This document shows, piece by piece, positions 1 to 64,000 of a DNA stretch of 64,000 nt; the first letter of the stretch is position 1; every line of letters begins with the position of its first letter. A program made the translations under genes and the position numbers. The stretch comes from Candidatus Krumholzibacteriota bacterium (lineage in GTDB: Bacteria; Krumholzibacteriota; Krumholzibacteriia; Krumholzibacteriales; Krumholzibacteriaceae), in NCBI GenBank assembly GCA_016932415.1, contig JAFGCX010000010.1:313641-377640 (forward strand), given 5' to 3'. The notes beneath the pieces are model-generated. The model was not told where the DNA came from. It ran no database searches and saw only the letters and a list, made by a program, of their open reading frames with translations.

Positions 1-19
1 TTAAAGAGAGAAGCTGGTA

Positions 20-2161
20 ATGAGTAATAAAACAAGGTTTATCCTGGGACTCCATAATCATCAGCCGGTAGGCAACTTCGATCATGTGATAGAAGACGCC
101 TATGTCAGGGCTTACCTTCCTTTCCTGGATGTGATGAAGGATTATCCCGACATCCCTTTCGCCCTGCATAACAGTGGCATCCTCTGGGACTGGTTTGAGC
201 AGAGACATCCCGAATATCTCGATATGATATCGGCCATGGTCTCGGCCGGCCAGATAGAGTTGATGTCCGCGGGATACTATGAACCGATATTGACAGTCAT
301 ACCTTCGAGGGACAGGTCGGGGCAGTTGTCGATGATGAGTGACTATCTGGAAAAACATTTCAGGATAAGGCCCCGCGGCTGCTGGTTGACTGAAAGGATA
401 TGGGATCCCCATATGCCGGAGACTCTCTCTGCCGCCGGTCTCGAGTATGTGCTGGTGGATGACTCCCATTTCAAATCGACAGGATTCGAACCGGCCCAGC
501 TGAAAGGTTATTTTCTTACCGAGGAAAACGGTTCGTATATCAAGGTCTTTCCGATCGACAAGAACCTCAGGTACCTGATTCCCTTTCATGATCCCGAAGA
601 GACGATGACCTATCTTGGTTCGCTTTCCCGGGAAAGCTCCGGAGGGGAGATAATCGCGGTGCTTGCCGATGACGGCGAGAAATTCGGGTTGTGGACCGGC
701 ACAAATTCGCTCTGCTACGGAGAAAACTGGCTGCGAAGATTCTGCGACGCCCTCCGGGCGAACAACGATTGGCTGGAGACGACGACATTCAGCAGGGTCC
801 TGGATTCGACCGTGGCAAGATCGATCGTATATCTTCCTACAGCTTCGTACGTGGAGATGATGGAGTGGGCGCTGCCTGTCAGGGCGCAGGAATCGTATAA
901 TATCGCCAAAGAGGCGTTGGAAGCGAGCGGATCCTTTCCCGATCCGGCCGAAGCGCTCAGGGGAGGGTTGTGGCGTAATTTTCTGGTCAAATACGAGGAA
1001 AGCAACTGGATGCACAAGCGGATGATCCTCGCGAGCAAGATAGTGGATCAATACGCGGCAGGCCCGGGAAAAGTCAGTATCGCCGAATCGGCGAAGAGGC
1101 ATCTCTATCAGGCCCAGTGCAATTGCGCATACTGGCACGGACTTTTTGGAGGATTGTACCTTCCTCACCTTAGAAGCGCTGTCTTCAGTCATATCATAGC
1201 CGCGGAAAAAATCATCGAGGATGAGACCCGCGGAAAGAAAGAATATATCGATCACGGGATCAGCGATATCGACGGGGACGGGATCGAAGAACTGTCAGTA
1301 TCGACCGGGAAGATAAAACTCTTCATGAAACTTAAAGGCGCGGTGCTGAGAGAGCTTGATCTCAGGGAAGCGCGGTTCAACCTCACTGACACGCTTACGC
1401 GCAGGGAGGAGTATTATCACAGGAAGATCGCCGGGCTGGGCCGAGCGGCGGAAGGTGATGGAGCGATCAGCATACACGAGATGTCTACGGCCAGGGAAGA
1501 AGGACTTGAAAAAAGACTTTTTTACGACAGCGAGCCCCGGGCTTCGCTGGTCGATCATTTTATCGATCCTGCCGCCACCCTCTCTTCCTTCTCGAGATCG
1601 GAGTACAGCGAGAGGGGGGACTTCGCCACTGGAGATTATCTCCTTCAGGTCGAAGGACCGGTCGACCTTCCGGTCTTTCATTTCAGCAGAAAAGGGGAGG
1701 TGATCCAGGGTGAGGGGAGAGTCGATCTCTCCATTGACAAGAGGATCACTCTGCTCGATTCGGGCAGAACCATTGATGTGGAATATTCGATCAAGGCTGG
1801 CGGAAAACTGAAAACGCGGTTTGCCGTGGAAAACGTGATCTCTTTTCTTGCCGGAGATGCTCCCGACAGATTTTTCCTTTTTCCAGGGAGGGACGTCGAG
1901 CAGACGAATCTTGCCTCGACAGGTGAAGAGGCCGGCCTGGGTAATTTTGAGATGAGAGATGAATACCTTCGTCTCGGGGTGATATTCGATTTCGATCCCG
2001 TGGCGCTTTTCTGGAGATTCCCGGTGGAGACGGTCTCCAATTCCGATTCGGGGTACGAGAGGGTCTACCAGGGTTCAGCACTTGTGCCTGTATGGGATCT
2101 GTCTTTATCAGAAGGCGGATCATCCACGATAAGGATCAGGATCCGGACCGGTACTCTCTGA
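20..2161 (+). CDS. Glycoside hydrolase family 57 alpha-glucanotransferase/amylase
   Basis: This 713-residue protein is a GH57 enzyme, a family that cleaves or transfers alpha-1,4-glucan chains (4-alpha-glucanotransferase or alpha-amylase). The N-terminus has the family's first conserved region (HNHQP, residues 12-16). The likely nucleophile Glu125 lies in WLTERIWDP, and the likely acid/base Asp (217 or 218) in ADDGEKFG. The C-terminal half (about residues 420-713) matches the beta-sandwich domains that follow the barrel in glucanotransferase-type members. No signal peptide is visible, so a cytoplasmic role in glycogen or maltodextrin turnover is likely. An AGAGAAG-like ribosome site precedes the ATG. 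The PTS IIC gene starts 35 bases after its stop, suggesting one transcript. Transferase versus hydrolase specificity cannot be settled from sequence. Confidence 0.88.
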   Translation: MSNKTRFILGLHNHQPVGNFDHVIEDAYVRAYLPFLDVMKDYPDIPFALHNSGILWDWFEQRHPEYLDMISAMVSAGQIELMSAGYYEPILTVIPSRDRSGQLSMMSDYLEKHFRIRPRGCWLTERIWDPHMPETLSAAGLEYVLVDDSHFKSTGFEPAQLKGYFLTEENGSYIKVFPIDKNLRYLIPFHDPEETMTYLGSLSRESSGGEIIAVLADDGEKFGLWTGTNSLCYGENWLRRFCDALRANNDWLETTTFSRVLDSTVARSIVYLPTASYVEMMEWALPVRAQESYNIAKEALEASGSFPDPAEALRGGLWRNFLVKYEESNWMHKRMILASKIVDQYAAGPGKVSIAESAKRHLYQAQCNCAYWHGLFGGLYLPHLRSAVFSHIIAAEKIIEDETRGKKEYIDHGISDIDGDGIEELSVSTGKIKLFMKLKGAVLRELDLREARFNLTDTLTRREEYYHRKIAGLGRAAEGDGAISIHEMSTAREEGLEKRLFYDSEPRASLVDHFIDPAATLSSFSRSEYSERGDFATGDYLLQVEGPVDLPVFHFSRKGEVIQGEGRVDLSIDKRITLLDSGRTIDVEYSIKAGGKLKTRFAVENVISFLAGDAPDRFFLFPGRDVEQTNLASTGEEAGLGNFEMRDEYLRLGVIFDFDPVALFWRFPVETVSNSDSGYERVYQGSALVPVWDLSLSEGGSSTIRIRIRTGTL

Positions 2162-2196
2162 CAGGAGCCGATTCGGACGGAAGGGGTTTGAAACTG

Positions 2197-2892
2197 ATGA
2201 ATCCGGTCTTCGCGGTGGCCCTGACAGGTGGGATCCTTGCTCTTGATCAGAGGAGTTCGATCAGGACGATGATCTCGCAGCCGATATCGGCGGGAATACT
2301 GATAGGATCTGTGCTGGGAGCCTGGACTGAAGGACTTCTTGCCGGTGCTCTTTTCCAGATGATATTTCTCGGCCATGTACATTTGCGGGGTAAGGGAACT
2401 CCCGATATTCCTCTCGGTGGGATAGCTGTTTCGGCTCTTTATATACTTGGATCGCGTGGGCTCGGTGGCGACCCGTCAGCGGGCGGTTTTGTCCTTCTCG
2501 CCTCCATCCTGGCGGGGGTCCTTGTGGCGGGGGCGGGGCAGGCTTTCTACAGCTGGTGGGAAAAAGCATCTTCCGGCATCGTGCTGAAAGCAAGAGGCTG
2601 GGCCCTTGATGGCAGGTCGGGAACAGCCGCCACGATCCATCTATCGATGACGGTTATACATTTTCTGTTTGCTTTTCTTCTGCTTTTCGCGGTCATATCG
2701 GCAGGTCCGCCGGTGGTCGGATCTATCGCGCTGCGCCTTCCCGGATCGGTCACGGGAGCTTTCGGACAGCTTCATCTTCTCATACCATTTATCGGGATCG
2801 GTTCGCTTCTGCGGCTGTATGCCGCCAGGTCGCAGGTTTTGTGGTTCGCGTCCGGTTTTTTACTGACTCTTCTTATCGTGACGGTGAGGTGA
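2197..2892 (+). CDS. PTS mannose/fructose/sorbose family transporter subunit IIC
   Basis: This is a strongly hydrophobic protein of 231 residues, the membrane IIC subunit of a mannose-family phosphotransferase system, which with IID forms the sugar channel. The N-terminal stretch GGILALDQRSSIRTMISQP is characteristic of the family (LLALDRR..QTMISQP type). Several membrane segments follow. The open frame extends upstream to 2092 inside the GH57 gene, but the ATG at 2197 starts exactly at the family's N-terminus and is preceded by GGAAGGGG. IID follows 32 bases downstream. IIA and IIB are not in this window and may lie before its start or elsewhere. The transported sugar is inferred from the neighbouring mannose-6-phosphate isomerase, not seen in the protein. 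Confidence 0.87.
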   Translation: MNPVFAVALTGGILALDQRSSIRTMISQPISAGILIGSVLGAWTEGLLAGALFQMIFLGHVHLRGKGTPDIPLGGIAVSALYILGSRGLGGDPSAGGFVLLASILAGVLVAGAGQAFYSWWEKASSGIVLKARGWALDGRSGTAATIHLSMTVIHFLFAFLLLFAVISAGPPVVGSIALRLPGSVTGAFGQLHLLIPFIGIGSLLRLYAARSQVLWFASGFLLTLLIVTVR

Positions 2893-2924
2893 TCCGGCCC
2901 GGGCATTCTCCGCGGTGATGGAAT

Positions 2925-3656
2925 ATGAAGAATAGAACGAGATTGAAAGTGATAGCTGGTATATTTTTTCTTCAGAACTCGAGGAACAGCCGGATACTCG
3001 ATGGTCTCGGGTTTTTCTGCCATCTCCTCCCATTTTTCCGCGAGATAAGTGATGACATGGAGTCGCTGAAGGAGATCTCAGGGCGGCATTCGGAGTATTT
3101 TAACGCCAATCCGATGATCGCTTCATATGTCTCCGGCGCTGTCATGAATCTCGAATCGAGAAGAAAAGCGGGCGAGGATATCCCTGCCGAACGTATAAAA
3201 CGGGTAAAAGAGGCACTTTCATCCGTATTTACGGCAAAAGGGGATTATTTCTTCGAGATCGTGTTAATGCCGTTTGCGTTGACTTTCGGCAGTATTTTTG
3301 CTATGTATAGCTCGTACATAGGTCCGATGATCTTTCTGGTTATCTATAATCTCTATCATCTGAAGTTGAGGATCGGTGGTTGTCGGGTCGGATTGTTACT
3401 TGGTGAGGATGTCGGACGAGGATTCGCCACTACGCTTTTCAGGGAACAGAAGGTCATGCTCGGCGCGGGAGCTTTTGTCTCTGGAGTGTTTTCGGCCCTG
3501 GTCTTTACCCGGGCATGGAGTGCTGGCGGTTCGCGTTTTGTCTTATGGGGAGCGATCGTCGCTCTCGTTCTTATTCTGCTTCGCGGGAAGATAGATGTCC
3601 TGTGGACTGTTTTGGCGCTTTTCCTGGCCACAGCCGGTTTTCTGGTGATCGTTTGA
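2925..3656 (+). CDS. PTS mannose/fructose/sorbose family transporter subunit IID
   Basis: The 243-residue product is the IID partner of the preceding IIC subunit. The N-terminal region (NSRNSRILDGLGFFCHLLPF) and the HSEYFNANPMIASYVSGA segment near residues 55-70 match IID proteins, which usually carry H.EFFN.HP..A. Hydrophobic segments in the C-terminal half (roughly residues 105-140 and 175-243) are membrane helices. It is slightly shorter than typical IID proteins (about 270-290 residues). Together IIC and IID would translocate a hexose while phosphate arrives from HPr through IIA and IIB, which are not encoded here. Confidence 0.87.
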   Translation: MKNRTRLKVIAGIFFLQNSRNSRILDGLGFFCHLLPFFREISDDMESLKEISGRHSEYFNANPMIASYVSGAVMNLESRRKAGEDIPAERIKRVKEALSSVFTAKGDYFFEIVLMPFALTFGSIFAMYSSYIGPMIFLVIYNLYHLKLRIGGCRVGLLLGEDVGRGFATTLFREQKVMLGAGAFVSGVFSALVFTRAWSAGGSRFVLWGAIVALVLILLRGKIDVLWTVLALFLATAGFLVIV

Positions 3657-3709
3657 TTCGATACCATGGATCTCCAGCTTCCAGACCGGGTCTGGCAAGA
3701 AGTAATAAT

Positions 3710-3979
3710 ATGATTTCAGGCAAGGTAAAGGTCACCAACAAGAGAGGGATCCATCTTCGGCTCGCAGGCGAGCTTGTCAAGATGGCAAGCAGGTTCAAAT
3801 CAGAAGTGATGATCGGCAAGGATGAGGATCTGATGAACGCCAAGAGTATTCTCGGAGTGGCGGGACTTGGAGCCGAATTCGGGACTGAACTGCTGCTGAA
3901 CGTCGATGGAGTGGATGAAAAAGAAGCTCTTGATACGCTGATAGACCTTATCGATAATAAATTCTATATGGAAGAGTAG
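3710..3979 (+). CDS. ptsH: Phosphocarrier protein HPr
   Basis: HPr is the small cytoplasmic phosphoryl carrier of the PTS, here 89 residues. The phospho-accepting histidine is residue 15 and the regulatory serine is residue 46, both at the canonical numbering when the ATG at 3710 is used. An upstream extension of the frame to 3515 overlaps IID and is not needed. The active-site loop reads GIHLRLA rather than the usual G(L/I)HARPA, so positions 16 and 18 are both Leu. The Ser46 region NAKSILGVAGLG is of the type recognised by HPr kinase, suggesting regulation by seryl phosphorylation. Enzyme I begins 6 bases after the stop, so the pair is co-transcribed. Confidence 0.92.
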   Translation: MISGKVKVTNKRGIHLRLAGELVKMASRFKSEVMIGKDEDLMNAKSILGVAGLGAEFGTELLLNVDGVDEKEALDTLIDLIDNKFYMEE

Positions 3980-3985
3980 AATAGT

Positions 3986-5794
3986 ATGAAAAAGAAGACC
4001 GATGAAAAAAAAGAGATTATTTTTAACGGTATTCCCGCTGCTCCGGGCATAGCTTTCGGAGAAGTTTTCGTCGTGAATGTCGATGAACTCCCCGTTAATA
4101 ATGAGTCTATCACGGACAAAGAGATCAAGGGCGAGATCGCTGAATTCGAGGATGCCCTCAGGCGTACCGGTGAAGAACTCGGCGAGTTGCATAAAGCGCT
4201 TGCCGCCGAGATGGGGGAAGACCACGCCAAGATACTCGATTCCCATATAATGATCCTTGCCGACGAGATGATGAAGGAAGAGACGAAAGAGTTGATCAGA
4301 GCGGAAAATGCCAATGCCGCCTACGCCTTTACCAGGGTGATAGACAAGACTCTCACCGCTTTTGAACATATGGAAGACCAGTACCTGAAGGAAAGAGCTG
4401 AAGATATAAAGGATGTGAAGAGGCGTGTCATTCGGAATCTGCTCGGGCAGAAGACCGAGGGGATCGCGAATCTGAGGAAGAAAGCGATAATAGTCGCGAA
4501 GACTCTTACTCCTTCAGATACGGTCGGATTCAAGAGAAAATATGTCCTCGCTTTTGTATCGGATACGGGAGGCAGGACATCGCACGCGGCGATAATAGCC
4601 AAATCGATCGGTATTCCAGCCGTAGTAGGGCTCGATCAGTTCAGCAGCCACGCCAAACCTTACGACCAGATCATCGTCGATGGTCTTACAGGTCAGGTAA
4701 TACTCAACCCGACTCCGGAGACTGTCGAGCTTTACAAGGAAGCCCTTCAGAAATTCAAGGAGATCGAAAAAGAACTTCTGACGCTGAAGGATTACGCCGC
4801 TGTCACGCTCGATAACAGGACTATAGAACTCTCCGGCAATATCGAGATGGATGAGGAAGTCGAGAATATAATAGAACACGGCGCTAGAGGGATCGGGCTG
4901 TTCAGGACAGAGTATTTTTTCATGATGAGAGGTACGCTCCCTGGAGAGGAAGAACAGTACAGGTACTACAGGAGCATAGTAAAGAAAGTAGCCCCTGATC
5001 CCGTACTTTTCCGGACTCTTGATATCGGGGGGGACAAGATAGCCAAATGGGTGGATGACAGTGTGGAGAATAATCCTTTCATGGGATGGCGCGGGATCCG
5101 TTTCACACTCTCTCGTAAAGATATATTCAGGACGCAGCTTCGCGCCATCTTCAGAGCGGCGGCTCACGGCAGGGCGAGGATAATGTTCCCGATGGTCTCG
5201 GTCGTTGATGAGGTCCGCCAGGCTATAGCGATCTGCGATGAAGTGAAGGATGACCTGAAAAGGGAGCGATACCAGTATGGCGATGATGTCGAGATCGGGA
5301 TCATGATCGAGACTCCATCTGCCGTCGTCATGGCCGATGTACTGGCCAGGGAAGTCGATTTTTTCAGTATAGGTTCTAACGACCTTGTTCAGTATTCTCT
5401 CGCCGTGGACAGGGGGAACAGCAGGATATCATATCTCTACGACACCCTGCATCCGGCGATCCTCCGCTTTATCAACAGCACCGTGACCGAGGCTCATAAA
5501 GCGGGGATATGGGTGGGGTTATGCGGAGAGATGGTAGCCGACGCAAGGGTGATCGGCACGATACTGCTTATAGGGCTCGGACTCGATGAGTTCAGCGCCA
5601 GCGCGTACCTGATCCCGGAGATCAAGAAGATCATCAGATCGGTGACATATGATGAGACGAGGTCACTGGTAAGGAAAGCCCTGTTGATGTCGACTTCAGG
5701 TGAAGTCATTGAACTGGTAAACAGGTTTATCGAAGATAAACGTCCGGAACTCCTTGAGTATATTCCGAAAGACCCGATCACGGAAAAAAGATAG
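3986..5794 (+). CDS. ptsI: PTS enzyme I (phosphoenolpyruvate-protein phosphotransferase)
   Basis: Enzyme I takes phosphate from phosphoenolpyruvate and passes it to HPr. The 602-residue length is close to the family norm (about 570-590). The phospho-histidine is His200 in GGRTSHAAIIAKSIG, and the C-terminal PEP-binding barrel shows GIGLFRTEYFFM and the FFSIGSNDLVQY block. It is cytoplasmic and would phosphorylate the adjacent HPr. The ATG follows HPr by 6 bases. Nothing suggests loss of function. Confidence 0.96.
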   Translation: MKKKTDEKKEIIFNGIPAAPGIAFGEVFVVNVDELPVNNESITDKEIKGEIAEFEDALRRTGEELGELHKALAAEMGEDHAKILDSHIMILADEMMKEETKELIRAENANAAYAFTRVIDKTLTAFEHMEDQYLKERAEDIKDVKRRVIRNLLGQKTEGIANLRKKAIIVAKTLTPSDTVGFKRKYVLAFVSDTGGRTSHAAIIAKSIGIPAVVGLDQFSSHAKPYDQIIVDGLTGQVILNPTPETVELYKEALQKFKEIEKELLTLKDYAAVTLDNRTIELSGNIEMDEEVENIIEHGARGIGLFRTEYFFMMRGTLPGEEEQYRYYRSIVKKVAPDPVLFRTLDIGGDKIAKWVDDSVENNPFMGWRGIRFTLSRKDIFRTQLRAIFRAAAHGRARIMFPMVSVVDEVRQAIAICDEVKDDLKRERYQYGDDVEIGIMIETPSAVVMADVLAREVDFFSIGSNDLVQYSLAVDRGNSRISYLYDTLHPAILRFINSTVTEAHKAGIWVGLCGEMVADARVIGTILLIGLGLDEFSASAYLIPEIKKIIRSVTYDETRSLVRKALLMSTSGEVIELVNRFIEDKRPELLEYIPKDPITEKR

Positions 5795-5831
5795 AACAGC
5801 ATGGCGGAAAGCCATCTGCTGGAGGGTTTAT

Positions 5832-6908
5832 TTGAACGTCGAACATTCCGCAAGACACTACAGCATCGACCAGGACAGGATGATCGACAAGGTCTTGTCC
5901 CTGCCGGACCAGATGGATGAAGCGTGGGGATCATCGCTCGATTTTGTCCGTGATATCCCAGAACCGCCATCCTCGTTCATAATCAGCGCAATGGGAGGAT
6001 CAGCAATAGGCGGACAGCTGATGAAAGACCTGATAAGACCCGGTTGCCGCAAGAGCCTCCATATCGAGCGGGGGTATTCCCTTCCTTCTTTTGCAGGAAC
6101 CGACACGCCTGTAATCTGTATCAGTTACAGCGGCAACACGGAGGAGGTCATAAGCGCCTTCAGAGAGGCGATTGTCAAGGGATCACCCGTTGCGGTGATA
6201 ACCTCGGGAGGTCTGCTTGCCGATGAAGCCGAGGCTGCGGGAGTCCCACTCCTTAAGATCCCCGGCGGCAATCCTCCCCGTGCTTCTCTTGGTTATCTAT
6301 TCGCGCCGCTTGTCAGGCTGGCGAGCGAATGGAATATTCTCGATATAGATGATGAGGCGTTCGATTCGGTGATGCAAGGCACCAGGAGCCTCCTTGAAAA
6401 ATGCCATCTCGAAGCAGACCTGGCTGGAAACAGCGCGATGCAACTCGCGAAAAGACTTTACGGAAAGACGCCCCTGATCTACAGCGGAGACGGCCTTCTT
6501 GCCGGAGCCGCCTACAGGTGGAAATGCCAGTTCAACGAAAACAGCAAATCAATGGCGTTTTTCAACACTTTCCCGGAGCTTGGCCATAACGAGATCATGG
6601 CCTGGGATTGCCCGGAAAAACTCAGGCAGTATCTTTTTCTTATAATGCTTTGCGACAGGGATGACGATCCCAGGGTGACGAAAAGAATGGAAGCGGCGTA
6701 TTTACTTCTTGAGTCTCTGGCCGGTGGGGCGATAAAGATAGAGAGCTCCGGCGCTGCGGGAGCTGTGGGAAGGTTCGAGCGCCAGTTATCTGCCGTGGTC
6801 CTTGGAGACCTGACAAGCGTTTACCTGGCAGTCGAGTATGGAGTCGACCCCACGCCGATTAAAAAGATCGACGAGTTGAAGGACCTGACAAGATCGGAGT
6901 ATCGATGA
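5832..6908 (+). CDS. Bifunctional phosphoglucose/phosphomannose isomerase
   Basis: This 358-residue protein of the SIS fold belongs to the family that interconverts glucose-6-phosphate, mannose-6-phosphate and fructose-6-phosphate. The SIS signatures are visible: AMGGSAIGGQL near residues 47-57 and ISYSGNTEEV near 97-106. The C-terminal part has FPELGHNEIMAW, typical of the bifunctional PGI/PMI group. I choose the TTG at 5832, preceded by GGAGGG at good spacing; the open frame reaches back to 5754 inside ptsI but that part looks unrelated. Its place behind a mannose-family PTS suggests it converts imported mannose-6-phosphate to fructose-6-phosphate. It overlaps the next gene by 4 bases (ATGA). 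Confidence 0.88.
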   Translation: MNVEHSARHYSIDQDRMIDKVLSLPDQMDEAWGSSLDFVRDIPEPPSSFIISAMGGSAIGGQLMKDLIRPGCRKSLHIERGYSLPSFAGTDTPVICISYSGNTEEVISAFREAIVKGSPVAVITSGGLLADEAEAAGVPLLKIPGGNPPRASLGYLFAPLVRLASEWNILDIDDEAFDSVMQGTRSLLEKCHLEADLAGNSAMQLAKRLYGKTPLIYSGDGLLAGAAYRWKCQFNENSKSMAFFNTFPELGHNEIMAWDCPEKLRQYLFLIMLCDRDDDPRVTKRMEAAYLLLESLAGGAIKIESSGAAGAVGRFERQLSAVVLGDLTSVYLAVEYGVDPTPIKKIDELKDLTRSEYR

Positions 6909-7879
6909 AAGCAGTGATCCCGTTGGCGGGAATCGGGAAAAGGCTTCGTCCGCTGACATATACGATCCCGAAAGCGCTTGTGACGGTTGCGGGCAAACCG
7001 ATCCTAGGACATATCGTCGATTCCCTCGTCTCGATGGGAGTGACGGAGCTTGTTCCGATAATCGGTTATATGGGAGATCAGATAAGGGAATACCTGACGG
7101 ATAATTACGATATCGAAATGAATTTTGTCATTCAGGAAGAGCAGAAAGGGATCGCGCATGCCGTGTCGCTGACTTCGCCGTATGCTGATGATTCTGAACT
7201 GATAATAATTCTTGGAGATACCATCATCGATACCGATCTCTCGAAGGTCCCGCGCTCGGGGGACTGCGTTCTCGGAGTGAGAGAGGTCGAGGATCCGCGC
7301 AGGTTCGGTATATGCGAGGTTTCCGGCGGCAGGATCACCGGGATAGAGGAAAAACCCGATCACCCGAAAAGCAATCTCGCCGTCGTCGGGCTCTATTATT
7401 TCAAAAACTCGTCGCTTCTTTACAGGTCATGCGAATACGTCATCGAAAATGATATCAGGACGAGAGGAGAGTACCAGATCACCGATGCCCTTTCTCACAT
7501 GATCGACAGTGGAGCCGTCTTTGTGCCATATGAGATAGATAACTGGTTCGATTGTGGCAAGGTCGAGACGCTGCTGGAGACTAACAGCACTCTTCTCAAG
7601 GGTAGAAAATCGAGCTATAGCGGAAAGAACACAATAATCATAGACCCATGTTTCATCAGCGACCGATCTGAGATCGTAGATTCCGTGATAGGTCCCGACG
7701 TTACTGTATCCAAAGGATGCAGGATCGAAGGTTCGCTGATACGAGATTCGATAATTAACGAGAATTGCCAGGTCGAAGGAGCAAATCTGGCCGGGAGCGT
7801 GCTGGGAAAAGGCGTGGTTGTCAAAGCAAGACCGGCGCGGCTTAATGTCGGGGATGATTCGCTTGTAGATTTGGATTGA
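6905..7879 (+). CDS. Sugar-phosphate nucleotidyltransferase with C-terminal left-handed helix
   Basis: The 324-residue enzyme belongs to the NTP-transferase family that joins sugar-1-phosphates to nucleotides. The N-terminal signature GIGKRLRPLTYTIPKALV followed by AGKP is intact, and ILGDTIID carries the metal-binding Asp. The last 80 or so residues (from about 245) show hexapeptide-like repeats (IIDPCFISDRSEIVDSVIG...), a left-handed beta-helix as in glucose-1-phosphate thymidylyltransferase-like and mannose-1-phosphate guanylyltransferase-like proteins. Substrate and nucleotide cannot be read from the sequence. Translational coupling to the isomerase (4-base overlap) suggests a role in making activated sugars from the hexose-phosphate pool. 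Confidence 0.82.
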   Translation: MKAVIPLAGIGKRLRPLTYTIPKALVTVAGKPILGHIVDSLVSMGVTELVPIIGYMGDQIREYLTDNYDIEMNFVIQEEQKGIAHAVSLTSPYADDSELIIILGDTIIDTDLSKVPRSGDCVLGVREVEDPRRFGICEVSGGRITGIEEKPDHPKSNLAVVGLYYFKNSSLLYRSCEYVIENDIRTRGEYQITDALSHMIDSGAVFVPYEIDNWFDCGKVETLLETNSTLLKGRKSSYSGKNTIIIDPCFISDRSEIVDSVIGPDVTVSKGCRIEGSLIRDSIINENCQVEGANLAGSVLGKGVVVKARPARLNVGDDSLVDLD

Positions 7880-7941
7880 TCGATAGAGAGAATGTAAGGA
7901 AATATACTGATGCGGTATAAATAATTCCAAGGAGGATGTAA

Positions 7942-9093
7942 ATGGCTGAGAAGCACCTTTTTACTTCAGAATCAGTTACAGAGGGCCATCCGGACAAGGT
8001 CGCCGACCAGATCTCGGACAGTATCGTCGACGCTATACTCAAAGACGATCCAATGGGAAGGATCGCCTGCGAGACTCTCGTCACGACGGGGATGGCTTTT
8101 ATTTCAGGGGAGATACATACGACAGCTTATGTCGATATTCCAACGATAGTGAGATCGGTCATCCATGACATCGGATATGACGAACCTTCTCTAGGTTTCG
8201 CCTCCCAGACTTCCGCAGTGATCACCGCTATTGACGAACAATCGGGTGATATCGCGATGGGTGTAGATACCGGCGGGGCGGGTGACCAGGGGATGATGTT
8301 CGGGTACGCGTGCCATCAGACCGATGTACTGATGCCGATGCCTATTCATCTGGCGCATCTCCTTGTAAAACAGATGGCTGCCGTAAGGAAAGACGGGACT
8401 CTAGGTTACCTCAAACCGGACGGAAAGTCACAGGTCACCATCGAGTACGAAGATAATTTTCCCAGGAAGATCGATACAGTCCTTCTTTCCACTCAGCACA
8501 GTGAAGATGTCTCGATCGACGAGATAAGAAAGGGACTGACGGAAAAGGTAATCGACCCTGTCCTTGCCCCTTTCGACATAGATAAGTCCGATTACAGGAT
8601 ACTGGTCAATCCGACCGGGCGATTCGTCAGGGGTGGCCCGATGGCCGACACCGGTCTTACCGGCCGCAAGATAATCGTTGATACTTACGGAGGTTTCGGT
8701 AGTCACGGGGGAGGTGCCTTTTCAGGAAAGGATCCGACAAAGGTCGACCGTTCCGCGTCGTACGCCGCGAGGCATGTGGCAAAGAATATAGTGGGCGCCG
8801 CTCTTGCCGACGAGTGCGAGGTACAGATCGCGTACGCCATCGGTGTCGCCGAACCGGTATCGGTGATGATCGAGACTTTCGGCACTGGAAAGATATCTGA
8901 TGAGAAGCTTACAAAGATCGTCAGGGAACTCTTTGATCTTACCCCCCGGGGAATAATAGAGCGTCTTGATCTGCGACGGGATATCTACCGGCAGACGGCT
9001 GCTTATGGACATTTCGGACGCGAAGGATCTGATTTTACATGGGAAAAGCTCGACTATACCGATGCGTTGAAGTCGAAGCTCCAGGATCGTTGA
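7942..9093 (+). CDS. metK: S-adenosylmethionine synthase
   Basis: MetK makes S-adenosylmethionine from methionine and ATP. At 383 residues it has the usual length. Diagnostic blocks are [18 protein letters not shown] at the N-terminus, [12 protein letters not shown] near residue 113, and [17 protein letters not shown] near residue 255. A strong ribosome site (AAGGAGG) precedes the ATG. The 62-base spacer after the previous gene contains a TATAAA box at 7916-7921 that could be a -10 element, but no good -35 is seen and there is no room for a SAM riboswitch. ahcY follows 24 bases downstream, so both halves of the methyl cycle are linked. Confidence 0.97.
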
Positions 9094-9096
9094 TAA

Positions 9097-10374
<1,278 letters not shown>

Positions 10375-10405
10375 TCCTGTACCGGGCGCAGACAGATGAA
10401 GACTG

Positions 10406-10462
10406 CCGCAGCAGGCGATCGGGACGGGAAGATATCTGTTCCGTCACCGGCTGCGGTTTTTT
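10406..10462 (+). terminator. Probable intrinsic terminator of metK-ahcY
   Basis: CCGCAGC (10406-10412) can pair with GCTGCGG (10450-10456), enclosing an inner stem of GACGG with CCGTC. Six Ts follow directly at 10457-10462. The T-run overlaps the stop codon of the convergent GWxTD gene (10461-10463), so the two genes share this end. No matching T-run is present on the minus strand, so it appears to act in one direction. The outer loop is long, which lowers confidence. Confidence 0.55.
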
Positions 10463-12080
10463 ATTCAAGGATCGAAAAATTGCTTCGTTTTTCAGTCGTC
10501 TCCAGGGTCCTTCTGTCCATGATCGAGACGATCAGCTGGAATGTTCCCTTCCAGAGGTTTTCCGTGGCGATCTCAAGCCTCTGTATCTGAGTGGAACCAA
10601 AACCGGTAGTCTCGAATTTCGAACTGATCGCGGGAGGGGGTTCTTCAAGGACTGGTCCCTTTCTTCTTTTCGAAACGGGTATTATCCTGTAGTCGATCGT
10701 ATAGTACGCGAGCCCATCCCGGTCCGTGTCGAGACCGTACATCTCGAAATAGAAAGTCAGGGGAAAAGGTATCCTGTAGGCATGCAGTGGATGAGGGACT
10801 ACCTGAAGGTCTCCTTTCCGGAATTTCACCATGTCGTCCGTCTCGCTGATCGAACTGGCGAAAAGGATGTCGCTGAGCGAGAGTTTTCCATCCATCGAAG
10901 GAAGTTCTACGTTAGTCTGGAAGACGCCCTTCCGTCCGCTGCCGGTATCGGTGACTTCGATACCGATACGATAATATCCCGGCTTGAGAGCCATCGCGAG
11001 CTGTCCCGGAATATATCCCGGTCCCTGCCATATCGTCCCTCCGGTCTGGGAAGCGGATATGATGTCGCTCACCATGGCCACTTCGCGGAATTCGATATCC
11101 CTTACAAGCAGATCGAGCCTGACAGATGCGCTGAGGGTGTCCGCTCTCCGGTTGAACCTCACTTCATCCGACGGTATCTCGAAATTGAGTTCTATCCTTA
11201 TCGCTCCCTCGCCACCGCGGAACGAGAGGATATCAAAAAATACGGGAAGCCTGTCTCCACGAAGCTCGACCGAATAGATGACGGGGTTTTCCTTCAGGTA
11301 CTTGTGAAAATTATTCCTTCTCTTGTCGTTATTCTGGCTTTCGAGAGCTGATATCATATCCTGTCCGATCTCCGCCCTGACATCGGGATCAGCCATATAA
11401 TCGATCTTGTCGGGATTCAGGCCGGATATCGCTTCGATACTTGCCGGTGGGACGTTGACAAGTATCTCGGCCGGAGTATTCGTCAGGTACTGGGAGATCG
11501 CTTTCAGCTTGTCGAGCTGTTCTCTCCCGGTAAGGCCATATATCTCGAAAGCGTAAATGAATTCGCCGTTGAGGTTGAAATTCTGAAAAGCGACGATCAT
11601 ATCGAGTGACTTGTAATACCATATCTCGCCGGGAGGAATCATCCTGTAGAACCCAATATCGGCGGGGATCGATCTTCTCGTAGCCGGCATTCCCCACCGG
11701 ATCAGAGTCTCGCCCCTTTTATCCCAACCCGGAGCTTTTTTCATGGCGAAGAGTTCCCTGGCCAGAGCGACCCTCGTCTCATGCTCGATCCTTCTCTCAT
11801 TCGATGGTGTCGCTGGCGATGGATCGCGCTCGATCCAGAACCGGTCTATCCATTCAAGCCGTGCTTTGGGGCCGGGTTGCGACAGGAACTGCTTCATCTG
11901 GTGCCTGTTCATCGAATAGCGAAGCCCGAAATAAGTTACGAGTTCCCGGGTAGAGAGTTTTTTAAGGAGAGCGTTCTCGCCGTCGAATTCTTCTGCCCGA
12001 ACCGCTGAGGGGATGAAAATCTGAAGAGTCAGAAGGAAAATCATCAGACAGGGAACCAATCTGGGTAGATAACGCATCAT
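10461..12080 (-). CDS. GWxTD-domain exported protein
   Basis: The product (about 539 residues from the chosen start) has a signal peptide ending near AVRA and no other membrane segment. The region around GWDKRGETLIRWGMP, then IWYYKS and a Phe/Asn-rich strand, matches the GWxTD domain, named for its motif and found mostly in secreted proteins of FCB-type bacteria; its function is unknown. The C-terminal part looks like a beta-rich domain. The ATG at 12080 sits 4 bases after AAGGA and begins right at the signal peptide; an alternative start at 12137 overlaps lptG by 4 bases (ATGA). Either way it is the last gene of the lptF-lptG operon, which suggests a cell-envelope role. Confidence 0.75.
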   Translation of the reverse strand: MMRYLPRLVPCLMIFLLTLQIFIPSAVRAEEFDGENALLKKLSTRELVTYFGLRYSMNRHQMKQFLSQPGPKARLEWIDRFWIERDPSPATPSNERRIEHETRVALARELFAMKKAPGWDKRGETLIRWGMPATRRSIPADIGFYRMIPPGEIWYYKSLDMIVAFQNFNLNGEFIYAFEIYGLTGREQLDKLKAISQYLTNTPAEILVNVPPASIEAISGLNPDKIDYMADPDVRAEIGQDMISALESQNNDKRRNNFHKYLKENPVIYSVELRGDRLPVFFDILSFRGGEGAIRIELNFEIPSDEVRFNRRADTLSASVRLDLLVRDIEFREVAMVSDIISASQTGGTIWQGPGYIPGQLAMALKPGYYRIGIEVTDTGSGRKGVFQTNVELPSMDGKLSLSDILFASSISETDDMVKFRKGDLQVVPHPLHAYRIPFPLTFYFEMYGLDTDRDGLAYYTIDYRIIPVSKRRKGPVLEEPPPAISSKFETTGFGSTQIQRLEIATENLWKGTFQLIVSIMDRRTLETTEKRSNFSILE

Positions 12081-12133
12081 TCCATCCTTATTATTGAATG
12101 CCTGAAATACCAGGGGATCGGTAATCGTCACGG

Positions 12134-13213
12134 TCATCGGTTAGCCTTGCGCAGCAGTATTCCTCCGATCGAGATGAATATGATATTTCCGAACCAGGCG
12201 GCGATCGGTGGGGGGATCACTCCGCTATGGCCAAGCGACTGGCCGATCCTCAGGATACCGTAATAGGTAAAACTGATGAGCAGTGTAAGACCGAAACCTG
12301 TCGCCATCGATGTTTTCCTTTTCGCCGATGAAAGGGAAACTCCGATCATGGCAAATATAAAACTTGTAAAAGGAAAACTGAATTTAAAATAAAGATCGAC
12401 CATGTATTTGTCAACAGAACCGCCGCCTCTTCTTACTTTCTCGATATAATCGCGCAGTTCGTTGAAGTTCATCTCTTCCGGTTCGATCGCGTTCTTGGCG
12501 AAGTCTTCGGGTTTTTCGGGGAAATCATCTATCTCGAGCCTGGTAAAAGGGGTGACATCCTCTCCCGCTTCCTTGAACATGCGTACGGCTCCATCGACGA
12601 ATACCCAGCTTGTCCCGTTCCAGAAAGCTTTTCTCGCGTCTATCCTTTTTCTGAGATTGGATCCTTCATATTCCTGGACGATGATATTGACCATCATGCT
12701 CATCGAGATATCATATCTTTCGGCATAATAAGTCCTGTTGTTCTCTCCCTGGTAGTGCAGGTCGAGTTTGTATCTCAGCGACGATTTCTGTTTGGTCTTT
12801 CTGATCTCGACTTCCATGATCTCTTCGGCCTTGCGTTTCGAGACCGGCACTACGAGATCGCTCATGACGATCGAGAAAGCTGTGATTATCAATGATGAGA
12901 TGAATATAGGCCTGACCAGCCTGACAAGTGATGTCCCCGACGAGATAAAAGCGGTGAGTTCATTATCCCTTGAAAGTTTTCCCAGAGTGAATACCGACGC
13001 GAGAAGGACAGCGACCGGAGTGATAAGCATTATTATCCACGGGAGCTGGAAAAAGTAATACGATAATGCCTGGAGGACAGTCGCGTCTCCATCGATGAAT
13101 TTGTCGATCTTTTCGCTTATGTCGACAGTGATATAGATCGCGATAAAAGCGGCGATTCCGATATATATGTTGCGCCAGAAGGTCGAAAGCATATACCTGT
13201 CATTTATCTTCAT
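12134..13213 (-). CDS. lptG: LptG-type LPS export permease (YjgP/YjgQ family)
   Basis: This 359-residue membrane protein belongs to the LptF/LptG family, the inner-membrane pair that with the LptB ATPase pulls lipopolysaccharide from the membrane into the periplasmic bridge. Hydrophobic segments near residues 15-35, 55-75 and 98-120 and three more near the C-terminus frame a central periplasmic domain, the expected 3+3 layout. The sequence ELTAFISSGTSLVRLVRPI is the conserved coupling region. It is the second gene after another family member, 39 bases apart. Assignment as G rather than F rests on order and size only. Confidence 0.85.
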   Translation of the reverse strand: MKINDRYMLSTFWRNIYIGIAAFIAIYITVDISEKIDKFIDGDATVLQALSYYFFQLPWIIMLITPVAVLLASVFTLGKLSRDNELTAFISSGTSLVRLVRPIFISSLIITAFSIVMSDLVVPVSKRKAEEIMEVEIRKTKQKSSLRYKLDLHYQGENNRTYYAERYDISMSMMVNIIVQEYEGSNLRKRIDARKAFWNGTSWVFVDGAVRMFKEAGEDVTPFTRLEIDDFPEKPEDFAKNAIEPEEMNFNELRDYIEKVRRGGGSVDKYMVDLYFKFSFPFTSFIFAMIGVSLSSAKRKTSMATGFGLTLLISFTYYGILRIGQSLGHSGVIPPPIAAWFGNIIFISIGGILLRKANR

Positions 13214-13252
13214 CTTACCGCTTTCAAAAGAGGTCCGGATCCGGTTCCGACC

Positions 13253-14656
13253 TTACAATATAACGGCCCTTTTTTTCAGCCGCCACCTTTTACGCGGGTT
13301 GAACCTGTCCCAGTTTATTGTCTGTGATTCGCGCACTGTACTCCACAGGAGGAGCACCGCCGCGGAAAGGAGGATGAAGTTCGGAAGCCACATGGCAAGC
13401 CATGCTGGCATATACTGCCTGTCGGCGAATTTTTCCCCGCTGATGAGGAACATGTAGTAGACGAGGAAGAACAGTATGCTGAATCCAATCGATGTAGTCA
13501 TCCCCTTTTTGCCGGCCCTGATCGCGAGGGGGGCGCCGACAAGAACGAATATCAGGCAGCTGAAAGGGATCGAGAATTTCTTGTGTATCTCGACCTGGTA
13601 TTTGCTGATCAGGCGCTGGCACCCATCTATGATCCTCGCCGCGCTCTCGATGTCATGTTTCGTCTTTTCAACAGATACCGTTTCCGTTCTGGACGGACTT
13701 GTTTCCCCTCCAGGGGTGGTGATTCCCGACTCCTGCTTTACCGGTGCGAGCAGTTCCTTCAATTCAGGCACGGCGAGTGAAAGTTTCGAGATCATCGCCT
13801 GGGCGGCGTCTTTGTTCATCGCCATCCTGTAGCCCGAGGCTTCTTCCTGTTTTTCGGCTATCTTTTCCCGCATCATCCCCACATTCATTTCCCTGTCCGT
13901 TCTGTGCGTCCTTTCGGACCTGTCGAGACTTCTGTCGATGTCACGCATGTTGATGGTAAAGTTACTGAAGAGAGTCTTTCTGTACGTAGAGACATCTTTC
14001 GGGTCGGGCATCTCGTGAATTTCTCCATCCCTGAGTTCGAACCTCAGTACGTTGTCCTCATCAATGAATGACATCTTTCCACTGTTGGCCACGATCGTCG
14101 TCGGGATCCCGCCCTTTTGTTTCTGAAATATCTGGACATCCTTTATCTCGCCGGTCTTGTCGTCCTTTTCCCTGACAAGGATGGTATACCCCTTGATAGC
14201 GTCGCTGAATATATTTTCCCTTATTTCGAGAGTAGGTTTCATTTTCTGGATATCGATATAAAGATTCAGACACTTGTGGTTTGTCTCCGGAAGGATCGCG
14301 TTGTTATAGTAGATCAGGGCCGCGCCGAGAATTATAGACGCGATGAGGACGGGGATAATCATCCTGTAAAGGGAGATACCGCTTGACTTCATCGCTGTTA
14401 TCTCGTTTTCCGAAGCGAGTTGCCCGAAAGCCATCATCGTGGCGGGCATTACCGACATTGGTATAATTAATGCGAACATATGACCGAGACTGAGGATAAA
14501 GAATTCGAGGACGACAAGAAAATCGACCCCCTTGCCGATGAACAGACTGAGGTATCGGAAGATAAAGTCCATAACGAAGACAAAGGTTATGATAGCCAGT
14601 CCAAAGAAGTAGGGAGGAAGATGAAGCCTCAGGATATATCGATCAAGAATATGCAT
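13253..14656 (-). CDS. lptF: LptF-type LPS export permease with large soluble insertion
   Basis: This is a YjgP/YjgQ family permease of 467 residues, about 100 longer than E. coli LptF. The N-terminus (HILDRYILRLHLPPYFFG) and the ASENEITAMKSSGISLYRM coupling region are typical. The extra length is a charged, probably coiled-coil stretch around residues 240-360 (many Arg, Glu, Lys, Met; a TTPGGETSPSRTE linker) just before the C-terminal membrane segments, on the periplasmic side by family topology. It is the first gene of the minus-strand operon; a 328-base region separates it from the divergent sprA. Confidence 0.84.
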   Translation of the reverse strand: MHILDRYILRLHLPPYFFGLAIITFVFVMDFIFRYLSLFIGKGVDFLVVLEFFILSLGHMFALIIPMSVMPATMMAFGQLASENEITAMKSSGISLYRMIIPVLIASIILGAALIYYNNAILPETNHKCLNLYIDIQKMKPTLEIRENIFSDAIKGYTILVREKDDKTGEIKDVQIFQKQKGGIPTTIVANSGKMSFIDEDNVLRFELRDGEIHEMPDPKDVSTYRKTLFSNFTINMRDIDRSLDRSERTHRTDREMNVGMMREKIAEKQEEASGYRMAMNKDAAQAMISKLSLAVPELKELLAPVKQESGITTPGGETSPSRTETVSVEKTKHDIESAARIIDGCQRLISKYQVEIHKKFSIPFSCLIFVLVGAPLAIRAGKKGMTTSIGFSILFFLVYYMFLISGEKFADRQYMPAWLAMWLPNFILLSAAVLLLWSTVRESQTINWDRFNPRKRWRLKKRAVIL

Positions 14657-14984
14657 TTTATTAACTTACAAAGTTTTGTTTAAAAAGTTCCCGTTGTCCG
14701 GGCCGTCATTAAAATGCGCGATCTTCGTTCCTGAACCGGACGAGGCATCGCTCTCGGAATAAAGAATCGCTTGTTCACCCCCCCTGGTCATCAAATCGAA
14801 TCGGCCGGCAGGGGGAAGGTGTACTTGTACCTTTTTGTGGACAGGGAAAGGGAATTTTGTCTCTTTTTCGGGACATCGAGATCGTGATCAGCTACCCTTT
14901 GCCTTCCATTGTTTTGTTGAACGTAATCTAACATATTACCTTATCTTTGTGACAGGTTTTTCTGTGGACTGGCGATGAGGCTGC
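14657..14984. other. Divergent intergenic region between lptF and sprA
   Basis: This 328-base stretch has no convincing gene. It must hold the promoters of both the lptF operon (leftward) and sprA (rightward). On the plus strand, TTG at 14917-14919 and TATCTTTG at 14942-14949 resemble the TTTG / TAnnTTTG promoter of Bacteroidetes, with a spacing of 22 bases. AAGGTGTACTTGTACC followed by five Ts (14816-14836) can form a weak hairpin. No clear sigma-70 pair is seen for the minus strand. I see no RNA gene here. Confidence 0.4.
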
Positions 14985-17900
14985 ATGAAGAAGACGGGAA
15001 AAATAATCGGCCGCGGAGATAGAAGGAGAGCGGCGGGAAAATATCTCTGCGTCCTGGCCCTCATTTTTCTGTCAGGTCCCGGAAGTACAGGTGCCCGTGC
15101 CCAGACTCTGAGGATCGATCTCTCGGAGGTCTCGAGACAGATAGAGATCCGCTACTACATGCAGGAGCATGGGACTCTTCCCCCCGAATATATTCTTCTG
15201 AACGGTATAGCCCTGTATCCGAATTTTCTCCAGGGCAGATTTGATCTGAGAAAACGCAAGTTGGAATATGATCCCATGACCAGGACGCTTTTCAGCTATG
15301 ACGTGCCTGGAGATCATGTTTTTACCGCCAGAGATGATCGCGACGGCCTCTATTTCAGGAGTTCCGAAAGGGATGTCAGGATACCCGGCATGAAGATCAC
15401 TCCCTCCTCGATCGATGAAAGAGCTGAATCGATAAGGAGAAAGGGCTTCAGGAAAACATGGGTCGACGAGGTCAGGTATAACCTTGAGATAGAAAGGGAG
15501 ACAAGAAGGGGCGGAGGACTGATCGATCTCAACATCCCGATAAAACTTCCAAAGCAGATAGAATGGCTCATAGGAGACGGAGAAGAGACGAGACTGACAG
15601 TCTCGGGAAAGGAAAAGATAACTATAGGCGGAACTTCAAGGTGGTGCGCCAACTGCCCCGTGACCGAGGGAAGGCCTTCGCAACAGAAATTTCCCGATCT
15701 TGACATGGAACAGCAACTGTCGGTCAACCTTCAGGGAAACATAGGAGAAAAGATACATGTGAAGATAGATCATTCCAGTATGGGCGGAGGAATGCAATCG
15801 ACCAACAGGGTCAGCCTTCGATATATCGGGCTGGAAGACGAGATAATCAAATCGATAGATATGGGAGATACTGACCTCACTCTGAGCGGCGCGCAGCTGA
15901 TCAGTCACTCGGGAGGATCAAGAGGCCTCTTTGGCGTAAAGGTGCAGGCGCAGATCGGGCTGATGGATCTGACAGTAATCGCGAGCAAGGAGGAGGGAGA
16001 GAACGCTTCCGGATCGTTCTCGGGTAGCGGGGGACAAAGCAGCGAATTCATGATCGCTGATTATAACTATGTAAAAAGGCAATATTTTTATTTTGAGACG
16101 CCAGGCGTGTCTTTCGATACGCCGAATATCGGATTCGTCGGGCATCCGGTCAAGTATTTCCCCGTGTACGGCGGGACGTTCAATGACATGATCGAAGTCT
16201 TCATCTCGCTCAAGACGTATGAACTGGACAATTACCAGGGAGGGGCAAAATTCAAACTCAAGGCCTGCGTCGATCCGGAAAACAACGGAATTACCGGTAA
16301 TGAGCCAGGGGCTTTCGAGGATTGGTACCGTCTCGCTAACGAAGGGGAGGATTATTCCCTTATAAAGTACATCGATTCAGCTTCGGAGTCGAAATATGTG
16401 GGGATAAGGCTCAATCAGCCTCTCGATACGGAAAGGTCTCTTGCCGTCCGGTATAAAAGCGATATGGGAACCTCTTCGACCGCTGATGACATATCTATCG
16501 GCGATTACGGTATCTATCCCTCAAACCCCGACCAGGTCCTCAGGGCGGAACTGATCTATCCTGTCGAGATGGATGAGGAAGACCTCACAGAGCCTCTTGA
16601 AAACAAGTTCCTTCATTCGACCTGGAACATGATGATGAGGAATGTCTATTCTCTTGGCTCGGCCGGTCTTGAGGGAGGAGCTTTGAAGGTCACTATAGAG
16701 AATGTCAGGACGATCGTGGGCACGAAGGATATCCAGGAGGAGACGGAACTGAGCTACCTGCGCATTTTCGGTCTCGACCAGGAGAATGTCGAGTCGCAAA
16801 GGATCCCGGACGGGTTGATCGACGACAGGAAGGGGATAATCGATTTCAACTACGGTTACGTGATGTTTCCCTGGTACGAGCCTTTCAACCTCAGGAGAGA
16901 TGACATAGCCTATTTCCTCGGTACAGGCGTAGACGAGATGGGTTACGTGATCCCTGATTATGTATCGGCCGATTCGGTGATGGCGCACCTTGTACTCAAT
17001 GACGGGATATATTCCGATTATGACAGCAACCCGAAGCACGAGTATAATATCGTCGTCGAGGCGACCAGCGGCAACAGGACTTTCCAGCTGAACGCCTTCG
17101 ATATAATCGAGGGTTCCGAGGTAGTCTCGGTAGATGGTGAAACGCTGATGAGAGGGAGCGATTATGACATCGATTATATCGGAGGTACGGTGAGTCTCAA
17201 GGGAGACCGACTGCTTACGATGTCTCCCGACGCGAAGGTGTCGATCGATTATCAGCACAAGTCCCTTATAGGCGGAGGGAAGAGATCGCTCCTGGGATTC
17301 AGTTCGAATATGAACCTTTCGACGAATTCAAGGTTAAACGCTTCCTTTCTGTATAATTCCATCGGATCACCGAAATACAATCCGCGGCTGGGCGATGAAC
17401 CGACGATGAATATGGCCGGTGACGTAAATGGATCGTTTCAACTCTCACCCGACTGGATGACTTCCGTTGCCAATCTTCTCCCGAGAGTCGATACCGACAC
17501 GAGGAGTTCACTGAACGTCAACGCTGAAGTCGCCGTGAGCATCCCCAATCCGAACAGGAAGGGAGAGGCGTTCGTCGATGACATGGAAGGCGTGGAGGAA
17601 TCAAGCCAGCTCAGCCTCATCAGGCGGATGTGGTATGAGGCGAGTCCTCCGGCAGATCCGGATAATCCCGGCGCATTCCTCGAATCTTTTGCCGGGGAGG
17701 ATGAATTCTACTGGTATAATCCGGTACGCGAATCGACATCTCTCCAGTACAAACTGACGACGAGTAAAAGGGATCTCAATCCGGGGCTGGATACGCGGGA
17801 GAACTCCAGCGTATCGTCCCTTTTCATAAAGGCGATCGATCCGCAGCCGGGCGAGTGGTGCGGTATCATGACCGGTATCCCCGGAGGACTCGATATCACG

Positions 17901-20900
17901 ACGGCGCAGTATCTCGAGATATGGGTCAACGATTACAATACTGACCCCGACGAGAGGGCAGGCAGGCTCCATATAGATTTCGGAAGGATCGACGAGGATT
18001 TCCACCAGCCGGAACTCGGAGAGGGGGATGACGAGAAAGAGACCGACTGGACGATCGAATATGACACCGGTTTTCCCGCCGATGACCCCGGTCTCGTCTA
18101 TCCGAAAGCATTCGATGGAAGTACGTGGGATTCCGTAAAAAAGATATACAGGGGTATCAACTCGAGAGTAGGGAACAATTACCATGATACGGAGGACCTG
18201 AACCGCAACGGGCGTGTCGATGAGAGAAACGAATACTATTCTCTGGTCCTCGATCTTTCCGATGAAGCTCTTATAGACGTGCAGAGGGATTTCGACAGGG
18301 ACAAATATTCCAGTTACTGGACAGACTCGGACAAGACGAGGGATGCCGGTGAGAATTACAGGATCAACGAAAAAAAAGCCTGGAGGATGTACCGCCTCGA
18401 TCTGTCAAAGGTCAAACTTCCGACGGGAGTCGCTCCGAGGCTCGATGCGATCCAGCATTTCAGGATCTGGGTGGAGGACCCGCAGGAACTTCAGGCCCGT
18501 ATCGAAGTGGACGGATCGATAGATCATCTCGTCGAGATCGCCGAGATGAAATTCATCGGCAACAGGTGGGAATTTGACAACATCAGGGATATCGCCGATG
18601 AGACCCGTATAATCCCGACTCCCGATATGCGTGTCAAGGTAGGGACGATAAACAACAAGGACAATCCTTCGATATATTCATCTCCCTACAAGGTGCAGGA
18701 GGAGGATGGAATAGACATCAGGGAACAGTCGCTGCTGATCGAGGTGGAGAATTTTGAAAGGGAAAGATCTTTCAGGCTGATGAAACGCTTCTACGGACAG
18801 GGAATGGATTTTCAGCAGTACAGGGAGATAGAGTTCTGGATCAGGGGAAACCAGGATCTTACCAGTCATGATGGCGATGTAGTCGATTTCTATCTTCAGT
18901 TCGCTTATGACAGCCTCAACTACTATGAAGTAGTCGTACCACTGACCAGTCAGAGGGCTGGCCGGTGGAACGCCGTCCACATAACTCTCAGCGATCTTAC
19001 CAACATGAAACTCAATCCTTCTGGTGGCGATATCACCGAGATCCTGATACATGACGCCTCCGATCCATCAAAAAGTTATCAGGCTAGATTGAGGGGAGAC
19101 CCTACCCTGTTCAATGTACGGTTTCTCTATTCGGGATTAAGGAACAGGACAGGTATCATGATCCCGAGCGGAGAGGCATGGTTCAACGATATCGTAGTCG
19201 ACAATGTGAGAAAAGACATTGACCACGCCGAGAGACTCAGCGTCTCGACAAACTTCGGAGGGATATTCTCTCTGTCAGGCAACTGGCAGCGCACCGGTCC
19301 GGAGTTCAGGTCGCTCAACCAGAAGAGGGGAAGCGGGGTGACGACCAACAGCTATTCGCTGAGCGCGAAGACAGAGGTCAATCATATCATCCCGACAGGG
19401 GGGTTCCAGCTTCCCGTGTCGCTGAAGTACGGAGCATCGACCTCGAAACCGAAGTATCTCCCGCAGAAAGATGTCGAGATAACCGATGCCGCTGTTCAGG
19501 ACAGCCTCAGGTCGGTCAACAACAGTGTCAATTTCAGCGTCGCGATGAGCCGCCGGGGATCGAAGAATATTATTATGAAGAATCTCTTTGATAATCTCAA
19601 AGCGGGGATGAGCTATTCAAAGAGCGCCAGTTTTTCGCCGACGGCGAAGGATACCTCCTGGACTCTCGCCGGAAACGCCACTTACCAGCTTCAGTTCAGA
19701 AAGGACAGGGAATTGAAGCTCTTCAAGGGGATAAAGTGGAGATACTGGCTTACAGATTTTTCGTTCAGGGCGTCAGGGGCGCGGTCTGTCAGGAGAGGGT
19801 ATTCATATTCGAACAGCGAGTTTGTCAAGCGGCCCGATTTTTATTCATGCCACTGGGATAACGAGATGAGTACCGTCTATCAGCCTTTTGAATCGATCAA
19901 ATTCAACTACCGGAGGACGGAGAAACGCAATCTCGCCGTTGAAAATATGATGTACGGCGTCGATATAGGGATACTGACCTCGTTTATCCAGACCCTGAAC
20001 ATGAGCTATCAGCCCAAGGGTGGGGTCTTTCTGATCTCCCAGTTCAATCCGAGATTTGAATATAACACAAAATACGAGGAAGACCTGAAACCAGGGATAA
20101 GACAGGCGGAAGATCCGGAAGGGACGAGGGATGTCTACGCGACGCGGGGAATCAATGTCGTGTTCGATGTCGATGTCGGCAAATACGCGATGGGATTCGG
20201 AAAGATGGTCAAGATTATCGGGCAGGAGGAGGAGATCTCGGCGAGAAAGGTGATGAACCAGAGGGCGTCCCACGAAGAGAGAAAATCCCAGTTCGAGGAG
20301 ATGCTCAAGAATAAGAAGACAAGTTCGGACAAGGGCGTCGCCGGGGAACAGGTCTCTCTCGACCCGAATCCCGGTTCCACTCAGCCTGTCGATCCGACTG
20401 CCGCGGGAGGGCAGACAGCTGAGACTGAAGAGAAAAAAGGAACGTTTGCCGATCTCGGCCTTAAACGTCCGCGCGCCGGGCTGGGGGACAAAAAAGAAGC
20501 ATCATCGCCGGACAGCATGGCGGTCGACAGCACTTTGACCGCGGACAGTAAAGAACAGGGAAAGAAGGCGGCTGACCCGATGCTTCTGTTCAGGCATCTT
20601 CTGCGGTTTCTCGGGCGGGTCGATCCGGTCAAGAGCACTTTCAAGATAGACAGGCGCAGCCAGTTCGAACGCCTTTACGAGAGGGCCGGTATGGGGTATC
20701 AGTTCGGATTCGCGTCGAGAAGCGGTACGGAAGGAGCGTTGGGAGGCCCGGACGCCGATCCTCTGAGGGAGAACACTGGCATCACTCTGAATCTCAGGTC
20801 GGGATTCGATATCACATCCAACCTCTCGGCCAATCTCAATTTCAATATGTCGAAACGCGAGGATATGTCATATTCAAGGAGATCGGAAGCGCAGGATCTG

Positions 20901-21467
20901 ACATGGCCCGACGTGAACCTCAACTGGAGAGGTCTGCAGGAGTGGGCCATCCTGAGAAGGTATATTGAGAGAAGCGATCTGAATATCAGCTATATAGAGA
21001 GGACCTCGAAAAAACTCGGTGAAGAGACGAACGCCTTCCAGATCACTCCGAACTGGAATCTGAGATGGAAAAACAGCCTGACATCGAATTTCTCGGTGGC
21101 TTACTCGAAAAAAACCACCATTGACAGGGGTCAGGAACTGTGGGATAAAAGCTGGTCGGCTAATCTTGAACTGAAGTATGATATCAAGGGGACCAAAGGA
21201 ATCGGAATGCCCCTGCCATTCCTCAATAAAAAGAAACTCAAGTTCGAAAGCGCCCTTACGACGGTCCTCAACGTCAGCTACAGCAGGGCGGAAAGATATA
21301 ACGTTCCTCCGACTTCGACTCTCTCCATCTATCCGAGATTCACTTATACATTCAGCAGGAACGTGTCGGGAAACCTCGCTCTCGGTTACAAGAGGAGTGC
21401 TGGAGGTATCTACGGTTACATCAATCATGAGGTGAGCTTGCATGCCACGGCGGAATTTAAGTTCTAG
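14985..21467 (+). CDS. sprA: SprA/Sov-like giant outer-membrane translocon protein
   Basis: This 2160-residue protein resembles SprA/Sov, the very large outer-membrane beta-barrel through which type IX secretion substrates cross in Bacteroidetes (about 2400-2500 residues there). It starts with a signal peptide ending ARA at residue 39, so mature protein would begin with Gln40. The body is rich in alternating hydrophobic/polar strands; a Cys pair (WCANC, near residue 220) precedes a conserved VNLQG-type repeat region. Around residues 1755-1885 there is a disordered, charged, Pro/Ser-rich insertion. The last residues (EVSLHATAEFKF) end in Phe like an outer-membrane barrel. Its stop lies inside the following cyclase gene. 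No other type IX component is present in the window, so secretion function is inferred from similarity. Confidence 0.82.
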   Translation: MKKTGKIIGRGDRRRAAGKYLCVLALIFLSGPGSTGARAQTLRIDLSEVSRQIEIRYYMQEHGTLPPEYILLNGIALYPNFLQGRFDLRKRKLEYDPMTRTLFSYDVPGDHVFTARDDRDGLYFRSSERDVRIPGMKITPSSIDERAESIRRKGFRKTWVDEVRYNLEIERETRRGGGLIDLNIPIKLPKQIEWLIGDGEETRLTVSGKEKITIGGTSRWCANCPVTEGRPSQQKFPDLDMEQQLSVNLQGNIGEKIHVKIDHSSMGGGMQSTNRVSLRYIGLEDEIIKSIDMGDTDLTLSGAQLISHSGGSRGLFGVKVQAQIGLMDLTVIASKEEGENASGSFSGSGGQSSEFMIADYNYVKRQYFYFETPGVSFDTPNIGFVGHPVKYFPVYGGTFNDMIEVFISLKTYELDNYQGGAKFKLKACVDPENNGITGNEPGAFEDWYRLANEGEDYSLIKYIDSASESKYVGIRLNQPLDTERSLAVRYKSDMGTSSTADDISIGDYGIYPSNPDQVLRAELIYPVEMDEEDLTEPLENKFLHSTWNMMMRNVYSLGSAGLEGGALKVTIENVRTIVGTKDIQEETELSYLRIFGLDQENVESQRIPDGLIDDRKGIIDFNYGYVMFPWYEPFNLRRDDIAYFLGTGVDEMGYVIPDYVSADSVMAHLVLNDGIYSDYDSNPKHEYNIVVEATSGNRTFQLNAFDIIEGSEVVSVDGETLMRGSDYDIDYIGGTVSLKGDRLLTMSPDAKVSIDYQHKSLIGGGKRSLLGFSSNMNLSTNSRLNASFLYNSIGSPKYNPRLGDEPTMNMAGDVNGSFQLSPDWMTSVANLLPRVDTDTRSSLNVNAEVAVSIPNPNRKGEAFVDDMEGVEESSQLSLIRRMWYEASPPADPDNPGAFLESFAGEDEFYWYNPVRESTSLQYKLTTSKRDLNPGLDTRENSSVSSLFIKAIDPQPGEWCGIMTGIPGGLDITTAQYLEIWVNDYNTDPDERAGRLHIDFGRIDEDFHQPELGEGDDEKETDWTIEYDTGFPADDPGLVYPKAFDGSTWDSVKKIYRGINSRVGNNYHDTEDLNRNGRVDERNEYYSLVLDLSDEALIDVQRDFDRDKYSSYWTDSDKTRDAGENYRINEKKAWRMYRLDLSKVKLPTGVAPRLDAIQHFRIWVEDPQELQARIEVDGSIDHLVEIAEMKFIGNRWEFDNIRDIADETRIIPTPDMRVKVGTINNKDNPSIYSSPYKVQEEDGIDIREQSLLIEVENFERERSFRLMKRFYGQGMDFQQYREIEFWIRGNQDLTSHDGDVVDFYLQFAYDSLNYYEVVVPLTSQRAGRWNAVHITLSDLTNMKLNPSGGDITEILIHDASDPSKSYQARLRGDPTLFNVRFLYSGLRNRTGIMIPSGEAWFNDIVVDNVRKDIDHAERLSVSTNFGGIFSLSGNWQRTGPEFRSLNQKRGSGVTTNSYSLSAKTEVNHIIPTGGFQLPVSLKYGASTSKPKYLPQKDVEITDAAVQDSLRSVNNSVNFSVAMSRRGSKNIIMKNLFDNLKAGMSYSKSASFSPTAKDTSWTLAGNATYQLQFRKDRELKLFKGIKWRYWLTDFSFRASGARSVRRGYSYSNSEFVKRPDFYSCHWDNEMSTVYQPFESIKFNYRRTEKRNLAVENMMYGVDIGILTSFIQTLNMSYQPKGGVFLISQFNPRFEYNTKYEEDLKPGIRQAEDPEGTRDVYATRGINVVFDVDVGKYAMGFGKMVKIIGQEEEISARKVMNQRASHEERKSQFEEMLKNKKTSSDKGVAGEQVSLDPNPGSTQPVDPTAAGGQTAETEEKKGTFADLGLKRPRAGLGDKKEASSPDSMAVDSTLTADSKEQGKKAADPMLLFRHLLRFLGRVDPVKSTFKIDRRSQFERLYERAGMGYQFGFASRSGTEGALGGPDADPLRENTGITLNLRSGFDITSNLSANLNFNMSKREDMSYSRRSEAQDLTWPDVNLNWRGLQEWAILRRYIERSDLNISYIERTSKKLGEETNAFQITPNWNLRWKNSLTSNFSVAYSKKTTIDRGQELWDKSWSANLELKYDIKGTKGIGMPLPFLNKKKLKFESALTTVLNVSYSRAERYNVPPTSTLSIYPRFTYTFSRNVSGNLALGYKRSAGGIYGYINHEVSLHATAEFKF

Positions 21468-22374
21468 GAGATTTCCAGGCTTTCAGATGGCAGCTCTTTT
21501 TCTCTCTGCCGCGCTGGCGATAAGCGCGTGTGGAAGTAACGATCCTCCCGTGTTCGATGCCGATAACGCTTTTGATCTTCTCGAGCAGCAATGCGGGATT
21601 GGGCCCCGGTTTCCCGGAAGCCCGGAGCACAGGATGCTGCAGAGGTACCTGGCATCCAGCCTGGAAAGATACGGAGCGAATCTTTCGCTGCAGCCGTTCG
21701 AGGGGATCCTCAGCAGCGGAGATACTCTTCGACTGGTAAATATCATCGGTAACTACAATATGAAATCAGGCAAGAGGATAATGCTTGGAGCCCATTATGA
21801 TACAAGGCCTGTCGCCGACATGGATCCCGATCCGGCAAACAGGGATATTCCTATAACAGGAGCTAACGATGGGGCCAGCGGAGTCGCCGTTCTTCTTGAA
21901 ATAGCGAGGCTTCTGGGTGAACACCCTCCTCCCGTCGGAGTCGATATTATACTTTTTGACGGAGAAGATTATGGAGAAGCGGGAAAGGCGGAGGATTTCT
22001 GCCTCGGATCGGCATATTTCGCATCCAACACCCGTGGATACATGCCTTTCGCGGCGATCGTGATCGATATGATTGGAGATTCGGATCTTGTAATCAGGCA
22101 GGAGGGATTTTCGCGAGCGGCGGCGCCTGACCTGTATGAAGAGATATTCGCGATCGCTGATGAGCTTGGCCTGCGGCAGTTCCGCAGGGAAAAGGGTCAG
22201 ATGATCATAGACGACCACCTGCCGTTGATACAGGCGGGATTCAGAGCGGTCGACCTGATCGATTTTGATTACGATCACTGGCATACTCTCGAGGACACGC
22301 CGGACAAGTGTTCCCGGGAAAGCCTCGACGCTGTGGGAAGGGTCCTTATAGAGTTCATCTGGCGGCAGAAATAG
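21442..22374 (+). CDS. M28-family glutaminyl-peptide cyclotransferase, lipoprotein
   Basis: The 310-residue protein has a lipoprotein signal (hydrophobic segment, then AISAC with Cys30). Its M28 fold has HYDTRP, GANDGASG, FDGEDYG, VIDMIGD, the DDHLPL block and a C-terminal WHTLEDT. The DDH.P and WHT(x)(D/E)D(T/N) pattern fits glutaminyl cyclases, which convert N-terminal Gln into pyroglutamate, better than M28 aminopeptidases. A strong ribosome site (GAGGTGA) precedes the ATG at 21442, inside sprA, giving a 26-base overlap and likely translational coupling. The expected place of action is the periplasm, on freshly cleaved exported proteins. An aminopeptidase role is the main alternative. Confidence 0.8.
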   Translation: MPRRNLSSRRFPGFQMAALFLSAALAISACGSNDPPVFDADNAFDLLEQQCGIGPRFPGSPEHRMLQRYLASSLERYGANLSLQPFEGILSSGDTLRLVNIIGNYNMKSGKRIMLGAHYDTRPVADMDPDPANRDIPITGANDGASGVAVLLEIARLLGEHPPPVGVDIILFDGEDYGEAGKAEDFCLGSAYFASNTRGYMPFAAIVIDMIGDSDLVIRQEGFSRAAAPDLYEEIFAIADELGLRQFRREKGQMIIDDHLPLIQAGFRAVDLIDFDYDHWHTLEDTPDKCSRESLDAVGRVLIEFIWRQK

Positions 22375-22460
22375 GAAGACATATTAAAATCGCTTTCCAG
22401 GTCCGGTACGATTTCACTTGATTTTTAACACTTTTTCAACTAGGTATTAGTGGATGTTGA

Positions 22461-22487
22461 TGGGGCGGATGCCCCATTTATTTTTAT
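22461..22487 (+). terminator. Intrinsic terminator or attenuator upstream of rimP
   Basis: TGGGGC (22461-22466) and GCCCCA (22471-22476) form a perfect 6-bp stem with a GGAT tetraloop, followed by the T-rich tail TTTATTTTTAT. It lies 84 bases past the cyclase stop and 30 bases before rimP. It may end sprA transcription; if the rimP promoter lies upstream it would instead attenuate the translation operon. Confidence 0.68.
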
Positions 22488-22516
22488 ATGGCACTTTTTA
22501 ATGGCTGGAGCCGTAG

Positions 22517-23020
22517 ATGGCAGACAAGGAACATCTGGTTGCGCTTCTCAACAGAGAAATCGATGCTCTCGGTTTTGAACTTGTCAAACTCGACAGGTTT
22601 TCCCGGGGCAGAAGAGAGATCCTGCGCATTTTTATAGATGATGCGGAAAACGGAGTCACGATTGACGATTGCGTGAAGGTGACGAAAGCTCTCGGGCTTG
22701 TCCTCGATGGAGACGAACTTCTGCCCGGTTCTTATAACCTCGAAGTGTCCACTCCCGGCATGAACCGTCCGCTTACGAAAAGGGAGCATTTTGTGCGGTT
22801 CACGGGAAAGTCTGCGAGAGTCGAGTATCTCGGCGGTCAGGGCGAGAAGTCATCTTTGATCGGTGAGATAGAGGGGCTGGAGGATGACTGCCTTCTTCTT
22901 TCGAAGGCGGGGATCAGTGAGAAGATAGAATTTGACAGGATCGTCAAGGCAAATCTTCATGGAGAAAAATGGGGGACATCGGCCGAAAAGAAAAATTTAA
23001 AAAGCAGAGGAAGAAAATAA
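22517..23020 (+). CDS. rimP: Ribosome maturation factor RimP
   Basis: RimP is a cytoplasmic factor needed for maturation of the 30S subunit. The 167-residue product shows the two-domain family pattern: LGFELVKLDRFSRGRREILRI then DDCVKVTKALG and the hallmark LEVSTPGMNRPLTKREHF near residue 75. It starts the usual rimP-nusA-infB translation cluster; nusA begins 81 bases later. The C-terminus is basic (KKNLKSRGRK). Confidence 0.93.
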   Translation: MADKEHLVALLNREIDALGFELVKLDRFSRGRREILRIFIDDAENGVTIDDCVKVTKALGLVLDGDELLPGSYNLEVSTPGMNRPLTKREHFVRFTGKSARVEYLGGQGEKSSLIGEIEGLEDDCLLLSKAGISEKIEFDRIVKANLHGEKWGTSAEKKNLKSRGRK

Positions 23021-23101
23021 AATTATAGAAAACATTTTGACAGCAGGGACAGTCTGGAATAAAATAAACAGTCTTACATCGATTGAGGGGAGTATTTAAG
23101 G

Positions 23102-24763
23102 ATGAATTCAGGATTTATCGAGGCGTTTTCGCAGATCATAAGAGTAAAGAGAGTCGACAAGAATACTCTCGTGGAAACAATTAAAGCGAGCCTCGTATCG
23201 GCGGCAAGACGCAAGCTTGGCCAGGAGGCTGAGATCGAGGTCCATCTGGACGAGGCCAAGGGACAGCTTGAGATATTCCGTGTTTACAAGGTAGTCGAAG
23301 AGGTGGAAGACGAGGCTGTGGAGCTTCTTCTTGAGGACGCGAGACTGATAGATGAAAAAGCCGTGATCGGTTCCGAGGTCCATGAAGAGCTCACGCTCGA
23401 GGAATTCGGACGGAACGCGATTCAGACGGCGAAGCAGATACTGACGCAGAAGGTCCGGGAGGCTGAACGCGACAGGATATACGAGGAATACAAGGACAAG
23501 ATTGGCGTGATCATCTCCGGGACTGTCCGCCAGATAGACAGGGGAAATATACTGCTTAATCTCGGCAGGGCGGAAGCTTACCTTCCGATGCGGGAGCAGA
23601 TCCGCAAGGAGCGGTACAACCAGGGTGATACGATAAGAGCATGCGTGACCGAGGTCGACAGGGAGACGAGAGGTCCGCAGATAATAGTGTCGAGGGCCGG
23701 CAACCAGTTCCTCTTCAAGCTGTTTGAACAGGAAGTGCCCGAGATATTCGATGGTGATGTCGAGATCAAGAGTATAGCCAGGGAACCTGGCGGCCGTTCG
23801 AAGATAGCTGTCTATTCGAGAAGCGATAAGGTTGACGCGGTCGGTTCCTGCGTTGGGATGAAGGGTTCGCGCGTACAGGCCGTGGTTAACGAACTTCATG
23901 GAGAAAAAATAGATATAGTCAACTGGAGCGAAACGACAAACGAGTTTGTGTCACGGGCTCTTTCCCCGGCGAAAGTATCAGCGCTTCGATTCAACGAGGC
24001 TGAAGGTGTCGTACTCGCTATCGTCGAGGATGATCAGCTTTCTCTCGCCATAGGAAAAGATGGCCAGAACGTACGCCTCGCTTCGAAGCTGACAGGCTGG
24101 AAGATCAACCTCACGACGGTCAAAGAAGTCGAGAAGAGGGATAAGCTCGAGCAGAGGCTCCAGATGGATATTTCCGAGATGGTCGGAGTCTCGGCGAAGA
24201 TGGCTCAGAAACTCAAGAGCGTCGGGATCCTGACTGTCCAGAAACTCTACAAGACCACGCTCGAAGAACTGCTTGAAGTCGAGGGAATAGGCAGGAAGAC
24301 TGCCGAGAGGGTCAAGGTACTTGCTTCGGAGACGATGGAAGAACTCAACAAGGCTCTTGAAGACCTTCTTGAGAAGGAAAAAGAAGCTGAAGAAGAAGAG
24401 GCGAGCAAGCCTCTCTTCGACGAGGATTCCCTGGCTCCAGAGGAGGAGAAGAAGGAAGAAGAGCCTGTCATGACGGAGGAAGCTCTTTTTGGAGAGCTTG
24501 CCGGCGAAAAAAAGGATAAGACGTCCGATTCAGAAATGGATGAGGATGATCCGGATAGTGAAGAATCCTCGATCGATGAACCGGAAGATGGATCCGATGA
24601 AGATTTTGATGACGAACAGGATGATCAGTCCGATGACGACTTCGATGATGAACCGGATGATCAATCCGACGACGGATCGGAAGATGAACCCGAATTTGAT
24701 GACAGTGAGGCTGCTGACGAAGATATCGACGAAGAAGAGCCTGACGAAGATACTGAGAAATAA
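23102..24763 (+). CDS. nusA: Transcription termination/antitermination protein NusA with acidic tail
   Basis: NusA binds RNA polymerase and nascent RNA and modulates pausing, termination and antitermination. The first 415 or so residues hold the N-terminal polymerase-binding domain, an S1 domain (from about residue 135: VISGTVRQIDRGNILLNLG), two KH domains (GMKGSRVQAVVNELHGEKID; AIGKDGQNVRLASKLTGWKI) and a helix-hairpin-helix segment (LLEVEGIGRKTAERVK). From about residue 420 to 553 the protein is an extreme Asp/Glu/Ser-rich tail with partial repeats such as DDQSDD. This tail is probably disordered and resembles a nucleic-acid mimic. GGGGAG precedes the ATG. Confidence 0.95.
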   Translation: MNSGFIEAFSQIIRVKRVDKNTLVETIKASLVSAARRKLGQEAEIEVHLDEAKGQLEIFRVYKVVEEVEDEAVELLLEDARLIDEKAVIGSEVHEELTLEEFGRNAIQTAKQILTQKVREAERDRIYEEYKDKIGVIISGTVRQIDRGNILLNLGRAEAYLPMREQIRKERYNQGDTIRACVTEVDRETRGPQIIVSRAGNQFLFKLFEQEVPEIFDGDVEIKSIAREPGGRSKIAVYSRSDKVDAVGSCVGMKGSRVQAVVNELHGEKIDIVNWSETTNEFVSRALSPAKVSALRFNEAEGVVLAIVEDDQLSLAIGKDGQNVRLASKLTGWKINLTTVKEVEKRDKLEQRLQMDISEMVGVSAKMAQKLKSVGILTVQKLYKTTLEELLEVEGIGRKTAERVKVLASETMEELNKALEDLLEKEKEAEEEEASKPLFDEDSLAPEEEKKEEEPVMTEEALFGELAGEKKDKTSDSEMDEDDPDSEESSIDEPEDGSDEDFDDEQDDQSDDDFDDEPDDQSDDGSEDEPEFDDSEAADEDIDEEEPDEDTEK

Positions 24764-24788
24764 ATGTTCTGAAGGGAGTTGAATTCAT

Positions 24789-26954
24789 TTGGCAAAGGTC
24801 CGTGTATACGAGCTTGCTAGGAAATATGAGATCTCGAGCGAGGCTCTCAGAAAGATACTTGTTAAGGAAGGCATTACTGTCAAGAGCCATATGAGTACTG
24901 TCGAAAGCCGGGTAGAGATACTCATTCAGCAGCATTTGAACAGAGTCAAGGATGCAGCTTCCGCTAAAGTAAAGCAAAAGGAAAAAGAAAAGGATAAGGA
25001 TAAGGATAAGAAAAAGAAAGTCGGAAAACCTGTCATCAGGCCGCCGAGACAGAAAAAATCAAAAAAACCGGTCAAGCGCGTCGAGGCGGATCAGAAAGCA
25101 GTACAGGAAAGCGTAAGGCGCACGCTGGCGAAACTGGAAGTCACGAGAAAAACCAAGAGAAGAAGACGCAGGGATGAAGTCGAAGAGATAATGGAAGAAG
25201 AGAATGCGATCAAGCTTCCTGAATTCTCCACGGTCGCCGACCTTGCCGAACAACTCGAAGTCGATCCGACCGAGATCATCGGGAAATGCCTGAAACTGGG
25301 CCTGATGGTGTCTATCAACCAGAGGCTTGACAGGGAGACGATCGAGATGATCGCCGATGAGTACGGCTTCAGCGTCAAGTTCGCTTCGACGTATGGCCAG
25401 GATATTCTCGATGATTATAAGCAGATAAAACCGGAACGCCTCTCGCACAGGCCGCCTGTCGTAACGATAATGGGTCATGTCGATCACGGAAAGACATCAC
25501 TTCTCGACAATATCAGGCAGAGCAACGTGATCGCCGGTGAAAAGGGAGGTATCACCCAGCATATCGGCGCCTACGCGGTGAAGTTAAACGGAAGGAATAT
25601 CACCTTTATCGATACGCCCGGTCATAAAGCTTTCACGGCGATGAGATCAAGAGGAGCGAAATCTACAGATATAGTAATAGTCATAGTAGCCGCTGACGAT
25701 GGAGTGATGCCTCAGACTATCGAGGCGATAAATCACGCCAGGGCCGCCGACGTTCCGATTATTATAGCAATAAACAAGATCGACCTTCCGAACGCCGATC
25801 TTGACCGCGTTAAGAACGGGCTTATTCAGCAGAACATAGTCCTTGAGGAGTACGGTGGTAATATCATGTGCGCCGAGATATCGGCGAAAAACGGTATCGG
25901 GATAGACAAGCTTCTGGAGATGATACTTCTTCAGGCTGAGATGATGGAACTCAAGGCGGATCCACAGGCGCAGGGAAGAGGTATCGTCATTGAGGCGAAG
26001 AAGGAAGAAGGCCGCGGGATAGTAACGACCGTCCTCGTTCAGCAGGGGACTCTGAATATCGGCGATATCTTTATTACGGGCAATTATTTCGGGCGCGTGA
26101 GAGCTCTGCTGAATGAACGGGGAGAACAGATCGAGTCTGCTCCTCCATCGACGCCGGCGGTGATCCTCGGATGCACCGGGGTCCCACAGGCGGGAGACGC
26201 TTTCATCCAGGTCGATGATGAGAAGACGGCGAGGGAAGTCGCGTCGAGAAGACAGCAGTTCGCCAGGGAGAAGGACCGCCGTACCGTCCACAGGATATCT
26301 CTCGAAGAGCTTTATACGCAGATCCAGGAAGGGACTGCCAAGGAACTTAACCTTATAATCAGGGCTGATACGGACGGATCCATAGAAGTCCTCAACGAGA
26401 GCCTTTCTTCCCTCAGCACCGGTGAAGTAAAGGTAAACGTGATACACAAGGCTGTCGGGATAATCAGTGAAAGCGATATACTGCTCGCTTCCGCTTCGAA
26501 CGCGGTAGTCCTGGGATTTCACGTAAACGTCACTCCCGATGCATCGAGGATAGCAAAGGGAGAGAGGGTCGATATAAGGTTCTACGATGTCATATATCAG
26601 GCGATCGATGATATCAAGGCTGCGATGTCTGGACTCCTCGATCCCGATATCGTCGAGACTGAACTCGGCATAGCCGAGGTCCGCCAGGTCTTCCGCGTCT
26701 CGAAGATCGGTTCTATAGCCGGTTCATACGTGAAGAGCGGGGTAATACAGAGGAACGCGCTTGTAAGGGTCCTGAGAGAGAATGAGATCATCTACAAGGG
26801 TTCCATCAACTCTCTGAAGCGATTCAAGGATGACGCCAGAGAAGTACAGGCAGGATTTGAATGTGGTATAGGAGTCAGCGGCTTTGAGGACCTCGTAGAG
26901 GGAGACATCCTCGAAGTATACAAGGAAGAGGAGCATTCGAGGACTATCGACTAG
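24789..26954 (+). CDS. infB: Translation initiation factor IF-2
   Basis: IF-2 is the GTPase that brings initiator tRNA to the 30S subunit. At 721 residues it is a short-type IF-2. An N-terminal IF2N helix domain (KVRVYELARKYEISSEALRK) is followed by a Lys-rich linker (about residues 58-115), a second IF2N-like domain, then the G domain with GHVDHGKT near residue 228, DTPGH and NKID. Domains II-IV follow to the end. The start is TTG at 24789, supported by GGGAG upstream and by the family N-terminus. It lies 25 bases after nusA; the ylxR and L7Ae-like ylxQ genes often found between them are absent. Confidence 0.96.
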   Translation: MAKVRVYELARKYEISSEALRKILVKEGITVKSHMSTVESRVEILIQQHLNRVKDAASAKVKQKEKEKDKDKDKKKKVGKPVIRPPRQKKSKKPVKRVEADQKAVQESVRRTLAKLEVTRKTKRRRRRDEVEEIMEEENAIKLPEFSTVADLAEQLEVDPTEIIGKCLKLGLMVSINQRLDRETIEMIADEYGFSVKFASTYGQDILDDYKQIKPERLSHRPPVVTIMGHVDHGKTSLLDNIRQSNVIAGEKGGITQHIGAYAVKLNGRNITFIDTPGHKAFTAMRSRGAKSTDIVIVIVAADDGVMPQTIEAINHARAADVPIIIAINKIDLPNADLDRVKNGLIQQNIVLEEYGGNIMCAEISAKNGIGIDKLLEMILLQAEMMELKADPQAQGRGIVIEAKKEEGRGIVTTVLVQQGTLNIGDIFITGNYFGRVRALLNERGEQIESAPPSTPAVILGCTGVPQAGDAFIQVDDEKTAREVASRRQQFAREKDRRTVHRISLEELYTQIQEGTAKELNLIIRADTDGSIEVLNESLSSLSTGEVKVNVIHKAVGIISESDILLASASNAVVLGFHVNVTPDASRIAKGERVDIRFYDVIYQAIDDIKAAMSGLLDPDIVETELGIAEVRQVFRVSKIGSIAGSYVKSGVIQRNALVRVLRENEIIYKGSINSLKRFKDDAREVQAGFECGIGVSGFEDLVEGDILEVYKEEEHSRTID

Positions 26955-26969
26955 AATCGGAGCTCCACC

Positions 26970-27251
26970 ATGTTTGTGGCGTCCCTGACAATCCAGTTCC
27001 ACTTGCCGGGTTGCACTTCCCTCAAGGAAAAGAGATTTGTACTGAAGAGTCTCAAGGACAGGCTTCGTAACCGATTCAATGTCGCTCTCTGCGAGACCGG
27101 CTATCAGGATAAATGGCAGAGGAGCGAGATATCTGTCGTGACAGTCGCCGGTTCAAGAAAAGGCCTCGACAAGAGTATGCAATCGATCATTACCTATATT
27201 GAAAAGGAAGAAAGAGCTGTTCTGATCGAGATAGAGAAGGAGATATACTGA
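26970..27251 (+). CDS. DUF503 family protein (YlxP-like)
   Basis: This 93-residue protein matches the DUF503/YlxP family: a hydrophobic first strand (FVASLTIQFHLPGC), then SLKEKRFVLKSLKDRLRNRFNVA and a GYQDKWQRSEISVVTVAG segment. The family is always small and usually lies between infB and rbfA, as here (15-base gaps on both sides). Its biochemical function is not established; the context suggests a role in ribosome assembly. Confidence 0.88.
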   Translation: MFVASLTIQFHLPGCTSLKEKRFVLKSLKDRLRNRFNVALCETGYQDKWQRSEISVVTVAGSRKGLDKSMQSIITYIEKEERAVLIEIEKEIY

Positions 27252-27266
27252 TAACGGAGTGGATCG

Positions 27267-27674
27267 ATGAATGATAATAAGCATAAGGGCAGGATAGAGG
27301 AGACGATTCATCAGCTCGTTGCAGACCTTCTGGTCAGAAGAGTGAAGGATCCGAGGGTCGAGAATGTCTCTATAATCCGGGTGAGCGTCTCGAGGGATTA
27401 CTCAGTGGCGAAACTCTATTTCAATATCATAGGGGGAAGCGACGATCTCGAGCAGGTCGAAGTGGGACTCAAAAGCGCCAGGGGATATATCAGGAACAGT
27501 ATCAAAAAGAAGCTCAGGCTCAGGGTGATCCCCGAACTCATCTTTATTTATGATTCGTCCCTGGACAAAGCTATGGCTCTCGAGGAAATAATAGTCAAAA
27601 TGCACGAGGATGAACCCGGTGATGAGGACGATTCTGCCGAAGAGGAAGACCTGGAAGGGGATACGGATGAATAA
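27267..27674 (+). CDS. rbfA: Ribosome-binding factor A
   Basis: RbfA is a KH-fold protein that binds immature 30S subunits and helps form 16S rRNA helix 1. The 135-residue product has the family pattern RIEETIHQLVADLLVRRVKDPRV and VSRDYSVAKLYFNI, then IRNSIKKKLRLRVIPELIFIYDSSLD. It carries an acidic tail (EDEPGDEDDSAEEEDLEGD), echoing the acidic tail of NusA two genes upstream. Its stop overlaps the start of nrnA by 8 bases. Confidence 0.93.
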   Translation: MNDNKHKGRIEETIHQLVADLLVRRVKDPRVENVSIIRVSVSRDYSVAKLYFNIIGGSDDLEQVEVGLKSARGYIRNSIKKKLRLRVIPELIFIYDSSLDKAMALEEIIVKMHEDEPGDEDDSAEEEDLEGDTDE

Positions 27675-28647
27675 AGACCGTTTCGATCCTCAATTTGAAA
27701 AAGCAAAAGGACTTGTCGACAGTCACCAAAGGTTTCTCGTGATAGGACATGTCGATCCGGATGGCGATTGTATCGGTTCGATGCTTTCGCTGGCTCTCTT
27801 TTTCCGTTCGAGGGGGAAAGAGGTCATATGTTTCGCCCCGGGCGACAGGTCCGAACTCTTTGACAGGCTGCCGGGGGCGGAAATGCTCGGCTCCTGGGAG
27901 GATGTCGCGGTTTTCGGACACGACCTTGTAATCACCGTGGACCTGGCCACTATGGAACGTTCAGACGGGTTGCTGACTCCCGATCAGAAGCACCCTGTCA
28001 TCAACATCGACCATCACCCTTCAAACGAGAGATATGGCGCCATCGATATCGTCGACGAGAATGCGGCGGCGACTACTATCCTTGTCCTTGGATTTCTTCT
28101 CGCCATAGACCGGTCCGGCATCACTCCTGAAATAGCGACATGCCTCTATCTCGGGATCCTCATGGATACGGGAGGATTCAGGTTTCATAACACCGATGCC
28201 GAAGCGATGCACGCGGCAGGCACTCTGATCGAACTTGGCGCCGATTCATACGGCCTGACGCATGATTTTATCTATACCAAGAAATACTCCACACTGAAAC
28301 TTCTTGCTCCGGTCCTGGAGACTCTTGAAATACTCGACGGTGGTAAAATAGCTGTAATGAAGATCACGAATGAGATGCTTGAGAAGACCGGGGCCACCTT
28401 GAAGGATTCCGAGGGATTCATCGATTACGGTGCCACGATCGACGACGTGGAACTGATAGCCCTTCTCAGGGAGACCGGGCCGGGCAGGACGCGTATAAGC
28501 CTTCGATCGCCGGGGGATCATGATGTGGCTTCCCTGGCAAAAAGATACGGAGGCGGCGGTCACAGTAAAGCAGCCGGACTTACCATGGACACCGATATTT
28601 TCGAAGCGGAAAAGATGATCGTGAAAGGCCTCAGGAGTCTTCTCTGA
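27667..28647 (+). CDS. nrnA: DHH-family phosphoesterase NrnA (nanoRNase / pAp phosphatase type)
   Basis: This 326-residue DHH/DHHA1 enzyme is of the NrnA type, which degrades very short RNAs and in some species dephosphorylates pAp. The metal motifs are intact: GHVDPDGDCIGS near residue 24, DLATMERSD, NIDHHPSN near residue 110, and MDTGGFRFHNTD. The C-terminal DHHA1 glycine motif is GGGGHSKAAG. I choose the ATG at 27667, after GGAAGGGG and inside the end of rbfA; the frame stays open to 27610 but that part is acidic rbfA coding sequence. Placement between rbfA and truB is common. Confidence 0.9.
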   Translation: MNKDRFDPQFEKAKGLVDSHQRFLVIGHVDPDGDCIGSMLSLALFFRSRGKEVICFAPGDRSELFDRLPGAEMLGSWEDVAVFGHDLVITVDLATMERSDGLLTPDQKHPVINIDHHPSNERYGAIDIVDENAAATTILVLGFLLAIDRSGITPEIATCLYLGILMDTGGFRFHNTDAEAMHAAGTLIELGADSYGLTHDFIYTKKYSTLKLLAPVLETLEILDGGKIAVMKITNEMLEKTGATLKDSEGFIDYGATIDDVELIALLRETGPGRTRISLRSPGDHDVASLAKRYGGGGHSKAAGLTMDTDIFEAEKMIVKGLRSLL

Positions 28648-28696
28648 TTCAGGTAGAGCAAAGGTGCTTTTCGATATTTACACCGGAGAATATGAC

Positions 28697-29617
28697 ATGA
28701 CGGAAAAAATGGAAAACCTTGTCATTCCGGTCAACAAGTCCGCGGGGTTGTCCACGTATGACGTAATAAGACGCTTCAAAAAAACAATAAAGCCCACCAG
28801 GGTAGGTCATTCCGGGACTCTTGATCCGGCGGCGACGGGACTTGTCCTTCTGTTGACCGGGGCTGCCACGAAACTTTCCGGTTACCTGATGGATCTGCCC
28901 AAAAGTTACGTGGCTGATATAATGCTGGGGATCTCGACAGATACGCAGGACGGGGAGGGAAAGGTGGTCAGGAGCGCGGATGTGGGACATATAACCCCGG
29001 ACCATATAGAGGATGTGCTGAAACAGTTTATCGGCAGGCGTATGCAGACTCCACCGATGTATTCCGCTCTCAAGCATGAAGGACTTCCCCTGTACGTCTA
29101 CGCGAGAAGGGGACAGGATGTGGAGCGCCTCCCGAGAGAAGTCGACACGTACGATATAAGTCTGGTCAAGTGTTCGCTGCCGGAATTCACGATCGAGATT
29201 CATTGTTCGAGAGGGATGTACGTCAGGACTCTTGCCGAGGAGATAGGAGACGCCCTTTCCGTGCCCGCATATCTTTCAGGACTGGTCCGCACGGGGATCG
29301 GACATTTTAATCTCGAATCCTCGATAGCCGATAGTGATTTTGAAAACCTGGAGGGGATGGAAAATCCCGGATATTCACTCTCCGATGCTCTCAGTCATCT
29401 TCAATCTGTCACGCTTTCGCGGAAACAGGCAAGGGAACTCGAAGACGGGATCGCGCCATCAGTCACGGGGACTCTGCCTGCCACGGGAACCTGCGTCAGG
29501 CTTATCCGTGATGAAGGGTCGCTCGGGGCTATCGCCGAAGTCGGTCCGGCGGGGATCATCATCCTCAGGAAGGTATTTCCTTCAGGCGCGATAAGCAGGT
29601 TTCGGGATGCCGGGTGA
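28697..29617 (+). CDS. truB: tRNA pseudouridine(55) synthase
   Basis: TruB makes pseudouridine 55 in the T-loop of tRNAs. The catalytic Asp is in GHSGTLDPAATGLVLLLTG near residue 41, and SYVADIMLGISTDTQDGEG and CSRGMYVRTLAEEIG are further family blocks. The chosen ATG at 28697 is preceded by GGAG at good spacing and gives 306 residues; an in-frame start at 28664 adds 11 residues. A short C-terminal PUA-like part follows. It is coupled to ribF through a GTGA overlap. Confidence 0.94.
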   Translation: MTEKMENLVIPVNKSAGLSTYDVIRRFKKTIKPTRVGHSGTLDPAATGLVLLLTGAATKLSGYLMDLPKSYVADIMLGISTDTQDGEGKVVRSADVGHITPDHIEDVLKQFIGRRMQTPPMYSALKHEGLPLYVYARRGQDVERLPREVDTYDISLVKCSLPEFTIEIHCSRGMYVRTLAEEIGDALSVPAYLSGLVRTGIGHFNLESSIADSDFENLEGMENPGYSLSDALSHLQSVTLSRKQARELEDGIAPSVTGTLPATGTCVRLIRDEGSLGAIAEVGPAGIIILRKVFPSGAISRFRDAG

Positions 29618-30582
29618 AAGCCATGACTGAAGTAATAAGATCCGATGATCTCCTCGATCTGAATATTGTTGATTCAACGGTGACTGTCGGTGTCTTTGAC
29701 GGCGTGCATGTCGGCCATCGAAAGGTGATCAGCAGCCTTCTCGAAACGACGGAAAAGTCGACCGGGCGCAAATCAATACTTTTGACCTTCGATCCTCATC
29801 CATTGAGCGTGACCCACCCCGATCGCAATCCACAGCTCCTGACGACGATCGATGAGAAGATATCACTTCTGAAAAAGCTCGGGATCGATATCATCGTGAT
29901 CGAAAGGTTCGACGAGAAGCTCTCTGCCATCGATTACAGGGAATTCATTTCGAACAGGCTTATCGGCAGGCTGGGAATGAGGCACCTGGTGATAGGGTAT
30001 GATTTTCACCTGGGGAGAAACCGCACGGGTGACCACGAACATCTCTGCCGGGAAGGCAGGGAATCTGGATTTGCAGTTACGGTCGTGCCTCCGGTCATAA
30101 TAGACTCTGAAGCAGTCTCGAGCACGAGGATCAGGGATGATGTCAGGGAAAAAAGACTTCGGGAAGCGGCGCGGCTTCTTACCAGGCATTATTTCTTCGA
30201 TGCCGATGTAGTCCATGGAGAAGGTATAGGTAGGAAGCTCGATTTCCCGACTGCCAACGCCGTGATCACTCACCGGGAGAAGCTTGTGCCTCCTGCCGGA
30301 GTATATGCCGTCAGGATAGAGGTGGAAAAGAATATCTTTGATGGAATGATGAATATAGGTTCCGCTCCTACTATCCGCAGCGATGGCGACGAAAAGATCG
30401 AGGTGCATCTTTTCGATTTTTCGGGAGATCTTTACGGCCGCAGGCTGAGGATACATCTTCTCGAATATCTCCGGGATGAAAAGAACTTCGCCAGTTGCGG
30501 CGAGCTTCAGGCACAACTTTTGCGGGACAGGGAAAAAGTCCGCAAGATTCTTGAAAAGAGTATTGACTTTATCGATAAGTAG
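29614..30582 (+). CDS. ribF: Bifunctional riboflavin kinase/FMN adenylyltransferase
   Basis: RibF phosphorylates riboflavin to FMN and adenylates FMN to FAD. The N-terminal nucleotidyltransferase domain shows [14 protein letters not shown] near residue 27 and [13 protein letters not shown] near 129. The C-terminal riboflavin kinase domain begins near residue 187 with [17 protein letters not shown]. Length (322) is normal. The start is GTG at 29614, overlapping the truB stop, or ATG at 29623; both keep the family N-terminus. No FMN riboswitch can fit upstream because the genes overlap. Confidence 0.93.
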
Positions 30583-30609
30583 TGTATGTTTATGAATTAC
30601 GTACTAACT

Positions 30610-30673
30610 GGCAGGCAGTTATCAGGCGGATCGGGCATCCTGCCCTTTCTGCTGCCATCGTGTTTTCAACACG
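30610..30673 (+). promoter_or_regulatory. Structured rpsO leader
   Basis: Between ribF and rpsO the leader can form GGGCA-tcc-TGCCC (30633-30645), enclosed by GGCAG (30610-30614) pairing with CTGCC (30652-30656), and a second perfect 6-bp hairpin CGTGTT-ttc-AACACG (30659-30673). The second hairpin ends 7 bases before the AAGGAGG ribosome site. S15 is known to bind and repress its own mRNA leader in several bacteria using different RNA shapes, so this may be an autoregulatory element. It could also be a weak processing or termination structure. Confidence 0.45.
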
Positions 30674-30695
30674 GATATTGAAGGAGGTAGTTACG

Positions 30696-30965
30696 ATGGC
30701 ACTGCAAAAGAACGAGAAAAAAGAGGTAATCAGCAAATTCAGGCTTCACGATCTGGATTCGGGTTCTCCCGAAGTTCAGATCGCGCTTCTTACCGAACGC
30801 ATCAACATTCTTACTGATCATTTCAAGGTCCATAAGAAAGATTTTGCTTCCAGGCGAGGGTTGCTGAAAATGGTTGGCCGACGCCGTAAGCTTCTTGATT
30901 ACCTGAAGAAGAACAGGATCGAAAAATATCGCAGCCTTATTAAGGAACTTAATCTCCGCAAGTAA
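30696..30965 (+). CDS. rpsO: 30S ribosomal protein S15
   Basis: S15 binds 16S rRNA early in 30S assembly. The 89-residue product has the exact family length and the blocks [20 protein letters not shown] and [20 protein letters not shown] followed by LDYLKKN. The ATG at 30696 lies 8 bases after AAGGAGG; the frame is open further upstream but only through leader sequence. It forms the classical rpsO-pnp pair. Confidence 0.97.
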
Positions 30966-30972
30966 CCTTTTG

Positions 30973-31005
30973 CCCCTCTAAGCGATGCAACAAGGGGTCA
31001 GAGGG
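30973..31005 (+). promoter_or_regulatory. pnp leader with two competing stems
   Basis: Immediately after the rpsO stop, CCCCT (30973-30977) can pair with AGGGG (30993-30997), while CCCTCT (30974-30979) can pair with AGAGGG (31000-31005). The two stems share their left arm and cannot form together. No T-run follows, so it is not a plain terminator. In E. coli the rpsO-pnp junction has an RNase III-cleaved hairpin used for PNPase autocontrol; a similar role is possible here. Confidence 0.4.
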
Positions 31006-31054
31006 TAGCTATGTTCAATAAAAGCTGCAATTGGAGGAATGAGAGGAAGAGGAT

Positions 31055-33127
31055 ATGATCAAGAAAAAGATGGACCTTGATGGTCGAGAGTATATTGTCG
31101 AGACAGGGAGGATGGCGCGCCAGGCTGACGGTTCGGTGCTTATAACCGAGCAGGGAACTACAGTGCTTATCACAGCCGTCGCCTCAAAGGGAGCTGAAAG
31201 CGACAGGGGGTTTTTCCCTCTCTTCGTTGAATACAGGGAGAAGTTCTATGCGGCAGGGAAGATCCCCGGAGGATTCTTCAAACGCGAGGGACGCCCCAGC
31301 GAAAGCGAGACTCTCAGCTGCCGGCTTATCGACAGACCGATCAGGCCGCTTTTTCCCGAAGGGTTCAATTATGAAGTCCAGGTAGCGGCGACAGTCCTCA
31401 GCAGCGATCAGCAGCATCAGGCCGATGTCCTCGGTATCACTGGAGCTTCTCTCGCGCTGAACCTGTCCGATATTCCGTTTGAAGGAATCATAAGCGGAGT
31501 CCGCGTGGGAATGAAAGAGGACGGGTTTATTCTTAATCCTACCTTCGAGCAGATGCAGGACGGCGGATTCGAGCTTGTGATAGCCGGATCAGATGACGCG
31601 ATAATCATGGTGGAAGGCGGAGCGGATGAGGCATCCGAAGAGAAGATAATGGAAGCTCTCGACTTCGGGCATGAGAAGATCAGGGAGCTGAACGCCTTTC
31701 AAAGGGAATTTCTCGCTGAATGCGAGATTCCGGAAAAAAGGAGCTTTACGCCAAAGGAGATCGATGAATCTCTCAAGACCAGGCTGGTCGAAGAATATAC
31801 AGGCGAAGTAGACCGCAGATGCAGGTTGAAAGGAAAGCATGTCAGGGGAAACGCTCTTGCCGCCCTTACCGACGAAGCGATTCTGAAATATGAAGATGAA
31901 TTTCCTGAATCATCGGGAGATATATCAGCGATAATGCACGAGATAGAACGCACTGTCGTAAGAAAGATGATACTTGACGAGAAGGTCAGGACTGACGGCA
32001 GGAAGTATGACGAGATAAGAGATATTACCTGCGAAGTAAGCGTCCTTCCGAGAACTCACGGAAGCGCTCTTTTCACAAGGGGAGAGACGCAGAGTCTCGT
32101 AGTGACCACCCTTGGGACATCCCAGGATGAACAGAGGATCGACGCTCTGGATGGAGAGTCGTGGAAAAAATACATGCTTCATTACAATTTTCCCCCTTAC
32201 AGCGTAGGCGAAGTAGGATTTTTCAGAGGAGCCGGGCGCAGGGAGATCGGTCATGGCGCTCTGGCCGAGCGGGCTATAAGACCTGTCCTTCCCAAGGAAG
32301 ACATATTCCCATATACGATCAGGGTCGTCTCCGACATCATGGAATCGAACGGTTCAAGTTCAATGGCCTCGGTCTGCGGAGGATCCCTTTCGTTGATGGA
32401 TGCCGGAGTACCCGTCATCGGTCCGGTAGCGGGCGTGGCGATGGGAATGATACTCGAAGGTGAAAAATACGCGATCCTTACCGATATTCTCGGTCTTGAG
32501 GATCACCTGGGAGATATGGACTTCAAGGTGACAGGGACTTCAAAGGGAATAACCGGCTTCCAGATGGATGTAAAGATCATGGGGATATCCCGCGATGTGA
32601 TGAAGGAAGCGATCGGACAGGCCCGCAAGGCGAGATTGAAGATACTGGATATCATGGCTGAAGTGATGCCGGAGCCGCGCGAGGAAATATCCCCGTTTGC
32701 CCCGAAGATCGTCCAGATCAAGATTCCGGTCGACAAGATAAGGGAGATCATCGGCCCGGGGGGCAAGATGATCAGGCATATCCAGGACACGACTGGTGCC
32801 AAGATAGATATCGATGATGATGGTACAGTCGCAATCGCCGCGGTAGACCAGGCTTCGGGAGACAAGGCTCTTGAGATGATCAATCTTATTACCGCCGAAC
32901 CGGAACTGGACAAGATATATAAAGGCACGGTAAAGAGCATCGTCACCTTCGGCGCTTTCGTTGAGATACTTCCCGGTAAGGATGGACTTCTGCATATATC
33001 AGAGATCGATAACAAGAGGATCAATAATGTGGAAGACGTACTTAAACTCGGGCAGGAGCTTGAAGTTAAAGTCATCGGTATAGACAGGGAAGGGAAGATA
33101 CGGCTGAGCCGTAAGGTCCTTCTTTAA
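31055..33127 (+). CDS. pnp: Polynucleotide phosphorylase
   Basis: PNPase degrades RNA 3' to 5' using phosphate and is part of the RNA decay machinery. The 690-residue protein has two RNase PH domains (FVEYREKFYAAGKIPGGFFKRE near residue 60; RTHGSALFTRGETQ near 332), a KH domain (IIGPGGKMIRHIQDTTGAKI near 563) and an S1 domain (YKGTVKSIVTFGAFVEILPG near 628). It lies 89 bases after rpsO and 8 bases before the M16 peptidase gene. All functional domains look complete. Confidence 0.97.
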   Translation: MIKKKMDLDGREYIVETGRMARQADGSVLITEQGTTVLITAVASKGAESDRGFFPLFVEYREKFYAAGKIPGGFFKREGRPSESETLSCRLIDRPIRPLFPEGFNYEVQVAATVLSSDQQHQADVLGITGASLALNLSDIPFEGIISGVRVGMKEDGFILNPTFEQMQDGGFELVIAGSDDAIIMVEGGADEASEEKIMEALDFGHEKIRELNAFQREFLAECEIPEKRSFTPKEIDESLKTRLVEEYTGEVDRRCRLKGKHVRGNALAALTDEAILKYEDEFPESSGDISAIMHEIERTVVRKMILDEKVRTDGRKYDEIRDITCEVSVLPRTHGSALFTRGETQSLVVTTLGTSQDEQRIDALDGESWKKYMLHYNFPPYSVGEVGFFRGAGRREIGHGALAERAIRPVLPKEDIFPYTIRVVSDIMESNGSSSMASVCGGSLSLMDAGVPVIGPVAGVAMGMILEGEKYAILTDILGLEDHLGDMDFKVTGTSKGITGFQMDVKIMGISRDVMKEAIGQARKARLKILDIMAEVMPEPREEISPFAPKIVQIKIPVDKIREIIGPGGKMIRHIQDTTGAKIDIDDDGTVAIAAVDQASGDKALEMINLITAEPELDKIYKGTVKSIVTFGAFVEILPGKDGLLHISEIDNKRINNVEDVLKLGQELEVKVIGIDREGKIRLSRKVLL

Positions 33128-33135
33128 AATGCCTT

Positions 33136-34392
33136 ATGCTTAAATTGCCCCGGCCTCAGAGAATTGTCCTTGAATCGGGCGCCAGGCTGCTCTATCAGCG
33201 CAATCCCGTATCTCCGACAGTAGCATTCGGTGTCTGGATCACCAGGGGATCGAGAGATGAGAAGTCCTCTGAAAGGGGATATTCACATCTTCTCGAACAT
33301 ATGGTATTCAGAGGTACCGTGGCGCGGTCTGCTCTTGAGATAGCTCTCGACCTCGAGACGATCGGAGGGCAATGGGACGCGTATACGGGCAAGGAGGAGA
33401 CCTGTTATCACGGCAAGGTCCTCGAGGAGAATTTTGAGAGCCTGGCCGATATTTTCGCTGATATAGTCCTATATCCCTCGATTCCGCTGGAAGCCCTTCC
33501 CATTGAGAAAAAGATCATAATGGAAGAGATCAGGTCCGTTGCCGATTCGCCCGAAGAGAGCGCCTATGAGTATTTCTTTCAGAATCTATATTATGGCAAC
33601 CAGCTTGGTTATCCAGTGACGGGAAGTATCGAAGACGTTGCCGGTTCAACGAGGAGAAGACTGATCTCCTTCCGCCGCAGGACATATAACGCTCAAAACG
33701 CAGTCCTTGTCTTTATAGGCAATATTCCGGTCAATAAGGTAGTCTCCATTCTGGACAGGAGATTCAGGTTCTCCCCGGGAGCGGCCGCGGCCGAAAGGAA
33801 GCTTCCCCGGTTCAAACAGAAACGTTCAGTGCATGTGAGACGTTCGGATCTTTCGCAGTCGCATATCTGCGCCGGTGTAAGAGTCGGTTCGGCCTCTGAT
33901 CCTGAAAGATATCCGCTTCTCGTCCTTTCGAATATTCTCGGCGGAGGAGTATCATCAAGGATGTTTCAGTCACTCAGGGAAGAGTCGGGGCTCGCCTATT
34001 CGATCTTTTCAAGCGTGAATTTCTGGAAGGATACGGGAGCTTTCTCCACATTCTTCTCCGTCGATCCGAAAAACCTTTCCCGGGCTGTCGATCTTTACAA
34101 AAGGGAGACAGTAAAGATCATGAGCGACGGCCTGAGGAAAGAAGAACTCGAGAGCGCTATAGCGCAGATAAAGGGGTCTGTCATTTTCGGTATCGAAAGC
34201 GTCGACAGCAGGATGTTCAGACTCTTTCATAACTATTTTCATTATGACAGGTATCTCTCACTGCCTTCCCTGATAAAGAGTATTGAAGAAGTCAGCCTGG
34301 ACGATCTGATGCGGGTCGCTGAGAAGTACCTCGGTGACGAGAATCATATCTACGTCAATGTCGGACCAAAAAAACTGAAAGGGATCGCGTAA
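33136..34392 (+). CDS. M16-family zinc peptidase (MlpA/processing-peptidase type)
   Basis: This 418-residue protein is a single-unit M16 (inverzincin) metallopeptidase related to mitochondrial processing peptidase and Bacillus MlpA. The inverted zinc motif HLLEH is at residues 51-55, with the distal Glu in KKIIMEEIRSV near residue 130. The second, non-catalytic half begins near residue 210 and has the GGGVSSRMFQSLREESGLAYS block. The native substrate is unknown. No signal peptide is visible, so it is probably cytoplasmic. It follows pnp by 8 bases; in Bacillus the equivalent gene also sits near pnp. Confidence 0.88.
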   Translation: MLKLPRPQRIVLESGARLLYQRNPVSPTVAFGVWITRGSRDEKSSERGYSHLLEHMVFRGTVARSALEIALDLETIGGQWDAYTGKEETCYHGKVLEENFESLADIFADIVLYPSIPLEALPIEKKIIMEEIRSVADSPEESAYEYFFQNLYYGNQLGYPVTGSIEDVAGSTRRRLISFRRRTYNAQNAVLVFIGNIPVNKVVSILDRRFRFSPGAAAAERKLPRFKQKRSVHVRRSDLSQSHICAGVRVGSASDPERYPLLVLSNILGGGVSSRMFQSLREESGLAYSIFSSVNFWKDTGAFSTFFSVDPKNLSRAVDLYKRETVKIMSDGLRKEELESAIAQIKGSVIFGIESVDSRMFRLFHNYFHYDRYLSLPSLIKSIEEVSLDDLMRVAEKYLGDENHIYVNVGPKKLKGIA

Positions 34393-34859
34393 TGACTCCC
34401 GACCCGCTTAAGGTAAAGGTGTCGATCAGGTATCTTCCCGGACATGACGGGTTGCCTGCCGTAAGGCGGATGACCGGCGGGTCGAGCGGATACGATATAT
34501 GCGCCGCGTGCACGGAAGAGATCGTCATACCTCCTGGAGAGGCCGCCGTCATCCCTTCAGGGTTCGAACTGTCGATACCAAAAGGTTTTGAGGCGCAGAT
34601 CCGTCCACGGAGCGGACTTGCCCTCAAAAAGAGGATCGGTCTTCTGAACAGCCCCGGTACGATAGACAGCGACTACAGGGGAGAAGTCGGAGTGATCCTT
34701 TACAATTTCGGAGACGAGGATTTTACGGTACGCCGCGGAGACAGGATAGCGCAGATGGTCTTCTCTGTTTTGCCCGAAGTCGAGATGGAAGGCGTCGACA
34801 GCCTTGACGAGACAGGCAGGGGCGAAGGGGGTTTTGGACATACCGGGCAGGGAGGATAG
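34392..34859 (+). CDS. dut: dUTP diphosphatase
   Basis: Dut hydrolyses dUTP to dUMP, keeping uracil out of DNA and feeding dTTP synthesis. All five trimeric dUTPase motifs are visible: SGYDICA, RPRSGLALK, TIDSDYRGEVGVILYN, RGDRIAQMV and the C-terminal glycine-rich GRGEGGFGHTG. The 155-residue length is normal. The ATG shares one base with the preceding TAA, so it is translationally coupled to the peptidase. Confidence 0.95.
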   Translation: MTPDPLKVKVSIRYLPGHDGLPAVRRMTGGSSGYDICAACTEEIVIPPGEAAVIPSGFELSIPKGFEAQIRPRSGLALKKRIGLLNSPGTIDSDYRGEVGVILYNFGDEDFTVRRGDRIAQMVFSVLPEVEMEGVDSLDETGRGEGGFGHTGQGG

Positions 34860-34860
34860 G

Positions 34861-35742
34861 ATGTCGTGGTTTCTGGCTCCTGTCCTGATCGTCATCACCG
34901 TTCTGGCGGTCTTCTGCACCTGGAAAATCAGGTGGGGGCCGCCGCGCGTCGATATTCCGAAGGTCCTCGCGTTTCACAAGGTCACCGGTTTTGAACTGGG
35001 CGGTACCTGGATCACAAGGAAAAGATTCGCATCGTCGCTCGATTTTCTTCTCGATTCAGGATTCACGTTCATAGGTGAGGATAGTTATCTCGATGCCGTT
35101 ACAGGTCGAAGGGTCTCGAGCGGACGTGAAGTGCTGCTTACATTCGATGACGGCTACAGGATGATACTCGACAATGCCATTCCAGCTCTTGAAGAGCGGA
35201 ATATCCCCGCGCTGATATTTCTTGTCACTTCCTATGCCGGCAGAGAGAACAGATGGGAGCTTCAGCTTCCCGGAAGAAAATTCGATCATATGGGTTGGGA
35301 TGAGGTATCCGATCTATACAAAAGAGGTTTTTCTTTCGGTTCACACGGACGGTCGCACAGGGATCTGACAAGGCTTGGAGTCGATGATCTCAGGCAGGAA
35401 CTTTCAATCTCGAAAAGTGTCATTGAGGAAGTGACCTCAGGAAAAGTCAGGACTCTGTCATATCCGTTCGGAAGAAGTAACGCCATGGTGAGGGAGGAGG
35501 CGAGAGAGGCGCGGTATGAAGCCGCTTTTACTCTTTATCCTTCAGGCAGGAACAGTGAAATAGACCGTTTTGATCTCAGGCGCGAGGGAGTCTGGATAAT
35601 CGATTCCAGAAGGTCGATCGGCAACAAGCTCGGACTGGGGAGCCTGTTCTGGCTGGAAGATCTGAAAGGAAGATCGATCAACAGTGTCGCCTCGCTGACT
35701 CCCCTGTTAAAGGGAGATTCTCCATTTAAGAAAATTTGCTGA
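34861..35742 (+). CDS. Membrane-anchored polysaccharide deacetylase (NodB domain)
   Basis: The 293-residue protein has an N-terminal membrane anchor (FLAPVLIVITVLAVFCTW) and a NodB-homology catalytic domain facing outward. TFDDGYR near residue 100 carries the catalytic and metal Asp residues, and SHGRSHRDLTRL near residue 160 carries the two zinc histidines. Such enzymes remove acetyl groups from peptidoglycan or exopolysaccharide. The ATG at 34861 follows GGAGG and lies one base after dut. A deacetylase (ylxY) also sits close to pnp in Bacillus, so the linkage may be ancient. The substrate is not determinable here. Confidence 0.87.
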   Translation: MSWFLAPVLIVITVLAVFCTWKIRWGPPRVDIPKVLAFHKVTGFELGGTWITRKRFASSLDFLLDSGFTFIGEDSYLDAVTGRRVSSGREVLLTFDDGYRMILDNAIPALEERNIPALIFLVTSYAGRENRWELQLPGRKFDHMGWDEVSDLYKRGFSFGSHGRSHRDLTRLGVDDLRQELSISKSVIEEVTSGKVRTLSYPFGRSNAMVREEAREARYEAAFTLYPSGRNSEIDRFDLRREGVWIIDSRRSIGNKLGLGSLFWLEDLKGRSINSVASLTPLLKGDSPFKKIC

Positions 35743-35794
35743 ACCGCGATCGGAAAGAGTCTGACCCCCCGGGGACCGATCTGTCATCTGCCGG

Positions 35795-36934
35795 TCAATT
35801 CCTGACAAGCGAATACGATCTTCCGCTTTCGTTGGTCTTATAGATCATCCCTGCCTGCTGGACCCTGTCAATGATCCTTCCAGGGATGATCTTTCGAGCG
35901 GCCAGGACCTCGAGCGTGAACGGGTACGTTCCGCTTGTGGCAGCGTATTCTTCGAGAGCCTCGATGACTTTCGCTTCAAGCAGGCGCATTTTCAACTCGG
36001 TCATATTTTCCGCTGATTCAAGCCCCATATTTTTACCGGTCTTCAACGGCATGGTGACGCTCGCTGCCGTCCAACCTGGAGGGCTCAGAAAGGGGACGAG
36101 GTACTCTCCGATGGCGAAACCGGCGATCAGTACTACCAGCGTGACGAAGGTGGGCATTACTGCGGATCTGTTTTTGACTTTCAACTCGGGGATATGCTCA
36201 CTCACTTCGATCCTGTCAGCGGCGTGATCTTCCTTGATTTCAAGCATCCCTTTTTCAAGAAGCAGCTTGAGCGATTCATATGTAGTGAATCTTGCCATCC
36301 TCGAGTTGGTTATAAGATATTCAAGCGTCCTCTCCGTTTCAAGAAGCTCATAGAGCACTTCCTCGTTTCTGGAGATCGAGAATCCTCTTTCGGCGGGAAA
36401 CGGAAGGCGACTGAACCTCATAGATTCGCTTGAGAATATCCTTTTCATCTCGGGCATCTCGTCGATCCTCCGCATGCTCTCCATAAGCACGCCTTCTACC
36501 TTGATTGCCGAGAACGACCTGACTCCTGACAGGATATTCTTTCCAATGATGAATTTGTAGTGACTCCTGGGCCAGCTGAGGACTTCCTGTACCGATTCAT
36601 ATATCTGTTCGGTAAATATCTCGGTAAGTTCATCTTCTGAAAAATATTTTTCCGACAGCAATATCTCCGTGAGGTCCATATTCGATTCCGACTGGATCTG
36701 CTGCAGATTGTTCATCTTGTCCCTGCTGATGAATCCGTATTTGAGGAGATAATCTTTCAGCGGATCCTTTGAGCGGTTCCGCCTGTCCCTGGTAGATATT
36801 ATCAGTCCGTCCTTGAAGAATATCGCGGCGTTACTGTCGGCGTTTACCGAGAGCATACCCGATTTTTTCTGGATCGATATCAGCTGAAATATCTCACTCA
36901 GTCCAAAATCTTTTGCGTTTCCCTCAAGGGCCAT
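35795..36934 (-). CDS. DUF4388 domain protein with one membrane segment
   Basis: The roughly 379-residue product begins with MALEGNAKDFGLSEIFQL, the hallmark of DUF4388 (a PATAN-type domain seen with signalling and gliding proteins in myxobacteria and relatives). Residues 1-100 form that domain; a helical middle (about 100-250) follows, then a single membrane segment near residue 265 (FVTLVVLIAGFAIGEYLV) and a small C-terminal domain. The function is unknown. The start at 36934 fits the family and lies 7 bases after GAGAGG; 36940 is an alternative. It lies directly downstream of the TPR membrane gene on the minus strand, so they form a two-gene operon. Confidence 0.7.
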   Translation of the reverse strand: MALEGNAKDFGLSEIFQLISIQKKSGMLSVNADSNAAIFFKDGLIISTRDRRNRSKDPLKDYLLKYGFISRDKMNNLQQIQSESNMDLTEILLSEKYFSEDELTEIFTEQIYESVQEVLSWPRSHYKFIIGKNILSGVRSFSAIKVEGVLMESMRRIDEMPEMKRIFSSESMRFSRLPFPAERGFSISRNEEVLYELLETERTLEYLITNSRMARFTTYESLKLLLEKGMLEIKEDHAADRIEVSEHIPELKVKNRSAVMPTFVTLVVLIAGFAIGEYLVPFLSPPGWTAASVTMPLKTGKNMGLESAENMTELKMRLLEAKVIEALEEYAATSGTYPFTLEVLAARKIIPGRIIDRVQQAGMIYKTNESGRSYSLVRN

Positions 36935-36946
36935 CTCCATGCCTCT

Positions 36947-38899
36947 CTATAGTGAATCGAGGAATGCCTCGAAATTCTCCCGGCCCGCCCCGGTCTTTTC
37001 TTCGACCGTGTCTTCAGCCATAGCGTTCTTTTTGCTTTCCTGCTTTTCTTCAGGCAGGAATTCGGGAGGTAGTATCTTGAAGTTCTTCTGATCCTGGACA
37101 GGTCTTATTCTCAGAGTCGTCAGGTAACTCAGGGTCAGTATGATTACGGGGAGAGCTATCCTTATGACCGGGGAAGGGGCAATGAGCACGCGCGGATCCT
37201 TGAAATAGAAACCGGACCAGACGAGAGTGAGGATCGCGGCGGAATCAACGATCATATGGCATATGCCCGAACCTGTTCTGCCGTACCAGATGCGGGCAGC
37301 GCCTGGGATGATCATCACTTTCCATCCCGCCTTGCTGCCTCCCGATGGTCCGATCTTCTGTCTTCTGTGTCTAAGGAGAGCTTCCATCACCTTTACGCTA
37401 GAGAGTCCGTTGATCAGGTTTGTGCAATCGCCGCAAAGGGAAAGTCCGGTATCCTGATTCGAGCAGGATGGACAGGTCGCCGTTGAGCAGTTAGCGCATC
37501 TGAATACTTTCCAGTCACCCGATATCCGGCCGCTGATGAAAATACCGAGAAATATCGAACCGCCCAGCAGGTACCCCAGCCATCTGAATGGAAAAAGCAG
37601 CCAGGGCCTGAAGAGTTCTCCTATCAGGGGAGTATCGTAAAGAGCAGCTTCATCCTTTGCCATCGACCACAGGTACCGGTTAGGGAAGGATTGGTCATAG
37701 ACCGAAAGATCTCTCAACCTGGTCGATGGGTGATAATCCCTGAATTTCTCGATCCCGTGCGAACTGGCCTGTTTCAGCGCTCTGCTTGATTCGGCGAAGA
37801 GCATCTTGTTGATATACGCCTGACCTATATTGAAGTGAGCGACCGCGTTCGTCGAATCGATCGCAAGGACGTTCTGGTACCCGGCCAGCGCCTTGTTATA
37901 ATCCGCCTGCATGAAATAGACATTTCCCAGGTTCAGATAGGCGGGAGCGAAACTTCCGTCGGCAGAGACCGAAGCAAGCAGATGTGTCCTTGCTTCTTCG
38001 TATCGTCCGATCCTGTACATCAGCGTTCCGAGCGCGAACTCTTTCGCTCCTTCGAACCGCGCGCCTTCGATTTTGTCGATCGAATCGATGAGCCCCTGGT
38101 TTCCGCCCGATTCGTTCAGAAGGGCCAGCCTGCCGGTTATGCTGTTCCGGTCGATCGCCGGTATTGCCATGTTGGAGAGTGGAGCAGTGACGGAGATGAT
38201 CCCTGTGACTATGACGAGGAAAGTAACAGCGGTCTTTTCCCTTCTTGTCATGAACATCCACAGAGTGCTGATAAGTATAGCTATATAGATCGCCGCTCCG
38301 AGCCGCATCACCAGCAGCGAGATGATGATCAATATCCCGATATATTTCGAAGGAGGGAATGAATATTTTTTCGAATACGCTTCCTGCGTCTTGTGATTTA
38401 TGAATTGCCAGTATTTGAAGATCATTATGACCAGCGTCAACGCGAGCGCTATTAGAGCCGAGGCGGCGAGATGTATCGCGAGGTTGAGCGCGAGAAGTCC
38501 CTGGTTGCGGAGACTCCAGGCCTGATGTTTAAACCCTTCGATAAGGTGGAACAGAAAATCGGGTGAACCTCGCAACAGTTCCACCCGGGCGAGAGTGAAG
38601 AAAGGATCCGGATTGCTCCCGGAGACAGAGCCACTAAGGATCAGCAATCCTTTGGCTTTTTCATAATTTCCAGCGTCGAGTTGTCTTACCGCTTCGCTGT
38701 ATATCACCCTTGACGCTGTTTCAAGAGAAGGCGCACCCTCCTGAAGCCGCTCTGCCGAATATTCTCTCAAGACAGGGTTGGATATATTTTCCAATGAGTT
38801 AGCGAAAATATTATCGCATAATGCACTGCAGAGAAATACGCAGATAATAGCGGTGACTGTCCTTCGCGCCATAACTTGTTGTACCTTAATGCCTTTCAT
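36947..38899 (-). CDS. TPR membrane protein with Cys-cluster (zinc-finger-like), unknown function
   Basis: This roughly 650-residue protein has a signal-like N-terminus (IICVFLCSALCDNIFA), membrane segments near residues 143-165 and 188-225, then TPR repeats (about 290-390; FAPAYLNLGNVYFMQADYNKALAGYQNVLAID is one). Another membrane segment precedes a C-x2-C-x4-C-x2-C-x9-C-x2-C cluster (about residues 480-505), which looks metal-binding. Two or three more membrane segments and a charged tail follow. I do not recognise a named family. The start is uncertain: ATG at 38899, TTG at 38905 and ATG at 38872 are all possible. It is transcribed divergently from asnS and 6 bases upstream of the DUF4388 gene. 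Confidence 0.68.
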   Translation of the reverse strand: MKGIKVQQVMARRTVTAIICVFLCSALCDNIFANSLENISNPVLREYSAERLQEGAPSLETASRVIYSEAVRQLDAGNYEKAKGLLILSGSVSGSNPDPFFTLARVELLRGSPDFLFHLIEGFKHQAWSLRNQGLLALNLAIHLAASALIALALTLVIMIFKYWQFINHKTQEAYSKKYSFPPSKYIGILIIISLLVMRLGAAIYIAILISTLWMFMTRREKTAVTFLVIVTGIISVTAPLSNMAIPAIDRNSITGRLALLNESGGNQGLIDSIDKIEGARFEGAKEFALGTLMYRIGRYEEARTHLLASVSADGSFAPAYLNLGNVYFMQADYNKALAGYQNVLAIDSTNAVAHFNIGQAYINKMLFAESSRALKQASSHGIEKFRDYHPSTRLRDLSVYDQSFPNRYLWSMAKDEAALYDTPLIGELFRPWLLFPFRWLGYLLGGSIFLGIFISGRISGDWKVFRCANCSTATCPSCSNQDTGLSLCGDCTNLINGLSSVKVMEALLRHRRQKIGPSGGSKAGWKVMIIPGAARIWYGRTGSGICHMIVDSAAILTLVWSGFYFKDPRVLIAPSPVIRIALPVIILTLSYLTTLRIRPVQDQKNFKILPPEFLPEEKQESKKNAMAEDTVEEKTGAGRENFEAFLDSL

Positions 38900-39043
38900 G
38901 ATCAAAAAGCGCCATTTCCAGCAGTAGTATCTGCCTCACAGGTCCTTTTGATTCCACATCGGCAATTATCATGCCGTAAGGGGAGACGACTGAGATAATC
39001 ATCGACTGTGGTATTTCATCATTTACACCGGCCTCTCCGGGTG

Positions 39044-39076
39044 TTACATAGATATATAGCATATTTATATATATTG
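39044..39076 (+). promoter_or_regulatory. AT-rich promoter candidate for asnS
   Basis: Upstream of asnS, in the 209-base divergent gap, TTACAT (39044-39049) is followed after 18 bases by TATATA (39068-39073) in a strongly AT-rich stretch. This resembles a sigma-70 promoter, but the TA-rich background gives many alternatives. A promoter for the divergent TPR gene must also lie in the gap; I cannot place it. Confidence 0.28.
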
Positions 39077-39114
39077 ACTGTTCGTGTTGTTTTGACAGAA
39101 AGAGGGATAAGGCG

Positions 39115-40410
39115 ATGCAGCCGGCAGAGATTTCAGGAATAAGCAGATTCAGTGGTCAGGAAGTACTTCTCAAAGGCTGGGTATATAATTTTCGTTCCAG
39201 CGGCAGCATAATCTTCCTTCAACTCCGCGACGGGACGGGTGTAATCCAGTGCATAGTGGAAAAGACTCTTGTCGGTGATGAGCAGTTCGAGGCGGCGAAG
39301 ACGATCACGCAGGAATCGTCGATCGAGATAAAAGGCATGGTTCGCGAGGATTCAAGGGCGCCGGGGGGTTTTGAGCTTGGAGTGACGGGTCTTTCGATCA
39401 TCCAGGTGGCGGAGGAGTACCCGATCACCCCGAAGGAACATGGCAGCACTTTTCTCATGGATAACAGGCATCTCTGGCTGAGGAGTTCGCGGCAGAACGC
39501 GATTCTCAGGATCAGGGCAAGCCTCATCCGGTATATAAGGGATTTTTTCGACAACCGGGGCTTTATCCTCTGCGATACGCCGATATTCACCCCGAACGCC
39601 TGCGAGGGGACGACGACCCTTTTCGAGACCGATTATTTCGGGGACAAGGCGTATCTTACTCAGAGCGGGCAGCTTTACAACGAAGCGACTGCGGCCGCTT
39701 TCAGAAAGGTATACTGTTTCGGTCCCACGTTCAGGGCGGAGAAATCGAAGACGAGAAGGCATCTGATAGAATTCTGGATGGTGGAGCCTGAAGTCGCTTT
39801 TGCCGATCTTGACGATATCATGCAGCTTGCCGAGGATTTTATAGTCGATATAGTCGGCCGTGCCCTCGAGGATCATCGCTCCACGCTCGTCGATGTTCTT
39901 GAGAGGGATGTTACTCCTCTGGAAAAGGTCCAGCCGCCGTTTCCCAGGGTCTCATACATGGAGGCGGCTGCCATCCTCAAAAAGAAAGGGGTCGAATTCC
40001 AGACCGGAGGAGACTTCGGGGGGAATGACGAGACCGTACTGACAGAGGATTACGACAGGCCATTTTTTGTCCACCGTTTCCCGGCGGCGATCAAGGCGTT
40101 CTATATGGAACAGGATCCCGATGACAAGGATCTCAGCCTTTCCGTAGATCTTCTGGCGCCGGAAGGGTACGGGGAAATAATCGGTGGAGGCCAGAGAGCG
40201 TACGATCTCGATTTTCTCAGGAAAAGGATCAAAGAGCACGGACTCCCTGAAAAGGCGTTCGACTGGTATTTCGATCTCAGAAGATACGGCACCTTTCCTC
40301 ATTCAGGTTTCGGCCTCGGTGTCGAAAGGACGCTCGCCTGGATATGCGGGATCAAGCATGTAAGAGAGACGATCCCATTCCCAAGGCTGATCAACAGGCT
40401 TTCTCCGTAG
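39115..40410 (+). CDS. asnS: Asparaginyl-tRNA synthetase
   Basis: AsnRS charges tRNA-Asn with asparagine. The 431-residue class IIb synthetase has an N-terminal OB-fold anticodon domain ([23 protein letters not shown]), motif 2 ([20 protein letters not shown]) and motif 3 ([20 protein letters not shown]) ending in the IPFPR typical of AsnRS. Related aspartyl enzymes would have AFD before their motif 3, which is not seen. Its presence argues that the organism makes Asn-tRNA directly. Confidence 0.93.
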
Positions 40411-40491
40411 CCGATGGCGTCAGGCGCGCCAGCCGGACCGCCAGGTGACTCCTTCCGGCGGGAGAAAGGTCGGGTCGGCGCAGCTTCCCTG

Positions 40492-40520
40492 TTGACCTTG
40501 CAGGGCCCATCTGCTAATTT
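40492..40520 (+). promoter_or_regulatory. Sigma-70-like promoter upstream of the secreted TPR gene
   Basis: TTGACC (40492-40497) and TAATTT (40515-40520) are separated by 17 bases, close to the consensus, and lie 47 bases before the TTG start at 40567. ACTAA and TTAGT downstream could form a weak 5-bp hairpin followed by Ts (40521-40540). A strong AAGGAGG ribosome site follows. Confidence 0.42.
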
Positions 40521-40566
40521 ACTAATACTTTTTTAGTTTTTCTTCCTCTTTCAAGGAGGAATTTCT

Positions 40567-43500
40567 TTGAATGGACGATCTTTGAACGGGTTTCACGCAG
40601 CGCTGCTGCTGTTTTTTATTCTGCCACCCCTGACCTCCGCGGTAAAGGCTGGAGAGACGGATGATTTCCGTTTTGCCAGCCGGCTTCAGCGCGACGGGAT
40701 GTATATCGCCGCGGCGGAGGAATATATCCGTTTTTCAGAGAAATACCCCGGAAGCGTCCTCAGGCCGGACGCCCTGTTCAACGCGGGCGAATCGTGGATG
40801 AAGGCCGGAAAAGCGAGCGAAGCTCTCGATGTCTTTGAAACGATGCTCACTTCATACTCAGGCCATAAAGATGCGTGCAAGGCAAGGTATTACAGGGGCG
40901 ACATCTTCAAGGTATTAAAAAGATACAGGGAATCGGCTGACGAATTCCTGATGATAGATGAAGTATATCCCGATTGTCCGCTGGTAGGCCAGGCTCTTCT
41001 TTCCGCCGGAGAGTCGATACTGATGGCGGGAGAGCCGCATGAAGCGGCCTCTGTCCTGAGAAGACTCACCGACTCGAAGGATTTCCCCGGACTTCAGCCG
41101 AGAGCCCTTTACAACCTTGCCGCCTCTCTTCAGGAGATCGGAAGGGACCTCGAAGCTGCCTCGGTACTGGAGAGACTTACCTCGGAGTATTCAAAATCAC
41201 CGGTAGCAGCCCTGGCTTTTATGCGGCTGGGGGAAGACGCGTTCGCCAGAGGAGAGTATCCTGCCGCGGGGAATTTTTTCAAGGAAGCCGCCGGTCGTTA
41301 CAAGGAAGATATCCTGAGGGAAAAGGCTGTTCTGAGAATCCTTGATGTGACTGGCGCTGAGGGAAACATCCCTTCTTTCCTCAGGGAATCGGAACATTTT
41401 CTGAACGATTTCCCCGATTCGCCTTCGCGTCCGGATGTGTACAGAAAAGCGATTGAATCGGCCTGGGAGCTGGGAGAAACTAAAAAAGCGCTTACTCTCA
41501 TCGACAGATGGAGAGGAGAGGGGACGGGGCAGGACTCGACGGGAGCAGTAAGTCTTCTGAGGGGAAAGATCCTTGCTTCCCGCGCGGAGAAAGGGAAAGC
41601 CCTCGAGGAGCTCAGGGAATTCAGGCACCGGTGGAGCAGTTCGCCTCTGCTCGTGGAGGCGTTGCGACTCGAAGCGAAGCTCCTTATCGAGGACGGACGC
41701 GGTGAGGAAGCAGAGGCAAGGTTGCAACTCGCTCTCATCGAGGACGCCAGGCGCGCCGAACATGGTTCGATCCTCAACCAACTGGCTTCACTGGCGATAG
41801 AGGGATCAGGCGATACCTTGTCGGCACTGAGATACTGGGATATGGTCATCGCGCTCGAAGATGGTCTGGAGACTCATGAGGAAGCTCTGTGGAGATCTGC
41901 GAGCACGCTCGACGGGATCGGGGACGCGACAAGGGCACTGGACAGGTTCGATCAGCTGCTGAGTGTATTTCCCGATGGAAGATATTCCGGAGAAGCTAAA
42001 GAGCGGATGGCGATACTGCGGCTGCGCGACCGTAAAAGCGGAGATCCGATATCGGACCTGGCACGGATCGCGGCAGGATCCGCCTCGATAACGGAGAGGT
42101 ATGTCGATGTCGGAATAATCCTTCTCGATAAGGCGGACAGGCCTGAGCATGCATTCGCGTTTTTCGACCGGCTGAAAGAAACGGACCTGCCCGATTCCCT
42201 ATGGATGAAGGTGGCTTATTACAAGGGAAAATCAAAAAAAAGGATCTATGAGAAATCTCTCCTCGCTGGAAAGGAAGAGAAAAGACTCCTGGGTGACGCG
42301 GTCGGATTCTGGTCGAAAGTAGCAAGCCGGGCACCAGGCACATACTGGGGAGGCCTGTCCCACAGGGCTTATCTGGAAAACAGGCTCGGAGACTGGAATC
42401 TTGAAGACCAGATAAAGAGACTCGATGAATTTACGGGGTATTACCGCAGCGGGGAGAATATGTGGTGGGCGGTCTCGACTAAAGCGGATCTTCTCTATGA
42501 CAGAGCCAGGTCCGGAGAAGGATGGGCTGTCGACAGTTCGCTCGTCGTCTTCAGCAGTATACTTCAAGGCGATCCGCCGGCTTCTTTCAGAAAGGAAGCC
42601 CTTCTTAAGACAGGGTACCTGTTGAGGATGAAAGGGCAGCAGGAAGCGGCGGCCCGGGCTTTGACCTCCTTTGTCGACGAAAACAGCGGCGATGAAAGGA
42701 CAGCCCCTGTCCTGTACGATCTTGGAGAGCTCTTTCTCTCGATGAGGGAGTACAAAAAGGCGCTCGACTCCTATTCGAGGTCTCTCGATTCCCCGTCACC
42801 CGGTCCGATAAGGTCGAAGTGCCAGTTGAGGATCGGGGATTGCCTCTATTACCTGCAGGATTTCACTGGAGCGAAAGAGGCATACAGTTTTCTGGGAAGC
42901 CTCTACCCCGAAAGTCCGCTTGCCGATGAAGCGGCCTACAGGGAATCGATCACTCTTCAGAGGCTCGGAGAATATGACCGCAGCGACTCGATCCTCGTAT
43001 CCCTGTCGACTGACGAAAACCTGTCAAAAAGCCTCCGAGCGAGGGTCCTCTCCAGGCTTGGCGAGAATCTCCTCGCCGGGGGAAAAGCCGAAGAGGCGAG
43101 GGTCCTGATAGAAGAGCTGGTAAAGATCGAAAGAAAAGGGATCAATCAGGTGCTTTATGGCGAAGTCCTGTATGAGACAGGTGATTACGCCGGTTCCATA
43201 AAAGCTTTTTCAGACGCGATTAGATTCGAAGGGATCGATACGTGCCGCGTGCTGACCGGAATGGCAAGCGCCCGGTTCCGCGATGGAAATATTAAGGAGG
43301 GATCGAGGGATCTCCAGCGTCTTCTTGAATATTCTCCGGGATGCGAAGGGATATCCGCCGTAATGCTCGAGAAGGGAAAGATGGAAGCTGCCAACGGCCA
43401 TTGTGACAAGGCCGGAGAGACTCTGGAGCTTTTAAGGAGCAGGTTTCCGGGAACAGGACCGGCCGCTGAAGCGCTCTATCATATCGCAGTCTGTGATCTG

Positions 43501-44199
43501 AAGCGCGGCGGAAACGCCGAAGCGATAGATAAGCTCAATCTGTTCCTCAGGGAATCCCCCAACACGCCGATTCTTGACAAAGCTTACTTCAAGCTGGCAT
43601 CGGCTCATTACCAGTCGGAAAATCTCAATCTCGCCGCGCAGAACTACTCGCTTGCGGCGGAAGCGTCCAGGGACGACGCGTTCGTCTTCATGGCGCTTAA
43701 AAATATGGCGATGATAAACCAGGAGCTCGAAGAGTGGGGAAAAGCCGGTGAAGCATGGTACATGTTGTGCGAAAGATTCCCCGGACATAAAGATATTGTC
43801 GAACTCTTCTTCAACCTGGGATTCTGTTACTCACAATCGGGCAGGTTTGAACTGGCAAGGGAAGTATATGTCAGGATACCGGGGATCGCCGCGAATGAAG
43901 AACAGAGAGGCCGAGCGCATTACTGGGCGGGGATCAGCCTGAAGAACCTTGACAGGTGCGAGGAAGCAGTCAGAGAATTTCTCAGGGTCCCGTACCTGAG
44001 GACAGGTGGTATGTGGGGGATCACCTCCAAGCTGGAGGCGGCTATTTGTTACGAGAGGCTTGGGCAGACCGAACAGGCGGTTCAGATATATGAGAGGATA
44101 GTCAATGCTCATGGTGAGAACTCCGATTGGGGCTCCATAGCCAGGAAAGCGCTCGACAGGATCAATGGCGTGGAAAAGAAAGACGAGGCCGGAGATTGA
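40567..44199 (+). CDS. Large secreted TPR-repeat protein
   Basis: The 1210-residue protein starts with a signal peptide (AALLLFFILPPLTSAVKA) and is otherwise almost entirely tetratricopeptide repeats. Repeat signatures such as ALFNAGESWMKAGKASEAL, YYRGDIFKVLKRYRESADEF and VLYDLGELFLSMREYKKALD recur through the chain. TPR arrays form superhelical scaffolds for protein binding; here it would act in the periplasm, perhaps in envelope assembly. The repeats resemble those of YbgF/CpoB and BamD-like proteins, but I cannot assign it. The start is TTG at 40567, 6 bases after AAGGAGGA. uvrA begins 42 bases downstream. Confidence 0.8.
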   Translation: MNGRSLNGFHAALLLFFILPPLTSAVKAGETDDFRFASRLQRDGMYIAAAEEYIRFSEKYPGSVLRPDALFNAGESWMKAGKASEALDVFETMLTSYSGHKDACKARYYRGDIFKVLKRYRESADEFLMIDEVYPDCPLVGQALLSAGESILMAGEPHEAASVLRRLTDSKDFPGLQPRALYNLAASLQEIGRDLEAASVLERLTSEYSKSPVAALAFMRLGEDAFARGEYPAAGNFFKEAAGRYKEDILREKAVLRILDVTGAEGNIPSFLRESEHFLNDFPDSPSRPDVYRKAIESAWELGETKKALTLIDRWRGEGTGQDSTGAVSLLRGKILASRAEKGKALEELREFRHRWSSSPLLVEALRLEAKLLIEDGRGEEAEARLQLALIEDARRAEHGSILNQLASLAIEGSGDTLSALRYWDMVIALEDGLETHEEALWRSASTLDGIGDATRALDRFDQLLSVFPDGRYSGEAKERMAILRLRDRKSGDPISDLARIAAGSASITERYVDVGIILLDKADRPEHAFAFFDRLKETDLPDSLWMKVAYYKGKSKKRIYEKSLLAGKEEKRLLGDAVGFWSKVASRAPGTYWGGLSHRAYLENRLGDWNLEDQIKRLDEFTGYYRSGENMWWAVSTKADLLYDRARSGEGWAVDSSLVVFSSILQGDPPASFRKEALLKTGYLLRMKGQQEAAARALTSFVDENSGDERTAPVLYDLGELFLSMREYKKALDSYSRSLDSPSPGPIRSKCQLRIGDCLYYLQDFTGAKEAYSFLGSLYPESPLADEAAYRESITLQRLGEYDRSDSILVSLSTDENLSKSLRARVLSRLGENLLAGGKAEEARVLIEELVKIERKGINQVLYGEVLYETGDYAGSIKAFSDAIRFEGIDTCRVLTGMASARFRDGNIKEGSRDLQRLLEYSPGCEGISAVMLEKGKMEAANGHCDKAGETLELLRSRFPGTGPAAEALYHIAVCDLKRGGNAEAIDKLNLFLRESPNTPILDKAYFKLASAHYQSENLNLAAQNYSLAAEASRDDAFVFMALKNMAMINQELEEWGKAGEAWYMLCERFPGHKDIVELFFNLGFCYSQSGRFELAREVYVRIPGIAANEEQRGRAHYWAGISLKNLDRCEEAVREFLRVPYLRTGGMWGITSKLEAAICYERLGQTEQAVQIYERIVNAHGENSDWGSIARKALDRINGVEKKDEAGD

Positions 44200-44241
44200 C
44201 GCAGGGGCCCACGCATCGCTTCCGGCAAGAGGTAGGACAAG

Positions 44242-47139
44242 ATGACCGGTGAATACCTTGTTGTCAAGGGAGCCCGCGAACACAACCTGAAGAATCTTAC
44301 CCTCAGGATGCCGAGGGGCGCTTTTATCGTAATAACCGGCCTGAGCGGTTCAGGAAAATCATCTCTCGCGTTCGACACGATATATGCCGAAGGCCAGCGC
44401 AGGTATGTCGAGTCGCTGTCCAGTTACGCCAGGCAATTTCTTGAACAGATGGAAAAACCCGACGTCGATTCCATCGAGGGATTATCTCCGGCAATATCGA
44501 TCGACCAGAAGACGACCTCGCGCAACCCCCGTTCCACCGTCGGCACTATTACCGAGATCCATGATTATCTGAGGGTCCTCTTCGCGCGCACCGGTACTCC
44601 CCACTGCCCCGGTTGCGGCCGGACGATTTCCCGGCAGACGGTATCACAGATAGTAGACAGGATCATGGAAAGCCAGGAAGGTTCCGCCCTTGTCATCATG
44701 GCTCCGGTCGTCAGGGGACGAAAGGGAGAACACCGGGCTCTGCTGAGCAAACTGTCGAAAGATGGTTATACGCGCGTCAGGGTCGATGGAAAGGTATTCG
44801 GCCTTGACGGAGACGATATAAAGATAGATAAAAACAGAAAACACGATATAGAGGTCATAGTCGACAGGTTGAAGATCAGGCCGGGGATCGAACGGAGGCT
44901 CTCCGATTCGGCGGAGACCGCCGCGGTGGCTGGAGGCGGCGTGATACTCGTCGAGCAGGGAAAAGATGAGACCCTGTACAGTCTCGAATATTCATGTCCA
45001 TGGTGCGGAGGGGGACTCGGGGAGATATCGCCAAGGATATTTTCCTTCAATTCTCCTTATGGAGCGTGTGAGGGATGTCACGGTCTCGGAACCACGATCG
45101 ATTTTTCCATGGAGCTGGTCGTCCCGGACAGCTCGCTCAGTATCCGCGAAGGTGCGCTCGCCCCGGTCGGGCTGATAAAGGATAACTGGTTCAGGCTCAG
45201 GCTTGAAGCTCTGAGCAAGCTATTCAGGTTTTCTCTCGATACTCCTTTCGAGAGGTTGTCGAAAAAAAACAGGAAGATCATCCTGGAAGGTTCCGACGAC
45301 GAGATCACTGTGCACTATGATTTTAAAAAGGGAAGGGGTGAATACACGACCCGGTGGGAAGGGATCATACCCAACCTGAGGCGCAGATATCATCAGACAG
45401 GTTCCGAGGCGGTCAGAAAATGGATTGAGACATACATGATATCGGCCGATTGCCGTGAATGCGGAGGAAGCAGGCTTCGCAAAGAGAGCCTTTCCGTCCT
45501 TGTGGCCGGCAGGAATATAGCCGAAATATCCCACCTTACGATAGACAACGCGGCAGAATTCTTTTCTGACCTTAAATTCAGCGGGAATGACAGCATAGTC
45601 GGAGAACCTCTTCTGAAAGAGATCACTTCAAGACTTGATTTTCTGAAGAATGTCGGACTTGATTATCTTGCTCTTGACAGGTCGGCCGGTACTCTCGCCG
45701 GAGGAGAGGCTCAGAGGATCAGGCTTGCAACGCAGATAGGATCGAAGCTTGTCGGAGTCCTCTATATTCTCGACGAACCATCGATCGGTCTTCACCAGAG
45801 GGATAACGCCCGTCTCATAGCTACTTTGAAGGAACTGAGGGATGCGGGAAATACCGTTATTGTGATAGAGCACGACAGGGAGACGATCCTGGCCGCCGAC
45901 CACGTGATAGATCTCGGTCCCGGCGCGGGTGAGCATGGAGGGTATCTCGTGGCCGCCGGTTCTCCGGAACAGATAATCGAGACTGCCGGAAGCCTCACTG
46001 GCAGGTTCCTGCGGACCGATACCGTCTCAGACTCCGGCCCGCCGTTGAGGGAAGGAAGCGGTGTCGACCTGGTCCTCAGGGGAGCGAGAGCGAATAACCT
46101 GAAGAATATTGACGTTGCCTTCCCGATCGGAAAACTTATATGCGTCACTGGCGTCTCCGGCTCGGGAAAAAGCACCCTGGTCAACGATATACTCTTCAGG
46201 GCGCTGCACAGAAGATTCTTCAGAAGCAGGAAATTGCCCGGTCCCCATGACGGAATCGACGGCGCGGAAAATATCGACAAGGTGATCAATATAGACCAGT
46301 CCCCCATAGGAAGGACCCCGAGATCGAATCCGGCTACCTATACAGGAATCTTCGGGCCTGTTCGAGATCTTTTTTCACGGCTTCCGGAATCGAAGATCAG
46401 GGGATACAGACCGGGACGGTTCAGTTTCAACGTAAAAGGGGGCAGGTGTGAAGTCTGTAGCGGGGACGGGATGATAAAGGTAGAGATGCATTTCCTGCCG
46501 GACGTCTACGTGCACTGCCAGGAATGCAAGGGTAAAAGATACAACAGGGAGACGCTCGAGGTCTTCTTCAAAAACAGGAATATTGCCGAAGTACTGGAAT
46601 TGACCGTTGACGAAGCGATAGATTTCTTTGAGAATATCCCTTCTGTAAGACGCAAGCTCCAGGTCCTTCAGGATGTGGGGTTGGGATATATAAGGTTGGG
46701 ACAGCCTGCGACTACTCTTTCGGGGGGCGAGGCGCAGAGAGTGAAGCTGTCCTCGGAACTAAGCAAGGTCGGAACGGGCAAGACCCTTTATATTCTCGAT
46801 GAACCGAGTACCGGCCTGCACTTCGAGGATGTCAAACTCCTTATGGCTGTTCTGGGAAGGCTTGTTGATCGGGGGAACACGGTTCTTGTCATAGAGCACA
46901 ATCCCGATATTATCCGGCATGCCGATCATATAATCGACCTTGGCCCCGAGGGGGGTGAGCGCGGAGGAGAAGTGATATACGCGGGAGCTCCGGCTGGAAT
47001 AACAGGATGCGACAGTTCCTGGACAGGAAAGATGCTGAAAGACCAGCTCAGGCCTGTCAATAGAGCGGGGCAACAGGATCAGGCTGTCATTTCCGGAAGA
47101 AAGGCGGAAGCAGCAGGGAATAAAAAAGGGAAGCACTGA
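44242..47139 (+). CDS. uvrA: Excinuclease ABC subunit A
   Basis: UvrA is the DNA damage-recognition ATPase of nucleotide excision repair. The 965-residue protein has two ABC units: Walker A GLSGSGKSSLA near residue 33 and GVSGSGKSTLV near residue 638, with signature motifs LAGGEAQR and LSGGEAQR. Zinc-binding Cys pairs are present (CPGCG, CPWCG, CEGC, CRECGG, CEVCSG, CQEC). The insertion-domain segment LEQMEKPDVDSIEGLSPAIS is typical. All parts look functional. The upstream TPR gene is close, but there is no functional link I can see. Confidence 0.97.
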   Translation: MTGEYLVVKGAREHNLKNLTLRMPRGAFIVITGLSGSGKSSLAFDTIYAEGQRRYVESLSSYARQFLEQMEKPDVDSIEGLSPAISIDQKTTSRNPRSTVGTITEIHDYLRVLFARTGTPHCPGCGRTISRQTVSQIVDRIMESQEGSALVIMAPVVRGRKGEHRALLSKLSKDGYTRVRVDGKVFGLDGDDIKIDKNRKHDIEVIVDRLKIRPGIERRLSDSAETAAVAGGGVILVEQGKDETLYSLEYSCPWCGGGLGEISPRIFSFNSPYGACEGCHGLGTTIDFSMELVVPDSSLSIREGALAPVGLIKDNWFRLRLEALSKLFRFSLDTPFERLSKKNRKIILEGSDDEITVHYDFKKGRGEYTTRWEGIIPNLRRRYHQTGSEAVRKWIETYMISADCRECGGSRLRKESLSVLVAGRNIAEISHLTIDNAAEFFSDLKFSGNDSIVGEPLLKEITSRLDFLKNVGLDYLALDRSAGTLAGGEAQRIRLATQIGSKLVGVLYILDEPSIGLHQRDNARLIATLKELRDAGNTVIVIEHDRETILAADHVIDLGPGAGEHGGYLVAAGSPEQIIETAGSLTGRFLRTDTVSDSGPPLREGSGVDLVLRGARANNLKNIDVAFPIGKLICVTGVSGSGKSTLVNDILFRALHRRFFRSRKLPGPHDGIDGAENIDKVINIDQSPIGRTPRSNPATYTGIFGPVRDLFSRLPESKIRGYRPGRFSFNVKGGRCEVCSGDGMIKVEMHFLPDVYVHCQECKGKRYNRETLEVFFKNRNIAEVLELTVDEAIDFFENIPSVRRKLQVLQDVGLGYIRLGQPATTLSGGEAQRVKLSSELSKVGTGKTLYILDEPSTGLHFEDVKLLMAVLGRLVDRGNTVLVIEHNPDIIRHADHIIDLGPEGGERGGEVIYAGAPAGITGCDSSWTGKMLKDQLRPVNRAGQQDQAVISGRKAEAAGNKKGKH

Positions 47140-47195
47140 AACTTGTCCGGCGCCGCACGGTTCGCGCGAAGCCGGTCTTACAACGGGAGTGACTT

Positions 47196-48305
47196 ATGGC
47201 GCTAAAAACACCGATTTACCAGTCGCACGTCGATTCGGGAGGAAAGATAGTCGATTTTGCCGGTTTTATGATGCCTGTTTCTTTTGAAGGGATCGTCGCC
47301 GAACATGAGAGGGTGAGAAACAAGGTAGGATTCTTCGACGTCAGCCATATGGGCGAGATCGAGATAACGGGTGAGTCAGCCCTCGAATTTGCCGATTTTG
47401 CCGTTTCAAATAATGTTTCAAAGCTTGACGACGGGCAGATATGTTATACGGTATGTTGCAACGAAAAGGGAAAGGTACTTGACGATCTTCTCGTCTACCG
47501 GTTTTCCTCGTCGAGGATCCTCTTTGTCGTCAACGCGGTCAACGCGGGAAAGATATACCAGCATCTGCTCGGGATACAGAAAGGCGACGTAAGGATCGAA
47601 AACAGATCGAGCGGTTACGGACAGATCGCTGTCCAGGGGCCGGCTTCAAGGGATCTCCTGCTTGGCAGTTCCTTCTGTGCTCCCGTTTCGGCAAAGCTTG
47701 CCGGACTGGGGTATTACCGGTTTTTTACCTTCGAACATGAAGGCAGCGAGATCATTCTTTCGAGGACCGGGTATACGGGAGAAGTCGGCTACGAGATATA
47801 TCTGCCCTGGGATATGACGGCATCTGTCTGGGACCTTCTACTTGAGGAAGGTGGTGAATACGGGGCGGCGCCGATCGGGCTCGGCGCGAGAGATACGCTG
47901 AGGTTCGAGCCATGCTACTGTCTCTACGGGCACGAGATAGACGAGGATACTTCGCCTCTTGAGGCGGGGCTTTCCTGGGTCGTCAAATTGAAAAAGGATG
48001 ATTTTGTCGGGCGCGGAGCCCTTGTTGCCGAAAAAGAAGCCGGTTCGGGGAGGAAACTGATCGGGCTTGAGCTTCAGGGCAGGGGTATTCCGCGGCAGGG
48101 TTACAATGTTCTGCACGATGGAAAAGTAGTTGGAAAAGTCACGTCGGGGACTTTTTCTCCAACGTTGAAAAAGGGGCTGGCGATGGCCCTGGTAGAGCGG
48201 TCGCTTCCGAAAGATGCTTCGGGCCTGGCTGTTGAGATCAGGAACAGACCGGTCAGTGCCGCGAGGGCCAGGATGCCGTTTTACGCGAGTCACGTGAACG
48301 ATTAG
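47196..48305 (+). CDS. gcvT: Glycine cleavage system T protein (aminomethyltransferase)
   Basis: GcvT transfers the aminomethyl carbon from lipoyl-GcvH to tetrahydrofolate, releasing ammonia. The 369-residue product has KTPIYQSHVDSGGKIVDFAGF at the N-terminus, VGFFDVSHMGEIEI near residue 45, and LSRTGYTGEVGYEIYLP plus GLGARDTLRFEPC in the middle. It begins the five-gene gcv operon. The 56-base gap after uvrA is too short for a glycine riboswitch and shows none. Confidence 0.95.
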   Translation: MALKTPIYQSHVDSGGKIVDFAGFMMPVSFEGIVAEHERVRNKVGFFDVSHMGEIEITGESALEFADFAVSNNVSKLDDGQICYTVCCNEKGKVLDDLLVYRFSSSRILFVVNAVNAGKIYQHLLGIQKGDVRIENRSSGYGQIAVQGPASRDLLLGSSFCAPVSAKLAGLGYYRFFTFEHEGSEIILSRTGYTGEVGYEIYLPWDMTASVWDLLLEEGGEYGAAPIGLGARDTLRFEPCYCLYGHEIDEDTSPLEAGLSWVVKLKKDDFVGRGALVAEKEAGSGRKLIGLELQGRGIPRQGYNVLHDGKVVGKVTSGTFSPTLKKGLAMALVERSLPKDASGLAVEIRNRPVSAARARMPFYASHVND

Positions 48306-48332
48306 AAGGTGAAGAAGAAAGGATGGTGGAAT

Positions 48333-48716
48333 ATGGTTCCGGAAGAATGCCTGTACACAGAGGACCATGAATGGGTTTTTATCGAGGATGAGATAGCGAC
48401 GATAGGGATCAGCGATTATGCGGCGGGCGAACTCGGGGACATAGTCTACGTAGAACTTCCAGAGGTCGATTCGGAGATAAGGCAGACAGACCCTGTAGGC
48501 ACTATCGAAGCGGTCAAGACCGTCGCCGAGCTATTTTCACCGATCAGTGGAAAGGTGATAGAGGTGAACGGGGACCTTATCGACGATCCCGAGATCATAA
48601 ACAGGAGTCCTTACGAGGATGGCTGGTTCATCAAGGTAAAGATGAGCGATATGAGTGAACTCGACAACCTGCTGGACCACGAGAAATATCAGGAATTTCT
48701 TGGTGAGAGTCAGTAA
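48333..48716 (+). CDS. gcvH: Glycine cleavage system H protein
   Basis: GcvH is the lipoyl carrier that shuttles intermediates between the P, T and L proteins. The 127-residue product has YTEDHEWV and the lipoyl lysine Lys62 in TIEAVKTVAELFSP. The ATG at 48333 follows AAGGA at suitable spacing; a GTG at 48309 would add 8 atypical residues. The lipoyl group could be supplied by the octanoyltransferase encoded three genes downstream. Confidence 0.95.
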   Translation: MVPEECLYTEDHEWVFIEDEIATIGISDYAAGELGDIVYVELPEVDSEIRQTDPVGTIEAVKTVAELFSPISGKVIEVNGDLIDDPEIINRSPYEDGWFIKVKMSDMSELDNLLDHEKYQEFLGESQ

Positions 48717-48748
48717 ATACAGAAAAGCTAAACCAAGAGGATGAGCAG

Positions 48749-50104
48749 ATGAGCTATGTTCAGAATACCGACCGTGACAGAAAAGAGATGCTCGGTTATA
48801 TAGGGGTCTCTTCTTTCGATGAACTTATCGAGCCGGTCGCCAGAGAACTCAGGGTCAAAGGCGATCTCAAGCTGGGTCTTCCGATGAGCGAGGCTGAAGT
48901 AGTCAGCCATTGCGCCGCTCTCGCGCGCCGAAACAGTCCCGCTTCGGAGATGGCCTCCTTTCTCGGAGCGGGGATATATGACAGATATATTCCCGCGACG
49001 GTAAGATATGTCCTGTCGAGGAGCGAGTTCTACACATCGTATACTCCATACCAGGCTGAGGTCAGCCAGGGCACCCTTCAGGCGATATATGAATACCAGA
49101 CGATGATAACAAGGCTGACGGCGATGGACGCGGCGAATGCCTCGATGTACGACGCCGCGACCTCCCTGGCAGAGTCACTGCTGATGGCCTGCGCGATCAA
49201 GAGGACCGACAGGGTGCTCGTTCCCGCGGCGCTTTCGCAGAGGATCCGCCGGGTACTTGAAAGCTACTCGGCAGGCCGCCATATAACGATCGAGAGTATA
49301 CCATGGAAGGATGATGGTACTGTTGATCTTGATGAAGCAGAGAGGCTTCTTTCGGAAAAAGCCGCGGCGGTAATCCTCGCTCAGCCCAATTATTTCGGCC
49401 TGCTTGAAGATGCTTCAGCCGTATCGTCCCTGGCTCATGGAAAAGGTGCGTTGCTGATCGCGCTCGTCGATCCGGTATCGCTCGCCCTGGTAGCTCCTCC
49501 GGGTGAATATGAAGCCGATATAGCGGTCGGAGAAGGGCAATCACTCGGTATTCCCCAGTCGTTCGGAGGTCCCCTGCTCGGTTTTATGGCTACAAGGAAA
49601 GAATATATCCGCAAGTGTCCCGGGCGCCTGATCAGCGCGACCGTCGATTCCGAGGGAAAAAGAGGATATGTGATGACCCTTCAGACTCGCGAGCAGCATA
49701 TCAGGCGTGAGAAAGCGACGTCGAATATCTGTACCAACGAGGGATTATGCGCCCTCGCCGCAGCCGTCTATCTCTCCACCATGGGGGACGACGGATTCAG
49801 GGAAGTGGCTCTTCAGAGCGCGGCAAAGAGCCACAGACTCTATGAGATGCTCTCAGGCCTCCCCGGCGTGACACTTCCGTTCGGCAAACAGTTCTTTCAG
49901 GAATTTGTCGTCCGCTTCGACGGTCCCGCATCTCGATTTCTTTCCAGGGCGAAGAAATCGGGGATACTCGGAGGCGTTTCGCTTGAAGATGATTTTCCCG
50001 AACTGGGGAAAGGGGCCGTTCTGGTCGCGGTGACTGAAAAACGTTCTCTTGCAGAGCTTGAACTTTTCCGCGACATAGCGGCAGGGAAGGAGGTCCGGGT
50101 ATGA
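48749..50104 (+). CDS. gcvPA: Glycine dehydrogenase (decarboxylating) subunit 1
   Basis: This is the N-terminal half of the split P protein, 451 residues. The split form is usual in many bacteria and archaea, unlike the fused form of E. coli. Blocks typical of subunit 1 are FLGAGIYDRYIPATVRYVLS near residue 71 and TPYQAEVSQGTLQAIYEYQT near residue 98. It lacks the PLP lysine, which lies on subunit 2, as expected. It overlaps gcvPB by 4 bases (ATGA), which fits a heterodimer made in equal amounts. Confidence 0.95.
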   Translation: MSYVQNTDRDRKEMLGYIGVSSFDELIEPVARELRVKGDLKLGLPMSEAEVVSHCAALARRNSPASEMASFLGAGIYDRYIPATVRYVLSRSEFYTSYTPYQAEVSQGTLQAIYEYQTMITRLTAMDAANASMYDAATSLAESLLMACAIKRTDRVLVPAALSQRIRRVLESYSAGRHITIESIPWKDDGTVDLDEAERLLSEKAAAVILAQPNYFGLLEDASAVSSLAHGKGALLIALVDPVSLALVAPPGEYEADIAVGEGQSLGIPQSFGGPLLGFMATRKEYIRKCPGRLISATVDSEGKRGYVMTLQTREQHIRREKATSNICTNEGLCALAAAVYLSTMGDDGFREVALQSAAKSHRLYEMLSGLPGVTLPFGKQFFQEFVVRFDGPASRFLSRAKKSGILGGVSLEDDFPELGKGAVLVAVTEKRSLAELELFRDIAAGKEVRV

Positions 50105-51543
50105 GCAGAACGATCTTTGAGAGATTCTACGAAGGAAAAAGCGGTTCGTTCATTCCCCGGAACGACTGTCCGGTCGAGGGGCTCGATATGCTTCTGACGA
50201 GGAAGACGCCGACCTCGCTTCCCGTTGTCGGCGAACAGGAGGTAATAAGGCATTACGTAGAGCTTGCCTCGAAGAATTACCATATCGACAAGGGGATGTA
50301 TCCCCTCGGCAGCTGTACCATGAAATACAATCCCGTCGTCAATGAAGAGATAGCCGGACTTTCAGGCTTCACGGGACTTCATCCCCTGCAGGACGAGACG
50401 GACGTGCAGGGAGCCCTGCAGCTGATCTACGATCTGGAATCATCTCTCTGCGAGATAACGGGAATGGATCATTTCAGCCTTCAGCCTGTCGCCGGGGCGC
50501 ACGGCGAACTGACCGGGATGATGATAGCGCGCGACTATTTTCGCGACAGGAAGGAAGATAGAAAGACTGTTCTTGTCCCTGATTCCGCTCACGGGACGAA
50601 TCCGGCGAGCGTGGTGATCTGCGGATTTACCCCGAAAACGATACCGTCGGGCGATGACGGACTGGTAGATATCGAGGCCCTCGAGCGCGAAATAGACGAC
50701 AAGACGGCTGTCTTCATGTTGACTCTGCCGAATACCCTGGGTCTTTTTGAGAAAGAGATAAAAAAGATCATAGGGATCGTCCACAAGGCGGGAGCTCTCG
50801 TCTATATGGACGGGGCGAACATGAATGCTCTTCTGGGAATCGTTAAGCCGGGAGATATTGAGATCGATATAATGCATCTTAACCTCCACAAGACATTTTC
50901 CACCCCTCATGGTGGTGGAGGCCCCGGGTCTGGTCCCGTTGGCGTGAGAAGCCATCTCGGAGATTTCCTGCCGGTGCCGAGGGTGCTTAAGGAGGGGGAA
51001 AGATATACCTTTTTCTCGGATATGGAAAAAAGCGTGGGGAAAGTGCACGCGTGGTACGGCAACTTCAATGTCCTGGTCAAGGCTTACGCTTATATAATCG
51101 CTCTGGGCGCTACCGGTATAAGGGAGGTCGCAGAGAACGCGATAATCAACGCTAATTACCTGATGAAAAAAATCAGCAGGCACTACGATCTTAAATATCC
51201 GGGTCCGTGCATGCATGAATTTGTCGCATCCGGCAGGAACCTCAAGCAATACGGCGTGCGCACGACCGACGTCGCCAAGAGACTGCTTGATTACGGGATT
51301 CATGCTCCGACCGTCTATTTTCCACTGATCGTCGAAGAGGCTCTGATGATAGAACCTGTCGAGACTGAAAAAAAGGAGACTCTCGATCATTTCGCCGATG
51401 TAATGGAAAAAATAGCCGGTGAAGCGAGGAATAATCCCGGGATCCTGCACGAAGCGCCCGTTACCACTCCGGTAAGGCGTCTCGACGAGGCGGCAGCGGC
51501 AAGGAATCCCGAGCTATGCTGGCCGCTTGAAAACAGTGAATGA
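50101..51543 (+). CDS. gcvPB: Glycine dehydrogenase (decarboxylating) subunit 2
   Basis: This 480-residue half of the P protein binds pyridoxal phosphate and decarboxylates glycine. The PLP lysine is Lys264 in LNLHKTFSTPHGGGGPG, and YPLGSCTMKYNP near residue 62 and HGTNPASV near residue 164 are family signatures. It is coupled to gcvPA upstream. The fourth component, lipoamide dehydrogenase, is not encoded in this window. Confidence 0.95.
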   Translation: MSRTIFERFYEGKSGSFIPRNDCPVEGLDMLLTRKTPTSLPVVGEQEVIRHYVELASKNYHIDKGMYPLGSCTMKYNPVVNEEIAGLSGFTGLHPLQDETDVQGALQLIYDLESSLCEITGMDHFSLQPVAGAHGELTGMMIARDYFRDRKEDRKTVLVPDSAHGTNPASVVICGFTPKTIPSGDDGLVDIEALEREIDDKTAVFMLTLPNTLGLFEKEIKKIIGIVHKAGALVYMDGANMNALLGIVKPGDIEIDIMHLNLHKTFSTPHGGGGPGSGPVGVRSHLGDFLPVPRVLKEGERYTFFSDMEKSVGKVHAWYGNFNVLVKAYAYIIALGATGIREVAENAIINANYLMKKISRHYDLKYPGPCMHEFVASGRNLKQYGVRTTDVAKRLLDYGIHAPTVYFPLIVEEALMIEPVETEKKETLDHFADVMEKIAGEARNNPGILHEAPVTTPVRRLDEAAAARNPELCWPLENSE

Positions 51544-51578
51544 TATTGCTCCGGGCAGGCATCGCGAAAAGGAACCTG

Positions 51579-52379
51579 ATGAATCGATGGTATCTTCTTG
51601 ACGATCCCCCTTCTACCGGGGCTGCCAATATGGCGGTCGACGAGTATCTCCTGGATAACCGCGGTAAATGGGGGAAGTGCCCGGTCCTGCGGCTCTATTC
51701 TTTCGATCCTCCGGCAATCACCGTTGGATTCCACCAGGATATCGCGCGGGTCGTCGATCTCGAAGCAGCCAGGCGCGGCCGGGTAGATGTGCTTAAAAGG
51801 ATAACAGGTGGCAGGGCTCTTCTTCATGACGGCGAACTCACCTACTCAGTGACAGCGCCGCTTGGCGGTGTCTTTTTCCCGGCAGGGTTGCAGGAGACAT
51901 TCCTTGGCATTTCTTACGCCATCGTCGACGCGATCCGTCTCTTCGGCGTCGAAGCGAGGATATCGGGAGGAAGGTCCTTTAAAAGGGATAAGGAAGGGGT
52001 CTCTCCCTGTCTGGTCTCTACAAGCAGGCACGAGATCACCGCCGGGGGAAGAAAGATAGTGGGGAGTGCGCAAAGAAGACGGTCCGGTTCTTTCCTCCAG
52101 CACGGATCGGTCCTGCTCGGGCCGGGCTCGGAAAGGATCGTGGAATATCTGCCGGGAGATCTTCCACCCCTTGACTCTGTAGTGACGAATATCGAGGAGG
52201 AGACGGGAAGAAGGCCCGCTCGAGGAGATTTTGCCGCGGCGATGATCGATGCTTTTCGGAAGAGATTCGAGATCGTGTTTGAACCACTTGTCTTTTCAGA
52301 GGAAGATATCAGAGTGATCGCTTCGATGACGGAAAAAAAGGCCACCGGGTCCCTTTCCCCGGCGGGAAGCGGGGTGTAA
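51579..52379 (+). CDS. lipM: Octanoyltransferase/lipoate-protein ligase family (LipM type)
   Basis: This 266-residue protein of the LplA/LipM/BirA fold attaches octanoyl or lipoyl groups to carrier lysines. Signatures are NMAVDEYLL, RITGGRALLHDGELTYS and GGRKIVGSAQRRRSGSFLQHGSV. Cys144 in SPCL, just before that last block, matches the catalytic Cys of LipM octanoyltransferases; ATP-using LplA ligases lack it. The ATG at 51579 follows AAGGAA; an in-frame start at 51540 overlaps gcvPB by 4 bases. Position after gcvPB suggests GcvH is its substrate. LipA is not in this window. Confidence 0.82.
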   Translation: MNRWYLLDDPPSTGAANMAVDEYLLDNRGKWGKCPVLRLYSFDPPAITVGFHQDIARVVDLEAARRGRVDVLKRITGGRALLHDGELTYSVTAPLGGVFFPAGLQETFLGISYAIVDAIRLFGVEARISGGRSFKRDKEGVSPCLVSTSRHEITAGGRKIVGSAQRRRSGSFLQHGSVLLGPGSERIVEYLPGDLPPLDSVVTNIEEETGRRPARGDFAAAMIDAFRKRFEIVFEPLVFSEEDIRVIASMTEKKATGSLSPAGSGV

Positions 52380-52384
52380 CCAGG

Positions 52385-53365
52385 GTGGGAAGGTTCATAG
52401 CCGGCAGGTTGCTTCAATCGGTCCTTCTGGTCGTTATCGTGCTGACGATCACATTTTTTCTTATGCATCTCGCGCCCGGCGATCCGATGGCGAAATATGA
52501 CGATCCGGATATTTCTCCCGAGACGGTCCGTATGATGAGGGAGCAGCTCGGCCTCGACAGGCCCCTGTTGGAACAGTACTTCAGATGGATGAACAGTTTT
52601 ATCAGGGGAGATTTCGGAGTGAGCCTGAGATTCAACAGACCTGTAAGGGATCTCCTGTCCGAGGCTATTCCCAACACGCTGAGATTGACGGTGGCCGCTC
52701 TCTCCCTGTATATAGTCATCGGCATGGCACTGGGCATGATATCGGCGGTAAGAAGATATACGCTTTTCGACAGGCTGAGCACTGTCGGGGCGTTATTCGT
52801 CTATTCCATACCTTCGTTCTGGCTCGCTCTTATGATGATCCTGCTCTTCTCGCTGAAGTTCGAGATCCTTCCCTCATCGCATATGCAATCGATAGGTGTC
52901 TCTGATCCAGGTGGTTTCGCCCTTTTCGTCGACAGAGCCGCTCACCTCATCCTCCCCGCGTTTGTTCTCGGAGTAGCGTCAGCGGCGGGGATGGCCCGGT
53001 ATATGAGGGGCAGCATGCTCGATGTCCTGCGAGAGGATTATATCAGGACCGCCAGGGCCAAGGGGCTGCCCGAGAAATCAGTCTATCTGAAGCACGCCTT
53101 CAGGAACGCCGCTATACCTGTCGTCACAATAATCGGTATGAGCCTGCCCTTTCTTCTCGGAGGAGCGGTAATAATAGAGAAGATCTTTTCATGGCCCGGG
53201 ATGGGAGCCCTTATGGTCGATTCGATCTTTTCGAGGGATTATCCCGTCGTTCTTGCGGTGAATTTTGTCGTCACGGTGATGGTGATCCTGGGAAACCTCG
53301 CCGCCGATGTCGGATACGCCGTTCTCGATCCGAGGATAGCTTCGGGGAAAGGTTCAGGCCGATAG
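52385..53365 (+). CDS. Peptide ABC transporter permease (OppB/DppB type)
   Basis: The 326-residue inner-membrane permease has the N-terminal segment RLLQSVLLVVIVLTITFFLMHLAPGDP and the EAA loop region YIRTARAKGLPEKSVYLKHAFRNA typical of DppB/OppB. It starts with GTG at 52385, only 5 bases after lipM. It would form the channel with the next permease. No periplasmic binding protein is encoded in the cluster. Confidence 0.9.
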   Translation: MGRFIAGRLLQSVLLVVIVLTITFFLMHLAPGDPMAKYDDPDISPETVRMMREQLGLDRPLLEQYFRWMNSFIRGDFGVSLRFNRPVRDLLSEAIPNTLRLTVAALSLYIVIGMALGMISAVRRYTLFDRLSTVGALFVYSIPSFWLALMMILLFSLKFEILPSSHMQSIGVSDPGGFALFVDRAAHLILPAFVLGVASAAGMARYMRGSMLDVLREDYIRTARAKGLPEKSVYLKHAFRNAAIPVVTIIGMSLPFLLGGAVIIEKIFSWPGMGALMVDSIFSRDYPVVLAVNFVVTVMVILGNLAADVGYAVLDPRIASGKGSGR

Positions 53366-53405
53366 GAAATGGACCACCGGCGGGGGGCAGGGGAGACCCG
53401 CGGTA

Positions 53406-54293
53406 ATGGAGAGTTCGCGAGGATCAGATATGAAAAGGAAAAAAGGGAAGAGTCTGTGGTCGTCGGGATGGATCCGATTCAGATCGAACCCGATGGGGAT
53501 GGCAGGAGCAGTGATAGTGCTCACGCTCTACCTTGCCGCGATCTTCGCGCCACTCATAGTGACCGGCGATCCGGTAAGCCACGGTGATCTTCCTTCGATG
53601 CGGCATCTTCCGCCGGGAAGCGGTCATCCGCTCGGAACTGATAAATTCGGAAGGGATATCCTCGCCCGCGTCCTTTACGGATCGCGGATATCGCTAACGA
53701 TCGGATTCGTGGCTGTCGCCATCTCCGTGCTGATAGGAACGGCGGTAGGAGCTCTCGCCGGGTATGCCGGAGGTGTAGTCGATTCGATAATAATGCGGAT
53801 CGTTGACGCGTTGATGGCGATACCGAGGCTCTTTCTCCTCCTTACATGCATCGCTCTTTTTTCGCGTTCCATCTGGCTGATCATTATACTTCTGGGCGCG
53901 ACAAGCTGGATGGCGACTACAAGGCTTGTGAGGGCGCAGATACTGACTGTCAAGGAAAAGGAATTCGTGGCGGCCGCCGAGGCGCTAGGCGCGGGAAAAA
54001 GAAGGATCATTCTGCGACACCTGATACCTAATACGTTGACAGTGATAATAATTTCAGCCACTCTCCGGATCGGAGGGATAATCCTTGCCGAGGCGGCGCT
54101 GAGTTTTCTCGGCCTGGGAGTCCCGCCCCCCGCTCCCAGCTGGGGTCAGATGGTCTTCCAGGGCCGCGAGGTCCTGCTCGATGCCTGGTGGGTCTCTACA
54201 TTTCCAGGTCTCGCTATAATTATAACGGTCATCGGATACAACCTCCTCGGAGACGGGCTCCGGGACGCGTTCGATCCGGTCCAGTTCACCTGA
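53406..54293 (+). CDS. Peptide ABC transporter permease (OppC/DppC type)
   Basis: This 295-residue permease is the partner of the preceding protein. The N-terminal region ends in the first membrane segment (GAVIVLTLYLAAIFAPLIV), and HPLGTDKFGRDILARVLYGSRISL and the EAA loop EFVAAAEALGAGKRRIILRHLIPN are clear signatures. The ATG at 53406 is used; 53430 is also possible. The ATPase gene starts 13 bases downstream. Confidence 0.9.
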   Translation: MESSRGSDMKRKKGKSLWSSGWIRFRSNPMGMAGAVIVLTLYLAAIFAPLIVTGDPVSHGDLPSMRHLPPGSGHPLGTDKFGRDILARVLYGSRISLTIGFVAVAISVLIGTAVGALAGYAGGVVDSIIMRIVDALMAIPRLFLLLTCIALFSRSIWLIIILLGATSWMATTRLVRAQILTVKEKEFVAAAEALGAGKRRIILRHLIPNTLTVIIISATLRIGGIILAEAALSFLGLGVPPPAPSWGQMVFQGREVLLDAWWVSTFPGLAIIITVIGYNLLGDGLRDAFDPVQFT

Positions 54294-54305
54294 CGTGGGG
54301 ACGAT

Positions 54306-55283
54306 ATGGACAGACTGCTCGATGTAAGGGAATTGACGACCGAATTCCAGACGTACGAGGGACGGGCCAGAGCGGTAGACCGCTTCTCGTTTCAGGTCGG
54401 CCATGGAGAGACGGTCGGTCTTGTGGGAGAATCGGGATGCGGTAAAAGCGTCACGGCACTTTCGATAATGAGGCTGATCTCCGATCCTCCGGGAAGGATC
54501 ACCGGAGGCTCGATATTTTTTGAAGGAAAAGACCTCCTGTCGATCCCGGAAAAGGAAATGAGAAAGATCCGGGGAAACGATATCGCCATAGTATTCCAGG
54601 AACCCCTGACCAGCCTCAATCCGGTTTTCACCTGTGGAGAACAGATACGCGAAGCGATCGGCCTTCACCAGCGGCTGGGAAAGAGGGAGTCGCGCGCGAA
54701 GGCTGTGGAGATGCTCCGGCTTGTCAGGATCCCCGATCCCGATCGGAGGTATTCGAGCTATCCTCATCAGATGAGCGGGGGGATGAGGCAGAGAGTAATG
54801 ATCGCGATGGCCCTGAGCTGTCAGCCGAAACTCCTGATAGCCGATGAACCGAGCACGGCCCTGGATGTCTCCGTCCAGGCGCAGATCATGGAACTTCTAG
54901 TCGACCTGAGGGAGAGGATGTCGATGGCGGTTCTGCTGATCACGCATGATCTTTCGGTAGTCGCTCAGATGGCCGAGAGGGTGATTATCATGTACGCCGG
55001 TACGGCGGTCGAGGAAGCGCCCGTTACCGATATCTTCTCCGATCCGAGGCATCCCTACACGGAGGGGCTTCTTGCTTCGATCCCAAGGATTGAAGCCGGG
55101 AAGGCGAGGCTCAAGGTGATACCCGGCCGCGTTCCCGATCCGATGAACCTTCCATCGGGATGCAGGTTCAGCGACCGTTGCCCGAAAAGGGAGGAGAGAT
55201 GTTTTCTGAACGACCCGCCACTGTTCATGACGGGTGAAAAACACTTCGTAAAATGCTGGCTTTCCGAGGGGGAGGCAAGATGA
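54306..55283 (+). CDS. Peptide ABC transporter ATP-binding protein (OppD/DppD type)
   Basis: The 325-residue ATPase has Walker [10 protein letters not shown] near residue 40, signature MSGGMRQRV and Walker [13 protein letters not shown]. The oligopeptide C-terminal extension starts near residue 245. Four cysteines in it (286, 292, 299 and 317; C-x5-C-x6-C...C) follow the pattern reported to hold a [4Fe-4S] cluster in some peptide transporters. It overlaps the next ATPase by 4 bases. Confidence 0.92.
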
Positions 55284-56302
55284 TCGATCGTGCCGGAATG
55301 GGTACAGGGGAACCGCGCGCGCAGAAGGCCGTTGAAGAAGAACCGGTACTGAGGGCTTCGGGGATAAAGAAATATTTCAACGTTTCTTCCTCTTTCTTTC
55401 TGAACAGGAAAGTCGTGATCAAGGCGGTGGACGGAGTGGACATCTCCCTGATGAAAGGAAAGACACTTGGACTCGTCGGCGAATCCGGTTGCGGGAAGAG
55501 TACTCTTTCGAGGGTTCTTCTGAGGCTTGAAGAACCGGACGAGGGGTCGATAGAGATCGACGGGACGGATTTCCTCGCGCTGAAAGGCGGGCATCTGCGC
55601 AAATCGAGAAGAAAGATCCAGATGATATTCCAGGACCCGTATTCATCCCTCAATCCGAGGCTTACCGCCGGAAGTACGATAGGCGAGGGTATAAGGATAC
55701 ACAAGCTCGCTGGCGGCAGTGAGATAAAGAGAAAAGTGGAGTCGCTCCTTCAGAAGGTCGGTCTGCCCCTTTCCGCAGCTGGAAAATATCCTCATGAATT
55801 CTCCGGCGGGCAGAGGCAGCGCATCGGTATCGCGAGGGCTCTTGCCGTCGAACCGAAGATCATCGTCGCTGACGAACCTGTCTCGGCCCTCGACGTCTCG
55901 GTCCAGGCCCAGATAATCAACCTGCTGAGGGATCTTCAGTCGACTCTCGGGCTGACGTACCTTTTCGTGGCGCACGATCTTGGAGTTGTCGGACACATCA
56001 GCGACTCGGTCGCCGTGATGTACATGGGTAAGATCGTCGAATCAGCCTCTTCCGAAGATCTTTTCTCCGAGCCGCTCCATCCCTACACGCAGGGATTGCT
56101 TGCCTCGATTCCATCGATCAGGCCGACCGGCAGGAAGATCAGGGCGGCTATCAGGGGAGACCTGCCAAGCCCCGTGGATATTCCCGCTGGATGCGCCTTT
56201 CACACGAGGTGTCCCCACGCGATGGATCGATGCCTCGTGGAGATGCCGGATCTCAAGACCGGCGAAGATGGCAGATCGGTACGATGCTGGCTCCATTCAT
56301 GA
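55280..56302 (+). CDS. Peptide ABC transporter ATP-binding protein (OppF/DppF type)
   Basis: The 340-residue second ATPase shows Walker [10 protein letters not shown], signature [10 protein letters not shown] and Walker [13 protein letters not shown]. The ATG at 55280 follows GGGGGAGG and overlaps the upstream stop; a more upstream in-frame start at 55253 is inside the previous gene. The C-terminal extension again has four cysteines (305, 311, 318, 336) with the same spacing as in the partner ATPase. The import substrate is probably peptides, but nickel or other ligands are possible in this family. Confidence 0.92.
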
Positions 56303-56431
56303 CGATCGTCGATTACGTAAGCGATTTCACTCAATAAAAACAGCGTAACAACCGAAGAAGACAGGTACGGGGAAGTCTGACCACTGGACAGATGCGTTGG
56401 TACTACCCGGTTTTTTCGTCAGGGGAAGGCA

Positions 56432-57634
56432 ATGACCGAGATATTTGTCGGCAGGCAGCCGATATTCGACAAAAAACTGAATGTCATCGGGTACGAGCTT
56501 CTTTACCGGGCCAGCGAGGAAGATCTGCACGCCTGTATAACCGATAATAACGATGCTTCATCGCAGGTCATTCTGAACACTTTCATGTCGATCGGGCTCG
56601 AGCGGCTTGCCGGCGACAGGCTCGTTTTCATAAATCTCTCCGAAGGATTTTTCAGGGGAGATTTCCCCTTTCCCCTCGATCCTGAAAAGATAGTCGTCGA
56701 GATCCTTGAAGGAATGACGCTTGACAAGAGCCTGGTCGATTCGATAAGGGATTTCGCGGCCAGGGGGTACAGGCTGGCTCTTGACGACGTGGTCGACATC
56801 GACCACATCAGCAACCTGATCGATATCGCCGAGATCGCAAAAATAGATATAAGGCAGATAAGACCGGGCCGACTGGTCCTCCTGGTCGAGAAACTTAAGG
56901 AGCGGGGTCTGAAGATAGTCGCCGAGAAGATCGAGACGATGGCGGAATACGAGTATTGTTATAAACTTGGCGTCGATTATTTCCAGGGGTTCTTTTTTGA
57001 AAAACCGAATACTGTAAAGGGAAAACGGATGCCGTCGTCATCGGCCTCGATAATGCGCCTTCTCGCCAGGCTCCATGATCCCGACGTGACCGTCACGGAG
57101 ATCAAGGAGATAATAAGCCATGACGTGTCGATCAGCTATAAACTTCTCAGGTTGATGAATTCGGCGAGTTTCTCGTTATCGAGGAAGATCGAATCGATCC
57201 ACGAGGCTGTCGTGATGTTCGGGTTTGAGAGGATCAGATCATGGCTATCCCTTCTGCTTCTCTCGAAGATCGAGGAATCGTCGGGTGAATTGATGACAGT
57301 CGCCATGATCAGGGGAAAGATGTGCGAGATCATCACCGAAGACCTCGATCCCGAATCAGCGGAACGCGGTTTTATCACGGGACTCTTTTCAGTTCTCGAC
57401 GCGCTTCTTTCGGTGCCTATGGGCGAGATACTTCCCATGCTGCCCCTTGCCGACGAGATCAAGGATGCCCTCCTTATCAGGAAAGGCTTTCTGGGTAATT
57501 CCCTCGCTTCAGTCATCGCCCACGAGAGATGGGAATGGAATGAACTCGGTGGCGGTGAGATCAGCGAAGAGCTTTTAAACAGCGCATATCTTCGCGCGCT
57601 CGACTGGACGACTGAGATACTGGCCGGCAAATAA
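56432..57634 (+). CDS. EAL-HDOD signalling protein (YuxH family)
   Basis: The 400-residue protein joins an N-terminal EAL domain (about 1-195) to a C-terminal HDOD domain (about 200-390), the layout of YuxH/CdgJ-like proteins. Several residues used for cyclic di-GMP hydrolysis can be matched: Glu22 in YELL, Asn68 in FINLS, EILE, LDD, AKID, AEKIE and QGFFFEKP. The EAL triplet is ELL and the DDFG loop is LDDV, so catalytic activity is uncertain. HDOD domains usually bind partners. It has a free-standing position, 129 bases after the transporter and 195 before the V-ATPase. A role in c-di-GMP sensing or degradation is inferred. Confidence 0.85.
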   Translation: MTEIFVGRQPIFDKKLNVIGYELLYRASEEDLHACITDNNDASSQVILNTFMSIGLERLAGDRLVFINLSEGFFRGDFPFPLDPEKIVVEILEGMTLDKSLVDSIRDFAARGYRLALDDVVDIDHISNLIDIAEIAKIDIRQIRPGRLVLLVEKLKERGLKIVAEKIETMAEYEYCYKLGVDYFQGFFFEKPNTVKGKRMPSSSASIMRLLARLHDPDVTVTEIKEIISHDVSISYKLLRLMNSASFSLSRKIESIHEAVVMFGFERIRSWLSLLLLSKIEESSGELMTVAMIRGKMCEIITEDLDPESAERGFITGLFSVLDALLSVPMGEILPMLPLADEIKDALLIRKGFLGNSLASVIAHERWEWNELGGGEISEELLNSAYLRALDWTTEILAGK

Positions 57635-57759
57635 TGTAACAGCGCGGCCGATTATCAGGTTGTAGGAATCCAAGCCCTTGTGCTACTTTGTCGATGTCAG
57701 TCGCAATTATTATCTCAAGATTTTTTTTTGACTGGACGAATATCTGGTATGTTGTATTA

Positions 57760-57776
57760 TCCGGATTCAATCCGGA
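57760..57776. promoter_or_regulatory. Perfect palindrome in the V-ATPase promoter region
   Basis: TCCGGATTCAATCCGGA is an 8-bp perfect inverted repeat around one central base. It lies 53 bases before the first V-ATPase gene. Just upstream are a run of nine Ts, TTGACT (57728-57733, a -35-like box) and TATTAT (57755-57760). It could be an operator for a dimeric regulator or a 5' hairpin in the mRNA. Confidence 0.45.
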
Positions 57777-57829
57777 GGGACAGATCGAGAGGCAAACTGT
57801 CCGACGATATCTGTAAGCGGGAGCGATAG

Positions 57830-58147
57830 ATGGTAAAAGAACATCTGCAGGAGATACGTTCCAGGGAACAGAGAGCCAGGGATTCCATAGCGGAAGCCCG
57901 GATACAGGCGGAGAAGAATGTCGAGGATGCTAAGGCTGAAGGGGAAAGACTCCTGGAGGAGACTCAGATCGAGGGAAATGAACTGAAGCGGTCGATGATC
58001 GCCGAAGCAAAAAAGACAGCCGAAGCGAAGATCGATCTGCTTCGCGGCGATAGTGAAAAGATCATTTCCACCCTGGAACAGACGGCGGGGAAAAAGGTCG
58101 AAGAAGTGATCGACATTATCATAGAGGAATTTCAAAAAGGTATCTGA
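57830..58147 (+). CDS. V-type ATPase subunit G/H-like coiled-coil stator protein
   Basis: The 105-residue product is almost entirely heptad-like helix rich in Glu, Lys, Ala and Arg (RARDSIAEARIQAEKNVEDA), as expected for the G/H (NtpF-like) peripheral-stalk partner of subunit E. Sequence alone is weak evidence, but its first place in the operon, 46 bases before subunit I, is the usual one. It is probably soluble and forms the stator with subunit E. Confidence 0.75.
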   Translation: MVKEHLQEIRSREQRARDSIAEARIQAEKNVEDAKAEGERLLEETQIEGNELKRSMIAEAKKTAEAKIDLLRGDSEKIISTLEQTAGKKVEEVIDIIIEEFQKGI

Positions 58148-58193
58148 CGGACGAGTATGAGATTGGCCCCAGCAGCCACGGAAGGAGTTCGGC

Positions 58194-60167
58194 GTGGCAG
58201 TAAGCCGGATGCTGAAGGTCCAGATCCTCGGACACACAGCGCTCAAGGATGAGATAAAATCGTATTTAAGAGAGACCGGCGTGGTCGAGATCACGGACGT
58301 CTCTTTCGAAGACGGCGATTCTTCACCCCGACAGGAAGATCTCAGGGAGATCCAGGCGAAACTCGAGCAGGCTGAATCTGTGATCGAATTCCTTGATCGA
58401 TACTCAGAGCCGCTTACATTCTTTGAGAAGGTGGCAAGGGTGCCACTGGAGATATCCGAAGGTAAGCTTGCCGACCTGGCGGAGAAAGTGTCGGTGGAGC
58501 AGGTCTACGAAGAGTGCAATACGCTCCAGGGAACGATACGCTCGATGAGCGATTCCCTGGCGAGGAGCGCCGAGCTTGCAGGGTCCCTGACTCCGTGGAG
58601 GGATCTTGACGTTCCACTCGAGGATCTTAAGACCGAAGGGTATAATGTCCAGTTCTGGACGATCCAGGACAAGGTGGCCGATCGGAACCTTGAACGCTTC
58701 AGGGAGAGATTTGAATTCTGCGATTGCTCTGAATTTCACAGGGAAAACGGTAAATCTTACATTGCGGTGATCGTTGCCAACGAGTTATACGCGGAAGTGA
58801 TCGAGGCGATGAAGGAGACAGGGGCGCATCATCACGGGTTTGAAAAACTGGAAGGGACCCCCGCCGCGATAATAGACGCCCAGGAGGGATTGCGTTCGGA
58901 ATACAGGGAGAATATAGCCCGGGCCGAGGAACGCGCCCGTGCTCTTGCCTCGCGGCGCGACGAGATCTGCCTGCTTGCCGATCACTATCGGGAAATGATC
59001 GGCCTCTCATCGGTCGAGGAAAGATTCTATTATACTGACAGTACATTCATCCTGGAGGGATGGGTAAGGGCTCTTGACAGAAAACGGCTTGAAAAAGAGT
59101 TCCTGAAGAAAGTGGACGAGATCGAAGTGGTTTTCCGCGAGCCGCTTAAAGACGAAGAGCCTCCGATTTGTCTCGATAACGGCAGAGCCTCGCGGCCTTA
59201 CGAGTTCGTCACGACTCTCTACGGCCGTCCGATATACAGGGAGGTCGATCCGACACCCCTTCTTGCTCCGTTTTTTATCCTCTTTTTCGCGATGTGCCTG
59301 ACAGATGCGGGGTACGGATTGACTCTTGCCGCGCTGACGGCGGTAATAATAATGAGATTCAAGCCATCAGGCGGAGCGGGTCTTCTGATGAGAGTCCTTT
59401 TTGTCGGGGGACTTGTGACGGCGGGAGTCGGGATCATAGCTGGAGGCGTATTCGGGTTGAACGCTAGTGTTTTCCCTCCCTGGCTGCAAAAATTTGTTTT
59501 CATCGATCCCCTCCGGGAACCGATGAAGATGCTCAATATCTCGTTTATAATGGGACTTGTTCATATGATATTCGGCATGGGAGTAAGATTCGTTGCCAAT
59601 ATCAGAGCGAAACTCTTTTCCGACGCGGTCTTCGACGACCTGGTCTGGATGCTTTTCCTGATCGTCCTTGCTCCGCTTGGATATACCGGTATCCTCAATG
59701 GATCACTTCCCGATCAGGTGATGGAAGTGAGCAAGTGGGGATCGGTCGGCCTTGCCGCTGTCATCTTCCTTACCGGCGGACGCAGACAGGGATCTTTCGT
59801 AAAGAAAATCCTGACCGGCCTGGTCAGGTTCTACGATGTAATAGGGTATTTCGGGGATGTGCTCTCTTACGCCCGTCTTCTGGCGCTTGGCCTGGCGACA
59901 AGCGCTATCGCGATCGCCGTAAATGATATCGCGGCGATGGTCAAGGGGATGCCTTTTTATACCGGTTATATAGCCATGATACTTATATTGATCGGCGGCC
60001 ATACATTCAATCTGGCCGTTAACACTCTCGGCGCCTTTGTACATTCGGGCAGGCTTCAGTACCTCGAGTTCTTTTCAAAATTCTTTACCGGCGGAGGCAG
60101 GGAGTTCAGGCCATTCAAGAGTGAAAGAAAATTTTCTGTGCTTAAAAAAACGGATAACAGATCATAA
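58194..60167 (+). CDS. V-type ATPase subunit I (a-subunit)
   Basis: Subunit I joins the stator to the membrane ring and forms the ion half-channels. The 657-residue protein has a cytoplasmic coiled-coil half (about 1-345) and a membrane half with about seven or eight segments. The essential Arg is probably Arg561 in SYARLLALGLATS, the conserved block that faces the rotor. A further helix near residue 595 (GYIAMILILIGGHTFNLAVN) is typical. The start is GTG at 58194, after GGAG. Confidence 0.92.
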   Translation: MAVSRMLKVQILGHTALKDEIKSYLRETGVVEITDVSFEDGDSSPRQEDLREIQAKLEQAESVIEFLDRYSEPLTFFEKVARVPLEISEGKLADLAEKVSVEQVYEECNTLQGTIRSMSDSLARSAELAGSLTPWRDLDVPLEDLKTEGYNVQFWTIQDKVADRNLERFRERFEFCDCSEFHRENGKSYIAVIVANELYAEVIEAMKETGAHHHGFEKLEGTPAAIIDAQEGLRSEYRENIARAEERARALASRRDEICLLADHYREMIGLSSVEERFYYTDSTFILEGWVRALDRKRLEKEFLKKVDEIEVVFREPLKDEEPPICLDNGRASRPYEFVTTLYGRPIYREVDPTPLLAPFFILFFAMCLTDAGYGLTLAALTAVIIMRFKPSGGAGLLMRVLFVGGLVTAGVGIIAGGVFGLNASVFPPWLQKFVFIDPLREPMKMLNISFIMGLVHMIFGMGVRFVANIRAKLFSDAVFDDLVWMLFLIVLAPLGYTGILNGSLPDQVMEVSKWGSVGLAAVIFLTGGRRQGSFVKKILTGLVRFYDVIGYFGDVLSYARLLALGLATSAIAIAVNDIAAMVKGMPFYTGYIAMILILIGGHTFNLAVNTLGAFVHSGRLQYLEFFSKFFTGGGREFRPFKSERKFSVLKKTDNRS

Positions 60168-60188
60168 GTCTCAAGGAAGGAGAGAAAT

Positions 60189-60662
60189 ATGATGGGTTTT
60201 ATGCTGGTGATCCTTGGCGCCGCCCTCGCCGCCGGCCTCGCCGGAGCAGGATCTGCTCTTGGAACCGGAGTAGCCGGGCAGGCAGCCAATGGAGTGGTCA
60301 GTGAGGATCCCGAAAAATTCGGATCGCTGCTCGTACTGCAGGCGCTGCCTGGAACGCAGGGTATCTATGGGCTGGTCGCGCTCTTTATGATCATAAACAA
60401 ATTGCCCGCCCTGGGAGATCTCGGAAGTGTCACTGTAGGCTCAGGCCTTGCTATCCTGGGGGCTGCCCTGCCGGTGGCTCTGACCGGGCTTGTCTCGGGG
60501 CTGTACCAGGGGAAAGTCTGTGCGGCGGCCTGTAGCCTCGTCGCGAAGCGGCCCGGTGAAGTCGGCAAGGGAATGGTCTTCGCTGTCATCGTCGAGACCT
60601 ATGCCGTACTCGGTCTGCTCGGGACGATCCTTCTTCTTCAGAAGATCTCACTGGGTGGATGA
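60189..60662 (+). CDS. V-type ATPase subunit K (rotor ring), sodium-type residues
   Basis: This 157-residue subunit has four membrane helices (two hairpins), like NtpK of Enterococcus hirae. The ion-binding Glu136 is in VETYAVLG. Leu53, Thr56, Gln57 and Tyr60 in LPGTQGIYG, and Gln107 in LYQGK, match the residues that coordinate sodium in E. hirae NtpK (Leu61, Thr64, Gln65, Tyr68, Gln110, Glu139); the 29-residue spacing from Gln to Glu is identical. Sodium coupling is therefore predicted. It lies between subunits I and E. Confidence 0.93.
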   Translation: MMGFMLVILGAALAAGLAGAGSALGTGVAGQAANGVVSEDPEKFGSLLVLQALPGTQGIYGLVALFMIINKLPALGDLGSVTVGSGLAILGAALPVALTGLVSGLYQGKVCAAACSLVAKRPGEVGKGMVFAVIVETYAVLGLLGTILLLQKISLGG

Positions 60663-60689
60663 TATTGTCGCGCCTGATAAAAGGATTGG

Positions 60690-61292
60690 ATGAGTAAGAT
60701 GGCTATTGAGAAGATATTTGAACGGATTACTGGTGACGCCGAAAGAACGGTCAGGGAGATACTCGATGCCGGGGAGCTTGAATCGCGGGCGGTGAAGAAA
60801 GAATATCTCGAAAAGGCCGGACAGCTGAAAGACCGCCTGAGATCTTATGCCGGGAAAAAGGCGCAGGAGGAAGAGAAACACCTTATAGTCAACGAACAGC
60901 TCGAACTGAAGAAAGTCGTTCTGAAGAAAAAAAGGGATGTCCTCGAAAAGATTTACACCGACGCGAAAAAAAGGATCGAAAAACTCGGCGCTGAAGAGAC
61001 CGGGAGGATCCTGCGCGATCTTATCCTGGACAAAGCAGTCTCGGGAAAGGAAGAGATAATAGTCTCCTCGTCGCAGCGGGGAATATTTTCTGATAGGTAC
61101 ATCGACGAATTGAACAAAAAGTTCGAGGGTGGGGGCAGTTTCACCCTCTCTGCCGATCCGGGAGAATTCTCGTGGGGAGTGGTATTGAGGGAAGGCAGGA
61201 GAGTAGTCGATCTTTCTCTTGAAGTCATTTTCGATCAGCTGAAAGAAAAGATCGAACCAAAGATCGCCGCTTCACTTTTCGCTGTGAAGTAG
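60690..61292 (+). CDS. V-type ATPase subunit E (peripheral stalk)
   Basis: The 200-residue product has a long charged N-terminal helix (residues 1-100) and a compact alpha/beta C-terminal domain (VSSSQRGIFSDRYIDELN, then FSWGVVLREGRRVVDLSLE), the layout of subunit E. The phrase with GGVVL-like strands near the C-terminus is common to E subunits. It would pair with the coiled-coil G/H protein at the start of the operon to make the stator. Confidence 0.88.
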   Translation: MSKMAIEKIFERITGDAERTVREILDAGELESRAVKKEYLEKAGQLKDRLRSYAGKKAQEEEKHLIVNEQLELKKVVLKKKRDVLEKIYTDAKKRIEKLGAEETGRILRDLILDKAVSGKEEIIVSSSQRGIFSDRYIDELNKKFEGGGSFTLSADPGEFSWGVVLREGRRVVDLSLEVIFDQLKEKIEPKIAASLFAVK

Positions 61293-61305
61293 CTGGAGGT
61301 CTCAA

Positions 61306-62268
61306 TTGGCTCAGGACTATACATATGCTGTAGCCAGGATGCGCGCTCTCGAAGCTTCGAGGCCCGACGCGGCATGGTTCCAGAGGCTGGTACGTTCACC
61401 CGGCGATTCCATTCTTGGATCGGTAAGGGAGTTTTTCACCGGCTTCGAAGCGGTCATCTCGGCAGATCAGTTCGAAGAAGGGATCGAGAATGAGACGATC
61501 GCTATCCTCGAACTGATTGAAAGTCTTCTTCATGAAGAAGGACTTTCCGGATTTATTCGCGCCGGATACGATTTTGACAACATGACCCACCTCTGGAAAG
61601 CTATGATACTGGGCAGGGAGCCTTACCTGAACCGGTTCGGGCTTGTTCCTCCCGAAACTGTCGAACAGGCTGTCAGAAACGGAGTGATCATCTGGTTGCC
61701 GGAATATCTCAAACGGATGCATGAAAGACTTTTACGGTTCGAATCGGCCGATGACGCCCAGTCTGTGGAATATGAAGGCGAAAGCCTCAAATGGAGATTT
61801 CTTCTTGACAGTGCTCCGGGCGAAGGGGCGCGCCGGTATACGGTAAACAGGATCGATCTTCGGAACCTTAAGAGTTTCATCAGGTTCAGGCGTACCGGCC
61901 TGAGAAGGGCCAGGCATGGTGGCATGTGGATCGCCGGGGGTGAGATCGAAGCGCAGGTCCTCGATGCTCTGATGAAAGAGCCGGAGGACGAAATGTATAA
62001 TTATCTCGGAGTGACCAGTTACAGGGGGCTCGTCAGGAAAGGCCTGGACAGGAATACGCCTTTATGGAAGGTAGGCGCTCTTTTTGACGCGCAACTTCTT
62101 GAGATGATCGGAGAGAGCAGGTACAGATTTTTCGACCTGATGCCGGTGATCTACCATATTCAGATGCGCGAGAGGGAATCGAGCCTGCTAAGACAGATAT
62201 TTACGGGGAAAATAAACAATCTTCCCGAGAAGATCATCATGGAGAGAATCGAAGCGGTAATATCCTGA
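61306..62268 (+). CDS. V-type ATPase subunit C (V0 d-type)
   Basis: Subunit C caps the rotor ring and links it to the central axle. The 320-residue, mostly helical protein has the family-like start (AQDYTYAVARMRALEASRP) and the tail ERESSLLRQIFTGKINNLPEKII, close to the known C-subunit ending. It starts with TTG at 61306 after GGAGG. Sequence conservation in this family is low, so the order is part of the evidence. Confidence 0.85.
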   Translation: MAQDYTYAVARMRALEASRPDAAWFQRLVRSPGDSILGSVREFFTGFEAVISADQFEEGIENETIAILELIESLLHEEGLSGFIRAGYDFDNMTHLWKAMILGREPYLNRFGLVPPETVEQAVRNGVIIWLPEYLKRMHERLLRFESADDAQSVEYEGESLKWRFLLDSAPGEGARRYTVNRIDLRNLKSFIRFRRTGLRRARHGGMWIAGGEIEAQVLDALMKEPEDEMYNYLGVTSYRGLVRKGLDRNTPLWKVGALFDAQLLEMIGESRYRFFDLMPVIYHIQMRERESSLLRQIFTGKINNLPEKIIMERIEAVIS

Positions 62269-62289
62269 CGTTTAAAAAGGAGTGCCCCG

Positions 62290-62640
62290 GTGGCAGCGAA
62301 TATAGCGGTAATAGGAAATTCTGATTCGATCGAATATTTCAGGATATTAGGATGCGAAGTCTACGAGACGAGGGGCGGGGAGTTGACGGAGGAGAAGTTT
62401 CAGGAAGTCATACAGCGCAGATTCAAGATCATTCTCGTTACAGAGGAGGTCTTTGGAAAATACAAAAGACTTATACAGGACAGGTCCAGGAGGGTCTTTC
62501 CTGTCATAACCGTCATACCCGATATACATGGCGCGAAATGGGAAGATGATTCTCCCGTTCTTGCGGGAGTGGCTTTTCAGGAACTGCGCGAAGCTGTAAT
62601 AAAAGCGGTGGGACAGGATATATCGGGAACGGCTGATTGA
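62290..62640 (+). CDS. V-type ATPase subunit F (central stalk)
   Basis: The 116-residue protein has the alpha/beta pattern of subunit F: IAVIGNSDSIEYFRILG at the start, LVTEEVFGKYKR in the middle, and VFPVITVIPD. Subunit F binds the central axle and helps couple hydrolysis to rotation. It starts with GTG at 62290 and lies 38 bases before subunit A. Confidence 0.87.
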   Translation: MAANIAVIGNSDSIEYFRILGCEVYETRGGELTEEKFQEVIQRRFKIILVTEEVFGKYKRLIQDRSRRVFPVITVIPDIHGAKWEDDSPVLAGVAFQELREAVIKAVGQDISGTAD

Positions 62641-62677
62641 GATGAAAGAACGCAAAGCTTAGAAGGAGAAGTGACAA

Positions 62678-64000
62678 ATGGGCGCTGGAAGGATAATCAA
62701 GGTATCGGGGCCGCTGATCGTGGCAGAGGGCATGGATGAAGCGAGCATGTTCGAGGTAGCCAAGGTCAGCGATCGCGAGCTGATCGGGGAGATCATCGAG
62801 CTGCACGGCGACCAGGCGTATATCCAGGTCTATGAGGACACTTCAGGCCTTGGACCGGGAGAGAAGGTCGTTGGTACTGGCCAGTCGCTCAGCATCGAGC
62901 TTGGCCCCGGGCTTCTCGAGTCGATATACGACGGGATCCAGCGGCCGCTGAACAAGATATACGAAAAAGCGGGGTCGTATATAACAAGGGGTATCAATAT
63001 CAACGGCCTCGACAGGGAAAGAAAGTTCGAGTTCGTTCCTTCCGGGTCGCTCTCGGAAGGCCAGGAGATAAAGGCGGGAGATATCCTCGGTGAGGTCAAG
63101 GAGACCGAGCTGATCAACCACAGGATAATGGTCCCGCCGACTCTTAAGGGAGGCGTTCTCGTAAAGAAACCCGAGGCTGGGACATATACGATCGAGGATG
63201 TGATAGCGCAGATCGACGCCGATGGAGAGATCCAGGACGTTACGATGTACCACAGATGGCCGGTCCGTACTCCAAGGCCGATAACCAGAAAACTCGTTCC
63301 AGAGGTTCCTCTTGTGACAGGGCAGCGTGTCATCGATACGCTCTTCCCGATCGCGAAGGGAGGTTCGGCTACCGTACCCGGACCTTTCGGGGCCGGAAAG
63401 ACCGTTGTCCAGCATCAGCTTGCAAAATGGTCCGATGCCAACATAATAGTCTATGTCGGTTGCGGAGAGCGTGGAAACGAGATGACCGATGTACTCCAGG
63501 AATTTCCTGAACTTATCGATCCGGCCACTAACAGGCCGCTAATGGAAAGAACGGTCCTGATAGCCAACACGTCGAATATGCCGGTCGCAGCCCGCGAAGC
63601 TTCGGTATATACCGGCATAACGATAGCTGAATATTACAGGGATATGGGGTTCGACGTCGCCGTGCTGGCTGATTCGACCTCGAGATGGGCCGAAGCGATG
63701 AGGGAGATGTCCGGGCGGCTCGAAGAGATGCCCGGAGAAGAGGGATATCCAGCCTACCTTCCGTCGAGAATAGCCGATTTTTACGAGAGATCGGGGCGCG
63801 TCGTATGCCAGGGGAGCGATGAAAGGATCGGGACTCTCAGCGTGATCGGTGCCGTGTCGCCTCCGGGGGGGGATCTGTCAGACCCGGTAGTCCAGGCTAC
63901 TCTCAAGGTGGTAAAGGTCTTCTGGGCGCTCGAGGACCAGCTTGCTTTCGAAAGGCATTTCCCTGCCATCGGCTGGTTGACCAGCTATTCATTATATCAT
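62678..64000 (+). CDS. V-type ATPase catalytic subunit A (partial, 3' end outside window)
   Basis: Subunit A hydrolyses ATP. The frame is open from ATG at 62678 to the last base, giving 441 residues of an expected 580-600. [18 protein letters not shown] is the beta-barrel start. The P-loop is GPFGAGKT (residues 235-242, Lys241), followed by CGERGNEM and the [22 protein letters not shown] block. GAAGGAGAA gives the ribosome site. Subunits B and D are expected downstream. Domains seen so far are complete. Confidence 0.95.

Follow-up and report, generated by a model that had tools for sequence, protein, structure and literature searches.

The gene for SprA, the outer-membrane translocon of the T9SS, overlaps a gene with the residues of a type II glutaminyl cyclase (QC) in the window, by which we mean the whole 64,000-nucleotide stretch of a Candidatus Krumholzibacteriota bacterium analyzed here. 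We consider it moderately probable that the two genes represent an old T9SS-QC operon and that, of the exported proteins, only a minority are substrates of the cyclase, with SprA one of them in this organism. The QC and SprA are each of a known kind; their overlapping union is unreported in the literature we searched, and a search of open-access papers for a link between sprA and QC returned no earlier report.

In the mechanism that we propose, sprA and QC would be a two-gene operon of the T9SS module, joined by translational coupling. SprA would be exported by Sec and cut after ARA39 by signal peptidase I, and the periplasmic lipoprotein QC would turn the exposed Gln40 into pyroglutamate, which should shield this end of SprA from aminopeptidases. 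The enzyme may also cap a minority of other exports that expose Gln, such as PorV, some T9SS cargo, and a few others, and its tie would be to the T9SS and envelope proteins in general rather than to SprA alone. This tie probably goes far back in the FCB group, and the genes would since have separated in Bacteroidota and Ignavibacteria.

The gene pair and its neighborhood

The assignment of sprA comes from a profile search, in which its product scored 470 bits against the equivalog TIGR04189 (cutoff, 200 bits), and from phmmer, which matched it to Flavobacterium SprA structures (6h3i, E 1e-31). The N-terminus of SprA reads MKKTGKIIGRGDRRRAAGKYLCVLALIFLSGPGSTGARA up to the predicted cut and QTLRIDL after it, with the codon of Ala39 at 15099-15101. 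All signal peptide calls in this work were made with a home-made, crude predictor, and all N-termini are predictions. The top-scoring site of this simple predictor in SprA lies between ARA and Q. In an alignment of near relatives, the position of Gln40 is Q, D, or G, and a conserved motif, [Q/D/G][T/S/R][L/F]x[I/V/L/F][D/S]L, opens at the predicted mature start. Since the best predictor site coincides with this conserved start, signal peptidase likely cleaves SprA before Gln40, as the sequence-only reading had proposed.

Table 1. Features of the sprA-QC region, in positions of the window
Feature	Coordinates	Strand	Basis
Two divergent lptF/lptG genes, upstream; conserved neighborhood	12134..14656	-	LptF_LptG Pfam matches
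sprA, T9SS outer-membrane translocon gene, 2160 aa	14985..21467	+	TIGR04189 and phmmer
SprA signal peptide, predicted Sec/SPI, residues 1-39, ending ARA	14985..15101	+	Own predictor (best site) and homologue alignment of mature start
Gln40 codon, predicted first residue of mature SprA	15102..15104	+	Sequence
Shine-Dalgarno-like GAGGTGA within sprA, 6 nt 5' of QC ATG	21429..21435	+	Sequence
Type II glutaminyl cyclase (QC) lipoprotein, predicted, 310 aa	21442..22374	+	Peptidase_M28 2.6e-32; PDB matches; diagnostic residues
sprA/QC overlap, 26 bp; same predicted overlap in 8 relatives	21442..21467	+	Sequence
Predicted lipidated Cys30, after ISA and before Gly-Ser	21529..21531	+	Sequence; own predictor SPII
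D143-G144, zinc ligand and QC-type Gly (Asn in three M28 paralogues)	21868..21873	+	Residue comparison
E175-D176, catalytic Glu and bacteroidal-QC zinc ligand Asp (= PgAsp183)	21964..21969	+	Residue comparison
W280-H281, QC-type Trp and zinc ligand His (paralogues: Tyr-His)	22279..22284	+	Residue comparison
Terminator-like hairpin, T-rich tail, between QC and rimP (22517)	22459..22478	+	Consensus scan; total matches in the region not above shuffles

The overlap of 26 bases given in the earlier reading was confirmed. Judging by predicted starts, QC begins at -26 from the end of sprA in the window and in eight relatives (families f1 and f2) and at -11 in eleven genomes of family f5; overlap length is thus fixed within lineages, at -26 or -11. 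The order of divergent lptF/lptG, sprA, and QC is common to relatives, KSB1, and one Gemmatimonadetes locus. On the other side, prmA (ribosomal protein L11 methyltransferase) lies 3' of QC in sprA-linked and sprA-unlinked lineages alike. The QC-prmA pair occurs at linked loci of KSB1, Neomarinimicrobiota, and Calditrichia (L117, L127, and L148 among the prmA cases) and at unlinked loci of Ignavibacteriae (L128 and L120).

The genome (3.1 Mb, 95% complete) carries several T9SS markers: SprA, PorV, a PorU-like protein, and CTD cargo, with 68 Por_Secre_tail (CTD) matches. PorV adjoins the PorU-like C25 protein (locus G000:C20:253920-256969). A search of this 95% complete genome for GldM with PF12081 (GldM_1st) gave no match, which may reflect divergence or an assembly gap, so its T9SS can be called only putatively complete. 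One CTD protein (G000:C27:46351-46596) sits within an open frame of 3925 residues and could be a giant T9SS cargo. SprA of near full length (about 2600-2900 bits) is also found in genomes of Parabacteroides, Bacteroides, Porphyromonadaceae, and Muribaculaceae (G076-G079), groups that are often without a classical T9SS.

The predicted glutaminyl cyclase and its type I counterpart

Pfam and NCBIfam place the second protein only in M28/aminopeptidase families, which would suit an M28 aminopeptidase or another hydrolase with no cyclase activity. We regard this as extremely improbable. Among solved structures, its nearest matches are enzymes of Bacteroidetes (4fuu/7d1d, 3gux, 6qql, 7cje, and 6qro). 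Taudte et al. changed the annotation of 4fuu and 3tc8 to QC and named the residues that tell a QC from an aminopeptidase (PMC7948796); the best matches of the window protein are re-annotated QCs. Its zinc ligands D143, D176, and H281 and the catalytic E175 are all present, as in a bacteroidal type II QC, with the bacteroidal ligand Asp (D176) standing in place of Glu. Gly follows the first Asp (G144) and Trp precedes the His (W280), where aminopeptidases have Asn and Tyr, and R122, P123, and D126 of the QC set are there as well. The only listed difference from the set is at the equivalent of the active-site PgTrp193, a peripheral substrate-site residue and not a ligand: the Trp is absent from the window QC, which has Phe187 in an alignment to 4fuu, keeping the aromatic nature.

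Three M28 paralogues in the same genome served as an internal control. All three have Asp-Asn and EE, and at the last ligand they have Tyr-His or no Trp. With the QC residues present in the window enzyme and the aminopeptidase set absent, aminopeptidase identity was rejected. The N-terminal lipoprotein anchor is also there, with ISA directly before Cys30; the lipobox is absent from the QC of f4-f6 relatives. The description of the gene in the sequence-only reading, a lipoprotein with glutaminyl cyclase motifs, therefore stands, and from its residues we predict a bacteroidal type II QC with cyclase activity. D143, E175, and D176 are invariant in 13 aligned relatives, and so is the rest of the QC residue set except R122, D126, and H281, which are lost only in L084 (G026). 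In that QC (9819-10715), the zinc His has changed to Asp (H281), with R122 and D126 also lost; a type I QC was looked for in the G026 genome, and none was found. By its residues, the L084 protein is probably inactive or of changed function.

Relatives lacking the type II enzyme bear on the same question. The plant-type QC, PF05096, is present in each of three near-complete genomes without type II QC (G030, G033, and G037), with E values of 1e-72 to 1e-86. Among near-complete relatives, PF05096 occurs in 3/3 without type II QC versus 2/34 with it (G007 and G052; Fisher p = 0.0013), and among all 58 in 3/6 versus 5/52 (p = 0.029), a comparison that was conceived once the first three cases were known and was later widened to the full 58 genomes. 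Type I has apparently taken the place of type II in G030, G033, and G037 by non-orthologous replacement. There may have been only two replacement events, since G030 and G037 belong to the same family. A type I QC in relatives without a linked QC is what would be expected if the function is cyclization, and this complementary occurrence argues further against a hydrolase.

Linkage across genomes and the proteins that expose glutamine

SprA was found in 58/58 relatives, 53 of them above the family cutoff, and type II QC was found in 52/58. We examined 40 same-class sprA loci in addition to the window, 41 altogether. QC is present at 37 of them, directly after sprA at 35 and about 4.6 kb downstream at 2 (family f3). 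Among these 41 loci, no QC lies by sprA in G030, G033, or G037, and the contig of G044 ends inside sprA.

A wider sample, taken by scanning named genomes, yielded 80 loci. Directly upstream of QC we found sprA in 19/19 Neomarinimicrobiota, 2 KSB1, 2/2 Zixibacteria, 4/6 Calditrichota, and 2/4 Gemmatimonadota loci, the remaining two Gemmatimonadota genomes giving no SprA match. In the sampled Bacteroidota, Ignavibacteria, and Fibrobacteria, sprA does not precede QC but lies elsewhere in the genome; in Armatimonadota with QC, linkage is absent, and a SprA search gave no match. In a QC tree, one linked locus that is labeled Bacteroidota (L112) clusters with loci from Calditrichota and KSB1. The QC of L129, from a MAG labeled Candidatus Krumholzibacteriia, is nested among the same-class relatives, in keeping with a most likely Krumholzibacteriota origin of the window. 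Linkage changes at least 11 times on this tree, and linked loci fall to either side of its midpoint; the tree has no root, and gain and loss of linkage are inseparable on it. Because the same order recurs in many phyla, chance adjacency of sprA and QC is excluded, and the arrangement appears to be old. The pairing thus recurs more widely than had been proposed.

We then considered which proteins expose Gln. With the crude predictor, applied to about 0.9 Mb of the genome, Gln stands at +1 in 9/72 predicted SPI substrates (about 12%). These split into 5/51 non-cargo proteins and 4/21 CTD cargo, for which N-termini were read for roughly half the cargo only. Gln makes up 2.5% of the following mature segment, so it is enriched at +1 in this genome, yet far below the Bacteroidetes mean of 71% (PMC5837995). 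In more than 99% of Bacteroidetes species, Gln at +1 exceeds 48%, the threshold of the Q-rule (PMC5837995). In control sets, the predictor found Gln in 4/13 non-cargo proteins of mixed Bacteroidota/Ignavibacteria loci, which implies that it underestimates, and in 0/13 from E. coli. Even so, 9/72 is uncommon enough to reject a genome-wide Q-rule of the Bacteroidetes type here. A strict rule that T9SS cargo start with Gln was also rejected on the 4/21 in the own genome, though it is 5/8 in Neomarinimicrobiota loci.

Some exports do share the residue. The best PorV of the genome is predicted to have Gln first, and several CTD cargo and a few other exported or periplasmic proteins are predicted to expose it too. 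The other signal peptides predicted for the window would leave E, G, or V at the exposed end and never Q, in agreement with the earlier reading. In the window's family, Gln is at +1 of SprA in 7/10 unambiguous genomes versus 13/106 other SPI proteins (p = 1.4e-4), a test in which the orthologues are not independent and the SprA residues were read by eye. Across the class, SprA has Gln in 15/35 readable N-termini. In family f5, SprA starts with Asp (ADP...) in 9/11 genomes read, and the residues of the linked QC are intact. Within it, at loci L096-L104, SprA begins with Asp-Pro in most genomes beside a QC that keeps its catalytic residues.

The sequence-only reading had seen an enzyme next to its likely substrate, with an effect that may be specific. 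In its strict form, this means that the two genes are paired because SprA is the specific substrate, with an enzyme and its single main substrate encoded together. Gln40 itself, the 15/35 same-class N-termini, and the low general use of Gln at +1 would fit a dedicated enzyme. The f5 genomes keep the pair with an Asp-starting SprA, so the adjacency cannot rest solely on the N-terminus of SprA; moreover, PorV, several CTD cargo, and periplasmic proteins expose Gln as well. We therefore consider a QC dedicated to SprA very unlikely. Of the specific effect once suspected, what holds is that Gln at +1 is uncommon and that SprA has it; exclusivity to SprA does not. Cleavage elsewhere in SprA, an aminopeptidase identity, or an absence of linkage in other genomes was in no case found.

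The same f5 loci favor another explanation, in which only inherited gene order and translational coupling hold the genes together and QC serves the periplasm as a general cyclase, functionally unconnected to the T9SS. That an unrelated housekeeping gene, prmA, adjoins QC with or without sprA also fits, as does the occurrence of QC without sprA in Armatimonadota. However, survival of an overlap across several phyla would be unusual for unrelated genes, and the enrichment of Gln at +1 of SprA in the window's family, subject to the non-independence of its orthologues, also counts against it. We judge this explanation unlikely, though less so than a dedicated enzyme.

Implications and comparison with known systems

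Recurrence of the pair in several little-studied phyla suggests an old link between the T9SS and capping that is independent of the first residue of SprA. Counted in favor of an old T9SS-QC operon is P. gingivalis, in which Gln is the first residue of 86% of T9SS proteins and the QC is an essential enzyme (PMC10653852). Counted against it are the Asp-starting SprA of f5, the 4/21 CTD cargo with Gln, the lack of a GldM match, and the report that mutating the N-terminal Gln of gingipain did not generally affect T9SS targeting (PMC5837995).

Bochtler et al. noted in 2018 that T9SS and high Gln usage co-occur, and their data on gingipains spoke against a control of T9SS targeting by pyroglutamate (PMC5837995). 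The overlapping sprA-QC pair across several phyla provides independent genomic evidence for a link between the T9SS and pyroglutamate. Tentatively, the operon could be an ancestral T9SS module of the FCB group, with capping having arisen with the translocon and the Q-rule being a later expansion after QC left; we hold this to be possible, and if true, it would explain the noted but unexplained co-occurrence. The places to look are the N-termini of SprA and PorV, and natural experiments are offered by lineages whose SprA has Asp first, by those that have lost the linked QC, and by those that have the unrelated type I enzyme in its stead.

Among known enzymes, the QC of P. gingivalis (PG2157) is likewise a type II single-zinc lipoprotein with the same ligands (PMC5837995, PMC7948796, PMC10653852); it modifies the N-terminal Gln left by signal peptidase I cleavage, and a T9SS is in the same cell. 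Unlike the window gene, PG2157 is first in an operon that continues with PG2158 and hemG rather than with sov/sprA (PMC10653852); about 77% of SPI substrates there have Gln at +1 versus about 12% here, and PgTrp193 stands where the window QC has Phe187. The plant-type, beta-propeller type I QC (PF05096) carries out the same reaction according to the literature but has an unrelated fold, and it is found in relatives without a sprA-linked QC. The translocon belongs to the same family as the known SprA/Sov (TIGR04189; 6h3i), above the equivalog cutoff, in a genome with PorV, a PorU-like protein, and CTD proteins; it differs in that GldM was not detected, in lying outside Bacteroidota, and in forming an overlapping pair with QC.
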